A stretch of 39,279 nucleotides of DNA, taken from IMG/VR virus record IMGVR_UViG_3300046787_000253, positions 1-39,279 of that record; one strand, 5' to 3'. The notes below the pieces were generated by a model. The model had not been told where the DNA came from and did not search any database. It was given only the letters and a program-made list of their open reading frames with translations. This document shows, piece after piece, positions 1-39,279 of this stretch; within the stretch, counting starts at the first letter, position 1; every line of letters begins with the position of its first letter. The stretch comes from a virus. The position numbers and the translations under genes were made by a program.

Positions 1-147
1 GCGTTATGCCAACTTGAGTTCAGCCGACTTGCGTTATGCCGACTTGAGTTCAGCCGACTTGCGTTCAGCCGACTTGAGTTCAGCCAACTTGCGTTCAGCC
101 GACTTGAGTTCAGCCAACTTGCGTTCAGCCGACTTGCGTTCAGTTAA
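1..147 (+). repeat. 15/30-bp tandem DNA repeat encoding pentapeptides
   Basis: The pentapeptide repeats are near-identical at DNA level, built from 15-bp units of the type TTGCGTTCAGCCGAC alternating with TTGAGTTCAGCCAAC. The few differences are often silent or swap Asp for Asn or Ser for Tyr. This points to recent expansion by slippage or unequal recombination. Repeat number may therefore vary between isolates and may be misassembled. Confidence 0.85.
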
Positions 148-370
148 AAATAAAGAAGAAGCTAATTTACCTATTTATTGCAAATGGAATCATTCTGTTA
201 TTGCAGATAAAATACAAATCGGATGTAAAACTAAAACTATTGAAGATTGGGATAGTTTTTTTAAGAGTGAAGAAGTTTATTCAACCGAACGTAATACAGA
301 TGATTTTAAACAAATCCAAGCAGTATATGAATCTTATAAGGCTTATTTAAACTTTTTATCAAAATGCTAG
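2..370 (+). CDS. Pentapeptide-repeat protein, 5' end cut by the window
   Basis: The frame is already open at the left edge, so the true start lies outside the window. The first 45 or so visible residues are A(D/N)L(S/R)(S/Y) pentapeptide repeats, which in known proteins fold into a right-handed quadrilateral beta-helix. The remaining 75 or so residues form a non-repetitive domain with an IGCKTKTIEDW motif, which resembles the tail domain of other phage pentapeptide-repeat and leucine-rich-repeat proteins. The stop overlaps the next start by 7 bases. The function is unknown. Some pentapeptide-repeat proteins mimic DNA, but nothing here shows that this one does. Confidence 0.75.
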   Translation, partial: RYANLSSADLRYADLSSADLRSADLSSANLRSADLSSANLRSADLRSVKNKEEANLPIYCKWNHSVIADKIQIGCKTKTIEDWDSFFKSEEVYSTERNTDDFKQIQAVYESYKAYLNFLSKC

Positions 371-573
371 ACACTTACAACGAGTGGAGTTCACACAACC
401 CAATCAACCAAGAAGATTTAGAACCCTTATCAGAGTTCGACCAACTACAAGAAGACTATCTACAATTACGTGCTAGGTATAACCACCAACGTAATAAAAT
501 CAACGAACTTATTAATCAACTAGAAGGATTTGAGCATCAGGCTTATCTTCTTAATAAATTAAAACAGTTATGA
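364..573 (+). CDS. Small hypothetical coiled-coil protein
   Basis: A 69-residue acidic protein. The N-terminal part (residues 1-27) is polar, and residues 28-69 form a probable coiled coil rich in Leu, Gln and Asn. I do not recognise a family. It overlaps the pentapeptide gene by 7 bases and the next gene by 4 bases (ATGA-type junction), so it belongs to a translationally coupled run of small genes. It is short enough to be a scaffold or inhibitor of a host protein, but nothing in the sequence says which. Confidence 0.65.
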   Translation: MLDTYNEWSSHNPINQEDLEPLSEFDQLQEDYLQLRARYNHQRNKINELINQLEGFEHQAYLLNKLKQL

Positions 574-788
574 CTGCAATAGAATGGTTACACGAAAAAT
601 TAGCAAAATCAACACAAGAAGAATTAGTTGGTAATATAAACACATATTTTAAACAAGCCAAAGAATTAGAAAAGCAACAGATTATAGATGCAAGATTAAC
701 TGCTCCATCGGAATTAATTACTTATTCTAAAACAACATATTTAGACGAAGCAGAAAAATACTACTATGAAACATTTAAAAAGTTATGA
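570..788 (+). CDS. Small phage protein, MTAIEWL type
   Basis: A 72-residue protein. It begins MTAIEWLHEKL, has a central AKELEKQQIIDA helix, and ends AEKYYYETFKKL. This pattern recurs in small proteins of Flavobacteriia genomes and their phages, so I recognise the family but know no function for it. The start overlaps the previous stop by 4 bases and the stop overlaps the next start by 4 bases, which fits one polycistronic message. Confidence 0.7.
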   Translation: MTAIEWLHEKLAKSTQEELVGNINTYFKQAKELEKQQIIDARLTAPSELITYSKTTYLDEAEKYYYETFKKL

Positions 789-979
789 CACCAAATGAAA
801 AAGCAGTACAGCTGTATAGATATTACATTGACTACACTCAGGGACATTATAATTGTAAGCAATGTGCCTTAATAGCCGTTGATGAGATATTAGATATTGT
901 AAATAGTATTTATGACTATGATAGAGAAGCATTAGACCCGTATTGGCAAGAAGTTAAACAAGAAATTCATAATCTATGA
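785..979 (+). CDS. Small phage protein with CALIAVDEIL motif
   Basis: A 64-residue protein with the pattern PNEKA near the start, CKQCALIAVDEIL in the middle and YWQEVKQEI at the end. Similar short proteins are common in phages and genomes of Bacteroidota, but their role is unknown. The two Cys residues in CKQC are too few for a zinc finger alone. It is coupled by 4-base overlaps to both neighbours. Confidence 0.7.
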   Translation: MTPNEKAVQLYRYYIDYTQGHYNCKQCALIAVDEILDIVNSIYDYDREALDPYWQEVKQEIHNL

Positions 980-1173
980 GAGACGCAATAGAAAAGTTTA
1001 TATTTGGCTTAGAGAAGTCAGATACAGTTAGAGTAGACATTGTGGTTACTAAAGACCAACTGAATATGTTAGGATTAGACAAAATAAGAGAATTATCAAA
1101 TACATTAATTAATAGAGAATATGAAAAGAGAAACAATTTGGGAGTACAAAATAAGAGTAAAGCAAGAAGCTAA
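976..1173 (+). CDS. Small hypothetical protein
   Basis: A 65-residue protein of mixed charge, beginning MRDAIEKFIFGLEKSD, with a beta-strand-like VRVDIVVTKDQLNML segment and a basic C-terminus. No family is recognised. Its start overlaps the previous stop (ATGAG), and a further small frame begins inside its last 53 bases. Coding is supported by this tight packing rather than by homology. Confidence 0.6.
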   Translation: MRDAIEKFIFGLEKSDTVRVDIVVTKDQLNMLGLDKIRELSNTLINREYEKRNNLGVQNKSKARS

Positions 1174-1240
1174 AGACACATTAGCACTAGCAAAGAAACA
1201 AGAAGCAGAACGTTTAGCAAAGAAACAACAAGAGAAGTAA
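1121..1240 (+). CDS. Very small basic helical protein (39 aa)
   Basis: A 39-residue frame that starts inside the preceding gene and overlaps it by 53 bases in another frame. The product is almost entirely Lys, Gln, Glu, Ala and Leu (for example LALAKKQEAERLAKKQQEK), so a single charged helix is likely. It is the last member of the overlapping gene run. Real coding is plausible, but an AT-rich frame of this size could also arise by chance. Confidence 0.45.
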   Translation: MKRETIWEYKIRVKQEAKDTLALAKKQEAERLAKKQQEK

Positions 1241-1272
1241 CAACTACATTGTTTATTTTAAAAAAATAAAAA

Positions 1273-1464
1273 ATGAAAAAAGATAAAGCAGCATTTCCAC
1301 TAACACAAATACCAGGGTCGCATTTTAATCCTGGAATATCCGAGAGAACGTATATCGCAATACACGTTATGCAGTCGCTAATTAGTATGGGACTATATGA
1401 ACATCAGGATATACCAAAAATAGCCTATAGAATGGCGGATGATATGATACGGTATAATCAATAG
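1273..1464 (+). CDS. Small phage protein, MQSLI / AYRMAD type
   Basis: A 63-residue protein. The pattern GISERTYIAIHVMQSLI followed by IPKIAYRMADDMI matches a small family widespread in phages, where the typical layout is a DYFAA-like helix, a variable linker, then a Y..AD.M. helix. The gene at 38959-39183 has the same layout and is probably a distant paralogue. The function is unknown. It is preceded by an A-rich leader rather than a Shine-Dalgarno sequence, as expected in Bacteroidota. Confidence 0.7.
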   Translation: MKKDKAAFPLTQIPGSHFNPGISERTYIAIHVMQSLISMGLYEHQDIPKIAYRMADDMIRYNQ

Positions 1465-1466
1465 TA

Positions 1467-1491
1467 TTGTCACGAATATAGTATATATTTG
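1467..1491 (+). promoter_or_regulatory. Promoter with overlapping inverted repeat
   Basis: TATATTTG at 1484-1491 is a perfect Bacteroidota -7 box (TAnnTTTG). A TTG lies at 1467-1469, although its spacing of 14 bases is shorter than usual. TGTCAC (1468-1473) and GTGACA (1491-1496) form an inverted repeat around the box, which could be an operator. The next downstream feature is the structured RNA region, not a gene. Confidence 0.55.
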
Positions 1492-1495
1492 TGAC

Positions 1496-1656
1496 ATAAC
1501 AATACTGGCTGAGTGGAGTATAGAGAAACTCAGGGAATGCAGCTGCTATAACAGACGTGGCATCGGGAAGCTCGTGATGTATGGACATAGGAGCAAGTTA
1601 GTAAGAACAGGTGGGAAAGGCTAACAATAAGGCAATCAGAAATGGTTGCCTTTTTT
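1496..1656 (+). ncRNA. Candidate structured small RNA, about 160 nt
   Basis: There is no convincing gene between the promoter at 1484 and a strong terminator at 1631. This stretch is more GC-rich than its surroundings and holds several stems: CTGAGT/ACTCAG (1509-1514 with 1528-1533), GCTC/GAGC (1570-1573 with 1591-1594) enclosing TATG/CATA, and GTTAG/CTAAC (1597-1601 with 1621-1625). It does not look like a tRNA, tmRNA or any RNA class I know. The transcript ends are inferred from the promoter and terminator. Confidence 0.55.
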
Positions 1657-1657
1657 C
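1629..1657 (+). terminator. Intrinsic terminator with GAAA loop
   Basis: An 8-bp stem, GGCAATCA (1631-1638) with TGGTTGCC (1643-1650) and one G-U pair, closes a GAAA tetraloop and is followed by TTTTTTCTTTTT. It ends the candidate RNA that begins near 1496. Confidence 0.85.
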
Positions 1658-1683
1658 TTTTTACACAAATTTTAATGTGGAAT

Positions 1684-1990
1684 TTATATCGGTGGGGTCG
1701 ATGCAAATTCTTTAGAGAGATTGCCTCGGTGGGGTAGAAGTAAATTGCACTCAGCTATCGCTTGAGCATTCGTCTTCGACTGAATGGTTGCCTCGGTGGG
1801 GTCAAAGTAAAAATTATTTTAAGAGATTGCCTCGGTGGGGTCAGGCTGAATGGTTGCCTCGGTGGGGCCTGAGCATTCGTCTTCGACTGAATGGTTGCCT
1901 CGGTGGGGTCAAGGCTATCGGCTATCGCCTGATAGGTTGCCTCGGTGGGGTACACTCGTTTTCAACTGAGTGGTTGCCTCGGTGGGGTCG
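1684..1990 (+). repeat. Array of eight GGTTGCCTCGGTGGGGT repeats joined by hairpins
   Basis: The core CGGTGGGG starts at 1690, 1727, 1794, 1833, 1860, 1901, 1943 and 1980, with irregular spacing of 27 to 67 bases. Seven cores are preceded by TTGCCT, and the first by TATAT. Between cores are hairpins of one design: a 5-bp stem, a 3-bp stem, a 3-4 base loop, and a one-base T bulge on the 3' side (1767-1786, 1874-1893, 1915-1935, 1953-1972). A shorter relative lies at 1706-1722. Stems covary: CATTC/GAATG, CTATC/GATAG and CACTC/GAGTG outside, and GTC/GAC, GGC/GCC and GTT/AAC inside. The array is much more GC-rich than the genome. Frames through it are repeat artefacts. Confidence 0.85.
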
Positions 1991-2003
1991 GGGTGTTTTT
2001 GTT

Positions 2004-2131
2004 GCACCTGTATCAATTTGCACCTGTATCAATTTGCACCTGTATCAATTTGCACCTGTATCAATTTGCACCTGTATCAATTTGCACCTGTATCAATTTG
2101 CACCTGTATCAATTTGCACCTGTATCAATTA
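2004..2131 (+). repeat. Eight tandem 16-bp iterons (GCACCTGTATCAATTT)
   Basis: The unit GCACCTGTATCAATTT occurs eight times head to tail, starting at 2004, 2020, 2036, 2052, 2068, 2084, 2100 and 2116. The copies are perfect except for the last base of the final copy. The unit length is not a multiple of three, so all frames repeat and coding is unlikely. Perfect iterons of this size next to AT-rich DNA are typical of initiator-binding arrays at replication origins. No initiator is identified here. Confidence 0.9.
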
Positions 2132-2266
2132 CAAAGGTTAAATTTTACACTTATATATATAGTATAATTTTTCAATTTGTTTTTATTATTTTCGTTTTTC
2201 AAGCATTGGCAACCCCTGTAAATGCGTTGCAAATGTTAAATTTTTCTTAATTTTTTAACCTACCTA
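2132..2266. other. AT-rich stretch beside iterons; candidate unwinding element
   Basis: This non-coding stretch is dominated by A and T runs (for example at 2150-2205 and 2236-2258) and follows the iterons directly. Together with them it has the layout of an iteron-type origin. AATGCGTTGC at 2221-2230 is the reverse complement of GCAACGCATT at 5305-5314 and recalls the arms of the inverted-repeat element. Origin function is inference only. Confidence 0.4.
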
Positions 2267-2325
2267 TTGACTCATATATATATAATATACTACTATTGTA
2301 GTGTTGGAAAGCGGTAAAATACCGC
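2267..2325 (+). promoter_or_regulatory. Promoter and leader hairpin for the 2.4-4.8 kb genes
   Basis: TTG at 2267-2269 and TACTATTG at 2291-2298 (one mismatch from TAnnTTTG) are 21 bases apart. Just downstream, GCGGTA (2311-2316) and TACCGC (2320-2325) form a perfect 6-bp hairpin with an AAA loop. The hairpin would lie near the 5' end of the message and could stabilise it or bind a regulator. Confidence 0.5.
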
Positions 2326-2374
2326 CTAAAATTATCTAACTATCTGAAAATCAATTATTTAACACTTATTTATT

Positions 2375-2680
2375 ATGAAAAATTCAACACTTAAGAAAAT
2401 TAACGAAATTAACGACCTTATTAATGTTATTAATGAGTTAGGGGATATTCCTACAACTTACGCGGGCGGTACTTTCCCGCATTATGTATCAATTAAACCT
2501 ATAACTATAAAAAATCAATTTGTAACTATTGAAAGCGATATAAATGTATATTCTTATATTGATAATAAAGAAAGATACAACACAAACAAATCATCTATTT
2601 GCGGGGATGAATTTTGCGAAAAACATTTGAACTATACACTTAATATAATTTTGAAAGCATTCAAAAAAACTTTAAACTAA
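2375..2680 (+). CDS. Hypothetical protein (101 aa)
   Basis: A 101-residue protein. Residues 1-25 are helical and rich in Asn, Ile and Lys (KKINEINDLINVINELG). The middle is probably beta-rich (HYVSIKPITIKNQFVTIESDINVY). Two Cys residues lie in SSICGDEFCEKHL near the end. No family is recognised. It is the first gene after the candidate origin and promoter, and its stop shares an A with the start of the next gene (TAATG). Confidence 0.65.
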   Translation: MKNSTLKKINEINDLINVINELGDIPTTYAGGTFPHYVSIKPITIKNQFVTIESDINVYSYIDNKERYNTNKSSICGDEFCEKHLNYTLNIILKAFKKTLN

Positions 2681-2847
2681 TGACACTTAAACAAATCAAC
2701 AAAGAAATCGACAAAAAAGAGGTTCTAATTTTCAAACTATCAAAAGATTTGCACAGGCTTCAAACTACTGAGATTGAAATGGAATTAAACAAACAAAAAG
2801 AAATTTTGTTTTATCTTAATCAAATAGAATATTTATTAAACCTTTAA
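2680..2847 (+). CDS. Small coiled-coil protein (55 aa)
   Basis: The 55-residue product is almost wholly helical and charged (KEIDKKEVLIFKLSKDL, then EIEMELNKQKEILFYLNQIEYLL), with a heptad-like pattern of Leu and Ile. The start overlaps the preceding stop in TAATG, which suggests coupled translation. No function is known. The gene is supported by its packing between two other genes. Confidence 0.55.
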   Translation: MTLKQINKEIDKKEVLIFKLSKDLHRLQTTEIEMELNKQKEILFYLNQIEYLLNL

Positions 2848-2859
2848 ACCTTATTTATT

Positions 2860-3024
2860 ATGATCAATTTATTTATTATTTTATGCATTTTTATTTTATT
2901 TTTTGTACACGCATATAGCTTGGAATTTAGAAAGTTTACCAAGTACGATGGCTATTTATCAATTGGCTTTCTAATTACAATTATTTTAACTACAATAGAC
3001 TTATTCTTAACCTTAATTAATTAA
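2860..3024 (+). CDS. Small membrane protein, two predicted helices (54 aa)
   Basis: The 54-residue product has a hydrophobic segment at residues 3-18 (LFIILCIFILFFVHAY), a short charged loop (EFRKFTKYDG), and a second hydrophobic segment at residues 35-52. This is a hairpin-like inner-membrane topology. Such small early phage membrane proteins sometimes act in superinfection exclusion, but nothing here proves that. It sits 13 bases after its neighbour in the same transcription unit. Confidence 0.55.
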   Translation: MINLFIILCIFILFFVHAYSLEFRKFTKYDGYLSIGFLITIILTTIDLFLTLIN

Positions 3025-3028
3025 TACA

Positions 3029-3382
3029 ATGAAATCACACGAACAAATCACCGAATTTTTAAAGTCTTTGGATATTGATAACCTTAATATATTAGACTAC
3101 ATTAATATTGACGATATAGACCAAGACAACGCAAGCGAAAGTATTTTCGAAATGATAAACGACAATAACGGTTTCGAAGTTGAGATAATTTATTATAGCA
3201 ACGCAATTGAATACCTGAAAAGAAACGACCCTAGTTTGTCCGAAAGTATGGAAATTGCGACCCAATACGATTATAAATTATATATGTTAAATTCTGAAGT
3301 TTTGGCAAGTTTGCACGCTTCTAAAAAGGCTATGTCCGACTTTTGGGAATATCAAGACAAAATTAATAACTTTTTTAATTAA
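3029..3382 (+). CDS. Acidic phage protein (117 aa), IYYSNAIEYL type
   Basis: A 117-residue acidic protein. The N-terminal third is rich in Asp, Asn and Ile, and the conserved-looking core reads EVEIIYYSNAIEYL, then DPSLSESMEIA and LNSEVLASLHASK. That core resembles a small family seen in phages and mobile elements, whose function I do not know. Strong negative charge would fit a DNA-mimic or anti-restriction role, but this is speculation. Neighbouring genes are small accessory genes of the same direction. Confidence 0.65.
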   Translation: MKSHEQITEFLKSLDIDNLNILDYINIDDIDQDNASESIFEMINDNNGFEVEIIYYSNAIEYLKRNDPSLSESMEIATQYDYKLYMLNSEVLASLHASKKAMSDFWEYQDKINNFFN

Positions 3383-3390
3383 TTAATATT

Positions 3391-3687
3391 ATGAGAACAA
3401 TCACACAAAAAGCAGTAAACGCACTTTTGAACGCACAAAAGTTTAAGTTATCAAATACCGAAGTAAAAGTACTAGACAATGTAAGTATCTTACTTTATCA
3501 AGATAACCCTATTGCGTACCTATATAACGACCTAGAACGTACTCTAAGCATTCAAAATTGCGGTTGGTTCAGTAATACCACAAAGGAGCGTTTGAATGGC
3601 TTACCGAACGTTAAAATAAGCCAAAAAAACTTTGTTTGGTATTTGAACGGTAAAGAATGGAATGGTAACTTAATAGATATTAAATAA
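3391..3687 (+). CDS. Small phage protein with TTKERLNGL motif
   Basis: A 98-residue protein. It begins RTITQKAVNALLNAQKFKLSNTEV and later has CGWFSNTTKERLNGL and WYLNGKEWNG. Short proteins with this helix, beta-sheet and W..NTT..RLN pattern recur in phages, especially those of Bacteroidota, and form an uncharacterised family. The last base of its stop is the first base of the next start, so the two are coupled. Confidence 0.7.
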   Translation: MRTITQKAVNALLNAQKFKLSNTEVKVLDNVSILLYQDNPIAYLYNDLERTLSIQNCGWFSNTTKERLNGLPNVKISQKNFVWYLNGKEWNGNLIDIK

Positions 3688-4076
3688 TGGATAAACTAGA
3701 ATACATTATAAAGGAACTTAATAAGATTAAGCCTTTTAATAAGTACGTAAAAAAGGCAGTTGCTGAACGTATAGAGTACTATACAGAAACTGCGCATATG
3801 TTGGAAGCTGTAACAATGGAGCAAATAGAAAAATTTTGTTTTCTAGCGGAGGTACTTCGGGAAGCTGAAAAACTAGAAAAATTGAAATTTGCACCAAAAT
3901 TATTGGATAAAGTAGTTAAGTTAGAAGTACATCAATATGCGCCAGAAATGAATGTTTTGCACTTCAAAAAACACTTTATAACAGTACCACAAGCCAAAAC
4001 AATTGCGGAGGCAATAACGCAAATTATACAAAGTAATTCAATTTCATCATTAATCAAATTAAATTTATCATTATGA
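3687..4076 (+). CDS. Hypothetical protein (129 aa)
   Basis: A 129-residue protein that is mostly helical in appearance: an N-terminal KLEYIIKELNKIKPFNKYVKKAVAERI, a Glu- and Lys-rich centre, and a C-terminal ITVPQAKTIAEAITQII. No catalytic motif or family is recognised. It overlaps its upstream neighbour by 1 base and the next gene by 4 bases (ATGA junction), placing it in one operon with the 3.4-4.8 kb genes. Confidence 0.6.
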   Translation: MDKLEYIIKELNKIKPFNKYVKKAVAERIEYYTETAHMLEAVTMEQIEKFCFLAEVLREAEKLEKLKFAPKLLDKVVKLEVHQYAPEMNVLHFKKHFITVPQAKTIAEAITQIIQSNSISSLIKLNLSL

Positions 4077-4384
4077 AAATTTACAGCAGCTACAAAACAA
4101 TATCAGAACAATTTGACAGCCTTAATACTTTGCCACTATTTGAAATAGAAACAATTGATAAAAGGACAAATGAAATAGAACATATAATTTTTAATATATC
4201 AATTCAAAATAATAAATTTAGAGCGGAACATATAGCGCTAAACCAACAGCAAGAGGACAGCGAAAAAATTGCGTTCTGTAGTACTAGTATAGATAGTTTT
4301 TTGACACTGGATGAAAACTTGCAGGAGCTTTATTTTGAATGTATAGAAGCTATAAATAGAAGTACTTTTTATGAATTGCCTTAA
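4073..4384 (+). CDS. Hypothetical protein (103 aa)
   Basis: A 103-residue acidic protein with alternating hydrophobic segments that suggest beta strands (LPLFEIETIDKRTNEIEHIIFNISIQ), followed by a helical C-terminal half (LDENLQELYFECIEAI). No family is recognised. It overlaps the previous gene by 4 bases and the next by 14 bases. Confidence 0.55.
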   Translation: MKIYSSYKTISEQFDSLNTLPLFEIETIDKRTNEIEHIIFNISIQNNKFRAEHIALNQQQEDSEKIAFCSTSIDSFLTLDENLQELYFECIEAINRSTFYELP

Positions 4385-4667
4385 ATCATCCGTAATTATA
4401 AAGAAGCTGCAAAGGATAGAGAATATAAATAAGCATACTTATAATCTAGTTATTGATATAAGTAAAGGAACTACAGTAGTGCGACCAGTGTACAAAGTAC
4501 CAGAAAAAAAAACAATAATAAATGTATTGGACGAATTAATTATAGTACTAACAAAATTAAATCTTAACTTTGCGATTAGTAACGATGCACCCAGAAAGGG
4601 GAAAATAGGCACAATAATAACAATAAAAACATATATCAAATATGGAGACAGTACAGCAAAAGTATAA
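4371..4667 (+). CDS. Hypothetical basic protein (98 aa)
   Basis: A 98-residue Lys- and Ile-rich protein. It has a short helical N-terminus, a possible strand (TYNLVIDISKGTTVV), a helix (IINVLDELIIVLTKL) and a C-terminal strand. No family is recognised. It overlaps both neighbours (14 and 26 bases), which is typical of compact phage operons. A frame on the opposite strand here is judged a shadow. Confidence 0.5.
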   Translation: MNCLKSSVIIKKLQRIENINKHTYNLVIDISKGTTVVRPVYKVPEKKTIINVLDELIIVLTKLNLNFAISNDAPRKGKIGTIITIKTYIKYGDSTAKV

Positions 4668-4767
4668 CAGATTAAAAGAGGAACTAAATAAAGAAACAAA
4701 GGAGAATTTAATTCTTGCAAAGAAAATTTATTTAAAACGTTTTGAAGCTGAAAACGGGTTAACCTAA
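4642..4767 (+). CDS. Very small helical protein (41 aa), last of its operon
   Basis: A 41-residue charged helical product (KYNRLKEELNKETKENLILAKKIYL) that overlaps the previous gene by 26 bases. It ends 33 bases before a strong intrinsic terminator, which supports it as the last coding frame of the unit. The function is unknown. Confidence 0.5.
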   Translation: METVQQKYNRLKEELNKETKENLILAKKIYLKRFEAENGLT

Positions 4768-4800
4768 AGAAAAGGAAAACAAATGTTTGAAAATGTACAG

Positions 4801-4831
4801 AAATAGCACCTTATTAAGGTGCTATTTTTAT
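4801..4831 (+). terminator. Intrinsic terminator of the 2.4-4.8 kb operon
   Basis: A perfect 10-bp stem, AAATAGCACC (4801-4810) with GGTGCTATTT (4818-4827), closes a TTATTAA loop and is followed by TTTA. The stem's own T-run completes the U-tract. It cleanly separates the small accessory genes from the non-coding region ahead of the terminase genes. Confidence 0.9.
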
Positions 4832-5441
4832 GCTTATAATTTAGCGGGAACACCTGCAGGTACTGAATATAAGGGATGAAGCAAAGGATTGACAAAAATT
4901 AACAGCGGGAAATCCTATATATGTGCGCCCCTGTAATCAAAAACCCTTAAAAAGGTTCAATTCTGTAAGGCAATATCCTTAAAAAGGTTACATTTTGTAA
5001 GGTTACCCCCTTAAAATACGGGTAAAGTTGCACCAAACCACCGCAAATGGGTAAATTTATACCAATTTCGCCCGTGGATAGCACCCAATTAGCCTAATCG
5101 GATGATATTTTAGGGGGGTATACCCCATTGAGAATTTTGGGAGGAGGTGGTTATGACCCCCTGTAAAAATTTTTACCCCTAAAAAGCTATATAGTTATTC
5201 ACATCTTATTAGCAACTTTAGTTGTTAATGACTCGTGTTGTAAAATATTTGTAGGAGAAAATTCCTACTTTTTAAAATTTATCCAGTACGCATTGAAGTT
5301 TTTTGCAACGCATTTTTCTGTTTTTTAGTCTCAAATTTCCAGGTTTAGACTTAACTTTAGTCCAATTCTACTTTTCTATTTTTTAGTAAAAAAGATACGA
5401 AAAACCTATATTGCTTATAATCAACGTTTTAGCTTTTTAGG
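4832..5441. other. Non-coding region rich in palindromes and repeats
   Basis: No gene is supported in this stretch. It contains an imperfect 27-bp direct repeat (4944-4970 and 4976-5002, both containing CCTTAAAAAGGTT and ending GTAAGG). It also has a perfect 12-bp palindrome GGGGTATACCCC (5115-5126), a perfect 14-bp palindrome GTAAAAATTTTTAC (5163-5176), and a weak terminator-like hairpin GTAGGA/TCCTAC followed by T5 (5251-5273). CAGTACGCATT at 5284-5294 is a partial copy of the arm of the element at 5442. It could hold a packaging signal, a second origin or regulatory sites. I cannot tell which. Confidence 0.55.
4944..5002 (+). repeat. Imperfect 27-bp direct repeat, two copies
   Basis: Copy one (4944-4970) and copy two (4976-5002) share CCTTAAAAAGGTT at the start and a TGTAAGG end, and start 32 bases apart. 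Each contains a small CCTT/AAGG dyad. They could be binding sites for a phage protein. Confidence 0.65.
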
Positions 5442-5552
5442 CAGTACGCATTACGTTGACAATTTGCGTTTTTTAGGGACACCCCCCCTAAATATTTTAT
5501 TTTTAAGGGGGGTGTCCCCCAAAATTGACTTTTTTCAACGTAATGCGTACTG
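5442..5552. repeat. 111-bp inverted-repeat element, copy 1
   Basis: Perfect 18-bp terminal inverted repeats, CAGTACGCATTACGTTGA (5442-5459) and its reverse complement (5535-5552), enclose a second perfect 12-bp inverted repeat, GGGACACCCCCC (5476-5487) with GGGGGGTGTCCC (5507-5518). A related copy lies at 36130. Each copy sits just upstream of a TAnnTTTG promoter that drives a long gene block. Regulatory, insulating or replication roles are possible, and a small non-autonomous mobile element is the alternative. A frame across this hairpin is not a gene. Confidence 0.85.
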
Positions 5553-5586
5553 TGTATATTTTTATATATTGTATTATTATTTTTAT

Positions 5587-5594
5587 TATATTTG
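5587..5594 (+). promoter_or_regulatory. Promoter -7 box for the packaging/head operon
   Basis: TATATTTG is a perfect TAnnTTTG match, 35 bases downstream of the inverted-repeat element and 54 bases upstream of the terminase small subunit start. No well-spaced TTG -33 element is present, so recognition may depend on the upstream element. Confidence 0.6.
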
Positions 5595-5648
5595 TAGCAA
5601 TAACAATAGTAATAAAAAATATACTATTGGGTTTAATCTATTTTAGTT

Positions 5649-6086
5649 ATGAGTTTTTATTCAGATAAAGAAAAGAAAGAGATGTTGGATTTAATAATTG
5701 ATTTAATAGAAGAAGGTGGTTCTATTAGACAAATATTAAGACGTTCTGATACTTGTGGTACTAAGACGTTCTACAAGTGGTTGGAAGCAGATGAGGAGTT
5801 ACAAGCTCGTTATGCTAAAGCTACTAAAGTAAGAGCTGATAATATCTTTGAAGAGATGTTGGAGATTGCTGACAAGCAGGAAGCGGATATGGGCTACAAC
5901 GAGAGAGGAGAAGAAGTGATAAACCATAATGTTATTAATCGTTCAAGATTACAGATAGACACAAGAAAGTGGATGTTAGGTAAATTGAACCCTACTAAGT
6001 ACGGAGATAAATTGGATGTAACTTCAGGAGGAGATAAACTTCAAGCTGTGCCGATTGTAGGAATGAAAATTCTAAATGAGGAATAA
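5649..6086 (+). CDS. terS: Terminase small subunit
   Basis: A 145-residue protein that probably recognises viral DNA and presents it to the large subunit for packaging. Residues 1-60 look like the helix-turn-helix DNA-binding part (IRQILRRSDTCGTKTFYKWLEADEELQARYAKA). Residues 61-110 are helical (ADNIFEEMLEIADKQ), and the INRSRLQIDTRKWMLGKLNPTKYGDK segment is highly typical of this terminase small subunit family. It is the first gene of the late block and overlaps the large subunit start by 11 bases. Length and position agree with the family. Confidence 0.88.
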   Translation: MSFYSDKEKKEMLDLIIDLIEEGGSIRQILRRSDTCGTKTFYKWLEADEELQARYAKATKVRADNIFEEMLEIADKQEADMGYNERGEEVINHNVINRSRLQIDTRKWMLGKLNPTKYGDKLDVTSGGDKLQAVPIVGMKILNEE

Positions 6087-8316
6087 GGAAATAAGTTTAA
6101 ATGTTCGTGGTAATGTAAAGCAGCTACAGGCTGTTAAGTATTGGATTGATGATACGACAATTGACATAGCCTACGGAGGGTCAAAAGGCTGCATTGTAGG
6201 CAGCACTTTAGTTAGGACTTTACAAGGCTTAATTCCAATTAAGAATGTAAAAGTTGGTGACTACGTATTGACTATTAACGAAGCCACTAAGCAGAATGAA
6301 TATAAATTAGTACTTGATACTAAAAAATTCAGTACCGAAGGCTACCACCATTACCATAAAATGATTACCTTTGTAATGAAGAACGGAGAATCGTTCTCGT
6401 TAACACCTAATCACGAAATTTATGATAATGGAAATTGGACACCAGCTGGAGAGTTTGCCGAACGAATCTTGGAAGGAAATAACGAATGGGTATCTAATAT
6501 CAACTTTTGGTCGGGTAGCTTCTCTCAAGCGTTTTGGCAAAAAAGAGAATACCATTTTAAAACCTTGTACGACAAAGAAGGGTTACTTAAGAATTTATTT
6601 AAGCATAGGAGGGGAAAAGAAGCAACTTCAGATACACCGATTAGTTGCATTAGCTTTCATAGAAAATCCTCAATCAAAGCCTATAGTAAATCACATCAAC
6701 TTCGACAGGAAGGACAATCGAGTAGAGAATCTAGAATGGGTAACAGACAAAGAGAATGTTCATCATTCAAAAAGTCGTTCTCATCAATTATTCGATACTC
6801 GTGGAGAAGATGTATGGAACTCAAAGCTAAATTCAGAAAAGGTTTTAGAGATACGGGCGAAGTTCAAGCCGAGAATTTACACAAGAGAGATGTTAGCACA
6901 GGAGTATGGAGTAAAAGCATCAACGATAAAAGACGTGATACTACGTCACAGTTGGAAGCACATTTGATAGAAAGTATCAGATATGAAGTTTTAGATGATT
7001 ATGTTTACGATTTATGTGTAGATAGTAATAATAATTATTGTTTGACAAGCGATAATATTATAGTTCACAATTCAGGCAAGAGTTTCTTAGGTTGTTCCCT
7101 TATTTGCGCTGATGCGTTAATGTACCCAGGTACTCATTACTTCATTGCAAGGAAGACATTGACTGATTTAAGAAAGTTTACCATTCCATCTGTTCACGAG
7201 ATACTTGATATTTGGGGAATAGGGAAGGAGTATTACAAGTACAATGGTCAGGATAACTACTTTCACTTTCACAATGGTTCTAAGATATTTTTATTAGACG
7301 CTAAGTACCAACCATCAGACCCGAATTATATGAGGTTTGGTTCGATGCAGATGACAAGGGGTTGGATTGAGGAGGCAGGGGAGTTTGAGTTAGAGTGTAA
7401 GAATAACTTACAGGCATCAATTGGAAGATGGAAGAACAAAGAATATAATTTACCCCCAAAACTGTTACAGACTTGTAACCCTTCTAAGAATTATTTATAC
7501 AAGGATTATTACAAGTTAGATATAGAAAAGAACTTACCGATTTACAGGAAGTTTATTCAAGCATTACCATCAGATAACAAGACATTACCCAAAGAATATA
7601 TACCCAATTTGATAAACATCTTATCTCCAAATGAGATACAGAGGTTGGTGTATGGTAACTGGGAGTTTGACGATAACCCATATGCGCTGTTTGATTATCA
7701 GGATATACTTGGATTATACACAAATGAGTTTATCAAGCCTACGGAAGATAGGTACATCACTGCGGATATTGCATACACTGGTGCTGATAAGTTTGTGATT
7801 ATGGTATGGGCTGGATTTGTGGTGGTTAAGATTATTGCAATTGATAAAATTGACGACACGATGGTCAGTAAGAAGATAAATGAACTCAGGGTTCACTACA
7901 GAGTTCCACTGAAGAATGTGGTGTATGATGCAGATGGATTACAGACGTTTACTAGGAACTCATCACAGAGTGGGAACTTAGTCGGAGCTGTAGGGTTTCA
8001 CAATAACGCAGTGCCGATTAAGGTGCAGGGGAAGAAAGAGAACTTCAAGAATCTAAAAGCTCAGGTGTACGAATTTTTTGCACAACAAGTTAAGGATTCA
8101 AAGGTGTTTATTCAGGATAATGCGTTTAGGAAGCAAGTGATTGAGGAGTTGGAGCAGATAAACAAGAATCCAATATTGGATGATGGTAAATATGCTTTAG
8201 AGCCTAAGAGTAAAGTAAGAGAGAGGTTGGGTAGGTCTCCCGATTTTGCGGATGCACTGGCGATGCGATTCTACTTTGAGTTGAAGGGTAAACCTAAGGT
8301 AATGATTAGGTGGTGA
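6076..8316 (+). CDS. terL: Terminase large subunit precursor with intein in Walker A
   Basis: This is the packaging ATPase and nuclease. The 746-residue precursor holds a 294-residue intein (residues 39-332) inside the P-loop. Removing it leaves about 452 residues with an intact GGSKG/SGKS Walker A, which is normal for the family. The C-terminal extein has a Walker B-like RGWIEEAGE, an LQTCNPSK coupling segment, and an RNase H-like nuclease with acidic residues in YITADIA (about residue 562), VVYDADG (about 617) and PDFADAL (about 724). The host protein should be inactive until splicing. The inner part of the intein doubles as an endonuclease gene in another frame. It overlaps terS by 11 bases and ends before a terminator at 8333. 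Confidence 0.95.
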   Translation: MRNKEISLNVRGNVKQLQAVKYWIDDTTIDIAYGGSKGCIVGSTLVRTLQGLIPIKNVKVGDYVLTINEATKQNEYKLVLDTKKFSTEGYHHYHKMITFVMKNGESFSLTPNHEIYDNGNWTPAGEFAERILEGNNEWVSNINFWSGSFSQAFWQKREYHFKTLYDKEGLLKNLFKHRRGKEATSDTPISCISFHRKSSIKAYSKSHQLRQEGQSSRESRMGNRQRECSSFKKSFSSIIRYSWRRCMELKAKFRKGFRDTGEVQAENLHKRDVSTGVWSKSINDKRRDTTSQLEAHLIESIRYEVLDDYVYDLCVDSNNNYCLTSDNIIVHNSGKSFLGCSLICADALMYPGTHYFIARKTLTDLRKFTIPSVHEILDIWGIGKEYYKYNGQDNYFHFHNGSKIFLLDAKYQPSDPNYMRFGSMQMTRGWIEEAGEFELECKNNLQASIGRWKNKEYNLPPKLLQTCNPSKNYLYKDYYKLDIEKNLPIYRKFIQALPSDNKTLPKEYIPNLINILSPNEIQRLVYGNWEFDDNPYALFDYQDILGLYTNEFIKPTEDRYITADIAYTGADKFVIMVWAGFVVVKIIAIDKIDDTMVSKKINELRVHYRVPLKNVVYDADGLQTFTRNSSQSGNLVGAVGFHNNAVPIKVQGKKENFKNLKAQVYEFFAQQVKDSKVFIQDNAFRKQVIEELEQINKNPILDDGKYALEPKSKVRERLGRSPDFADALAMRFYFELKGKPKVMIRW
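6190..7071 (+). other. Intein in TerL (in-frame, 294 aa)
   Basis: The splice junctions are visible: Cys1 follows GGSKG, and the intein ends with His-Asn before Ser+1 of SGKS. N-terminal block A is CIVGSTLVRTLQGLIPIKNV followed by VGDYVLTIN. Block B is TPNHEIY (precursor residues 110-116). C-terminal blocks are YVYDLCVDSNNNYCLTS and IIVHN. All residues for class 1 splicing are present. Between block B and the C-terminal blocks the in-frame translation is a low-quality Ser-, Lys- and Arg-rich stretch. This is not an endonuclease, because the endonuclease is encoded there in the +1 shifted frame. Confidence 0.93.
6422..6967 (+). CDS. HNH homing endonuclease nested out of frame inside the intein
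   Basis: A complete 181-residue endonuclease of the NUMOD4-HNH type. NUMOD4-like residues 15-36 read ESWKEITNGYLISTFGRVAS. The HNH domain reads IHRLVALAF (His72), VNHINFDRKDNRVENLEWV (His91, Asn99, Asn103). A C-terminal helix-turn-helix ends in the family-typical SWKHI. It is in frame 2, while the surrounding intein and TerL are in frame 1, and both frames are open across the whole overlap. The start may be at 6422 or at the ATG at 6428. It probably cuts intein-less terL alleles and so mobilises the intein. How it is translated is unclear, since no obvious ribosome signal is present. Confidence 0.88.
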   Translation: MIMEIGHQLESLPNESWKEITNGYLISTFGRVASLKRFGKKENTILKPCTTKKGYLRIYLSIGGEKKQLQIHRLVALAFIENPQSKPIVNHINFDRKDNRVENLEWVTDKENVHHSKSRSHQLFDTRGEDVWNSKLNSEKVLEIRAKFKPRIYTREMLAQEYGVKASTIKDVILRHSWKHI

Positions 8317-8332
8317 TACCTATGTAAATTCG

Positions 8333-8370
8333 CATAACAGATAAAATATCTGTTATGTTAATATTTTTTA
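8333..8370 (+). terminator. Intrinsic terminator after terL
   Basis: An 11-bp perfect stem, CATAACAGATA (8333-8343) with TATCTGTTATG (8347-8357), closes an AAA loop and is followed by TTAATATTTTTTA. A new -7 box lies immediately after it. Confidence 0.8.
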
Positions 8371-8371
8371 G

Positions 8372-8379
8372 TAAATTTG
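8372..8379 (+). promoter_or_regulatory. Promoter -7 box upstream of the portal gene
   Basis: TAAATTTG is a perfect TAnnTTTG, in the wider context TTAGTAAATTTGTA shared with other promoters of this phage. It lies 19 bases upstream of the portal start. The short leader is A-rich. Confidence 0.65.
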
Positions 8380-8398
8380 TAGCTTTAAATATAAAAAA

Positions 8399-10027
8399 AT
8401 GATATTTCAAAACGACCAAGAAGCGATTGCTGCTATTAAAGCCAATCTAAAAATAAATCACGAGTTCGTGGAAATGCGTGAAAGTTCTAATGAACTAAAG
8501 GCTTTAGTAAATGGCGATGACTTCATTGAGGAGTTAATCGAGAAGATTGAAAATATCGAGAGTGATAAGAAAGCATTGGCTCGTAAGAAGTACAGCAGAA
8601 GTATCAAAGATTTATTTGAGAGGTTGTTTCAGCCTATTGATAATATTTATTACGCTACAGGTGGTGTTAAAGACTACGACATTCCTAATGATAGTATTAG
8701 AAGTCAGTTCATAAAGAAGATTGCTAGTATTAGAGATAATAAGCCATTGTCTGAGTGGATTCAAAAGAATGCGATTAAATTAATGAATACAGACCCGAAC
8801 GGTTTGATATTTTTGGAGTATAAGACAATTCCTACAATTGATATTTACCCAACGTATAAGTCGATTGAGAAGATTAGATACTACGAGGCTGATGGTCAGT
8901 TGGTAGAGTATGTGATATTTGAGCCTAAGAAAAAAGACAACAGAACATTTTGGAGAATTGTTGATGACGCTAAAGATAGAGTATTTGAGCAGATTGGAAT
9001 GGAGTTTGTGTTGATTGAAGAATTGACATTTGACCATCCATTTGGTCAGACACCTGCGCTTATTTGTTCTAATATTCAAGAGCCAGGAGAAGAGGAGAAG
9101 TTGTCGGCAATTGATAGCGTTATTGATGCGGCTAAGGAATATGCGAGAGACCAATCGTTCTTGACGTTATATAAAATTTATAAAGGGAATCCAATCTTTT
9201 GGAAGTATGTTCAGTATTGTGGCGAATGTTCAGGTACAGGTAAGAGTGGCGATGAGGCTTGTGGTACTTGTGATGGTCACGGTAAGATGGTATCTAAGAA
9301 TGATGTTACAGATGTTGTTGAGTTACCAGTTCCTGATAGTACAGACTCTCCTATTATCGCTCCAAATATTGCAGGATTTATATCTCCTGATTTAAATGTT
9401 TGGGAGCAGTACAACGTAGAGCTTGGGAAGTTAGAAGAGAATATATATAAAACGCATTGGGGTACGTTCTATGGTGTTAGTAAAAACACAGGAAGTATTA
9501 AGACTGCTACAGAGGTAATGTTTGATAAGCAGCCTATGGAGAATAAGCTCAATATGTACGCTGACTTTGTGGAGTATATTGAGTGGAAAATATCAGAGTG
9601 GATTTTAAACTTCTACGATACTACGAAAGATAAGAGCGAAAGCCGAATTACTATTAATTTAGGTCGTAGATATATCATTGAGAGTTATGACACATTGTTG
9701 GAGCGATATGAAAATGCAGTTAAGTTGCAGGACAATAGCGTGGTTTTGGATAAACTATTCGGAGAATACTTAGGAGCTAAGTATAGAAATAATCCTATTG
9801 ATTTGCATATCAACTTATTAAAAGCGAAATTAGAACCTTACTTGCATTTGAATTTAACAGATGTAATTAGTATCTTTGGTCAGGAAGAGGCGCAGAGAAA
9901 AGTATTATTTAACAAATGGTGGAAGACCGTTACTGATTACTACAAGTCAGAAGATGTATTAAGTGCTGAGTTTGATGCTTGGTTCGAAATAAATAAAAAA
10001 CCTATATCAGCACCTACTATTCAGTAG
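8399..10027 (+). CDS. Portal-like protein with a DnaJ-type zinc motif
   Basis: A 542-residue protein that directly follows the terminase genes and has portal-like size and composition. Portals form the dodecameric DNA channel at the capsid vertex. The first 110 residues are helical. The middle (residues 125-270) looks beta-rich. Residues 330-490 include long helices (YADFVEYIEWKISEWIL) as in portal stems. Two CxxCxGxG units, C274-C277 and C288-C291 (CGECSGTG and CGTCDGHG), form a DnaJ-like zinc-binding hairpin, an unusual insertion. Assignment rests on position and layout, not on a clear motif. A shadow frame on the other strand was ignored. Confidence 0.75.
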   Translation: MIFQNDQEAIAAIKANLKINHEFVEMRESSNELKALVNGDDFIEELIEKIENIESDKKALARKKYSRSIKDLFERLFQPIDNIYYATGGVKDYDIPNDSIRSQFIKKIASIRDNKPLSEWIQKNAIKLMNTDPNGLIFLEYKTIPTIDIYPTYKSIEKIRYYEADGQLVEYVIFEPKKKDNRTFWRIVDDAKDRVFEQIGMEFVLIEELTFDHPFGQTPALICSNIQEPGEEEKLSAIDSVIDAAKEYARDQSFLTLYKIYKGNPIFWKYVQYCGECSGTGKSGDEACGTCDGHGKMVSKNDVTDVVELPVPDSTDSPIIAPNIAGFISPDLNVWEQYNVELGKLEENIYKTHWGTFYGVSKNTGSIKTATEVMFDKQPMENKLNMYADFVEYIEWKISEWILNFYDTTKDKSESRITINLGRRYIIESYDTLLERYENAVKLQDNSVVLDKLFGEYLGAKYRNNPIDLHINLLKAKLEPYLHLNLTDVISIFGQEEAQRKVLFNKWWKTVTDYYKSEDVLSAEFDAWFEINKKPISAPTIQ

Positions 10028-10065
10028 GTGTTGCTAAAGATTTTCCCATCTGCTAATAGCAGATG
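10011..10065 (+). terminator. Two tandem hairpins after the portal gene
   Basis: CACCTACT/AGTAGGTG (10011-10018 with 10023-10030, loop ATTC) overlaps the portal stop. CATCTGCT/AGCAGATG (10047-10054 with 10058-10065, loop AAT) follows. The first lacks a U-tract and the second is followed only by TTATTATTAA. They may be weak terminators or RNA-processing and stability sites that set the portal-to-scaffold ratio. Confidence 0.5.
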
Positions 10066-10091
10066 TTATTATTAACTTTAAAACAAGAAAA

Positions 10092-10520
10092 ATGATTGAA
10101 ACACAAATGGCAGTTTACAAACTGCACAAATTAGCACGTTCAGGTAAAGGATTTGACCCAAGTTTTAGACTTGGATTAGAAAGAGACTTACACGTTGTGC
10201 AAGTAGAGTACGCTAATCAGATAAATGCTCACTCAGGTATGAATGGGTTGTATTACGAGAGAGATGAAACAGCTACTAAGTTATACTTAGATAAAAAACC
10301 ATTCAAGCAAGTTAAAGAATACGCTGAGTTTGTTGAGGTTAAAGATGAAGAGATTGTAGCTCCTGTTATCAAAGACACTACAGGAAGCATTGAAGAGGAA
10401 TCTGCTCCTAAAACTAGAGATGAACTTGCTGCTATCTACCAAAAGAAGACAGGAAACAAGCCTAAAGTAGTTTGGGGAGTAAAGAAATTAACTGAAGAAT
10501 TAGAACTATTAAAGAAATAA
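10092..10520 (+). CDS. Head-region protein with C-terminal HeH/LEM-like helices
   Basis: A 142-residue protein. Residues 1-60 contain TQMAVYKLHKLARSGKGFDPSFRLGLERDLHVVQVEYANQINAH, probably helical. An acidic linker follows at 85-105. The C-terminal 35 residues, TRDELAAIYQKKTGNKPK followed by a second helix, resemble small HeH/LEM or SAP-like helical domains used for nucleic-acid or protein contacts. It lies between portal and scaffold genes, so a minor head role is likely. No exact family is recognised. Confidence 0.6.
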   Translation: MIETQMAVYKLHKLARSGKGFDPSFRLGLERDLHVVQVEYANQINAHSGMNGLYYERDETATKLYLDKKPFKQVKEYAEFVEVKDEEIVAPVIKDTTGSIEEESAPKTRDELAAIYQKKTGNKPKVVWGVKKLTEELELLKK

Positions 10521-10523
10521 ACG

Positions 10524-11318
10524 ATGGCTGTAGAAAATTTAAGCGAAATTGAAACAAGTTTAGGATTAGAACCAGGTAAACTTACTGAAATGATTGCATC
10601 TGAAGATAGTCATACTATTGACTTATCTGAAAGAATTATCCTACCTAAAGAAATATACGAAGAGCGTATTTCTAACTTGAAAAAAGAATCTGCTACTGCT
10701 GCGATTGAGATTGCGGTAAAAGAGCAAAGAAATGCACTTGGATTAGAGTTTCAAGGTAAGACTATTGAGAATTTGGTAAATGCTATCAAAACTAAAGTAG
10801 AATCTGAGAGTAAAGTAGAGCCAGAAGAGAAATTCAAGAGTTTAAAGTCTGACTTTGAGAAGTTGCAGAGTAATTTGATTGAAAAAGAGAATGAGTTCAA
10901 TGCGTTTAAAAACAATATTGAGCAACAAAACTCTTTGAATGAGATTAAGAACGAATTTACTAAACATATTCCTGACAACACTTTGGTATCTAAGTCTACA
11001 ATTTTTGTAGAGGCTAAAGAAAAAGGGTTTAGTTTTGTAAAAGAGGATGGTAGAATTGTAATTAAAGACGCTAATGGTTCTGTGATTAAAGATGAGAATA
11101 CATTATCTCCTGTTTCTGTAAAAGAATGGGTTACTAATTTCGCTACTCCGTATTTACCTGCCGTTACGGGTGGCGCTGGAAAGAAAGATGAACCTGCTGC
11201 TGGTAAAACAGGAAGTTTAGAAGCGTTCTTGAAAGAAGCTGAGAAACAAGGGTGGAACTCTGCACAACAAAATGAGGAGATGGCTAGAAGAATCTCTGCT
11301 GGAACATTAAAATTATGA
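10524..11318 (+). CDS. Scaffold-like coiled-coil protein
   Basis: A 264-residue protein directly ahead of the capsid gene region. Residues 50-150 form a long charged coiled coil (KFKSLKSDFEKLQSNLIEKENEF), as in scaffolding proteins that template procapsid assembly. The C-terminus has a Gly/Ala/Lys-rich linker (AVTGGAGKKDEPAAGK) and a helical end (LEAFLKEAEKQGW). No protease motif is visible. The stop overlaps the next start (ATGA). The call rests on layout and position. Confidence 0.65.
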   Translation: MAVENLSEIETSLGLEPGKLTEMIASEDSHTIDLSERIILPKEIYEERISNLKKESATAAIEIAVKEQRNALGLEFQGKTIENLVNAIKTKVESESKVEPEEKFKSLKSDFEKLQSNLIEKENEFNAFKNNIEQQNSLNEIKNEFTKHIPDNTLVSKSTIFVEAKEKGFSFVKEDGRIVIKDANGSVIKDENTLSPVSVKEWVTNFATPYLPAVTGGAGKKDEPAAGKTGSLEAFLKEAEKQGWNSAQQNEEMARRISAGTLKL

Positions 11319-11470
11319 GAAAAATAGTAGAATGGGCAATGTCTTTGTTTTTTAGTAAAGAAGCTATTGACTTAGTTAGAAGAGAAGCTGCTCAAGAAGC
11401 AAGAGCTGAGATGACTAAATATGAAAATAAAAAGTTTTTAAGCGTAAAAAAAAGATATACTAAAGTATAA
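11315..11470 (+). CDS. Small helical protein (51 aa)
   Basis: A 51-residue product. It has an amphipathic N-terminus (MRKIVEWAMSLFFSKEAIDLV) and an Ala-, Arg- and Glu-rich helix, then a basic end. It overlaps the scaffold-like gene by 4 bases, so translation is likely coupled. It could be a minor head or decoration factor. No family is recognised. It ends just before a promoter box. Confidence 0.5.
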   Translation: MRKIVEWAMSLFFSKEAIDLVRREAAQEARAEMTKYENKKFLSVKKRYTKV

Positions 11471-11475
11471 ATTAC

Positions 11476-11483
11476 TATATTTG
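11476..11483 (+). promoter_or_regulatory. Promoter -7 box ahead of the 11.5-kb RNA
   Basis: TATATTTG is a perfect TAnnTTTG. A hairpin begins right at the expected transcript start, and a terminator-like hairpin follows within about 45 bases. Confidence 0.6.
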
Positions 11484-11487
11484 TATC

Positions 11488-11566
11488 TGTATTGTCGCAG
11501 ATACTTGTAAAATTTTAAATAAATTCCCACAATGATAGAACTGCGACTCTTGATTTGTGGGTTTTT
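11488..11566 (+). ncRNA. Candidate leader or small RNA ending in a terminator
   Basis: A 7-bp hairpin, GTATCTG/CAGATAC (11483-11489 with 11498-11504), is followed by a terminator-like stem, CCCACAA/TTGTGGG (11526-11532 with 11555-11561), with a T5 tail. The sequence GTCGCAG (11494-11500) in the first hairpin is the exact complement of CTGCGAC (11541-11547) in the loop of the second. This would allow a loop-loop contact that competes with part of the first stem. It may attenuate the endonuclease gene that starts at 11572, or be a free small RNA. Confidence 0.45.
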
Positions 11567-11571
11567 GCTTT

Positions 11572-12369
11572 ATGATAGGAATATATAAAATTACCAGCCC
11601 AAGCGGTAAGATTTACATAGGTCAAAGTATAGACATTATGAATCGTATTCATAAATACAAAACTTCAAGATGTATAACTCAGCCTATTATACTTAAATCT
11701 ATTTTAAAGTATGGTTGGGATAATCACTTGTTTGAAATAGTTTGTGAATGTAAGAAGGAGGAGCTTAATGAGCTTGAGAGATATTATCAAGATAAATTTG
11801 ACTGCATTGGTAAGAACGGAATGAATTGTATGCTTACAACCACTTCTACAAAAAGCGGAAAAGCACGTGCCGAAACAATTGCTAAACTTACAGGCAGAAA
11901 ACTTCCTGAATCTACTCGTGAAAAAATGAGAAATAGAAAACTTAGCGAAGAAACTAGAGAAAAAATTAGTCAGTCATTAACAGGAAGAAAAGTATCTGAA
12001 GAAACTAAAAGAAAAATTAGCGAAGCTAACAAAGGAAAAAAAAGGACTCAGGAGTATGTTGAAAAAATGAAGCAAAGAATTATTCCTGAACACGTAAAAG
12101 ATATGCTTCGTACAAATATGAAAGGTAAAAAACATTCTGAAGAAACTTTAGAAAAGTTAAGAATAGCTCAAAAAGGTAAAAAACCTTCTGATGACTGTAT
12201 AAATAAATCTAAATTAGCAAACTCTAAAAAAGTTCTAGATACTGAAACTGGAATTATTTATAATTCTGCTAGTGAATTATCTAGAATTTTAAATATAAGT
12301 GTAAGTACTTTAACAGCAAAACTAAGTGGTCAGAATAAAAATACAACTCAATACGTTTATGTATCTTAA
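11572..12369 (+). CDS. GIY-YIG homing endonuclease with NUMOD3 repeats
   Basis: Taken from the ATG at 11572, since a GTG five codons earlier falls in the terminator stem. The 265-residue product starts MIGIYKITSPSGKIYIGQS, the GIY-YIG catalytic core. The Arg of the following helix is in MNRIHKYK, and the catalytic Glu is probably the one in ELNELERYY. Residues 100-210 hold NUMOD3 repeats such as TGRKLPESTREKMRNRKLS. The C-terminal 45 residues resemble NUMOD1 (VLDTETGIIYNSASELSRIL). It lies between the scaffold and capsid genes and is likely a free-standing selfish nuclease. Confidence 0.92.
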   Translation: MIGIYKITSPSGKIYIGQSIDIMNRIHKYKTSRCITQPIILKSILKYGWDNHLFEIVCECKKEELNELERYYQDKFDCIGKNGMNCMLTTTSTKSGKARAETIAKLTGRKLPESTREKMRNRKLSEETREKISQSLTGRKVSEETKRKISEANKGKKRTQEYVEKMKQRIIPEHVKDMLRTNMKGKKHSEETLEKLRIAQKGKKPSDDCINKSKLANSKKVLDTETGIIYNSASELSRILNISVSTLTAKLSGQNKNTTQYVYVS

Positions 12370-12376
12370 TTTTTTG

Positions 12377-12384
12377 TATATTTG
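12377..12384 (+). promoter_or_regulatory. Promoter -7 box of the major capsid gene
   Basis: TATATTTG is a perfect match. It gives the capsid gene its own promoter and a leader of about 85 bases that ends in an A-rich tract (12430-12474), a feature linked to strong translation in Bacteroidota. This keeps capsid expression independent of the endonuclease inserted upstream. Confidence 0.65.
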
Positions 12385-12474
12385 CCTTTAATGGCGGTAT
12401 GCTATTGAGTAAAAAGTCGGTAGACACAAACAAATAAAAAAATATATAAAATTTAACTTAAAAAAAAATTAAAG

Positions 12475-13497
12475 ATGAGTAATCGTGTAAATTCTAACCT
12501 TGTCAAGGCTCAAGCCCGCCTGCTTGGTGCTTTCCAATCATCTGAATTAAGATTCAGATTCCCAGCTACTTATTTAGCTCTTAAAGCAGCTTCTCCAATT
12601 ATGTTCCCTAATTACTCTGAATTGAGAGTAAGAGAGGATAGAACAGTTGAGACTAATTTCGCTGCTCGTTCTTCTCGTTCTTTAGGAAGTGCAAGAACTC
12701 ACAACCACACTGGTGTTAAAGGAGATACTGCAACTCTTACTCCAACTTGGGCAAGTTACACTGACAAATTCAATATGTCATTGAAACAAGCTGACAACTC
12801 TTTGTACAATGCTGATGAGCAAATGTTCCAAGAAATTTCTAATGTTGTTGCTAACTTTATGGAAGGTTACGAAACAGCTGCTACTGCTTACTTGTTCAAC
12901 AACCGTTCAGGTGTAAACGTTGCTACTGCTTACGGAACTTTTGATTCGACTAATGATGTATTCGAAATTGCTGCTGCTAACGAAGATACAGCTATCCAAA
13001 TTACTAAAATCGCAATGGATGCTAACAAATATGTTGGTTCTATGAAAGTTTTCTGTGATTCAGTTGCTTATGCTAAATTCGAAAAACAAGCTGCTCAAGG
13101 TGTTTCTAACGCTACTAACTTATCTTTCCAATTCAATGGTGTAACTTTTGTTCACTCTGTAGGATTAGGTGCTTTAGCTGTTGCTTTAGATGCAGGATAT
13201 AACAAAGGTTTCTGGATTGTAGTTCCTGACGGAACTGTAGCTACATTGCCTTGGATTCCAGTACAAAACAGACAAGGAGTTTCTACTAAAGTTGCTGATT
13301 TCTCTAGCTTATTGAATCCAGTTGATGGAGAGGCTTACGGAATCCATACTTATGAAGTAGGTGCTGATGACTCTGCTAACAATGGTTACACTCAAGACGT
13401 AGTTACTCAATACGAAGTATCTCAAGATTTAGCTTTCGTTAAAGCTCCATTGACTACTGCAGGAGAGACTACTATTCAAGCATTTGGAATCGTATAG
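12475..13497 (+). CDS. Major capsid protein
   Basis: A 340-residue protein following the scaffold-like gene. It is rich in Ala, Asn, Thr and Val, and its codons look optimised compared with its neighbours, as for a very abundant protein. The layout fits an HK97-fold shell: an N-terminal arm (residues 1-35), an extended loop with charged residues (LRVREDRTVETNFAARSSRSLGS, 62-85), and an alpha/beta body. Length is typical. It has its own promoter at 12377. Identification rests on position, size and composition, as no short diagnostic motif exists. Confidence 0.82.
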   Translation: MSNRVNSNLVKAQARLLGAFQSSELRFRFPATYLALKAASPIMFPNYSELRVREDRTVETNFAARSSRSLGSARTHNHTGVKGDTATLTPTWASYTDKFNMSLKQADNSLYNADEQMFQEISNVVANFMEGYETAATAYLFNNRSGVNVATAYGTFDSTNDVFEIAAANEDTAIQITKIAMDANKYVGSMKVFCDSVAYAKFEKQAAQGVSNATNLSFQFNGVTFVHSVGLGALAVALDAGYNKGFWIVVPDGTVATLPWIPVQNRQGVSTKVADFSSLLNPVDGEAYGIHTYEVGADDSANNGYTQDVVTQYEVSQDLAFVKAPLTTAGETTIQAFGIV

Positions 13498-13500
13498 TAA

Positions 13501-14574
13501 GTGATTAATATCAATAAAATACAAACAGCTATGTTAGGAGTTGTAGGGTTTAAACAACCTTACAACCCTAGCTATGCTATTGTAGATTCTGCAAATCAAC
13601 TTAGCAGCTCAGGATATTTTGTAACAGACAATCCTTATGCTAAAATTGAGTACATAAAAGACAATCAAGATTACTTATCAATTAGTAATAGTGATTTCAA
13701 CTTGTTTCTTAATGATTTAAAGAAATCTTCAATATCAAACGTATGTAATCAAGTTTTTAATGAATTTGATTTTATTGATAGAAGCCTACTTTACAAAAAC
13801 GCATCTAATAAAATAGATGTTGAAACATTACCTACAGGATTTATCGGGTATCGAATTAACATTTCTAACGAAAGAAATGTAGCGTTTAAAATCAATAGAG
13901 TCTTATTGGACTTTCAAGGTACAGGAACGTTTACATTACTACTTTGGAATACTGCAAAGAAGGCAGCGATTCAAACTAAGGTAATTACAATTACTACAGA
14001 CCATCAAGAAGTTATTTTAGATTGGGAAGTAAATAATTCAGACACTACTTACAAGGGAGAGTATTATATTGGTTATATCAATAACGCTCTAACTGTAAGT
14101 CCGTATAAAAGAGATTGGAATGCAGGAACTGTACTGAGTCAATTGACTTATTTGTTCATTCAGCCTATTAAGGTTTTAAATCATACAACTACTACGTTAT
14201 TTGATTTGACTAAAATTGATGGATTGTCTGAGTCAACAGGTCTTAATTTTGACATTACAGTTTATGATGATTATACTGATTTTGTAATTAACAATAAAAT
14301 GTTGTTTGCAAGAGCGATTCAATTAGATGCAATGATAGGTTGTATTCAATTATACTTATCATCATTAAGAAGTAACGCAAATCAGGCGCACTCTGCTCAA
14401 TTATATGAAAAAATAATGATTGAATTAGAAGGTACTACTGCTGGAAGTATTGTAAAAGTAACAGGATTGAAAAACCAATTAGTCGGAGAAATTACTTCTA
14501 TTAGGTCTGAGATTCAAAAACTTAGAATGGGATTTAGAAAGGCTAATCAATTTTTAGTATCAACATTAATATAA
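13501..14574 (+). CDS. Head-tail region structural protein (357 aa)
   Basis: A 357-residue protein with a GTG start 3 bases after the capsid stop codons. Residues 110-230 look like a beta-sandwich (FKINRVLLDFQGTGTFTLLLWN, then HQEVILDWEVN). The C-terminal 80 residues are helical (LFARAIQLDAMIGCIQLYL). It may be an adaptor or decoration protein at the head-tail interface, but the family is not recognised. Its stop overlaps the next start (ATAATGG). Confidence 0.7.
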   Translation: MININKIQTAMLGVVGFKQPYNPSYAIVDSANQLSSSGYFVTDNPYAKIEYIKDNQDYLSISNSDFNLFLNDLKKSSISNVCNQVFNEFDFIDRSLLYKNASNKIDVETLPTGFIGYRINISNERNVAFKINRVLLDFQGTGTFTLLLWNTAKKAAIQTKVITITTDHQEVILDWEVNNSDTTYKGEYYIGYINNALTVSPYKRDWNAGTVLSQLTYLFIQPIKVLNHTTTTLFDLTKIDGLSESTGLNFDITVYDDYTDFVINNKMLFARAIQLDAMIGCIQLYLSSLRSNANQAHSAQLYEKIMIELEGTTAGSIVKVTGLKNQLVGEITSIRSEIQKLRMGFRKANQFLVSTLI

Positions 14575-15113
14575 TGGCGAACAATTTAAAAACAAACCCA
14601 ATAGGCTTAGACGCTGTAATAGCTAAGATACAAGTAAAGTTGTATGACAAGCTAACTGCTTTATGGGGTGTTTCTTTAGATGGTTACCCAAGATGTTATG
14701 ATATTAAAAGAGATAAAAAGACTACTATAGAACATTTTATAAGTTCTACCGACTATGTATCATTAATTCACGTTGATAAGAATAGATTTTTCTTTATCAA
14801 TAAAAAGGATTATGTACAAAATAGTAACAGAGCTTACGATACTGAAGTGGAATTATTCTTCATTGTAAATGTAAAAGAATGTAAGACTTCTATCAATCAT
14901 CGAGCAGATGAGGAGGTTAGATTAGATGTAATGAATGTTTTATCTACTATTGGAAATATAGGAATCGACACTAAGATAACGACTGGTGTTGAGAATGTTT
15001 TCAAAGGGTATGATTTTAGATTTACTGACGATATGCAACCATACCATTGTTTTAAAATAACAATGTCTGTGAATGATTTTAAACTAAATCAAACAATTTG
15101 TAATGGAAACTAA
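14574..15113 (+). CDS. Head-tail connector or tail-terminator-like protein
   Basis: A 179-residue protein. The N-terminal 35 residues are helical (LDAVIAKIQVKLYDKLTALWG). The rest alternates strands and helices (VELFFIVNVKECKTSI, then ADEEVRLDVMNVL), and the end is a strand of the type HCFKITMSVNDF. Size, position and mixed alpha/beta layout recall tail terminator or head-closure proteins. It overlaps the next gene by 11 bases. Confidence 0.55.
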   Translation: MANNLKTNPIGLDAVIAKIQVKLYDKLTALWGVSLDGYPRCYDIKRDKKTTIEHFISSTDYVSLIHVDKNRFFFINKKDYVQNSNRAYDTEVELFFIVNVKECKTSINHRADEEVRLDVMNVLSTIGNIGIDTKITTGVENVFKGYDFRFTDDMQPYHCFKITMSVNDFKLNQTICNGN

Positions 15114-15324
15114 AAAAAAGAAATTAGTTGTTGACGAAAATACAGTAGTATCTATGGGTGCTGTTGAAAAACCTGCTGAGAAATTAGTAGTTAGTCAACC
15201 TAAAGAAGAGTTCAGTGTATTGAAGTCATTTACTTTTGATAAACACTATCACGTAGGAGATGTAATTTCATTATCTGACTCAGGAGTAATTAAAGAATTA
15301 AAAATAAATAAATACATCAAATAA
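15103..15324 (+). CDS. Small basic protein before the tail tube gene
   Basis: A 73-residue protein with a charged, disordered N-terminus (ETKKKKLVVDENTVV) and a C-terminal beta-hairpin-like part (SFTFDKHYHVGDVISLSDSGVIKELK). The latter resembles the small domain found in some phage head-fibre or connector proteins. It overlaps its upstream neighbour by 11 bases. The function is unknown. Confidence 0.55.
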   Translation: METKKKKLVVDENTVVSMGAVEKPAEKLVVSQPKEEFSVLKSFTFDKHYHVGDVISLSDSGVIKELKINKYIK

Positions 15325-15326
15325 AA

Positions 15327-16253
15327 ATGGCATTAATAGACCAATTAAACGTAGTGGCTTGTTCTCAAAGTGATTTACTAGGAACTGGTATGGAAGGTTG
15401 TACTTTCGACTGGAACAGAGTAGCAACAATTGAGTTATCTCCAAGAGGGTATGCTTACACAGATGAGCAAAACTTAGCTAACATTAAAGAAGGACAACAA
15501 AAAGGAGAATTGATTATCTTACAAGGTATCAAATCTTTCGCTTTAGTTCCTGTAGACCCAAACATCAATACTGCTGACGGTTCAGGTTACAAAACTGTAA
15601 CAGGAGAAATGCCTTACGAGTATGATGTAATGTTTGACAACAATGGTGTAAACTATTGGAAAGCATTGCGTATGTTAAACTCAAAAGACCGTTACAATGT
15701 AGCTTTGTACGATGTTGAAGGAAATAAAATCTTCACTCAAACTAAAGCTGGTGTTGTAAAAGGATTTGGAGTTAAAATGTTGTTCGTAGGGCAATATAAA
15801 GGAAAAGAAGGTAACAACCCTGCTGAAGTAAAAATGCAATTGCAATTGTCTGACTTCCAAGAAATGGAAAGACAAACTTGGATTTCAGGAGAAGAGTTAG
15901 ATTTCTCTGCTGAGAGTGATTTAGAAGGTATCAATGATGTTGTATTAACTGCATCTCCTTTAGCTGTAGGTGGTACTTCATTAGTAGTATCTGCTTTATT
16001 GTTAGACAAATCTCACTTCGTTGACGGATTGTTAGTTGGAGACTTCAAAATCAAAAAAGGTGGAGCAGTTGTAACTGCTTCTGCTGTAGTTGCTGATTCT
16101 GTAGCTAAAACTTACACATTCACAATTCCTGCTGCTTCTGCTGGAACTTACACTGTAAGTACTTGGGATTCATCTCTAAGTTCTTATGTAGTATTGAAAG
16201 CTGCAAGTGGATTGCTTTACAAATCTAACGTTGCTTCAGTTGTTGTAGCATAA
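15327..16253 (+). CDS. Major tail (tube) protein-like, with Ig-like C-terminus
   Basis: A 308-residue protein with optimised-looking codons similar to the capsid gene, so it is probably abundant. Residues 1-195 are beta-rich with a typical tail-tube look (VATIELSPRGYAYTDEQN, then PYEYDVMFDNNGVNYWKAL). The last 105 residues form a probable Ig-like domain (VVLTASPLAVGGTSLVVSAL, KTYTFTIPAASAGTYTVS), a common add-on to phage tail tubes. A strong terminator and a new promoter follow at once. Position before the tape measure supports the call. Confidence 0.75.
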   Translation: MALIDQLNVVACSQSDLLGTGMEGCTFDWNRVATIELSPRGYAYTDEQNLANIKEGQQKGELIILQGIKSFALVPVDPNINTADGSGYKTVTGEMPYEYDVMFDNNGVNYWKALRMLNSKDRYNVALYDVEGNKIFTQTKAGVVKGFGVKMLFVGQYKGKEGNNPAEVKMQLQLSDFQEMERQTWISGEELDFSAESDLEGINDVVLTASPLAVGGTSLVVSALLLDKSHFVDGLLVGDFKIKKGGAVVTASAVVADSVAKTYTFTIPAASAGTYTVSTWDSSLSSYVVLKAASGLLYKSNVASVVVA

Positions 16254-16271
16254 TTAGATTATATAATAACT

Positions 16272-16303
16272 AAAAGACCGTAATGATATTGCGGTCTTTT
16301 TTT
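16272..16303 (+). terminator. Intrinsic terminator after the major tail gene
   Basis: A stem of about 12 bp, AAAGACCGTAAT (16273-16284) with ATTGCGGTCTTT (16288-16299) including one T-G pair, has a GAT loop and is followed by TTTT. It limits the abundant capsid-to-tail-tube transcript. Confidence 0.9.
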
Positions 16304-16304
16304 A

Positions 16305-16312
16305 TACCTTTG
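16305..16312 (+). promoter_or_regulatory. Promoter -7 box directly after the terminator
   Basis: TACCTTTG is a perfect TAnnTTTG. The ATG of the next gene is at 16318, so the message should start within a few bases of the start codon and may be leaderless. Confidence 0.65.
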
Positions 16313-16317
16313 TATTT

Positions 16318-16761
16318 ATGGCGACTACAGTTAGTGATTATTTAGAAAAAGTAATGCGTGTTCAATCTCAGATAGGTAATGAGGTTGATGATATTATACG
16401 TAGTAAAGAAGATGAGATATTAGATTTAAACAGAGAAGACCAATTGTTTGATAAAGGTATCGATACTAATGGTTTGCTTTTGGGTCAATATGCAAGAACT
16501 TTAAATGGAAGTACTAGAGGTTATCCTAAAACACAAGGAGACCCATTTAATTTTTACGATACAGGTAGTTTGTTTTCAAACTTTAGCTTATTATCTAAAG
16601 GTAACGATAATAAAGTAGTTATTGAAAACTCAGATAGTAAGGTTGGCTTACTAACTAAACAATACGGAGAGTTTATAGGTCTTACAGAAGAGAATAAATA
16701 TAAGTTAAACTACGAAATAATATATCCTGAATTAATGGCTTTTATAAAACAATACTTATAA
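16318..16761 (+). CDS. Tail completion or neck-like protein
   Basis: A 147-residue protein. Helical N-terminus (YLEKVMRVQSQIGNEVDDII), then QYARTLNGSTRGYP, FYDTGSLFSNF, a beta-rich stretch, and YGEFIGLTEENKYKL. The order of DTG.lf, a K-rich strand pair and a yG..iGLt motif is typical of small phage virion-morphogenesis or tail-completion proteins (gp10-like). The message is probably leaderless. The next gene starts 2 bases after the stop. Confidence 0.6.
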   Translation: MATTVSDYLEKVMRVQSQIGNEVDDIIRSKEDEILDLNREDQLFDKGIDTNGLLLGQYARTLNGSTRGYPKTQGDPFNFYDTGSLFSNFSLLSKGNDNKVVIENSDSKVGLLTKQYGEFIGLTEENKYKLNYEIIYPELMAFIKQYL

Positions 16762-16762
16762 T

Positions 16763-17404
16763 ATGGGAATACCTCACAGAAAGAAAGAAGAAACAATTGA
16801 ATACTACGAAAGCATTAAAGACTTAATATTATGGTCTTGGGATAGGTATTTAGCCACTAAGGATAATAATTTTTTTATTGTTGGTTATGATGGAAGACAA
16901 CCTAAGATAGTAAACGAGAAGTTAACTAAATTAGAAAAGACGCTACAGGATGAATATTTTATCGAAGTTAACGACAGAGACTTTAATAAAAAAATAGAGA
17001 AGTGGATGAAGATTGATAATCTTCAAACGAAATACACTATTATTAATATGATACTTGACAGAATGTGGTTGGGGTTTCCTGATTCACAAATGGATGTAAG
17101 GGCGGCTTATATTAATAAATTAAACAAGTTAGGATTTAAAATGCCACTTATAAATAGTGTTATTGGAGATGCTGAAGAGATACTTCGCATTAGAGAGGAA
17201 TTAAAGGGCATTATAACGCAGATAAATATAATTAAAGACGAACTAAAGACAGATGCAGTTGTAGAGCATAGAAGCCTTAATTTGCAGCTTAAAATGATGT
17301 CTAAAGCAATGGAGTTCGGATTCCAATTAAACTCAAAAGAATTGACTGTTTCTGAGTGGATAGAATTATGTAAAGAATTAAAGAATTTATCACAAAAAAA
17401 TTAG
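16763..17404 (+). CDS. Hypothetical protein before the tape measure
   Basis: A 213-residue, mostly helical, charged protein (DLILWSWDRYLATKDN, KIEKWMKIDNLQTKY, EEILRIREELKGIITQINIIKDEL). It occupies the place where siphoviruses encode tail assembly chaperones. No slippery sequence or -1 frameshift product is evident. No family is recognised. Its stop directly adjoins a promoter box. Confidence 0.55.
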   Translation: MGIPHRKKEETIEYYESIKDLILWSWDRYLATKDNNFFIVGYDGRQPKIVNEKLTKLEKTLQDEYFIEVNDRDFNKKIEKWMKIDNLQTKYTIINMILDRMWLGFPDSQMDVRAAYINKLNKLGFKMPLINSVIGDAEEILRIREELKGIITQINIIKDELKTDAVVEHRSLNLQLKMMSKAMEFGFQLNSKELTVSEWIELCKELKNLSQKN

Positions 17405-17412
17405 TACCTTTG
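17405..17412 (+). promoter_or_regulatory. Promoter -7 box upstream of the tape measure gene
   Basis: TACCTTTG, in the wider context TTAGTACCTTTGTA, matches other promoters of this phage. A strong terminator-like hairpin lies between it and the gene. Confidence 0.6.
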
Positions 17413-17428
17413 TAAGTATATAATAACT

Positions 17429-17462
17429 GGGGATTGACGTAATACACGTTAATCCCCTTTTT
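17429..17462 (+). terminator. Terminator-like hairpin in the tape measure leader
   Basis: A 12-bp stem, GGGGATTGACGT (17429-17440) with ACGTTAATCCCC (17446-17457) including one G-T pair, has an AATAC loop and is followed by T5. It lies between the promoter at 17405 and the start at 17475. It may end upstream transcripts, attenuate the new one, or do both. Confidence 0.8.
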
Positions 17463-17474
17463 AGCTTAAAGATT

Positions 17475-20180
17475 ATGGCAGATAATAGTATAGATTTAAT
17501 AGTAAGTAAAGAGGCTTTTAAACAGCTTGATGACTTATTGAAAGAAATTAAGAAAGCTGATGATGCAATTAGGGATTTAAATGTAAATGCCGCTAGAAAT
17601 CCTAGCACTCCTAGTGGTGCTGAGAATAACTCTGCTGAAAATGCTAAGATAATAGCTCAAATGAAAGAGCTTACTGCTGAGATTGATAGACAAGCTAATC
17701 AAATTAAAAAGCTTGAAGAGGCTAGAAGAGCTTCTAGTAGAGCTATTACTCAAGATACTATAGATAATAGAGCTTCAAACGCTGTATTAACTCAAAATCT
17801 ACAGCTTACAAGTGAGAAAATTGGAGCTTATCAAAAATTAGATATTGAATATAAAAAAGCAGTTAAAGGCGCTCAAGATGAAGCTGCCGCGTTAGTAGCT
17901 GTATCTAAAGCAAAAGAAAATAATATTGATAAGGCAAAAAGATTATCTACTGAATTACAAAAAATTGACGCTTCAGTAGGTAAATACAATAGAAATGTAG
18001 GTAACTACGCTAGTGGATGGAATGGTTTAGCTAACTCTGTTAATCAATTAACTCGTGAAGCTCCTGCTTTTGCTAATAGTTTGAACACTGGTTTTATGGC
18101 ATTATCTAATAATATCCCAATATTAGCTGATGAGATAAATAACCTTAAAATTAGAAATCAAGAATTAGCCGCAAGTGGTAAACCAACTGAGTCTGTTATA
18201 AAAACATTAGCAGGTGCTTTATTTAGTTGGCAATCAGCTTTGTCTGTAGGTGTTACTTTACTTACTGTTTACGGAGCTAAATTGATAGAATATGCTTTTA
18301 ACACAGATGCTGCTAAAAAATCTACCGATAATTTGACAAAGTCTTTAAAAGATAATGAAGACCAAATAAAAGAAAATGTTAAACAAATTCAATATCAAGG
18401 AGAAGTAGAGATTCAACTTGCTAGATTAAGAGGTGTTAGTGAAGAAGAATTAGCTAAATTAAGAATAAAAACAGGTGTTAGTGTTGTAAGTGAATATGAA
18501 AAGCAATATAACAAAATTAATGCTCAGTTAGATTCATTTGACGCTTATCAAAGGCTTAAAAATGAAGATAAAGGAAAGGCTTTATTGTTTTTAGAAAAAA
18601 AATACAATGGTGATTTAGTAAAAGCTAGAGCTGAGTATCAAAGAAGAGAGGCTGCATATACTGATGAAAATAGAAAGTTATTAGTAGATGCTAGAAAAAA
18701 GGCTTATGCTGAATTAAAGGATGCTAATGATAAAAATGTATTAGATGACTTAACTAGTCAAGTTTCTTTAAATGATGAGAAAAAAGCAAATGATAAAAAA
18801 GCAGAAGAAGAGAGATTAAAATTAATAGAAGAAGCTAATGTAAGAAAATACGAAGCTAATTTGTCTAATTTGAACAGGCAGAAAGAAATAGCTAAAGATG
18901 AGTTAGATTCTTTTAGTGGAGGTATAGCTGAGAGAATACAGCTTTCTATTAAACTGCAATCGGCAGAAGTTTTAATAGCTGAAGCTATAGCTGCAGAAAA
19001 AAGAAGAATAGCTAAAGGGGATAAAAACTTATTAGTTGTTGCTAAAAACGAAAGGCTTACTGAATTAGAAAACACTAAAACGGAGCATATATCTAGAGTA
19101 GCTAAATTTTATAAAGATATTTTTGAAAAGGCTGATGATTTATTTCCCAAAACTATTTTTGGAGATAAGTATAAAATGTCCGAAGAAGATAAGAAAAATT
19201 TAAGCAAATATAAAAGAGAAGTTGAAAAGTCTTTAAATGAGATAAGAGATTTTATTCAATCATTTGGAAGCGACTTTGCTTCATCTTCAGGCTTTAAAAG
19301 CACTTTTGACTTTTTCATTAAAGTCGATGAGCAAGGAAAAACAATGTTTGATAAATTAAATACTGAAGGATTAACTGCTAAAGAAAAATTTGGTGCTACG
19401 TTTAACGCTATTGCGGAATCGGCTCAAGAAGCATTTAATTTTATTTCAAACGCTTCTCAACAAAATTTTGATGCTGAATATGGTAGACTTGAAAAGCAAA
19501 AAGAAGTTGCTTTACAGTTTGCTGGGGATAGTGATAGTGCTAGAAAGAAAGTAGAAGAGGATGCTGAAAAAAGAAGAAAAGAAATAGCTGCTCGTGAGTT
19601 TAAAGCTAAAAAGGCACAAGCTATTGTTAATATTGCTATGGATACAGCTCAAGCATTGATAGGTTTATGGGTTAAGCCTGGTTTCCCTGCTGCTATTCCA
19701 ATGAGTATAGCTGTAGGTGCTTTAAGTGCTATTCAGATGGGTGTTATAGCCTCACAAAAAATGCCTAATTATGCTGAAGGTACTGATAACCACCCTGGAG
19801 GATTTGCTTTAATTAATGACGGTAAAGGCTCTAATTATAAAGAAACTGTTGTAACCCCTGATGGCAAGGTAAGACAGTTCAGTGGAAGAGATGTAGTTAT
19901 TGACGCACCTGCTGGAACTCAAGTATTTACTCACGACCAATGGAATAATGAGTTAAATACAATGATGAGAGAGAAAGGTATTTCAATGGCTAACTCATTC
20001 CAAAGTAAGAGCGGATTAAGTTATCAAGAAATGGACTCAATTATTGCTAAGCATTTTTCTAAAATTACAACGCAATCAACAGTGATAGATAGAAATGGTT
20101 TTAATACTTTTGTATCGAACGGAACAAGTAAAACAATTAGAAACCAATCTCGTTACTCAGGTACAGGATTTGCAGTATAA
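17475..20180 (+). CDS. Tail tape measure protein
   Basis: A 901-residue protein that sets tail length and leaves the tail during DNA ejection. Residues 10-170 are long coiled coils (IIAQMKELTAEIDRQANQIK). Residues 175-270 hold hydrophobic segments (ALSNNIPILADEI, then WQSALSVGVTLLTVYGAKLI). Residues 275-520 are again coiled coil. A hydrophobic region lies at about 705-765 (LIGLWVKPGFPAAIPMSIAV). The end is Gly- and Asn-rich with the motif PNYAEGTDNHPGGFALINDG typical of tape measures in this phage group. It is the second-longest gene in the tail block. Confidence 0.92.
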   Translation: MADNSIDLIVSKEAFKQLDDLLKEIKKADDAIRDLNVNAARNPSTPSGAENNSAENAKIIAQMKELTAEIDRQANQIKKLEEARRASSRAITQDTIDNRASNAVLTQNLQLTSEKIGAYQKLDIEYKKAVKGAQDEAAALVAVSKAKENNIDKAKRLSTELQKIDASVGKYNRNVGNYASGWNGLANSVNQLTREAPAFANSLNTGFMALSNNIPILADEINNLKIRNQELAASGKPTESVIKTLAGALFSWQSALSVGVTLLTVYGAKLIEYAFNTDAAKKSTDNLTKSLKDNEDQIKENVKQIQYQGEVEIQLARLRGVSEEELAKLRIKTGVSVVSEYEKQYNKINAQLDSFDAYQRLKNEDKGKALLFLEKKYNGDLVKARAEYQRREAAYTDENRKLLVDARKKAYAELKDANDKNVLDDLTSQVSLNDEKKANDKKAEEERLKLIEEANVRKYEANLSNLNRQKEIAKDELDSFSGGIAERIQLSIKLQSAEVLIAEAIAAEKRRIAKGDKNLLVVAKNERLTELENTKTEHISRVAKFYKDIFEKADDLFPKTIFGDKYKMSEEDKKNLSKYKREVEKSLNEIRDFIQSFGSDFASSSGFKSTFDFFIKVDEQGKTMFDKLNTEGLTAKEKFGATFNAIAESAQEAFNFISNASQQNFDAEYGRLEKQKEVALQFAGDSDSARKKVEEDAEKRRKEIAAREFKAKKAQAIVNIAMDTAQALIGLWVKPGFPAAIPMSIAVGALSAIQMGVIASQKMPNYAEGTDNHPGGFALINDGKGSNYKETVVTPDGKVRQFSGRDVVIDAPAGTQVFTHDQWNNELNTMMREKGISMANSFQSKSGLSYQEMDSIIAKHFSKITTQSTVIDRNGFNTFVSNGTSKTIRNQSRYSGTGFAV

Positions 20181-20183
20181 ATT

Positions 20184-22811
20184 ATGGGAGAATTATTCTA
20201 TTTAGACTTTAAGAATGACGCAAGTGGAGAGGTTCAAATTGATGAGCCAATCGGATATGCAGAAATGGATTTTAATCTTCAACAAAAAGATAAAGGATAT
20301 GGTAGAGACATATCCTTTTCTGGTGGAGAAGCTCAATTTAATTTCGTAAATTATAGAAATCATTACTTAGATAAATTACTTTACTTTAATCATTTCTACG
20401 GATTTGAAAGTAAGGTAGATTTGATTATACGTCAAGATGGTTATGATGATGTTGTTGCTGAGCTTGATTTTGCTACAGCAGTGACTGATGATTTTGAGTA
20501 CTTTAAATGTAAGGTAATTCAAAAGTCATCTCTACAGATTGTAAAGAGAAGAAAGGCAGTTAAAGTAGACCTGTTTAGTAATAAAGATATTGATGGTAAT
20601 GCTATTACGCCTTTAACCACTAGCGATATGCTTTTATTATCTAAACCTGTATTTCAAACATCTACTTGGGAACAGTCAGAGCAATATTCTTTAAGTTTGG
20701 AGACAAAAGGAAGTAGAAACTATACTATTAATCCTGCTGTAAATATTACTAAGTCAGATATAGATGGCACTCAGAATCCATTTGAAATAAGTGGTGCTGG
20801 GTTTGAAAGTATGCAATACTTAGAATCTGCTACTAATTTAAAAAAGATTACATTAAAATTAAATGGGTGTAGTGGATTATTACAACCTGACGGAGATAAT
20901 GGTGGAAAAGGTAGTATTGCATTTACACTGTCTGTTCGTTACGGAACTACATTTGCTACTTCAACTAATGTTGTCTTAATTACAAAACAACTAAGCCAAA
21001 GCTCTCCTGATTATTCTTTTCTAGAAAAAGATTATGTGGTTAATATAGATAGTCTAAACCGAGGGGATAAGGTTTGGATATGTTATCAGTTTACAATGGT
21101 AGAGACTACTACTTTTGGTAGATTGGAATGTTTTGGATATGTAAATTTAAAATCTATTAATATTACTGCTGAGTCATCGTCTTACAACTCTATTACTCCT
21201 TCGTTCAGATTAATTGATGTAATGAAGCAAGTTGTAAAATCAACTTCAGGATTAGAGGTCGTAGCTCCTCGCTTTGATGTAGGTGGGGAGTTTTACGATA
21301 ATAGATTATTCAATGGTAACTTTCTTAGAAACGCTTTATATAATACAGACGGAACTCGTAAGCCTTTTTACATATCATTAGAGGATATTGAGAAGTCTAT
21401 TGTAGAGATGAATGCTGACCACGAGATTGATGACAATGGAGATATATTCTTTGGTACTGAGCAAGACTTTTATACCGCTACAGAAATAGGGTTCTTTGAT
21501 AACACTCAGTTCTCAGAGATGAATAAGATGTTTAATCCTCGTTTTACAGTTAACGAATTTTCTTATAAATATAAGAACTTCCAAGCGTTAAAAGAGAATG
21601 AAGAGGTTAACTCTGCTGATAACATTCACGGAGAATCTAAATATGTCTTTACTAATAAAATGGTAGAGAATAAAAAAGAAATTACAGTTGAGTGGGTACG
21701 AGATGCTTTCTTAATTGAATCAAACAGAAGAAAGGCTATTGTGGTATCACAAGACACTGCATCACAAGATGACGATACTTTATTCTGTATTGACGCTGTT
21801 GCTACAAATGGAGATATATCTTTTACAGAAGTATCTTTCTTACAGCATACATTTGACGCTATTGCTAATAGATTGACATTAAGAAGTGATGGAGAAGTAA
21901 ACTTCAACTCTTTAGGTATTACAGTTGGAAGTAATGTAACTATAGCTGCTCCTGATAAAAATGCAGGTAATTATGCTGTACAGGCTAATGCTAAATCAGC
22001 AGGTTCGTTAGTTGATGATATTGTGGCTTCAAGTTCATTGTTATTGTTACGTATTTCAGCTGGTGCTATCAGTGCCAATAATAACGGGGAGCGTATTACA
22101 AAATATACCTACACTCTAGACGATGCTTTAGTTCCTTTTACTAATTACACTAATCAAGGTTTTAGTTCTATCGCAAATCTAAACGCTTCTAATAGTTACA
22201 GTAACTTACGTTATTCTGTAAGAAGAAACATACATAATTACTACCAGCCTTATTTGGCTAGTTGTAATTTATATCATAAAGATGTTACAATTAAGAACAC
22301 TTGGTATAAGAATAATGGAGAATGCATTACTGCTTATAACGGTATTACATTGAAAGAAAATGAAGAGTTTATTCCTTCAAATCCGATATTATCTCCGTTT
22401 ATGTATGACAATATTATATTCGCTAATGTTGAGTTTACAGACTTTATAGCGTTACAAAGCGCTGTAAGAAGCGATAGGGGATATATTAGAACTATAGATA
22501 ATAATAACAGAGTAATTAAAATCTACCCTGTTACTATGAAGTACGAGATACTTAGTAAGGAATTAACAATAAAAGCAGAGGAGAAATACGAGCCTAAAAC
22601 TATGACTATCAGCACTGCTAATAAGTTCATATTAATCAATAACGAAACTTATGTTCAGGCTATTGATTGGGAGCTTAAAGATAATAAATTATTCATCTAC
22701 GATAAGAGAAGACAATTGTTATATAACGGGGTGTTTTTTAACAATGTAGCTATCAATGATTCCTTAACAGAAGACGTTGATGAGTTCATAAGTAGAATGA
22801 ATTTGCTTTAA
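20184..22811 (+). CDS. Distal tail / baseplate-hub-like protein (875 aa)
   Basis: An 875-residue protein immediately after the tape measure, where siphoviruses encode distal tail and tail-associated proteins. The N-terminal 130 residues look like a beta-sandwich (GEVQIDEPIGYAEMDFNLQ). The rest is mostly beta-strands with many aromatic and Asn residues. No lysozyme or peptidase motif is visible. It probably forms part of the tail tip or receptor-binding apparatus. Start spacing after the tape measure stop is 3 bases. Confidence 0.68.
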   Translation: MGELFYLDFKNDASGEVQIDEPIGYAEMDFNLQQKDKGYGRDISFSGGEAQFNFVNYRNHYLDKLLYFNHFYGFESKVDLIIRQDGYDDVVAELDFATAVTDDFEYFKCKVIQKSSLQIVKRRKAVKVDLFSNKDIDGNAITPLTTSDMLLLSKPVFQTSTWEQSEQYSLSLETKGSRNYTINPAVNITKSDIDGTQNPFEISGAGFESMQYLESATNLKKITLKLNGCSGLLQPDGDNGGKGSIAFTLSVRYGTTFATSTNVVLITKQLSQSSPDYSFLEKDYVVNIDSLNRGDKVWICYQFTMVETTTFGRLECFGYVNLKSINITAESSSYNSITPSFRLIDVMKQVVKSTSGLEVVAPRFDVGGEFYDNRLFNGNFLRNALYNTDGTRKPFYISLEDIEKSIVEMNADHEIDDNGDIFFGTEQDFYTATEIGFFDNTQFSEMNKMFNPRFTVNEFSYKYKNFQALKENEEVNSADNIHGESKYVFTNKMVENKKEITVEWVRDAFLIESNRRKAIVVSQDTASQDDDTLFCIDAVATNGDISFTEVSFLQHTFDAIANRLTLRSDGEVNFNSLGITVGSNVTIAAPDKNAGNYAVQANAKSAGSLVDDIVASSSLLLLRISAGAISANNNGERITKYTYTLDDALVPFTNYTNQGFSSIANLNASNSYSNLRYSVRRNIHNYYQPYLASCNLYHKDVTIKNTWYKNNGECITAYNGITLKENEEFIPSNPILSPFMYDNIIFANVEFTDFIALQSAVRSDRGYIRTIDNNNRVIKIYPVTMKYEILSKELTIKAEEKYEPKTMTISTANKFILINNETYVQAIDWELKDNKLFIYDKRRQLLYNGVFFNNVAINDSLTEDVDEFISRMNLL

Positions 22812-22820
22812 TAAATTTAG

Positions 22821-22828
22821 TATATTTG
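22821..22828 (+). promoter_or_regulatory. Promoter -7 box in the tail operon
   Basis: TATATTTG, in the context TTTAGTATATTTGTA identical to that at 27329, lies between the stop at 22811 and the start at 22836. Confidence 0.6.
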
Positions 22829-22835
22829 TAAGAAT

Positions 22836-23588
22836 ATGACACAGCCAATAATTAACATATATAGAACCACAGAAGAGGCATTTTATTTCAAGAATAGTCA
22901 GATGAATCGATTCTATTCTTTTAATGGAGTTCAGTTACTTCCGTTCAATCAAAATAAATACGTTCAAGTTACAAATACCCCCGATGGTATTGACTTAGAA
23001 GACTGGACTGTGTTCGTGGTTGATATGTGTACTGGAGTAAAAACAGATATTACGGTATCGTTTATGGTTGAATCTTTAACCAATTCAGATAACGGAGACC
23101 CTCAATTGTTTTGGTCTTTAGAAGATGTGCAACACGACTTTGGTATGAATTTGATTTATTTAGAGGTGCAACAATCTTTAGGAGAAACATTTTATTCAAC
23201 ACCATTTCTATTGACAAATGAAGAAGTCGAAAAAACAACACAGTTCACGTACAAGGCTAAAAGAACAGATACTTTTCAGAGTATTGGTTTTCAAACTTGG
23301 TTTAGACAGAATACTAAGCAAACTGAGCTTACAACATATTATGAAGCATCTACAAAGCAAACAGTAACACAAGCTGTTAAGACTAATAAGATAGCTAAAT
23401 ACGTTTCTGAAATTATGGATATAGACCAAATTATAGCTCTAACAGATGTGTTAGAGAATCCATATTTATATATAGATGGAACAAGAGCTTCATTATTTGA
23501 AGCGGTAGAAGTTCCTGAGGTTACTAATCAAGAGAATTTCGGAAGCATTAAATTTAACGTATCATTCAACAATAACGACACCCTATGA
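22836..23588 (+). CDS. Tail protein (250 aa)
   Basis: A 250-residue, beta-rich protein (YFKNSQMNRFYSFNGVQL, DLEDWTVFVVDMCTG, DITVSFMVESLTN). The FTYKAKRTDTFQSIGFQTWFRQ segment near the middle recalls minor tail proteins of phages infecting Bacteroidota. It has its own promoter box and overlaps the fibre gene by 4 bases (ATGA), so it probably links the tail tip to the fibre. The function is inferred from position. Confidence 0.62.
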   Translation: MTQPIINIYRTTEEAFYFKNSQMNRFYSFNGVQLLPFNQNKYVQVTNTPDGIDLEDWTVFVVDMCTGVKTDITVSFMVESLTNSDNGDPQLFWSLEDVQHDFGMNLIYLEVQQSLGETFYSTPFLLTNEEVEKTTQFTYKAKRTDTFQSIGFQTWFRQNTKQTELTTYYEASTKQTVTQAVKTNKIAKYVSEIMDIDQIIALTDVLENPYLYIDGTRASLFEAVEVPEVTNQENFGSIKFNVSFNNNDTL

Positions 23589-26500
23589 ATACCTTATTAA
23601 TCGAAAAACAAACAGGTGGCTACTTTAAGTTCACATTAAATGGAGATACAGCTAACGCTATTACTTCCATTAATAATGACTTATTAGCTGTCGGAAATCA
23701 ACTTCATTTCAAAACAGGAAATGGAGCTAATATTATCAAAGAACAATTTATCTATCCTGCTGATGTGACTATCGTATCAGGAGGTACATTTACATTTACA
23801 ACTGTCGCTCAAGTTTGGGATAAGTTAATCGCAATTGATTACTTTGCTTGGCTTGGTGGTGGTAGCACAGGTGGTGTTGATAGATTTGATGATTTATTAG
23901 ATACCTTTTCTTACACAGGTAATGCAGGGAAGGCTGTTGTTGTTGACAATTCGGAGCTAAAATTAGTTCCTATTACGTTATATAATAAAAGATTATTCAC
24001 GGAATTAGAAGATACTCCAAATTCTTTAGTTCCTGATAAAATGGTTGTTGTTAACTCTACTGGTACTGCTCTTATATTTCAAGACCAACCTGAGCCACCT
24101 GCTGAGTATTTAAACTCTGTAGGATATTTTGACTACAATGATTTAGCTACACAAACTACACCGCTTAATGCAGTGGCTAATGTTGCGCTTAAATTAACAA
24201 ATGATACTGAGGGTGCTAACACAAGTACAGACCAAAACCCTTACGGTGTTTCTTATGTATGGGATTATACTACTAATCAATTTAACTTCTCTGAGTTAGA
24301 GGTTGGAGATACTATTGACGTTCGTGTTCACGTACAGGTTACCACTACTACATCTAATCAAAAAGTGTCTTTAAGTGCTAAGTTTGGAATTGGCTCAGTA
24401 GCTGAATTTACAAACTCTATTTTTGAGACTACATTTAAAACTTCAGGACTTCACGAAATTAGTTTCGTAGCTCCGTTCTATATGGGTTCTACTTATATTA
24501 CTGATTACCCTGCTGAGTTATACTTAACTACAGATGCAAGTGCTACTGTAAAAGTTGATGGATGGTATGTAAGAATTTTAAGAAAAAATATTAATATAAT
24601 CACGGTAGATTATCAGGTTGAAGACGCTACTACAACTACTAAAGGTATTGTTCGTTTAGCAGGAGACTTAGCAGGAACTGCTAATAATCCTACTGTACCT
24701 GAATTAGCTAATAAAGTACCTACTTCAAGAACTGTATCTACTACATCTCCATTATTAGGAGGAGGAGCTTTAAGTAGCAACTTATCGCTTAGCATTCAGC
24801 AGTCTAATTCTGTTGATTCAGGTTACTTGAGTAATGTAGATTGGATTACATTTAATGGAAAGGCTAATGATAATGCGGTTGTTAAATTAACAGGTGACCA
24901 AAGTATTGCGGGTGATAAAACTTTTACAACTACTAATAGAACTACATTTCAAAATGGTGACGCTGCTCAAATAACATTTAAAAATACGGGTGATTTAACA
25001 AAAACACTTAATATTGGTTATGGTTCTAATGGTAATATAATATCTTCAACTGGACTTGATTTTAGAGTAGGTGGTTTAACATCAAGTGCTTTATTAATTT
25101 TAGCTAATGAAAATGCTACTTTTAAAGAAAACTTAACTGCAAAATCATTTATAAAATCAGGTGGTACTTCATCACAATTCTTAAAAGCGGATGGTAGTGT
25201 TGATTCTACAACATATCAAACTGCTTTAACAAATCCAGTTACAGGAACAGGAACAAGTGGTCAAATTGCTTATTGGAATGGTACAAGTTCAATAACTGGA
25301 GAATCAAACTTATTTTGGGATTCAACAAATGATAGATTAGGAATAGGAACAACAAGTCCTGCAAGTTTATTAACAATTAGTAGTTTAGCACCAACTTTTA
25401 CAATAAATAGACAACCAACAGGAACACAACCTAAAATTTCATTAACAGATAATGGTAGTGAATTTTCATATATTCAATCAAGTGCTGCTTCAAGCATTAT
25501 GCGTTATGATATAGGACCTTCTGCTGGTTGGGGTGGAATACACGCTTTTTATACAGACACAACTGAAAAAATGCGTATCACTTCAGGTGGCAACGTAGGA
25601 ATAGGAACAACGTCGCCAAGTTTTGCAATTGGTAGTGGTTTACACGTTAAAAGTAATAGTGGATGGGGAGAGATAAGAATTGAAGGTCAAAGTTTTGCTG
25701 GTGGGACTGGTAGTGTAATATCTTTTACTTCAGAAGGAACTACTCTTGCTGATATATATGCAGATACAGATAAAAACTTATCATTTAGAACTAATGGTGC
25801 TTCATCAAGTATGCGTATTTTAGCAAATGGAAATGTTGGAATAGGAACTACCAATCCTGTTTCTAAATTAACTATAAATACCGCTACAAATGAAAATGTA
25901 GCAATTGGTTCATTGTCTGCAATTACCGCAGGTAGAACTCTTATATTACAAACTTCATCTACTGGTGGTAGTATTGAAACATATTCATCAATAACAGGTG
26001 GATATGTAAATACTTTAATTAATCCAAATGGTGGCAACGTAGGAATCGGAACAACAAGTCCAAGTCAGAAATTAGAAGTATCAGGTGGAGCAGCTCAATT
26101 TAATGGTGGTAATATTGATGGAACTTTAGGAGATGCAATTTTATTTGGAAATACAACTTATCCAACGGTACAAAAAAATAGAATTAGGTCTTCTATATCA
26201 GCAACAGGTGCAAATAATTTATTAGTTTTAGAAACATCAACCGCAACAGCAGGAACTTATAATGCTAATCAATTAGTTTTAAAAGGAGATGGCAATGTAG
26301 GAATTGGAACTGCAAGTCCTGGAGCTAAATTTCATTTAAAATCAACAAGTCAAGTTTCAATAATAGAATCCTCAAATACTGATTTATATCAAACATATAG
26401 AGCAAATAGTGTCGATGTTGGTTATATTGGAAATGGTGTCGGAACAGTAGGAGGTAGTGCTGCTACTGATTTCGGATTTCAATCAGCATATAATATGGTT

Positions 26501-27328
26501 TTTGCAACTGGCGGTGGTTCAGAACGTATGCGTATCACTTCAGGTGGTGATGTAGGAATAGGTGAAACTAATCCAGCTTACAAACTTGATGTAAAAAGTT
26601 CAGCATTTAATGTTGCTAATTTTAATAGTACTTATGGGCAAATGGCAATTAGTTTTGCTAATAGTGGTACTATATTTTCTCAAATAGGTAGTGGAACTTC
26701 AGTAACCCCTACTGCTGCTTTTGATGATTTAGGATTTGGGACTGCTGGTTTAAATAAAAATATTGTATTTGCAACAGGAAGTTCATATTTAGAACGTATG
26801 CGTATCAGTTCAAGTGGCAAGTTATTAATCGGAACAACAACTGCAGGATTTGGGTTATTTAGTGAGCAAAGAGTAACAATAAACCCTACAAATGACGGAA
26901 TTACAGTAGGTCCTTTAACACAAAATAAAAGTGCTTATACATTACAAGCGGATAATAATACAGGTACAAGATATGCACTTTATATGGCTAATGGTTCAGG
27001 TGACCCTATTGGTAATATATCTTTTACGTCTACTACAACATCATACAATACAACTTCAGATTACAGACTTAAACAAGACTTTAAATCTTTTAATGGGTTA
27101 GATTTAGTATCTAAAATTAAAGTTTACGATTACGCTTGGAAATCTGACAAAAGTAGAATGAAAGGAGTTATTGCTCACGAATTACAAGAAGTATTGCCGT
27201 ATGCAGTTACAGGAGAAAAGGATGCTGAACAAATGCAACAAGTTGATTACTCTAAATTAGTGCCTATTTTAGTTCAGGCAATTCAAGAACTAAAAGCAGA
27301 AATAGAAAGGATTTCAGAAAAAATTTAG
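23585..27328 (+). CDS. Tail fibre with S74 intramolecular chaperone
   Basis: A 1247-residue putative receptor-binding fibre. Residues 1-330 are likely the tail-attachment and domain part (GGVDRFDDLLDTFSYTGN). Residues 340-560 carry phage-fibre linkers (TTTKGIVRLAGDLAGTANNP, TGDQSIAGDKTF, SGGTSSQFLKADGSV). Residues 570-1100 contain seven copies of a (G/N)NVGIGTTSP-type repeat, often preceded by MRI(T/S)SGG, typical of trimeric beta-fibres. The C-terminal 93 residues form a peptidase S74 chaperone: Ser1158 and Lys1163 in TSDYRLK are the expected self-cleavage dyad, followed by MKGVIAHELQEV and a final coiled coil. It should be cut off after trimerisation. Confidence 0.92.
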   Translation: MNTLLIEKQTGGYFKFTLNGDTANAITSINNDLLAVGNQLHFKTGNGANIIKEQFIYPADVTIVSGGTFTFTTVAQVWDKLIAIDYFAWLGGGSTGGVDRFDDLLDTFSYTGNAGKAVVVDNSELKLVPITLYNKRLFTELEDTPNSLVPDKMVVVNSTGTALIFQDQPEPPAEYLNSVGYFDYNDLATQTTPLNAVANVALKLTNDTEGANTSTDQNPYGVSYVWDYTTNQFNFSELEVGDTIDVRVHVQVTTTTSNQKVSLSAKFGIGSVAEFTNSIFETTFKTSGLHEISFVAPFYMGSTYITDYPAELYLTTDASATVKVDGWYVRILRKNINIITVDYQVEDATTTTKGIVRLAGDLAGTANNPTVPELANKVPTSRTVSTTSPLLGGGALSSNLSLSIQQSNSVDSGYLSNVDWITFNGKANDNAVVKLTGDQSIAGDKTFTTTNRTTFQNGDAAQITFKNTGDLTKTLNIGYGSNGNIISSTGLDFRVGGLTSSALLILANENATFKENLTAKSFIKSGGTSSQFLKADGSVDSTTYQTALTNPVTGTGTSGQIAYWNGTSSITGESNLFWDSTNDRLGIGTTSPASLLTISSLAPTFTINRQPTGTQPKISLTDNGSEFSYIQSSAASSIMRYDIGPSAGWGGIHAFYTDTTEKMRITSGGNVGIGTTSPSFAIGSGLHVKSNSGWGEIRIEGQSFAGGTGSVISFTSEGTTLADIYADTDKNLSFRTNGASSSMRILANGNVGIGTTNPVSKLTINTATNENVAIGSLSAITAGRTLILQTSSTGGSIETYSSITGGYVNTLINPNGGNVGIGTTSPSQKLEVSGGAAQFNGGNIDGTLGDAILFGNTTYPTVQKNRIRSSISATGANNLLVLETSTATAGTYNANQLVLKGDGNVGIGTASPGAKFHLKSTSQVSIIESSNTDLYQTYRANSVDVGYIGNGVGTVGGSAATDFGFQSAYNMVFATGGGSERMRITSGGDVGIGETNPAYKLDVKSSAFNVANFNSTYGQMAISFANSGTIFSQIGSGTSVTPTAAFDDLGFGTAGLNKNIVFATGSSYLERMRISSSGKLLIGTTTAGFGLFSEQRVTINPTNDGITVGPLTQNKSAYTLQADNNTGTRYALYMANGSGDPIGNISFTSTTTSYNTTSDYRLKQDFKSFNGLDLVSKIKVYDYAWKSDKSRMKGVIAHELQEVLPYAVTGEKDAEQMQQVDYSKLVPILVQAIQELKAEIERISEKI

Positions 27329-27336
27329 TATATTTG
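27329..27336 (+). promoter_or_regulatory. Promoter -7 box of the second GIY-YIG gene
   Basis: TATATTTG (context TTTAGTATATTTGTA) starts right after the fibre stop codon. The ATG at 27340 is 4 bases downstream, so the transcript would start at or next to the start codon. Confidence 0.6.
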
Positions 27337-27339
27337 TAT

Positions 27340-28140
27340 ATGGCGTACGTATATAGACATATTAGATTAGACACAAATAAGGTTTTTTACGTTGGAATTG
27401 GGAATGATTTAAAATATAAAAGAAGTTTTTCTAAATACAATCGTAATAAACATTGGCATAATATTGTAAATAAAACGCAAATTGAAATAGAAATTTTATT
27501 TGACGATATAAATTATGATGAGGCGAAAAATAAAGAAATAGAGTTTATATCGCTATACGGAAGACGTGATTTAGGAATAGGAACACTTGTTAATATGACC
27601 AATGGTGGAGAAGGATGTTTAGGTATGATTGTAACAGAAGATGTTAGAAACAAAATTAGTAAAAATAATAAAGGGAAAAAAATATCACAAGAAACACGTG
27701 ATAAAATATCTTTATCTAGAAAAGGATTTAAGCATTCAGATGAGGTAAAAAAGAAAATAGGAGATTTTAAGAGAGGTAAGAAATTACCTCCTAGAAAACC
27801 CATCTCTGAAGATACAAGAAGAAAAATGTCGGAAAGTAAAAAAGGTAAAAGTCCATCTTATAATTACATTAGAACTGAAGAGCACAGAAAAAGATTAAGA
27901 GAAGGAGCTTTAGGAAAAAAAATGTCAGATGCTTGTAAATTAAAAATGTCTGAAAATAGAAGTATTCCTGTATTGCAATATTGTAAAGATGGAAAGTTAA
28001 TAAAAGAATGGAAATCAGCTACATTAGCTGCGTTTGAATTATTTAACGCTAGAAATAGTTCAAGTATTGTTAGATGTTTAAAAGGTAAAAAAATGTTAGC
28101 TTACGGCTTTAAATGGGAATATTTAAATAAAAACAAATAA
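27340..28140 (+). CDS. GIY-YIG-like endonuclease with NUMOD3 and NUMOD1
   Basis: Taken from ATG 27340, since the TTG two codons upstream is part of the promoter box. The 266-residue protein begins AYVYRHIRLDTNKVFYVGIGND, a divergent GIY-YIG core (VYR and YVG). It continues with KEIEFISLYGR, which probably has the catalytic Glu. Residues 95-210 hold NUMOD3 repeats (NKGKKISQETRDKISLSRKG). Residues 212-262 are NUMOD1-like (VLQYCKDGKLIKEWKSATLA). It is probably a free-standing homing endonuclease placed between the fibre and the following tail gene. Whether the variant core is active is uncertain. Confidence 0.85.
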   Translation: MAYVYRHIRLDTNKVFYVGIGNDLKYKRSFSKYNRNKHWHNIVNKTQIEIEILFDDINYDEAKNKEIEFISLYGRRDLGIGTLVNMTNGGEGCLGMIVTEDVRNKISKNNKGKKISQETRDKISLSRKGFKHSDEVKKKIGDFKRGKKLPPRKPISEDTRRKMSESKKGKSPSYNYIRTEEHRKRLREGALGKKMSDACKLKMSENRSIPVLQYCKDGKLIKEWKSATLAAFELFNARNSSSIVRCLKGKKMLAYGFKWEYLNKNK

Positions 28141-28141
28141 T

Positions 28142-28465
28142 ATGATAAATTTTAAATGGAACGTTAATCCAATGGATTGCGTAATTGACGAAGATGGTTT
28201 AACAAACGTAGTTAAAACTGTACACTGGAGACTAACTGGAACGGATGAGAATGGAGTTTCAAGTGATGTATATGGAGCGCAAAGTTTTCCTGCTCCAGAA
28301 GCTGAAGGGTATATTCCTTTTGAGGATTTAACTGAAGAGATTGTGGTTGGATGGTTGACTTCTGTTTTAGATGTTCCTGCTATGGAGGCTCAAATTGAAG
28401 CTGCTATTAACTTGATTAATAATCCAGTTATGGTGCAATTAAGTTTGCCAAGTAGTGTAGAATAA
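28142..28465 (+). CDS. Small phage protein (107 aa), VHWRLTG type
   Basis: A 107-residue acidic protein. VKTVHWRLTGTDENG, then IPFEDLTEEIVVGWL and a final MVQLSLPSS, match a small uncharacterised family found near tail genes of many phages, where the core reads V.WRlTg ... f.dlTee.V..Wl. Its position between fibre and lysis genes agrees. The function is unknown. An imperfect hairpin follows the gene. Confidence 0.72.
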   Translation: MINFKWNVNPMDCVIDEDGLTNVVKTVHWRLTGTDENGVSSDVYGAQSFPAPEAEGYIPFEDLTEEIVVGWLTSVLDVPAMEAQIEAAINLINNPVMVQLSLPSSVE

Positions 28466-28470
28466 ATTTG

Positions 28471-28502
28471 TTGAGAAATTACTTTGTAATATCTCAATAA
28501 AA
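28471..28502 (+). terminator. Hairpin after the 28.1-kb gene
   Basis: TTGAGA and ATTAC (28471-28482) pair with GTAAT and TCTCAA (28486-28497) around one A-A mismatch, and TAAAAATT follows. The U-tract is poor, so termination may be weak. Confidence 0.5.
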
Positions 28503-28507
28503 ATTAG

Positions 28508-28515
28508 TACATTTG
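28508..28515 (+). promoter_or_regulatory. Promoter ahead of the lysis region
   Basis: TACATTTG (context TTAGTACATTTGTA) is a perfect -7 box. A TTG at 28484-28486 is spaced 21 bases upstream, a good Bacteroidota arrangement. It drives the gene at 28545. Confidence 0.7.
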
Positions 28516-28544
28516 TACTTTATAACCAATTTAAAACAAACATT

Positions 28545-28808
28545 ATGAAATTAGATTTGAACTTTGAATTAAAAGACTTAGAAGGAAAAGAGATTAAAGG
28601 TGCTAACGCAGGTAAGTTATTATCTAACACCTTAATTTCTGAAACAAAAGGAGACGCTTTAAAATACTGGGATTGGGCGAATAAGTTGTATAATGGTAAA
28701 TCATTAGAAATTGATTTGTCTGACGCAGAGGTTTTAAAGAATTTTATAAAACAACACGAAGGGTTTACTGTGCTTTTTAAAGCTCAAGTACTTCCGTTAT
28801 TTAAGTAA
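28545..28808 (+). CDS. Small phage protein (87 aa)
   Basis: An 87-residue protein of the pattern KLDLNFELKDLEGKEI, then ANAGKLLSNTL, WDWANKLYNGK and a helical end. Proteins of this layout occur next to lysis or tail genes in phages of Bacteroidota, but their role is unknown. It has its own promoter and terminator, so it can be made as a one-gene transcript, which suggests a need for separate dosage. Confidence 0.68.
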   Translation: MKLDLNFELKDLEGKEIKGANAGKLLSNTLISETKGDALKYWDWANKLYNGKSLEIDLSDAEVLKNFIKQHEGFTVLFKAQVLPLFK

Positions 28809-28822
28809 TACGTTAACATAAT

Positions 28823-28850
28823 AGGGTGTATTTATTTACACCCTTATTTT
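28823..28850 (+). terminator. Intrinsic terminator before the holin gene
   Basis: A perfect 8-bp stem, AGGGTGTA (28823-28830) with TACACCCT (28837-28844), has a TTTATT loop and is followed by TATTTT. Lysis genes downstream would need read-through or a further promoter that I do not see. Confidence 0.82.
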
Positions 28851-28858
28851 AATTTATA

Positions 28859-29038
28859 ATGAAAAGTTTAGATATAATAATAAATCGATGGATAAGTAGA
28901 AAACTTTTTGTTTTCATTATAGGCTGTGCTGGGTTATTCTTAGGCAACTTACAGTCATCTGATTGGGTTATTATAGCTACTGCTTATATTAGCATACAAG
29001 GAGTTACGGACATTGTTGAAAAGCTAACAAGAAGATGA
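28859..29038 (+). CDS. Holin-like membrane protein (59 aa)
   Basis: A 59-residue product with a basic N-terminus (INRWISRK), a hydrophobic segment at residues 16-31 (LFVFIIGCAGLFLGNL), a short polar turn (QSSD), and a second at about 36-48 (WVIIATAYISIQG). Charged residues close the end. Two membrane helices just ahead of a lysozyme gene suit a class II holin, which would open the inner membrane. The stop overlaps the next start (ATGA). Holins share little sequence, so this is a layout-based call. Confidence 0.68.
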   Translation: MKSLDIIINRWISRKLFVFIIGCAGLFLGNLQSSDWVIIATAYISIQGVTDIVEKLTRR

Positions 29039-29328
29039 GTAACTTAGAAATAGAAAGATTGGATAGACTCGAGAGAAAGCAGCAAGAATTTGCTGAAGAC
29101 TTAGCTGTCGTTGGCAAAAATATTCACGACATAAAAAATGCTATCGTTGGTAATGAACTAAACAACAACCACGGTATGCTCTACAAAATAAACGAAATAG
29201 AGGATAGAGTAGAAGACCTTGAAGTCTTTAAGAATGAAGTCTCTGTTTATGTTAAACAATTTAAAGTGGTAATGCTTATTATCTTAGGTTCTTTAGGAAC
29301 TATATTGGTAAAAATATTCTCAAAGTAA
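29035..29328 (+). CDS. Coiled-coil protein with C-terminal membrane helix
   Basis: A 97-residue protein. Residues 3-72 form a charged coiled coil (IERLDRLERKQQEFAEDL, then INEIEDRVEDLEVF). Residues 77-95 form a membrane helix (VVMLIILGSLGTILVKIF). It sits between the holin-like and lysozyme genes with overlapping ends (4 bases and 1 base). It could be a second holin, an antiholin, or a release regulator, since proteins with this layout (haemolysin XhlA-like) are often found in lysis cassettes. Confidence 0.65.
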   Translation: MSNLEIERLDRLERKQQEFAEDLAVVGKNIHDIKNAIVGNELNNNHGMLYKINEIEDRVEDLEVFKNEVSVYVKQFKVVMLIILGSLGTILVKIFSK

Positions 29329-29798
29329 TGAAACTAACTGAAAAAGGTTATGATTTAATTAAAGAATTTGAAGGATTTAGCGCCAAACCATATAACTGTT
29401 CTGCTAACGTGCCTACCATTGGATTTGGTAATACGTACTATCCTAATGGTACAAAAGTAAAGCTAACAGATAAACCAATCACAAAAGAATACGCTAACGA
29501 GATATTTAAAGTAGTGGCTGACAAATTTGCAGCCAACGTTTTAAAACTTGTCAAATCAAATATATCTGAAAACCAACTAAATGCCTTAACTGCGTTTGCT
29601 TATAACGTAGGGATTGGAAATGTAAAATTAGGAGTCCCTGGATTAGCTACAAGCACTTTACTTAAATTAGTTAATGCAAACCCAAACGACCCCGCTATAG
29701 CTAAAGAGTTCATCCGATGGAACAAGGCAGATGGCAAGGCTCTTAACGGACTTACTAGACGTAGAATAGCTGAATCAGCACTATACTTTACCAAATGA
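29328..29798 (+). CDS. Endolysin, T4-type lysozyme (glycoside hydrolase 24)
   Basis: A 156-residue peptidoglycan hydrolase. The N-terminal LIKEFEGFSAKPY contains the catalytic Glu (probably Glu15). Cys24 in NCSAN takes the place of the second catalytic Asp/Cys, and TIGFGNT (residues 30-36) carries the third residue, Thr. Later motifs QLNALTAFAYNVG and GLTRRRIAESALY are standard for the family. No signal peptide is seen, so it should need a holin to reach the cell wall. It overlaps the spanin gene by 4 bases. Confidence 0.95.
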   Translation: MKLTEKGYDLIKEFEGFSAKPYNCSANVPTIGFGNTYYPNGTKVKLTDKPITKEYANEIFKVVADKFAANVLKLVKSNISENQLNALTAFAYNVGIGNVKLGVPGLATSTLLKLVNANPNDPAIAKEFIRWNKADGKALNGLTRRRIAESALYFTK

Positions 29799-30238
29799 GA
29801 TATTTAATCTTACTATTACTAATCACTTCCTGTGCTTCAAGAAAAGTAGATATTTCTAAAACAACTACAGAATCTAAAGTCGATAGCTCAGTTGTGGTTA
29901 AGACTGACGGCACGTATGTGAAAAACAATAATATATTTATAGAGCAAACTATTGACGAGGTTGAGTATAAACCATTAGATAGTTTGAAGCCAATGATTAT
30001 AGATGGTAAATCCTATACCAACACCGTTATAAAATCAAAGAAGAATCGCTCTATTAAAACAGATACAACAAAAGAAATAGCTAAAACATCTTCTATAAAA
30101 AAGTTAAATGTAAAAAAAGAAGATTTTAAACAGGTAAAGAAAAAAGCCATAGATAAAAAAGTTAATTATCTTTGGCTCATACTTATACCTATTGGTATGT
30201 ATATTTATAGACAAATTAAAAGTAAGTTATGGCTGTAA
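29795..30238 (+). CDS. Unimolecular spanin-like lipoprotein
   Basis: A 147-residue protein. An N-terminal signal peptide ends in a lipobox (LLLITSC, lipidation at Cys13), so the N-terminus should sit in the outer membrane. The periplasmic middle is Lys-, Thr- and Ser-rich. Residues 122-138 (VNYLWLILIPIGMYIYR) form a C-terminal membrane helix for the inner membrane. This two-membrane layout is the hallmark of u-spanins, which fuse the membranes at the last step of lysis. It follows the lysozyme with a 4-base overlap and overlaps the next gene by 10 bases. Confidence 0.85.
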   Translation: MRYLILLLLITSCASRKVDISKTTTESKVDSSVVVKTDGTYVKNNNIFIEQTIDEVEYKPLDSLKPMIIDGKSYTNTVIKSKKNRSIKTDTTKEIAKTSSIKKLNVKKEDFKQVKKKAIDKKVNYLWLILIPIGMYIYRQIKSKLWL

Positions 30239-30366
30239 AACAAACAAGCGCAGAAAAAAAGACTAAAGTTAAGGTTAGTCGCCCTGGTGTCCACTCAAAA
30301 TCGGGGAGTTCCAAACTAAAAACAAGTAAGAACTATAAAAAGCCCTACGCTGGTGGGGGAAGATAA
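30229..30366 (+). CDS. Tiny basic protein, VSRPGVHSK type (45 aa)
   Basis: A 45-residue, highly basic product (about one residue in four is Lys or Arg) with KVKVSRPGVHSKSGSSKLK followed by SKNYKKPYAGGGR. I recognise this pattern as a very short protein recurring in phages of Bacteroidota. Its high charge and flexible composition suggest binding to nucleic acid or to a ribosomal or capsid surface, but no function is known. It overlaps the spanin gene by 10 bases, and the phosphoesterase starts 3 bases after its stop. Confidence 0.7.
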   Translation: MAVKQTSAEKKTKVKVSRPGVHSKSGSSKLKTSKNYKKPYAGGGR

Positions 30367-30369
30367 ACT

Positions 30370-31557
30370 ATGAGATACAGAATAAACGAAACAATTGCGA
30401 AACAATTAGGACTTGAGATAAATAAATCAGGTCGTTACAGAATTACTAAAGAACAAGAGAAAGAGTACTTTAAGATAAAGTCAGAAACAGACTCAAATAA
30501 TTACCAATCTAAAAGTAATACTCACTTTACAGCTATAGCTGATAATGGAAGTTTAATGAATATCCAACAATATTGTGAGTATTACGGATTGGATTATTCT
30601 AAAATTAGAAGTTGGAAATTAATTACTCACTCTTCTGTTCCATTTTATAATGTTGTTTTTTACGAAACATTTGAAGAAAAAGATGATACATTTAGAGAAG
30701 ACCTTATTAGAGATTTACAACAGTACTCTCCTAAGTTCCCTAAATTAGAACGCATAGAGAGTAACGATAGTTATCTCTTGGTTATAGACCCTGCTGATGT
30801 TCATATCGGTAAGTTATGCTCTGCCTTTGAAGTCGGGGAGTCTTACAATAACCAAATAGCAGTACAAAGAGTACTGAGTGGTGTTAGAGGTATATTGGAT
30901 AAAGTATCGTCATTTAAGATTGATAAAATATTATTTATAGGTGGTAACGATATATTACATATCGATACACCTAAGCGTACAACTACAAGTGGTACACCTC
31001 AAGATACAGATGGAATGTGGCACTCTAACTTTCTAATCGCCAAGCAATTATATGTAGATACGTTAGAGATGCTGCTCTCTGTAGCTGATGTGCATTTCAC
31101 ATTTAATCCAAGTAATCACGATTATATGAATGGGTTTTTCTTAGCTCAGGTTATAGAGGCTTACTTTAAGAATTGTGAGAATATTACATTTGACTGCTCA
31201 ATCGCTCATCGTAAAGGATTTAGATACCACAACAATTTAATTGGTACTACTCACGGAGACGGGGCTAAACAGGATTTACTACCGTTATTAATGGCTCAGG
31301 AGTTCCCGCTAGAGTGGAGTCAAACCAAGCACAGATACATTTATACGCACCACGTGCATCATAAAACATCAAAAGACTATATTGGAATTACGGTAGAGAG
31401 TCTTAGAAGTCCAAGCGGTACAGATAGTTGGCACTCACGTAATGGCTACCAACACGCACCTAAAGCTATTGAAGGCTTTTTACATTGTAAGGTTAATGGT
31501 CAGGTGGCACGGATTACGAATTTATTTATTCTAATGATTTCGGTATTTATGTGGTAA
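30370..31557 (+). CDS. Calcineurin-like metallophosphoesterase
   Basis: A 395-residue enzyme. Residues 1-120 include a helix-turn-helix-like part (MNIQQYCEYYGLDYSKIRSW). Metallophosphatase motifs follow in order: DxH in DPADVHIGK (Asp143, His145), GGND (residues 191-194), SNHD (His250, Asp251), GTTHGDG (His295), and THHVHH (His328, His330). Such phage enzymes are often placed with head or DNA genes, and proposed roles include nuclease or phosphodiesterase activity. Substrate is unknown. The last 10 residues (FILMISVFMW) extend beyond the usual GQVARxT end and may be readthrough of a worn terminus. A bidirectional terminator follows. Confidence 0.85.
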   Translation: MRYRINETIAKQLGLEINKSGRYRITKEQEKEYFKIKSETDSNNYQSKSNTHFTAIADNGSLMNIQQYCEYYGLDYSKIRSWKLITHSSVPFYNVVFYETFEEKDDTFREDLIRDLQQYSPKFPKLERIESNDSYLLVIDPADVHIGKLCSAFEVGESYNNQIAVQRVLSGVRGILDKVSSFKIDKILFIGGNDILHIDTPKRTTTSGTPQDTDGMWHSNFLIAKQLYVDTLEMLLSVADVHFTFNPSNHDYMNGFFLAQVIEAYFKNCENITFDCSIAHRKGFRYHNNLIGTTHGDGAKQDLLPLLMAQEFPLEWSQTKHRYIYTHHVHHKTSKDYIGITVESLRSPSGTDSWHSRNGYQHAPKAIEGFLHCKVNGQVARITNLFILMISVFMW

Positions 31558-31570
31558 TTAAAATAAATTT

Positions 31571-31600
31571 AAAAGACATCCCGAAAGATGTCTTTTATTT
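31571..31600. terminator. Bidirectional intrinsic terminator
   Basis: A perfect 10-bp stem, AAAAGACATC (31571-31580) with GATGTCTTTT (31587-31596), closes a CCGAAA loop and is followed by ATTTT. The A-tract on the other side lets it act on minus-strand transcripts as well. It ends the late transcript. Confidence 0.88.
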
Positions 31601-31603
31601 TAG

Positions 31604-31611
31604 TATCTTTG
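31604..31611 (+). promoter_or_regulatory. Promoter -7 box with no downstream gene
   Basis: TATCTTTG (context TTTAGTATCTTTGAT) is a perfect box on the plus strand, but the following genes are on the minus strand. It should drive only the short RNA described next. Confidence 0.6.
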
Positions 31612-31614
31612 ATA

Positions 31615-31685
31615 CGTTTCATAAGTTTTAGTTTTTTCTGGTTCTTTCGGATTGACCCCTATCTCAAGTAGGGGTCTCTCTTTTT
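31615..31685 (+). ncRNA. Candidate small RNA, about 70 nt
   Basis: A box at 31604 is followed within about 40 bases by a strong terminator: an 8-bp stem, GACCCCTA (31654-31661) with TAGGGGTC (31669-31676), loop TCTCAAG and tail TCTCTTTTT. No gene fits in between. The U-rich 5' half (31620-31650) could pair with A-rich leaders of phage or host messages. Existence of the transcript is inferred from promoter and terminator alone. The location between convergent gene blocks would suit an independent RNA. Confidence 0.5.
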
Positions 31686-31699
31686 ATAGTGAGTTAAAA

Positions 31700-31960
31700 T
31701 TAAATATTTGGAGCAGGAAACCAATGAGTTACTTCAAAATCATCTATTTCACATTCTGTTATTATCTTACCTTCTTCAATATAAAAACACCCATTGCTTG
31801 ATGCCCAAAACCAACCTTCGTTTGTAATGTAAATATAAGAGCCTATAAACAGATTAAAACTATTTTCTGAATAGCACCAAACTGTTTGATTTTCTCTTGG
31901 CATTTTATCATTAACAGAAATCCAACCTTCTGATAATATTTGTTTTGTTCCTTTTACCAT
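31700..31960 (-). CDS. DUF551-like protein
   Basis: An 86-residue protein. GWISVNDKMPRENQTVWCYSE at the start and DDFEVTHWFPAP at the end are the typical ends of DUF551, a small family common in phages, of unknown function. The centre has aromatic-rich strands (EGWFWASSNG). It is the last gene of the minus-strand operon and overlaps the exonuclease stop by 7 bases. Confidence 0.85.
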   Translation of the reverse strand: MVKGTKQILSEGWISVNDKMPRENQTVWCYSENSFNLFIGSYIYITNEGWFWASSNGCFYIEEGKIITECEIDDFEVTHWFPAPNI

Positions 31961-32616
31961 TGTTTTTTGTTATTTATTTTTTCAATATACTCTTTCTTTA
32001 TTGCAATAGCTTGTTCAAGCCTTTCTTTTATCAATTCTATCATATCTTCGTCACGTTCAACGATAATTGTATGATGATATACTTTATCATTTACTTCTAA
32101 ATAATTGAAGAAATAGGCTTTATTTCGATTCGTAGCCAACATCTGCATCTGCATTTGAGCTACATATATCTTATCAATGTTCTCTTCAGCTACTAATCTA
32201 AAAAATTTCTTTCCCTTAGGGCATTTTATCTCTAAAATCGCATCCTTATCAATCAGTCCATCAGGAGAAGCTCCAGCGTGTTCGCCATAAGTAAAAAAGC
32301 TACAGTTTTGTACGTTTAGATTTGGATGTACTTCTTTGAACTTAGCAAAAGCAATTGGCTCTAAATCAATACCACGTTGCATATCTTTAGAAGTAAATCC
32401 TTCTTCTACTTCTCCATATAATTGCTCGATAGCTTTATCGATAGCATACGTCTCTCCTGTTAGCCCCATACCTTTTATTCCTAATAAATCAATAATCTTA
32501 CTTGCCGTGAATTTTCCATACCTTTCTTTGTACCAAGATAAACTTCTTTGTTGGTCATCTTTCCCCATAGAGATGTCTCTATGCGGAAATGTGTCATACT
32601 TTACTTCTTTCCTCAT
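31954..32616 (-). CDS. YqaJ-type recombination exonuclease
   Basis: A 220-residue nuclease of the lambda-exonuclease-like PD-(D/E)XK fold. Motifs: SWYKERYGKFTASKI (residues 27-41), RGIDLEPIAFAKF (Glu86), GASPDG (Asp119), ILEIKCP (Glu129 and Lys131) and YVAQMQMQM (151-159), which is the standard order. It resects DNA ends for strand annealing and recombination. No single-strand annealing partner is obvious, although the SSB-like protein at 35324 may help. It is one of three minus-strand genes and overlaps both neighbours (23 and 7 bases). Confidence 0.93.
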   Translation of the reverse strand: MRKEVKYDTFPHRDISMGKDDQQRSLSWYKERYGKFTASKIIDLLGIKGMGLTGETYAIDKAIEQLYGEVEEGFTSKDMQRGIDLEPIAFAKFKEVHPNLNVQNCSFFTYGEHAGASPDGLIDKDAILEIKCPKGKKFFRLVAEENIDKIYVAQMQMQMLATNRNKAYFFNYLEVNDKVYHHTIIVERDEDMIELIKERLEQAIAIKKEYIEKINNKKQW

Positions 32617-32770
32617 AACTTTTAATTTCTTGTTTAATAATATCTTTAATAACTGGTTCTTTTATTGATTCTGCGAAATTCTTAATATGCTCTAATCTTC
32701 TTTTAAGCTCTACAACTTCTTGATGTAGAGTATGCACTCTTGCCTCTAATCTTCTTTCTTCGTTACTCAT
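32594..32770 (-). CDS. Small coiled-coil protein (58 aa), first of the minus operon
   Basis: A 58-residue product (RRLEARVHTLHQEVVELKRRLEHI, then IKDIIKQEIKSYEERSKV) that is almost entirely charged helix and probably a dimeric coiled coil. It overlaps the exonuclease start by 23 bases in another frame. It may be an accessory factor of the exonuclease. No family is recognised. A well-spaced minus-strand promoter lies upstream. Confidence 0.6.
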   Translation of the reverse strand: MSNEERRLEARVHTLHQEVVELKRRLEHIKNFAESIKEPVIKDIIKQEIKSYEERSKV

Positions 32771-32791
32771 TGTAAAATTGTTTATAGACTA

Positions 32792-32821
32792 CAAATTAAC
32801 ACATTATACCTTAAACTACAA
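32792..32821 (-). promoter_or_regulatory. Promoter of the minus-strand exonuclease operon
   Basis: Read on the minus strand, TTG (complement of 32819-32821) is followed after 19 bases by TTAATTTG (complement of 32792-32799), one base away from TAnnTTTG. It lies 21 bases upstream of the first minus-strand start. Confidence 0.55.
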
Positions 32822-32864
32822 AATATTAGCCTTATTTATAATGTTTAAAAATAGTGAATAACTA

Positions 32865-32895
32865 TTGCGTATTATGTTTTTTATCTTTTACTTTG
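32865..32895 (+). promoter_or_regulatory. Promoter of the rightward replication genes
   Basis: TTG at 32865-32867 is followed after 20 bases by TTACTTTG (32888-32895), one mismatch from TAnnTTTG. The ATG at 32900 lies 4 bases beyond the box, so the transcript may be leaderless. It is divergent from the minus promoter 66 bases away. Confidence 0.5.
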
Positions 32896-32899
32896 TCAA

Positions 32900-33100
32900 A
32901 TGAAAAATGCAGAAATAAGTCAAATATTACAATATTGCGGTGTCAAGGAACATCGCTTGTGGGATTTGCCTCGCCCTAAGTGGACTCAAGACGATTTTAA
33001 TGAACTGAAACAAATATTATGGAACAAAGAATCAGAGATATTATCAAAAGAGAAACAGGATTTGATATATCCCACAAAACAAGAAAACAAGAATATGTAG
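32900..33100 (+). CDS. Small protein with LWDLPRPKW module (66 aa)
   Basis: A 66-residue protein. Residues 1-42, beginning MKNAEISQ and containing RLWDLPRPKWTQDDFNELKQIL, are closely matched by the N-terminus of the gene at 33811 (MRNAEIS ... YLWDLPRPKW ... DF..L.QI). The shared module supports real coding. The last 27 residues overlap the next gene by 82 bases in another frame and are low-complexity. The role is unknown, but the pairing with DNA-binding domains in both places suggests a replication-linked adaptor. Confidence 0.7.
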   Translation: MKNAEISQILQYCGVKEHRLWDLPRPKWTQDDFNELKQILWNKESEILSKEKQDLIYPTKQENKNM

Positions 33101-33273
33101 AGCTACGCTCACTATACTATGTAATACTAAAAGAGTTTGGCTATAGTTATTCAAGAATAGCACGAACACTATCCAAAGACCACGGGACTGTAATACACGG
33201 AATTAACTATTACCAAAATATAAATTCAAAACAATTAGAGAAACTAAAACAATTAATTATTAAAGAACTATGA
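33019..33273 (+). CDS. Stand-alone DnaA domain IV-like DNA-binding protein
   Basis: An 84-residue protein. Residues 20-65, TRKQEYVELRSLYYVILKEF then SRIARTLSKDHGTVIHG, follow the DnaA domain IV plan, where the signature is (R/K)DHTTVxHA within a helix-turn-helix that reads DnaA boxes. Here the signature is KDHGTVIHG. No AAA+ domain is present, so it cannot act as a full initiator. It may recruit or block DnaA, or regulate transcription. It overlaps the previous gene by 82 bases and the next by 4. Confidence 0.82.
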   Translation: MEQRIRDIIKRETGFDISHKTRKQEYVELRSLYYVILKEFGYSYSRIARTLSKDHGTVIHGINYYQNINSKQLEKLKQLIIKEL

Positions 33274-33833
33274 AAAAGTATGTATGTGTTAAAGACTATG
33301 TTACATCAGAAGGAGATGTAGCTTTTAAACAAGGTAAGATTTATGAGCTTACTAGTAACGGAATGTTGTATTCTGAATTAGCTGGAGTTAAGTATTACTT
33401 GACTGAGCAATTTAAGAAGGTTAATTTTAAGAAGTACAAACCAGTTAAGTCATTTGGAGGTAAAGGATTATTTGATTCAACAACTTGCGTTCCAACAGCT
33501 AACGGTTTATGGACTGGAAGAACTATTACTAAAGATGTAGTTGATAGAATTAATAGCACTTGGAATATTACCACTACAAATCCTACTAATGATGGGGTAT
33601 GGGTAAGCGAGTTTACTAAGTTTACAGAAAAAGACTCAATCGTTGAAGCGGTTGTTAAGAAGTTCCAAGACAGGTCGAGAGTAGGTATTGAAAAATACGG
33701 TACTACTTTAGCTGGTAATAATAGTTTAACTACTCTACAGTGGATAGATGAGGCTCAAGCTGAGGCTATGGATTTTTGTCTTTATTTAGAACGTCTTAAA
33801 CAAGAGTTTAATGAGGAACGCAGAAATAAGTAA
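33270..33833 (+). CDS. Phage protein with C-terminal EKYGTTL helical domain
   Basis: A 187-residue protein of two parts. Residues 1-55 look like a small beta-barrel (VCVKDYVTSEGDVAFKQGKI). Residues 120-180 (EAVVKKFQDRSRVGIEKYGTTL, then WIDEAQAEAMDFCLYLERL) match a helical phage domain usually written as GxxKYGttL...EE.MDa..YL. Its helices recall all-alpha NTP pyrophosphatases of the MazG group, but key residues are not certain. It could act in nucleotide metabolism. It overlaps the preceding gene by 4 and the next by 23 bases. Confidence 0.62.
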   Translation: MKKYVCVKDYVTSEGDVAFKQGKIYELTSNGMLYSELAGVKYYLTEQFKKVNFKKYKPVKSFGGKGLFDSTTCVPTANGLWTGRTITKDVVDRINSTWNITTTNPTNDGVWVSEFTKFTEKDSIVEAVVKKFQDRSRVGIEKYGTTLAGNNSLTTLQWIDEAQAEAMDFCLYLERLKQEFNEERRNK

Positions 33834-34179
33834 AGTATTATTTGAATCAAACAATAAAGACTCTTACTTATGGGATTTGCCAAGACCGAAATGGAAGCCA
33901 ATTGATTTTTATAATCTAAACCAAATCAAAAATGGTCATAGTTATAAAAACAAAAAGAAAGTACACGATTTTGTAGAGCTATCAGATAAGAGTCTTTCAA
34001 TGCAGAGGTCACAATCACATCTGATGAAACAAGTCAGAAGAAAATCAGATGGTAAAATATTTAGCGGAATGATACAGTTATGTAGAGAAACAGGAATTAA
34101 TCGCTCATCGTTATCACTAGCACTAAACAAAAGACCAAACGCACCACAGAAATACATAGACGAATACGAATTTATATGA
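33811..34179 (+). CDS. LWDLPRPKW module fused to a NUMOD1-like DNA-binding domain
   Basis: A 122-residue protein. Residues 1-42 repeat the module of the gene at 32900 (MRNAEISKVL, YLWDLPRPKW). A basic linker follows (YKNKKKVHDFVELSDKS). Residues 77-120 (VRRKSDGKIFSGMIQLCRET, then GINRSSLSLALNKR) resemble NUMOD1, a helix-turn-helix seen in homing endonucleases. No nuclease domain is present, so it may be a domesticated DNA-binding protein. It overlaps both neighbours (23 and 4 bases). Confidence 0.68.
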   Translation: MRNAEISKVLFESNNKDSYLWDLPRPKWKPIDFYNLNQIKNGHSYKNKKKVHDFVELSDKSLSMQRSQSHLMKQVRRKSDGKIFSGMIQLCRETGINRSSLSLALNKRPNAPQKYIDEYEFI

Positions 34180-34409
34180 AACAAATGAGAACCCCTTTTG
34201 ATGAATTATTTACAGTAGGAATGATTACAAGGCTTACTAAATTAAGCGACACTACTGTAAGAAAAAGAATAGAGCAGTTGGAATTATATCCAGCGGGTCT
34301 GAACGGTAAGGTTAAATATTACCACCACTCAGCAATAGAATACATTATTAATTTTGAACCTAATTTCAAATACTTAATTTTTGAATCAAAGCTAAATTAT
34401 GATAACTAA
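34176..34409 (+). CDS. Small helix-turn-helix protein (MerR/excisionase-like)
   Basis: A 77-residue protein. Residues 8-55 (DELFTVGMITRLTKLSDTTV, then RIEQLELYPAGLNGKVKYYH) have the layout of a winged helix-turn-helix of the MerR/excisionase type: a helix, a turn, a recognition helix, and a wing with aromatic residues. It is a candidate regulator or DNA-bending factor. No integrase is present in the window, so an excisionase role is not supported. It overlaps the neighbours by 4 and 11 bases. Confidence 0.65.
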   Translation: MKQMRTPFDELFTVGMITRLTKLSDTTVRKRIEQLELYPAGLNGKVKYYHHSAIEYIINFEPNFKYLIFESKLNYDN

Positions 34410-34845
34410 ATTTGAAGAACGATTCGGATATATGCTATCCGATAATAACAGACTACCACATACTGCTACAATTAAGAAATACTTTATTGAGCGTATGTTA
34501 AACGAGGGATGCCCTAAAATATCAGTGGCAGAATACTTTGGACTAAAGAGAGATACTATAAACAAAATAATAAAGGCTGAGAAATGTTCGCATTATTTTA
34601 GAATAGCAGAGCTTATAAGTTCAGAGAATACGGAGGACTTCAAAAAGGAATACCCATATGAGAAGCCTGAGAAATTTGTAGTAGAGAAGAATGCACCACG
34701 TTTCTCGTTGTACGAGACAATAGCAATACTTAGAAAAGAACCTAAGTGTAAGCTATGGAATAAAGACTTTAGAAAATTTGATAACAAAGATTGGATTAAA
34801 ATAAATAAGCTATATGAAACAAAGCCCACTACAGCGAATAATTAA
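34399..34845 (+). CDS. Helix-turn-helix protein (148 aa)
   Basis: A 148-residue basic protein. Residues 22-60 (HTATIKKYFIERMLNEGCPK, then ISVAEYFGLKRDTINKIIKA) form a clear helix-turn-helix. Its arrangement recalls the DnaA domain IV-like gene at 33019 but lacks the DHxTV signature. Residues 85-140 may be a second helical domain (LYETIAILRKEPKCKLWNKD). It may take part in replication or regulation. The start is 11 bases inside the preceding gene. Confidence 0.6.
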   Translation: MITKFEERFGYMLSDNNRLPHTATIKKYFIERMLNEGCPKISVAEYFGLKRDTINKIIKAEKCSHYFRIAELISSENTEDFKKEYPYEKPEKFVVEKNAPRFSLYETIAILRKEPKCKLWNKDFRKFDNKDWIKINKLYETKPTTANN

Positions 34846-34936
34846 AGTTATGAATTACTACTACCGACAAGGCGCTAATAAGGAATCGGTAAACAAAGTA
34901 TATAAAAACATTTTAAAAAAGAAATATGGAGTATAG
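34814..34936 (+). CDS. Very small basic protein (40 aa)
   Basis: A 40-residue frame (MKQSPLQRIIKVMNYYYRQG, then ANKESVNKVYKNILKKKYGV). It overlaps the previous gene by 32 bases and the MazG-like start by 11. Another ATG at 34850 would give a 28-residue form. The pattern of Tyr and Lys residues and the helix-forming stretch suggest a small nucleic-acid binder. Coding is plausible but unproven. Confidence 0.45.
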   Translation: MKQSPLQRIIKVMNYYYRQGANKESVNKVYKNILKKKYGV

Positions 34937-35225
34937 AGAATTAGAACAATTAGTAATTAAGTGGGCTGATAGTCGTGGAATATTTGAGAAAGGAAATCCA
35001 ACAGCTCAGGCTCTTAAAACAGTTGAAGAGGCTGATGAACTAGTTGACGCTATAGATAAACAAGACAGAGAAGAAGTAGTCGATGCGCTTGGAGATATTT
35101 TAGTAACTATTATAATTCAAGCAGAAATGCAAGGTCTAAAACTTGAAGATTGCCTACTTAGTGCTTACAATGTAATATCAAAAAGGCAGGGAACTATGAA
35201 AAATGGACAATTTATTAAAGAATAA
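34926..35225 (+). CDS. MazG-like nucleotide pyrophosphohydrolase
   Basis: A 99-residue all-alpha NTP pyrophosphohydrolase. Motifs: KWADSRGIFEKGNPTAQAL (residues 12-30), KTVEEADEL with the metal-binding Glu residues (31-39), and VVDALGDILVTII (residues 51-63) with Asp53 and Asp57. The later AYNVISKRQGTMKNGQFIK is typical of phage MazG-like proteins. Such enzymes hydrolyse NTPs or dNTPs and may adjust the nucleotide pool or alarmone signalling during infection. The stop is followed by a 98-base gap with a promoter-like sequence. Confidence 0.92.
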   Translation: MEYRELEQLVIKWADSRGIFEKGNPTAQALKTVEEADELVDAIDKQDREEVVDALGDILVTIIIQAEMQGLKLEDCLLSAYNVISKRQGTMKNGQFIKE

Positions 35226-35226
35226 T

Positions 35227-35256
35227 TTGTCAGTTCCAAATAAAGTATTATTTTTA
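35227..35256 (+). promoter_or_regulatory. Possible promoter and leader of the SSB-like gene
   Basis: TTG (35227-35229), 19 bases, then TATTTTTA (35249-35256, one mismatch). Downstream at 35274-35292 a small GAGG/CCTC hairpin lies in the leader, about 30 bases before the start. It could be a protein-binding site for autoregulation, but it is weak. Confidence 0.35.
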
Positions 35257-35323
35257 CCACATCATAATTAACCGAGGTAAGGTCTGAGCCTCTTCATTTC
35301 AGTCCATAAAACAAATATATATT

Positions 35324-36040
35324 ATGAGTTCAAACAGAGCGAAAGCATTTTCTCAACCGCTTTCAAATCCAGCAAAAAGATTTTTAGAGTGGAAGTCCAA
35401 CGATAAGACGTTCGGATATTTTGACAAATCAATTGCAGAGAGTATGAAAGGCAAATCAGCAGAAGAAATTAAAGAAGCTGCTAATGTCAGAGTTACCTTA
35501 CCCTTTAAATTTTTAGTACTAGACCAACTTCACACTGTTAGTGGATGGAATGACGCTACATCAAGTGGTATCTATTCTAATGAGGTTAAGTTTATCTCTA
35601 AGCAAGTAATGACTGTTAAGCCATTCAAAGGTAACGAGATTGCTAAAGGATTGTATGCTGACATTAAAGAGAAGGTTAAGAACGCAGGAGGACACTATGT
35701 TAAGTCTATCTACATTATGTTAGAAGATGGAACATTAGCTAACATCCAATTAAAGGGGTCTGCTGTGCAACAATGGGGCGAATTTACCAACAAAAGTCTA
35801 TCGAGACTACCTGAAGAGTGGGTTGTAGTAGATAAGGCTGTAGAAGGCAAAAAAGGAGCTGTTAAGTTTACAACACCAGGATTTAAGTTTGATGGTTCGT
35901 TAAATGATGCACAAGCCGCACAAGCTGATGCTGTTTTTGATGAATTGGAGACTTATTTAAAGGCTTACTTGATTAAAGAGGAAGCTCCAGTAGAAGTTGA
36001 AGACTTAAACCAAGAAGTAGACGATTTAGACTTTATCTAG
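35324..36040 (+). CDS. Single-stranded DNA-binding-like protein
   Basis: A 238-residue protein. The body (residues 40-190) alternates beta-strands (VRVTLPFKFLVLDQLHTV, KSIYIMLEDGTLANIQLKG, EWVVVDKAVEGKKGAVKFTT), as in an OB-fold. The acidic tail ends EVDDLDFI, like the C-terminal tips of SSB and T7 gp2.5 that recruit replication partners. Similar proteins occur in phages of Bacteroidota next to replication genes. It should coat single-stranded DNA during replication and end resection. It may be the partner of the YqaJ-type exonuclease. Confidence 0.75.
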   Translation: MSSNRAKAFSQPLSNPAKRFLEWKSNDKTFGYFDKSIAESMKGKSAEEIKEAANVRVTLPFKFLVLDQLHTVSGWNDATSSGIYSNEVKFISKQVMTVKPFKGNEIAKGLYADIKEKVKNAGGHYVKSIYIMLEDGTLANIQLKGSAVQQWGEFTNKSLSRLPEEWVVVDKAVEGKKGAVKFTTPGFKFDGSLNDAQAAQADAVFDELETYLKAYLIKEEAPVEVEDLNQEVDDLDFI

Positions 36041-36129
36041 ACCAAACAACAACACAACTACTTAACCCTCTGTTTTACAGGTGGTTACTTATTTATTTTA
36101 GTTATTAATACCATTGCGTCAATATGACA
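36041..36129. other. Non-coding gap after the SSB-like gene
   Basis: The first part of a 309-base gene-free stretch. CCCTCTGTTTTACAGGTGG (36065-36083) has a short CTGT/ACAG dyad. No terminator with a clear U-tract is visible. The rest of the stretch holds the inverted-repeat element and a promoter, listed separately. Confidence 0.4.
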
Positions 36130-36240
36130 CAGTACGCATTACGTTGAAAAAAGTCGTTTTTTAGGGACACCCCCCTTCTTTTTTTGATTTTTAATAGGGG
36201 TGTCTCTCAAAACAGCATACCAATGCGTTGTTACGTTATT
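36130..36240. repeat. Inverted-repeat element, copy 2 (degenerate right arm)
   Basis: The left arm CAGTACGCATTACGTTGA (36130-36147) is identical to that at 5442. Both copies continue with CGTTTTTTAGGGACACCCCCC (here 36155-36175). The inner right arm is shortened to AGGGGTGTCTC (36196-36206), and the outer right arm is eroded to CAATGCGTTGTTACG (36221-36235). Orientation is the same as in copy 1. It lies upstream of the promoter at 36270. Confidence 0.82.
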
Positions 36241-36269
36241 TATTATTATTATAAATAATAAAAAGGGTA

Positions 36270-36328
36270 TTGTGTATATAAAAAATATAATATACATTTG
36301 CTATATAAATAAGAGAGATTCTCTTATT
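36270..36328 (+). promoter_or_regulatory. Promoter and 5' hairpin of the right-end gene block
   Basis: TTG (36270-36272), 20 bases, then TACATTTG (36293-36300): the best-spaced promoter in the window. AATAAGAGA/TCTCTTATT (36308-36316 with 36320-36328, loop GAT) forms a 9-bp hairpin close to the expected 5' end, likely protecting the message or presenting a site for regulation. A 21-base AT-rich leader follows. Confidence 0.72.
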
Positions 36329-36349
36329 TCAAAAGTTAATTATTTTATT

Positions 36350-36730
36350 ATGAAACAAAACATTATTATTGTTGGAAACAACTACCAAGACTTTGTCGAA
36401 AAAGCTAAAGAGGTTACCAAGGGGTATCAAGTGGTTTGGTATGAACGTATCTTATTTAATGAGAAGTTCAAATTCTCCAAATGTAAAATAGATACTCAGG
36501 TTATAATCCTAAGACGTATTAGAAGTAGGAATGATATACCCAGGTGGTTTAAATTATCTAAATACTCAATAACAGTAGAAAAGAGAGGTTACCCTTTATT
36601 TTTGGTTTATCCAAAGATGGTATTTAATTGTCCTCCTAATCTATTTAAACTATTACCAAGAAGAATAACCGCAAATTGCAAATTAATTTTTAACGATGAG
36701 CAAGATTTTGCTCATACTAAAACAAACTAA
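36350..36730 (+). CDS. Basic hypothetical protein (126 aa)
   Basis: Taken from ATG 36350, since the open frame upstream runs through the promoter and hairpin. The 126-residue protein begins KQNIIIVGNNYQDFVEKAKEV, a strand followed by a helix. It is rich in Lys, Arg and aromatic residues (LRRIRSRNDIPRWFKLSKYS). Two Cys residues occur in a later FNCPPN and ANCKL. No family is recognised. It is the first gene of the right-end block, ahead of a strong promoter, so it is probably expressed early. Confidence 0.62.
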   Translation: MKQNIIIVGNNYQDFVEKAKEVTKGYQVVWYERILFNEKFKFSKCKIDTQVIILRRIRSRNDIPRWFKLSKYSITVEKRGYPLFLVYPKMVFNCPPNLFKLLPRRITANCKLIFNDEQDFAHTKTN

Positions 36731-36731
36731 A

Positions 36732-37733
36732 ATGAAAAACATTCACGTATTACCAACAGAGAAACCGAGCATGGTTATAAAATCAAAACATAAAAAAACT
36801 TATTATTTATATTCCATAGAAGAATTTAAAGATATAGAGAATTTTAGGGAATATGATTCTAAAAATTGGGATAGCCAACACATATACATCACTTCTGACG
36901 AAGAAATTAAAGAAGGTTATGCTTTTCACCTAAAAACACAAGAAGTTTTAAAATTGAAAGGTGTTGGAGAAAAATCAAAAGAGATATTTCACTCTAAAGG
37001 ATTTAGTTATCCAGAAGAATGTGAAAAAATCATCCTAACAACAGACCAAGACTTAATCAAAGATGGTGTACAATCTATTGATGATGAGTTTTTGGAATGG
37101 GTTGTTAAGAATCCGAGTTGTGAGTTTGTTGGAGTTGAGAAATATCACGGAATAAATACATCCATTGCGGAAGTAAATGCTATTAGCGGAGATGGTTCTT
37201 TAAATTGGGAAGGCAAAAGTGATTTGAGAGATTACAAAATCATCATTCCAAAAGAAGATTGGTTACTAAATAATCCACAGTGTAAACAAATAGAATCTTG
37301 TAGTAAATCATTATCAAAAAAATGTATTTGTACAAAAGAAGAACCTACTCTTGAAGAAGAATATCTTAAAGATGAATTAAAGAAATATGATGGTATTGAT
37401 GTTGTAGTTCTAAATAAACAAGAATTTCCTAAACAAAACATCATTGATAACTGGCTTGAAAAGAATGGCGACCCAGAAATACATAAACAAGTTGAGCAAG
37501 AAGCTAAAGAGTTATGCGAACAAGAAACACTTGAAGAAGCTGCTAAAAATTTTTATCCGCCTATAACAACAGATTTAATATGTTCTCCAAAATTAGTTAG
37601 AGATGCTTTTATAGTAGGTGCTAAATGGCAACAAGAACAAATAGGTAAGTCAGAATTTCTACAAAGATTAAGAGCAACAATCTCTGATGCGGAAGCAAGA
37701 AGATTAATATTTGAACAATTTAAAAAGGAATAA
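36732..37733 (+). CDS. Flavobacteriia-phage protein, KNIHVLPTEKPS type
   Basis: Taken from ATG 36732. The 333-residue protein starts MKNIHVLPTEKPS, then HIYITSDEEIKEGYAFHL, KIILTTDQDLIKDGVQSIDD, FLEWVVKNPSCEFVGVEK and YKIIIPKEDW. This is a characteristic layout I recognise from many Flavobacteriia genomes and phages, of unknown function. The C-terminal part (ETLEEAAKNFYPP, VRDAFIVGAKWQQEQ) is a helical module reused in the gene at 37836. Members vary in length by gain and loss of modules. Confidence 0.78.
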   Translation: MKNIHVLPTEKPSMVIKSKHKKTYYLYSIEEFKDIENFREYDSKNWDSQHIYITSDEEIKEGYAFHLKTQEVLKLKGVGEKSKEIFHSKGFSYPEECEKIILTTDQDLIKDGVQSIDDEFLEWVVKNPSCEFVGVEKYHGINTSIAEVNAISGDGSLNWEGKSDLRDYKIIIPKEDWLLNNPQCKQIESCSKSLSKKCICTKEEPTLEEEYLKDELKKYDGIDVVVLNKQEFPKQNIIDNWLEKNGDPEIHKQVEQEAKELCEQETLEEAAKNFYPPITTDLICSPKLVRDAFIVGAKWQQEQIGKSEFLQRLRATISDAEARRLIFEQFKKE

Positions 37734-37736
37734 GAT

Positions 37737-37832
37737 ATGGAACAAGAAATAAAAATATGGGTATTTTTTTGGTGTGGAGCAGCAGTCTTTTTTTGTTTAT
37801 TATGGTGCTTAACTAATTTTAAAAACAAATAA
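37737..37832 (+). CDS. Tiny membrane protein (31 aa)
   Basis: A 31-residue product with a short charged start (MEQEIKI), one membrane helix rich in Trp, Phe and Cys (WVFFWCGAAVFFCLLWCL) and the end TNFKNK. It is embedded in the recurring junction AACAAATAAGATATG, and its spacing of 3 bases to the next start is as for its neighbours. Coding is supported by that conserved context. Confidence 0.55.
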   Translation: MEQEIKIWVFFWCGAAVFFCLLWCLTNFKNK

Positions 37833-37835
37833 GAT

Positions 37836-38099
37836 ATGAAACAAGAAACACTTGAAGAATTTAAAAAAAGATTTTCTAATGACAAATCAAATAAAGATAT
37901 TAATTTAGATTACCAAGATGGTATTTTTTATGGTATTGAAATCGGTTCTAAATGGCAACAAGAACAAGACAAGAAAAGATATAGTGAGGAAGAAGTTATA
38001 TATTTTGCAAAGTGGTGTGCAGAAATGAAAGTATATGACCATGAAACTTATGTTTACAATACGTTTGAAACACTTTTAGAAAAATTTAAAAACAGATAA
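37836..38099 (+). CDS. Small protein with GSKWQQEQ module (87 aa)
   Basis: An 87-residue protein. KQETLEEFKKRF at the start and GIEIGSKWQQEQDKKRYSEEEV in the centre repeat the C-terminal module of the gene at 36732 (ETLEEAAKNF, VGAKWQQEQ). The rest is helical and ends EKFKNR. It looks like a detached copy of the module, and the two may recombine. The function is unknown. Confidence 0.68.
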   Translation: MKQETLEEFKKRFSNDKSNKDINLDYQDGIFYGIEIGSKWQQEQDKKRYSEEEVIYFAKWCAEMKVYDHETYVYNTFETLLEKFKNR

Positions 38100-38102
38100 G
38101 AA

Positions 38103-38441
38103 ATGACAGCAGTAGAAACAAAAACAATAAATTTTTATTCAGCCAAATCACAAAATGCAATATTAGCACTTTATGAAAATGGAGATATATTTGTAAATGG
38201 TAGATTAGCAGAAAATGACAAAGAAGTTGTTGACGCTATGAGAGAATTTTTATTAAGAGAAGGTTTAATTAAAAACAAAGAAATGACAGAGTTTGATAAA
38301 GAAAGCGCTTTAGATTCTATAAGAAATATAGAAAGAGCTATAAATTATTTAGATAATACTGAATGTAATAATTTTTTTGAAATTACTAAAAATTTAAAAT
38401 TAATTATTTCAAATATAAATTACAAATTAAAAAACATTTAA
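38103..38441 (+). CDS. Hypothetical protein (112 aa), ENGDIFVNGRL type
   Basis: A 112-residue protein. Residues 10-50 (SQNAILALYENGDIFVNGRL, then ENDKEVVDAMREFL) have a strand-strand-helix form that recurs in phages of Bacteroidota. The second half is helical (IRNIERAINYLDNTECNN, then TKNLKLIISNINYK). Its stop falls just before the usual AAACAAATAAG junction, so this copy of the junction lies outside the gene. The function is unknown. Confidence 0.65.
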   Translation: MTAVETKTINFYSAKSQNAILALYENGDIFVNGRLAENDKEVVDAMREFLLREGLIKNKEMTEFDKESALDSIRNIERAINYLDNTECNNFFEITKNLKLIISNINYKLKNI

Positions 38442-38454
38442 AAACAAATAAGAT

Positions 38455-38547
38455 ATGATAGAATTACTTTGTAGCATTATCATTGCTCTGCCTATATGGT
38501 TAGTTGCATTAGAGTTAAGACAGATAAATAAATTTAAAAACAAATAA
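38455..38547 (+). CDS. Tiny membrane protein (30 aa)
   Basis: A 30-residue product with one membrane helix (LLCSIIIALPIWLVALEL) and the polar end RQINKFKNK. The FKNK end is shared with other genes in this block because of the junction repeat. It follows the pattern of the 31-residue membrane protein at 37737. Both could be small membrane effectors, but there is no functional clue. Confidence 0.52.
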   Translation: MIELLCSIIIALPIWLVALELRQINKFKNK

Positions 38548-38550
38548 GAT

Positions 38551-38706
38551 ATGTTAGACGAAATAAAAAAATGGTGGAATCGAAAGTGGTCTAATTGGGA
38601 AATTGAAAGAGAGTATTTTAGTTGGACTAATTATAATTATTATATAGTTTTAAAAAGCACTTCTAACGATGGATTAATTAGATTTAAAGAATTAAAAAAG
38701 AAATAA
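38551..38706 (+). CDS. Small Trp-rich protein (51 aa)
   Basis: A 51-residue product starting MLDEIKKWWNRKWSNWEIER, then SWTNYNYYIVLKSTSNDGL. Its first seven codons are identical at DNA level to those of the gene at 38959, although the proteins differ afterwards. The dense Trp and Tyr content suggests a compact fold or a membrane-surface peptide. The function is unknown. Confidence 0.55.
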   Translation: MLDEIKKWWNRKWSNWEIEREYFSWTNYNYYIVLKSTSNDGLIRFKELKKK

Positions 38707-38709
38707 GAT

Positions 38710-38955
38710 ATGAAAAATGTGAAAATACAAGATTTGTGGGTAAAAATTACTTACGAAGTTAGATTAGGAGATTTAGAAATGCCACAAGATGTTTTTGACG
38801 AAATAAATCAAGCTATTGAGGATTGCAGAGATATAGACACTATGTCTGGTATAGATAGGTATCCAAATACTTCAGAATGGCTAACAGAAAACATAACGGA
38901 GAGAGATTGTATGGAATGGAAAGCAGAAATTGTGGAAATAATTGAAAACAAATAA
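38710..38955 (+). CDS. Acidic hypothetical protein (81 aa)
   Basis: An 81-residue acidic protein. VKIQDLWVKITYEVRLGDLEM suggests two strands. DVFDEINQAIEDCRDI is a helix, and the end is ITERDCMEWKAEIVEIIENK. Similar strand-helix proteins occur in phages, but I cannot name a family. Junctions on both sides are of the AACAAATAAGATATG type or a near variant. Confidence 0.6.
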   Translation: MKNVKIQDLWVKITYEVRLGDLEMPQDVFDEINQAIEDCRDIDTMSGIDRYPNTSEWLTENITERDCMEWKAEIVEIIENK

Positions 38956-38958
38956 GAT

Positions 38959-39183
38959 ATGTTAGACGAAATAAAAAAACCTGAAAACCCGTTTGTTTAT
39001 CCAAATAATTTTTATGGTGATGACCCTGGAATAACACTAAGAGATATGTTTGCAAGTTCAGTTTTACAAGGTAAAATGAGTACAGAATATATAAGATATT
39101 TAAGTGATAAAGATATAGCGGAACATTGTTACCAATTGGCAGATGCAATGTTAGAAGCAAGAGAACAATTTAAAAACAAATAA
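38959..39183 (+). CDS. Small protein with MFAS.. / HCYQLADAML motif (74 aa)
   Basis: A 74-residue protein. After an N-terminus shared with the gene at 38551 (MLDEIKK), residues 24-74 read GITLRDMFASSVLQG, then IAEHCYQLADAMLEAR, ending FKNK. The layout matches that of the gene at 1273 and a widespread family of small phage proteins. The mosaic start shows how the repeated junction can swap gene bodies. The function is unknown. Confidence 0.7.
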   Translation: MLDEIKKPENPFVYPNNFYGDDPGITLRDMFASSVLQGKMSTEYIRYLSDKDIAEHCYQLADAMLEAREQFKNK

Positions 39184-39186
39184 GAT

Positions 39187-39279
39187 ATGGAAGCAGCAGA
39201 AATAAAAACATTGTGGAAAGTCGCAAAATCATTTTGGATTACAGGATTTATATTTTGGTTATTAGAAACTATTGTATTT
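39187..39279 (+). CDS. Small membrane protein, 3' end cut by the window
   Basis: Only the first 31 residues are visible (MEAAEIKTLWKVAKSFW, then a hydrophobic ITGFIFWLLETIVF). The frame has no stop before the window ends. A membrane helix starts at about residue 17. It follows the standard junction sequence. Confidence 0.5.
   Translation, partial: MEAAEIKTLWKVAKSFWITGFIFWLLETIVF

Follow-up and report, generated by a model that had tools for sequence, protein, structure and literature searches.

How can a large terminase gene carry, in one uninterrupted frame, an intein whose middle part is at the same time the coding sequence of a complete homing endonuclease in another frame? The locus that raises this question lies in IMG/VR virus record IMGVR_UViG_3300046787_000253, a single metagenomic contig of 39,279 bases, all of which is referred to below as the window; the loci that we compared with it, collected through HNH searches of viral contigs and genomes and through TerL searches, are labelled with L-numbers. 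The first-pass annotation had placed the terminase (TerL) with its intein in one frame and a NUMOD4-HNH endonuclease in a second, and we recovered the same coordinates and frames, with the NUMOD4 and HNH_3 domains identified by Pfam. The nested-gene observation is real, is conserved and is part of a larger pattern. At a probability of roughly 85%, we read the locus as a mobile intein in the terminase P-loop whose homing endonuclease is a separate gene laid over the linker in the +1 frame, a reading under which the intein would splice, the nuclease would be initiated internally and intein-less sites would be cleaved. The features are as follows:

6076–8316, plus strand: TerL precursor (N-extein, intein and C-extein), 746 aa in one open frame; PF03237 Terminase_6N and PF14890 Intein_splicing.
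6076–6189, plus strand: TerL N-extein, 38 aa, ending in ...YGGSKG, the first half of Walker A; the N-terminus is identical in the intein-less loci L350 and L351.
6190–7071, plus strand: intein, 294 aa, Cys1...His293-Asn294 followed by Ser+1; boundaries exact from the empty alleles L350, L351, L359 and L381.
6190–6474, plus strand: N-terminal splicing part (intein residues 1–95), Hint fold, AlphaFold pLDDT mostly 80–93.
6401–6403, plus strand: TAA stop of the HNH frame, lying 6 codons ahead of ATG 6422 and limiting where a frameshift fusion could start.
6422–6967, plus strand: NUMOD4-HNH endonuclease gene nested in the intein and shifted to its +1 frame, 181 aa, alternative ATG at 6428; from Pfam, the I-HmuI profile and a structural model.
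6464–6601, plus strand: NUMOD4 domain (HNH residues 15–60), PF07463, E-value 8.9e-7.
6475–6936, plus strand: intein linker (residues 96–249), the nuclease gene read off-frame; pLDDT <50, predicted disordered, near-neutral amino acid change, no stops.
6632–6760, plus strand: HNH_3 nuclease core (HNH residues 71–113), PF13392, E-value 7.3e-9.
6937–7071, plus strand: C-terminal splicing part (residues 250–294), AlphaFold pLDDT 76–91.
7072–8316, plus strand: TerL C-extein, starting with SGKSFLG, the remainder of Walker A.

The intein sits inside the Walker A loop of TerL, directly after YGGSKG, and ends in VHN, after which the terminase resumes with SGKSFLG; computed from the ORF without the intein, TerL is 452 aa long. 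The element has the properties of a class 1 intein: a Hint fold, blocks A, B, F and G, Cys1, T72xxH75, D274 and H293-N294, with a C-terminal Asn followed by Ser+1 (...VHN|SGKS) and an exact in-frame insertion into a conserved motif. C1, T72, H75 and N294 are invariant among 18 intein relatives, and D274 and H293 nearly so. Pfam assigns Intein_splicing (E-value 2.3e-7, under the curated cut-off) and Terminase_6N (2.5e-6) to the window ORF; the Intein_splicing and Hint matches of the window lie at or below the curated cut-offs, which the relatives L023 and L033 pass. In the AlphaFold model built from an 18-row intein alignment, residues 1–95 and 250–294 are ordered and residues 96–249 are disordered, and the ordered part of this predicted structure superimposes on the Mtu RecA mini-intein with a Z-score of 16.7 (2.1 Å over 128 residues). 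A profile search of the PDB with the intein returned splicing domains only. Judged from the modelled fold, the TerL intein is predicted to splice and so to restore the Walker A loop. The endonuclease and the splicing domain do not share one polypeptide as they do in a maxi-intein, the HNH being in the +1 frame, and the single 746-aa ORF of the window is not the arrangement of a fractured gene with a split intein. Besides the TerL and HNH frames, the only ORFs of at least 40 aa that touch the intein are three antisense ones (41–51 aa). A group I intron was considered and rejected: there is no sign of one because positions 5600–8500 gave no Rfam match up to an E-value of 1, and the insertion is in frame and open.

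The HNH ORF lies entirely within the intein (an overlap of 546 bp), with its first codon position on the second position of the intein codons. It starts in the stretch after block B, ends just before block F and overlaps about 18 ordered residues of the N-terminal part of the intein and 10 of its C-terminal part. With a NUMOD4 domain followed by an HNH core and an I-HmuI fold, as seen by Pfam, profile and model alike, the protein belongs to the I-HmuI type: its profile matches I-HmuI (1u3e) with an E-value of 6.4e-23 over residues 16–175, and its AlphaFold model (pLDDT 82) superimposes on 1u3e with a Z-score of 14.7 (1.6 Å over 103 residues). The tail before NUMOD4 is poorly ordered (pLDDT <50 for residues 1–8), and the C-terminal part is predicted to be helical, with a weak resemblance to HTH domains (Z-scores near 5). 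The nuclease would be made separately, by internal initiation at 6422 or 6428. No Shine-Dalgarno site is evident upstream of 6422. The octamer TACCTTTG at 6366–6373, 48 bases ahead of the HNH start, matches TAnnTTTG, the Bacteroidetes -7 promoter element; the same bases encode ITFV of the intein, so the match may be due to chance. Elsewhere in the window, a strong inverted repeat (GGGACACCCCCCCTAAATA...TTTAAGGGGGGTGTCCC, 5476–5524) lies upstream of the small terminase gene, and two ORFs (11557–12369 and 27334–28140) look by eye like free-standing GIY-YIG homing endonucleases; the phage seems to be rich in mobile nucleases.

We asked how often both frames would be open by chance by holding each HNH protein and the set of codons it uses constant and shuffling synonymous codons (2000 shuffles per locus, 19 loci). 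For the window, 11.7 +/- 2.4 stops are expected in the intein frame and none is observed, an outcome that none of the 2000 shuffles reproduced; across all loci 5.7–14.7 stops are expected, none is seen in 19 of 19, and zero was never reached in any set of 2000. In the reverse test, with the intein protein fixed, 2.8 stops are expected in the HNH frame of the window against none observed (p=0.0055), and over all loci 2.3–7.2 are expected, again with none observed (p between 0 and 0.056). These shuffles reject chance openness of the intein frame. Among HNH relatives, the frame corresponding to that of the intein averages about 10 stops per 100 codons, and the relatives fall into two groups, with either zero stops or mostly at least 5, the lowest non-zero count being 2. 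Except for L113 and L262, the zero-stop group consists of loci with an in-frame intein in the P-loop region of TerL; L113 is an artefact of 13 codons left by a broken match, and L262 is a GC-rich HNH gene in which this frame is open by chance and no intein is seen.

The substitutions themselves were examined in three independent close pairs, pooled (window/L001, L002/L003 and L360/L379). Third positions of HNH codons account for 82 of the 115 nucleotide changes, and the per-site rates are 0.023 where both proteins would change, 0.036 where only the HNH would, 0.27 where only the intein would and 0.25 where neither would. The rate is low where the HNH changes and high where only the intein does, and hence the HNH is strongly conserved and the linker tolerant: purifying selection acts strongly on the HNH protein, and the overlap, as read in the intein frame, changes almost neutrally yet stays stop-free. 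Between the close pairs, 7.3 substitutions that are synonymous in the HNH but create intein stops are expected, and the sequences contain no stop; two single changes of this kind were counted, both in stop-free sequences and therefore offset by a neighbouring change. The annotation had attributed the open intein frame to selection, had described the linker as the off-frame reading of the nuclease gene, and had put chance openness at 1 in 10,000. The first of these is borne out by the missing stop-making substitutions, the second by a linker that is both disordered in the model and nearly neutral in sequence, and the third proved conservative. It had also proposed that related phages be compared for the absence of stops, and none was found in either frame in any of the 19 nested loci.

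The same nested layout, in the same relative frame, recurs in at least 21 other viral contigs, whose HNH proteins are 36–94% identical to that of the window (L001–L007, L015/16, L019/20, L021, L023, L033, L045, L055, L196, L202, L353, L360 and L379). Their TerLs are of several types, and the HNH core residues are invariant over this deep divergence. The sense-nested layout was absent from 80 bacterial genome-contig loci and from isolates in phage searches with the TerLs of the window, L016, L023 and L033. In three loci (L016 at 1812–5078, L023 at 2667–5540, and L335) the terminase ORF contains another Hint region resembling an intein, downstream of the first.

Four other readings of the locus have to be weighed against separate initiation from a functional gene within a splicing intein. 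The HNH frame begins inside the N-terminal splicing part, with shared nucleotides, as it would if a programmed +1 frameshift produced an IntN-HNH fusion; the stop at 6401–6403, however, leaves just a 6-codon stretch before the ATG, in which we see by eye no slippery motif. In addition, in all 18 of the 18 nested loci an ATG follows the last in-frame stop and precedes the NUMOD4 domain by 12–19 codons, which favours internal initiation over frameshifting, and we regard the fusion as very unlikely. Many homing endonucleases decay after fixation, as is generally known, and the HNH could be such a relic, no longer made, with both frames open by descent from a recent frameshift. We consider this a little less likely again: changes in the HNH show a strong bias towards synonymous sites, the core residues have not changed over deep divergence, none of the 19 nested HNHs contains a stop, and empty alleles are still around.

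Slimmer still is the chance that the intein is not spliced and that the insert stays in TerL as a tolerated loop, in the way proposed for the ShiLan element (PMC11855218), given the complete predicted Hint fold, the conservation of the splicing residues and the fact that the insert interrupts an essential ATPase midway through its Walker A loop. Finally, since the window rests on a single metagenomic contig, a +1/-1 pair of sequencing or assembly errors could in principle mask an ordinary intein with an in-frame HNH; the same two frames are found in 21 other contigs and therefore do not stem from such a pair, and a motif scan of 428 loci found no HNH in frame with an intein, which brings this explanation close to negligible. 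Both the error pair and in-frame homologues had been named at the outset as what could overturn the nested reading, and the comparison has disposed of the first and, across the 428 loci, shown no case of the second. We thus retain the nested, separately initiated nuclease gene.

A search with the TerL C-extein found intein-less TerLs with an empty site of GGSKG|SGKSF and nothing in between: the TerL C-exteins of L350 and L351 are 99.3% and 98.7% identical to that of the window, and L359, L381 and some 40 others also have no intein. The DNA on either side of the insertion site aligns to L350 with 92–98% identity; the 14 bases immediately ahead of the site are not part of this alignment and differ at several synonymous positions, a divergence that co-conversion during homing would leave. 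Three TerLs that are 97.7% identical comprise L359 without an intein, L002 with one intein lineage and L360 with another, the HNHs of the latter two being only 58% identical and their splicing domains 51%. The best-supported clades of splicing domains and of HNHs agree, whereas the TerL tree places the same loci elsewhere, and therefore the intein and its nested gene move together between phages. It is probably the nested nuclease that spreads the intein, and the empty alleles and the joint movement are indirect signs that it may cut or nick the empty terL site.

Close relatives of the nuclease also occur as free-standing genes directly upstream of intein-less TerLs (L011–L014, L017, L018 and L024–L026); at one of these, L013 (350–1137), what is left of a TerL N-terminus breaks off at Walker A (LLYGGAAG) immediately ahead of the HNH, which is followed by a complete TerL. 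In L008 (3649–5901), a TerL-N/IntN ORF, an HNH and an IntC/TerL-C ORF with its own ATG follow one another with short overlaps. This is the organisation of a fractured gene with a split intein, and the layout of L008 makes it a possible intermediate. A tree of 51 HNHs requires three changes between the nested and the free state, and since close free-standing relatives exist, nesting may have been gained or lost two to three times.

Nesting is not confined to one frame. The search with the TerL of L033 matched isolate Pectobacterium phages over the intein, and in Pectobacterium phage Ymer (OP748252.2, L170) a 232-aa HNH_3 ORF runs antisense inside the intein (3342–2644, minus strand). Such antisense HNH_3 genes are found in L170, L171, L173–L189, L270–L349 and L429 (PHS3, 1920–2639), within Walker-A inteins, mostly of terminases, of Pectobacterium phages, Pseudoalteromonas phage PHS3 and about 90 metagenomic contigs. 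All ten viral-contig relatives examined (L173–L179 and L187–L189) lie inside an intein with the host frame open, and in a wider search the intein frame was open in 79 of 80 antisense loci, most of which show the C-terminal intein motif. Intein_splicing was detected at E <0.001 in 9 of 10 tested host ORFs, in some over the C-terminal part only. When 27 antisense HNHs were shuffled synonymously, 2–7 intein-frame stops were expected and none was seen (p <0.001 to 0.07 each). We think it likely that inteins with a nuclease gene overprinted on the linker make up a widespread group of phage mobile elements that arose independently at least twice (sense +1 NUMOD4-HNH and antisense HNH_3), since the linker of an intein can be any open reading. 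Annotation misses such nested nucleases: the depositors of PHS3 (KX912252.1) annotated the antisense HNH and a truncated TerL, and the TerLs of the Pectobacterium phages (L170/L171) are annotated as hypothetical proteins.

In the mechanism that we propose, a ribosome reading the long frame would yield the TerL precursor, from which the Hint domain, with blocks A, B, F and G intact, would splice itself out and restore the Walker A loop. Ribosomes starting separately at the internal ATG (6422 or 6428) would make the 181-aa NUMOD4-HNH nuclease, which would nick or cut intein-less terL near GGSKG|SGKS, and repair would copy the intein and the nuclease gene into the cleaved allele. Selection would bear on the sequence of the nuclease and on the two intein ends, while the linker would need only to stay open. 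The splicing and cutting halves of a homing intein would thus be split into two proteins with the host gene unbroken; point mutations in the HNH could not poison splicing unless they created a stop, and the nuclease could have its own expression level. The arrangement is a clean natural case of overlapping genes in which selection preserves the sequence of one frame but only the openness of the other, and it accounts for a class of inteins with no apparent nuclease. Beyond the first-pass annotation, the comparison adds exact empty sites, conservation over deep divergence, a relative whose intein is split, free-standing relatives next to TerL and a counterpart in antisense, and the two-in-one layout looks like a general, largely overlooked build for mobile inteins.

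How does this layout compare with known systems? Canonical inteins with an in-frame endonuclease (LAGLIDADG, some HNH) likewise have a Hint domain with the nuclease between blocks B and F, are mobile and have empty alleles; in the window the nuclease is instead a separate overlapping gene, off the intein polypeptide, and the linker is predicted to be disordered. Fractured genes, said to go back to Dassa et al. in 2009, are reportedly inteins split in two, with a free-standing endonuclease in between. There, too, the nuclease is separate from the intein polypeptide and occupies the same place in the intein, as in L008, whereas the intein of the window is contiguous, is predicted to splice in cis and is overlapped by its nuclease over 546 bp. 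In Campylobacter phage IBB_35 (L172, 3025–4393), a ribonucleotide reductase intein is broken by stops, with a 220-aa ORF between the halves. I-HmuI is a NUMOD4-type HNH homing endonuclease whose gene lies in a phage group I intron; over HNH residues 15–123 the fold and domain order are the same, but the I-HmuI gene is not known to overlap a protein-coding frame and the C-terminal DNA-binding part differs. As for mycobacteriophage TerL inteins, the sections of the published account that we drew on (PMC5050341) place them in the terminase ATPase domain near functional motifs, as in the window, and report demonstrated endonuclease activity; those sections describe HEN domains that belong to the intein, and mention no nuclease in another frame. 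Our literature search turned up no report of a nuclease gene that overlaps a complete intein, whether in sense or antisense, and an earlier description is possible; for overlapping frames, PMC11855218 cites Gosselin et al. 2025 (bioRxiv, 'Actinobacteriophage Inteins ... Non-Canonical Architecture') and Gorbalenya 1998 ('Non-canonical inteins').

Of the known systems, the ShiLan element comes closest. The paper describing it documents HNH genes lying out of frame in phage methylases, with neither a splicing domain nor any sign of splicing, and interprets the insertion as remaining in the methylase (PMC11855218); Mycobacterium phage Constella (L431) has a ShiLan-like methyltransferase ORF (1261–2718) with an overlapping annotated HNH in another frame (1773–2408). 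ShiLan and the window have in common an HNH gene in another frame of the insertion, a host gene kept open and an apparent spread by homing. They differ in that ShiLan has no detectable splicing domain, whereas the window combines its out-of-frame HNH, of the NUMOD4-HNH type, with a full Hint fold in the Walker A motif of TerL.
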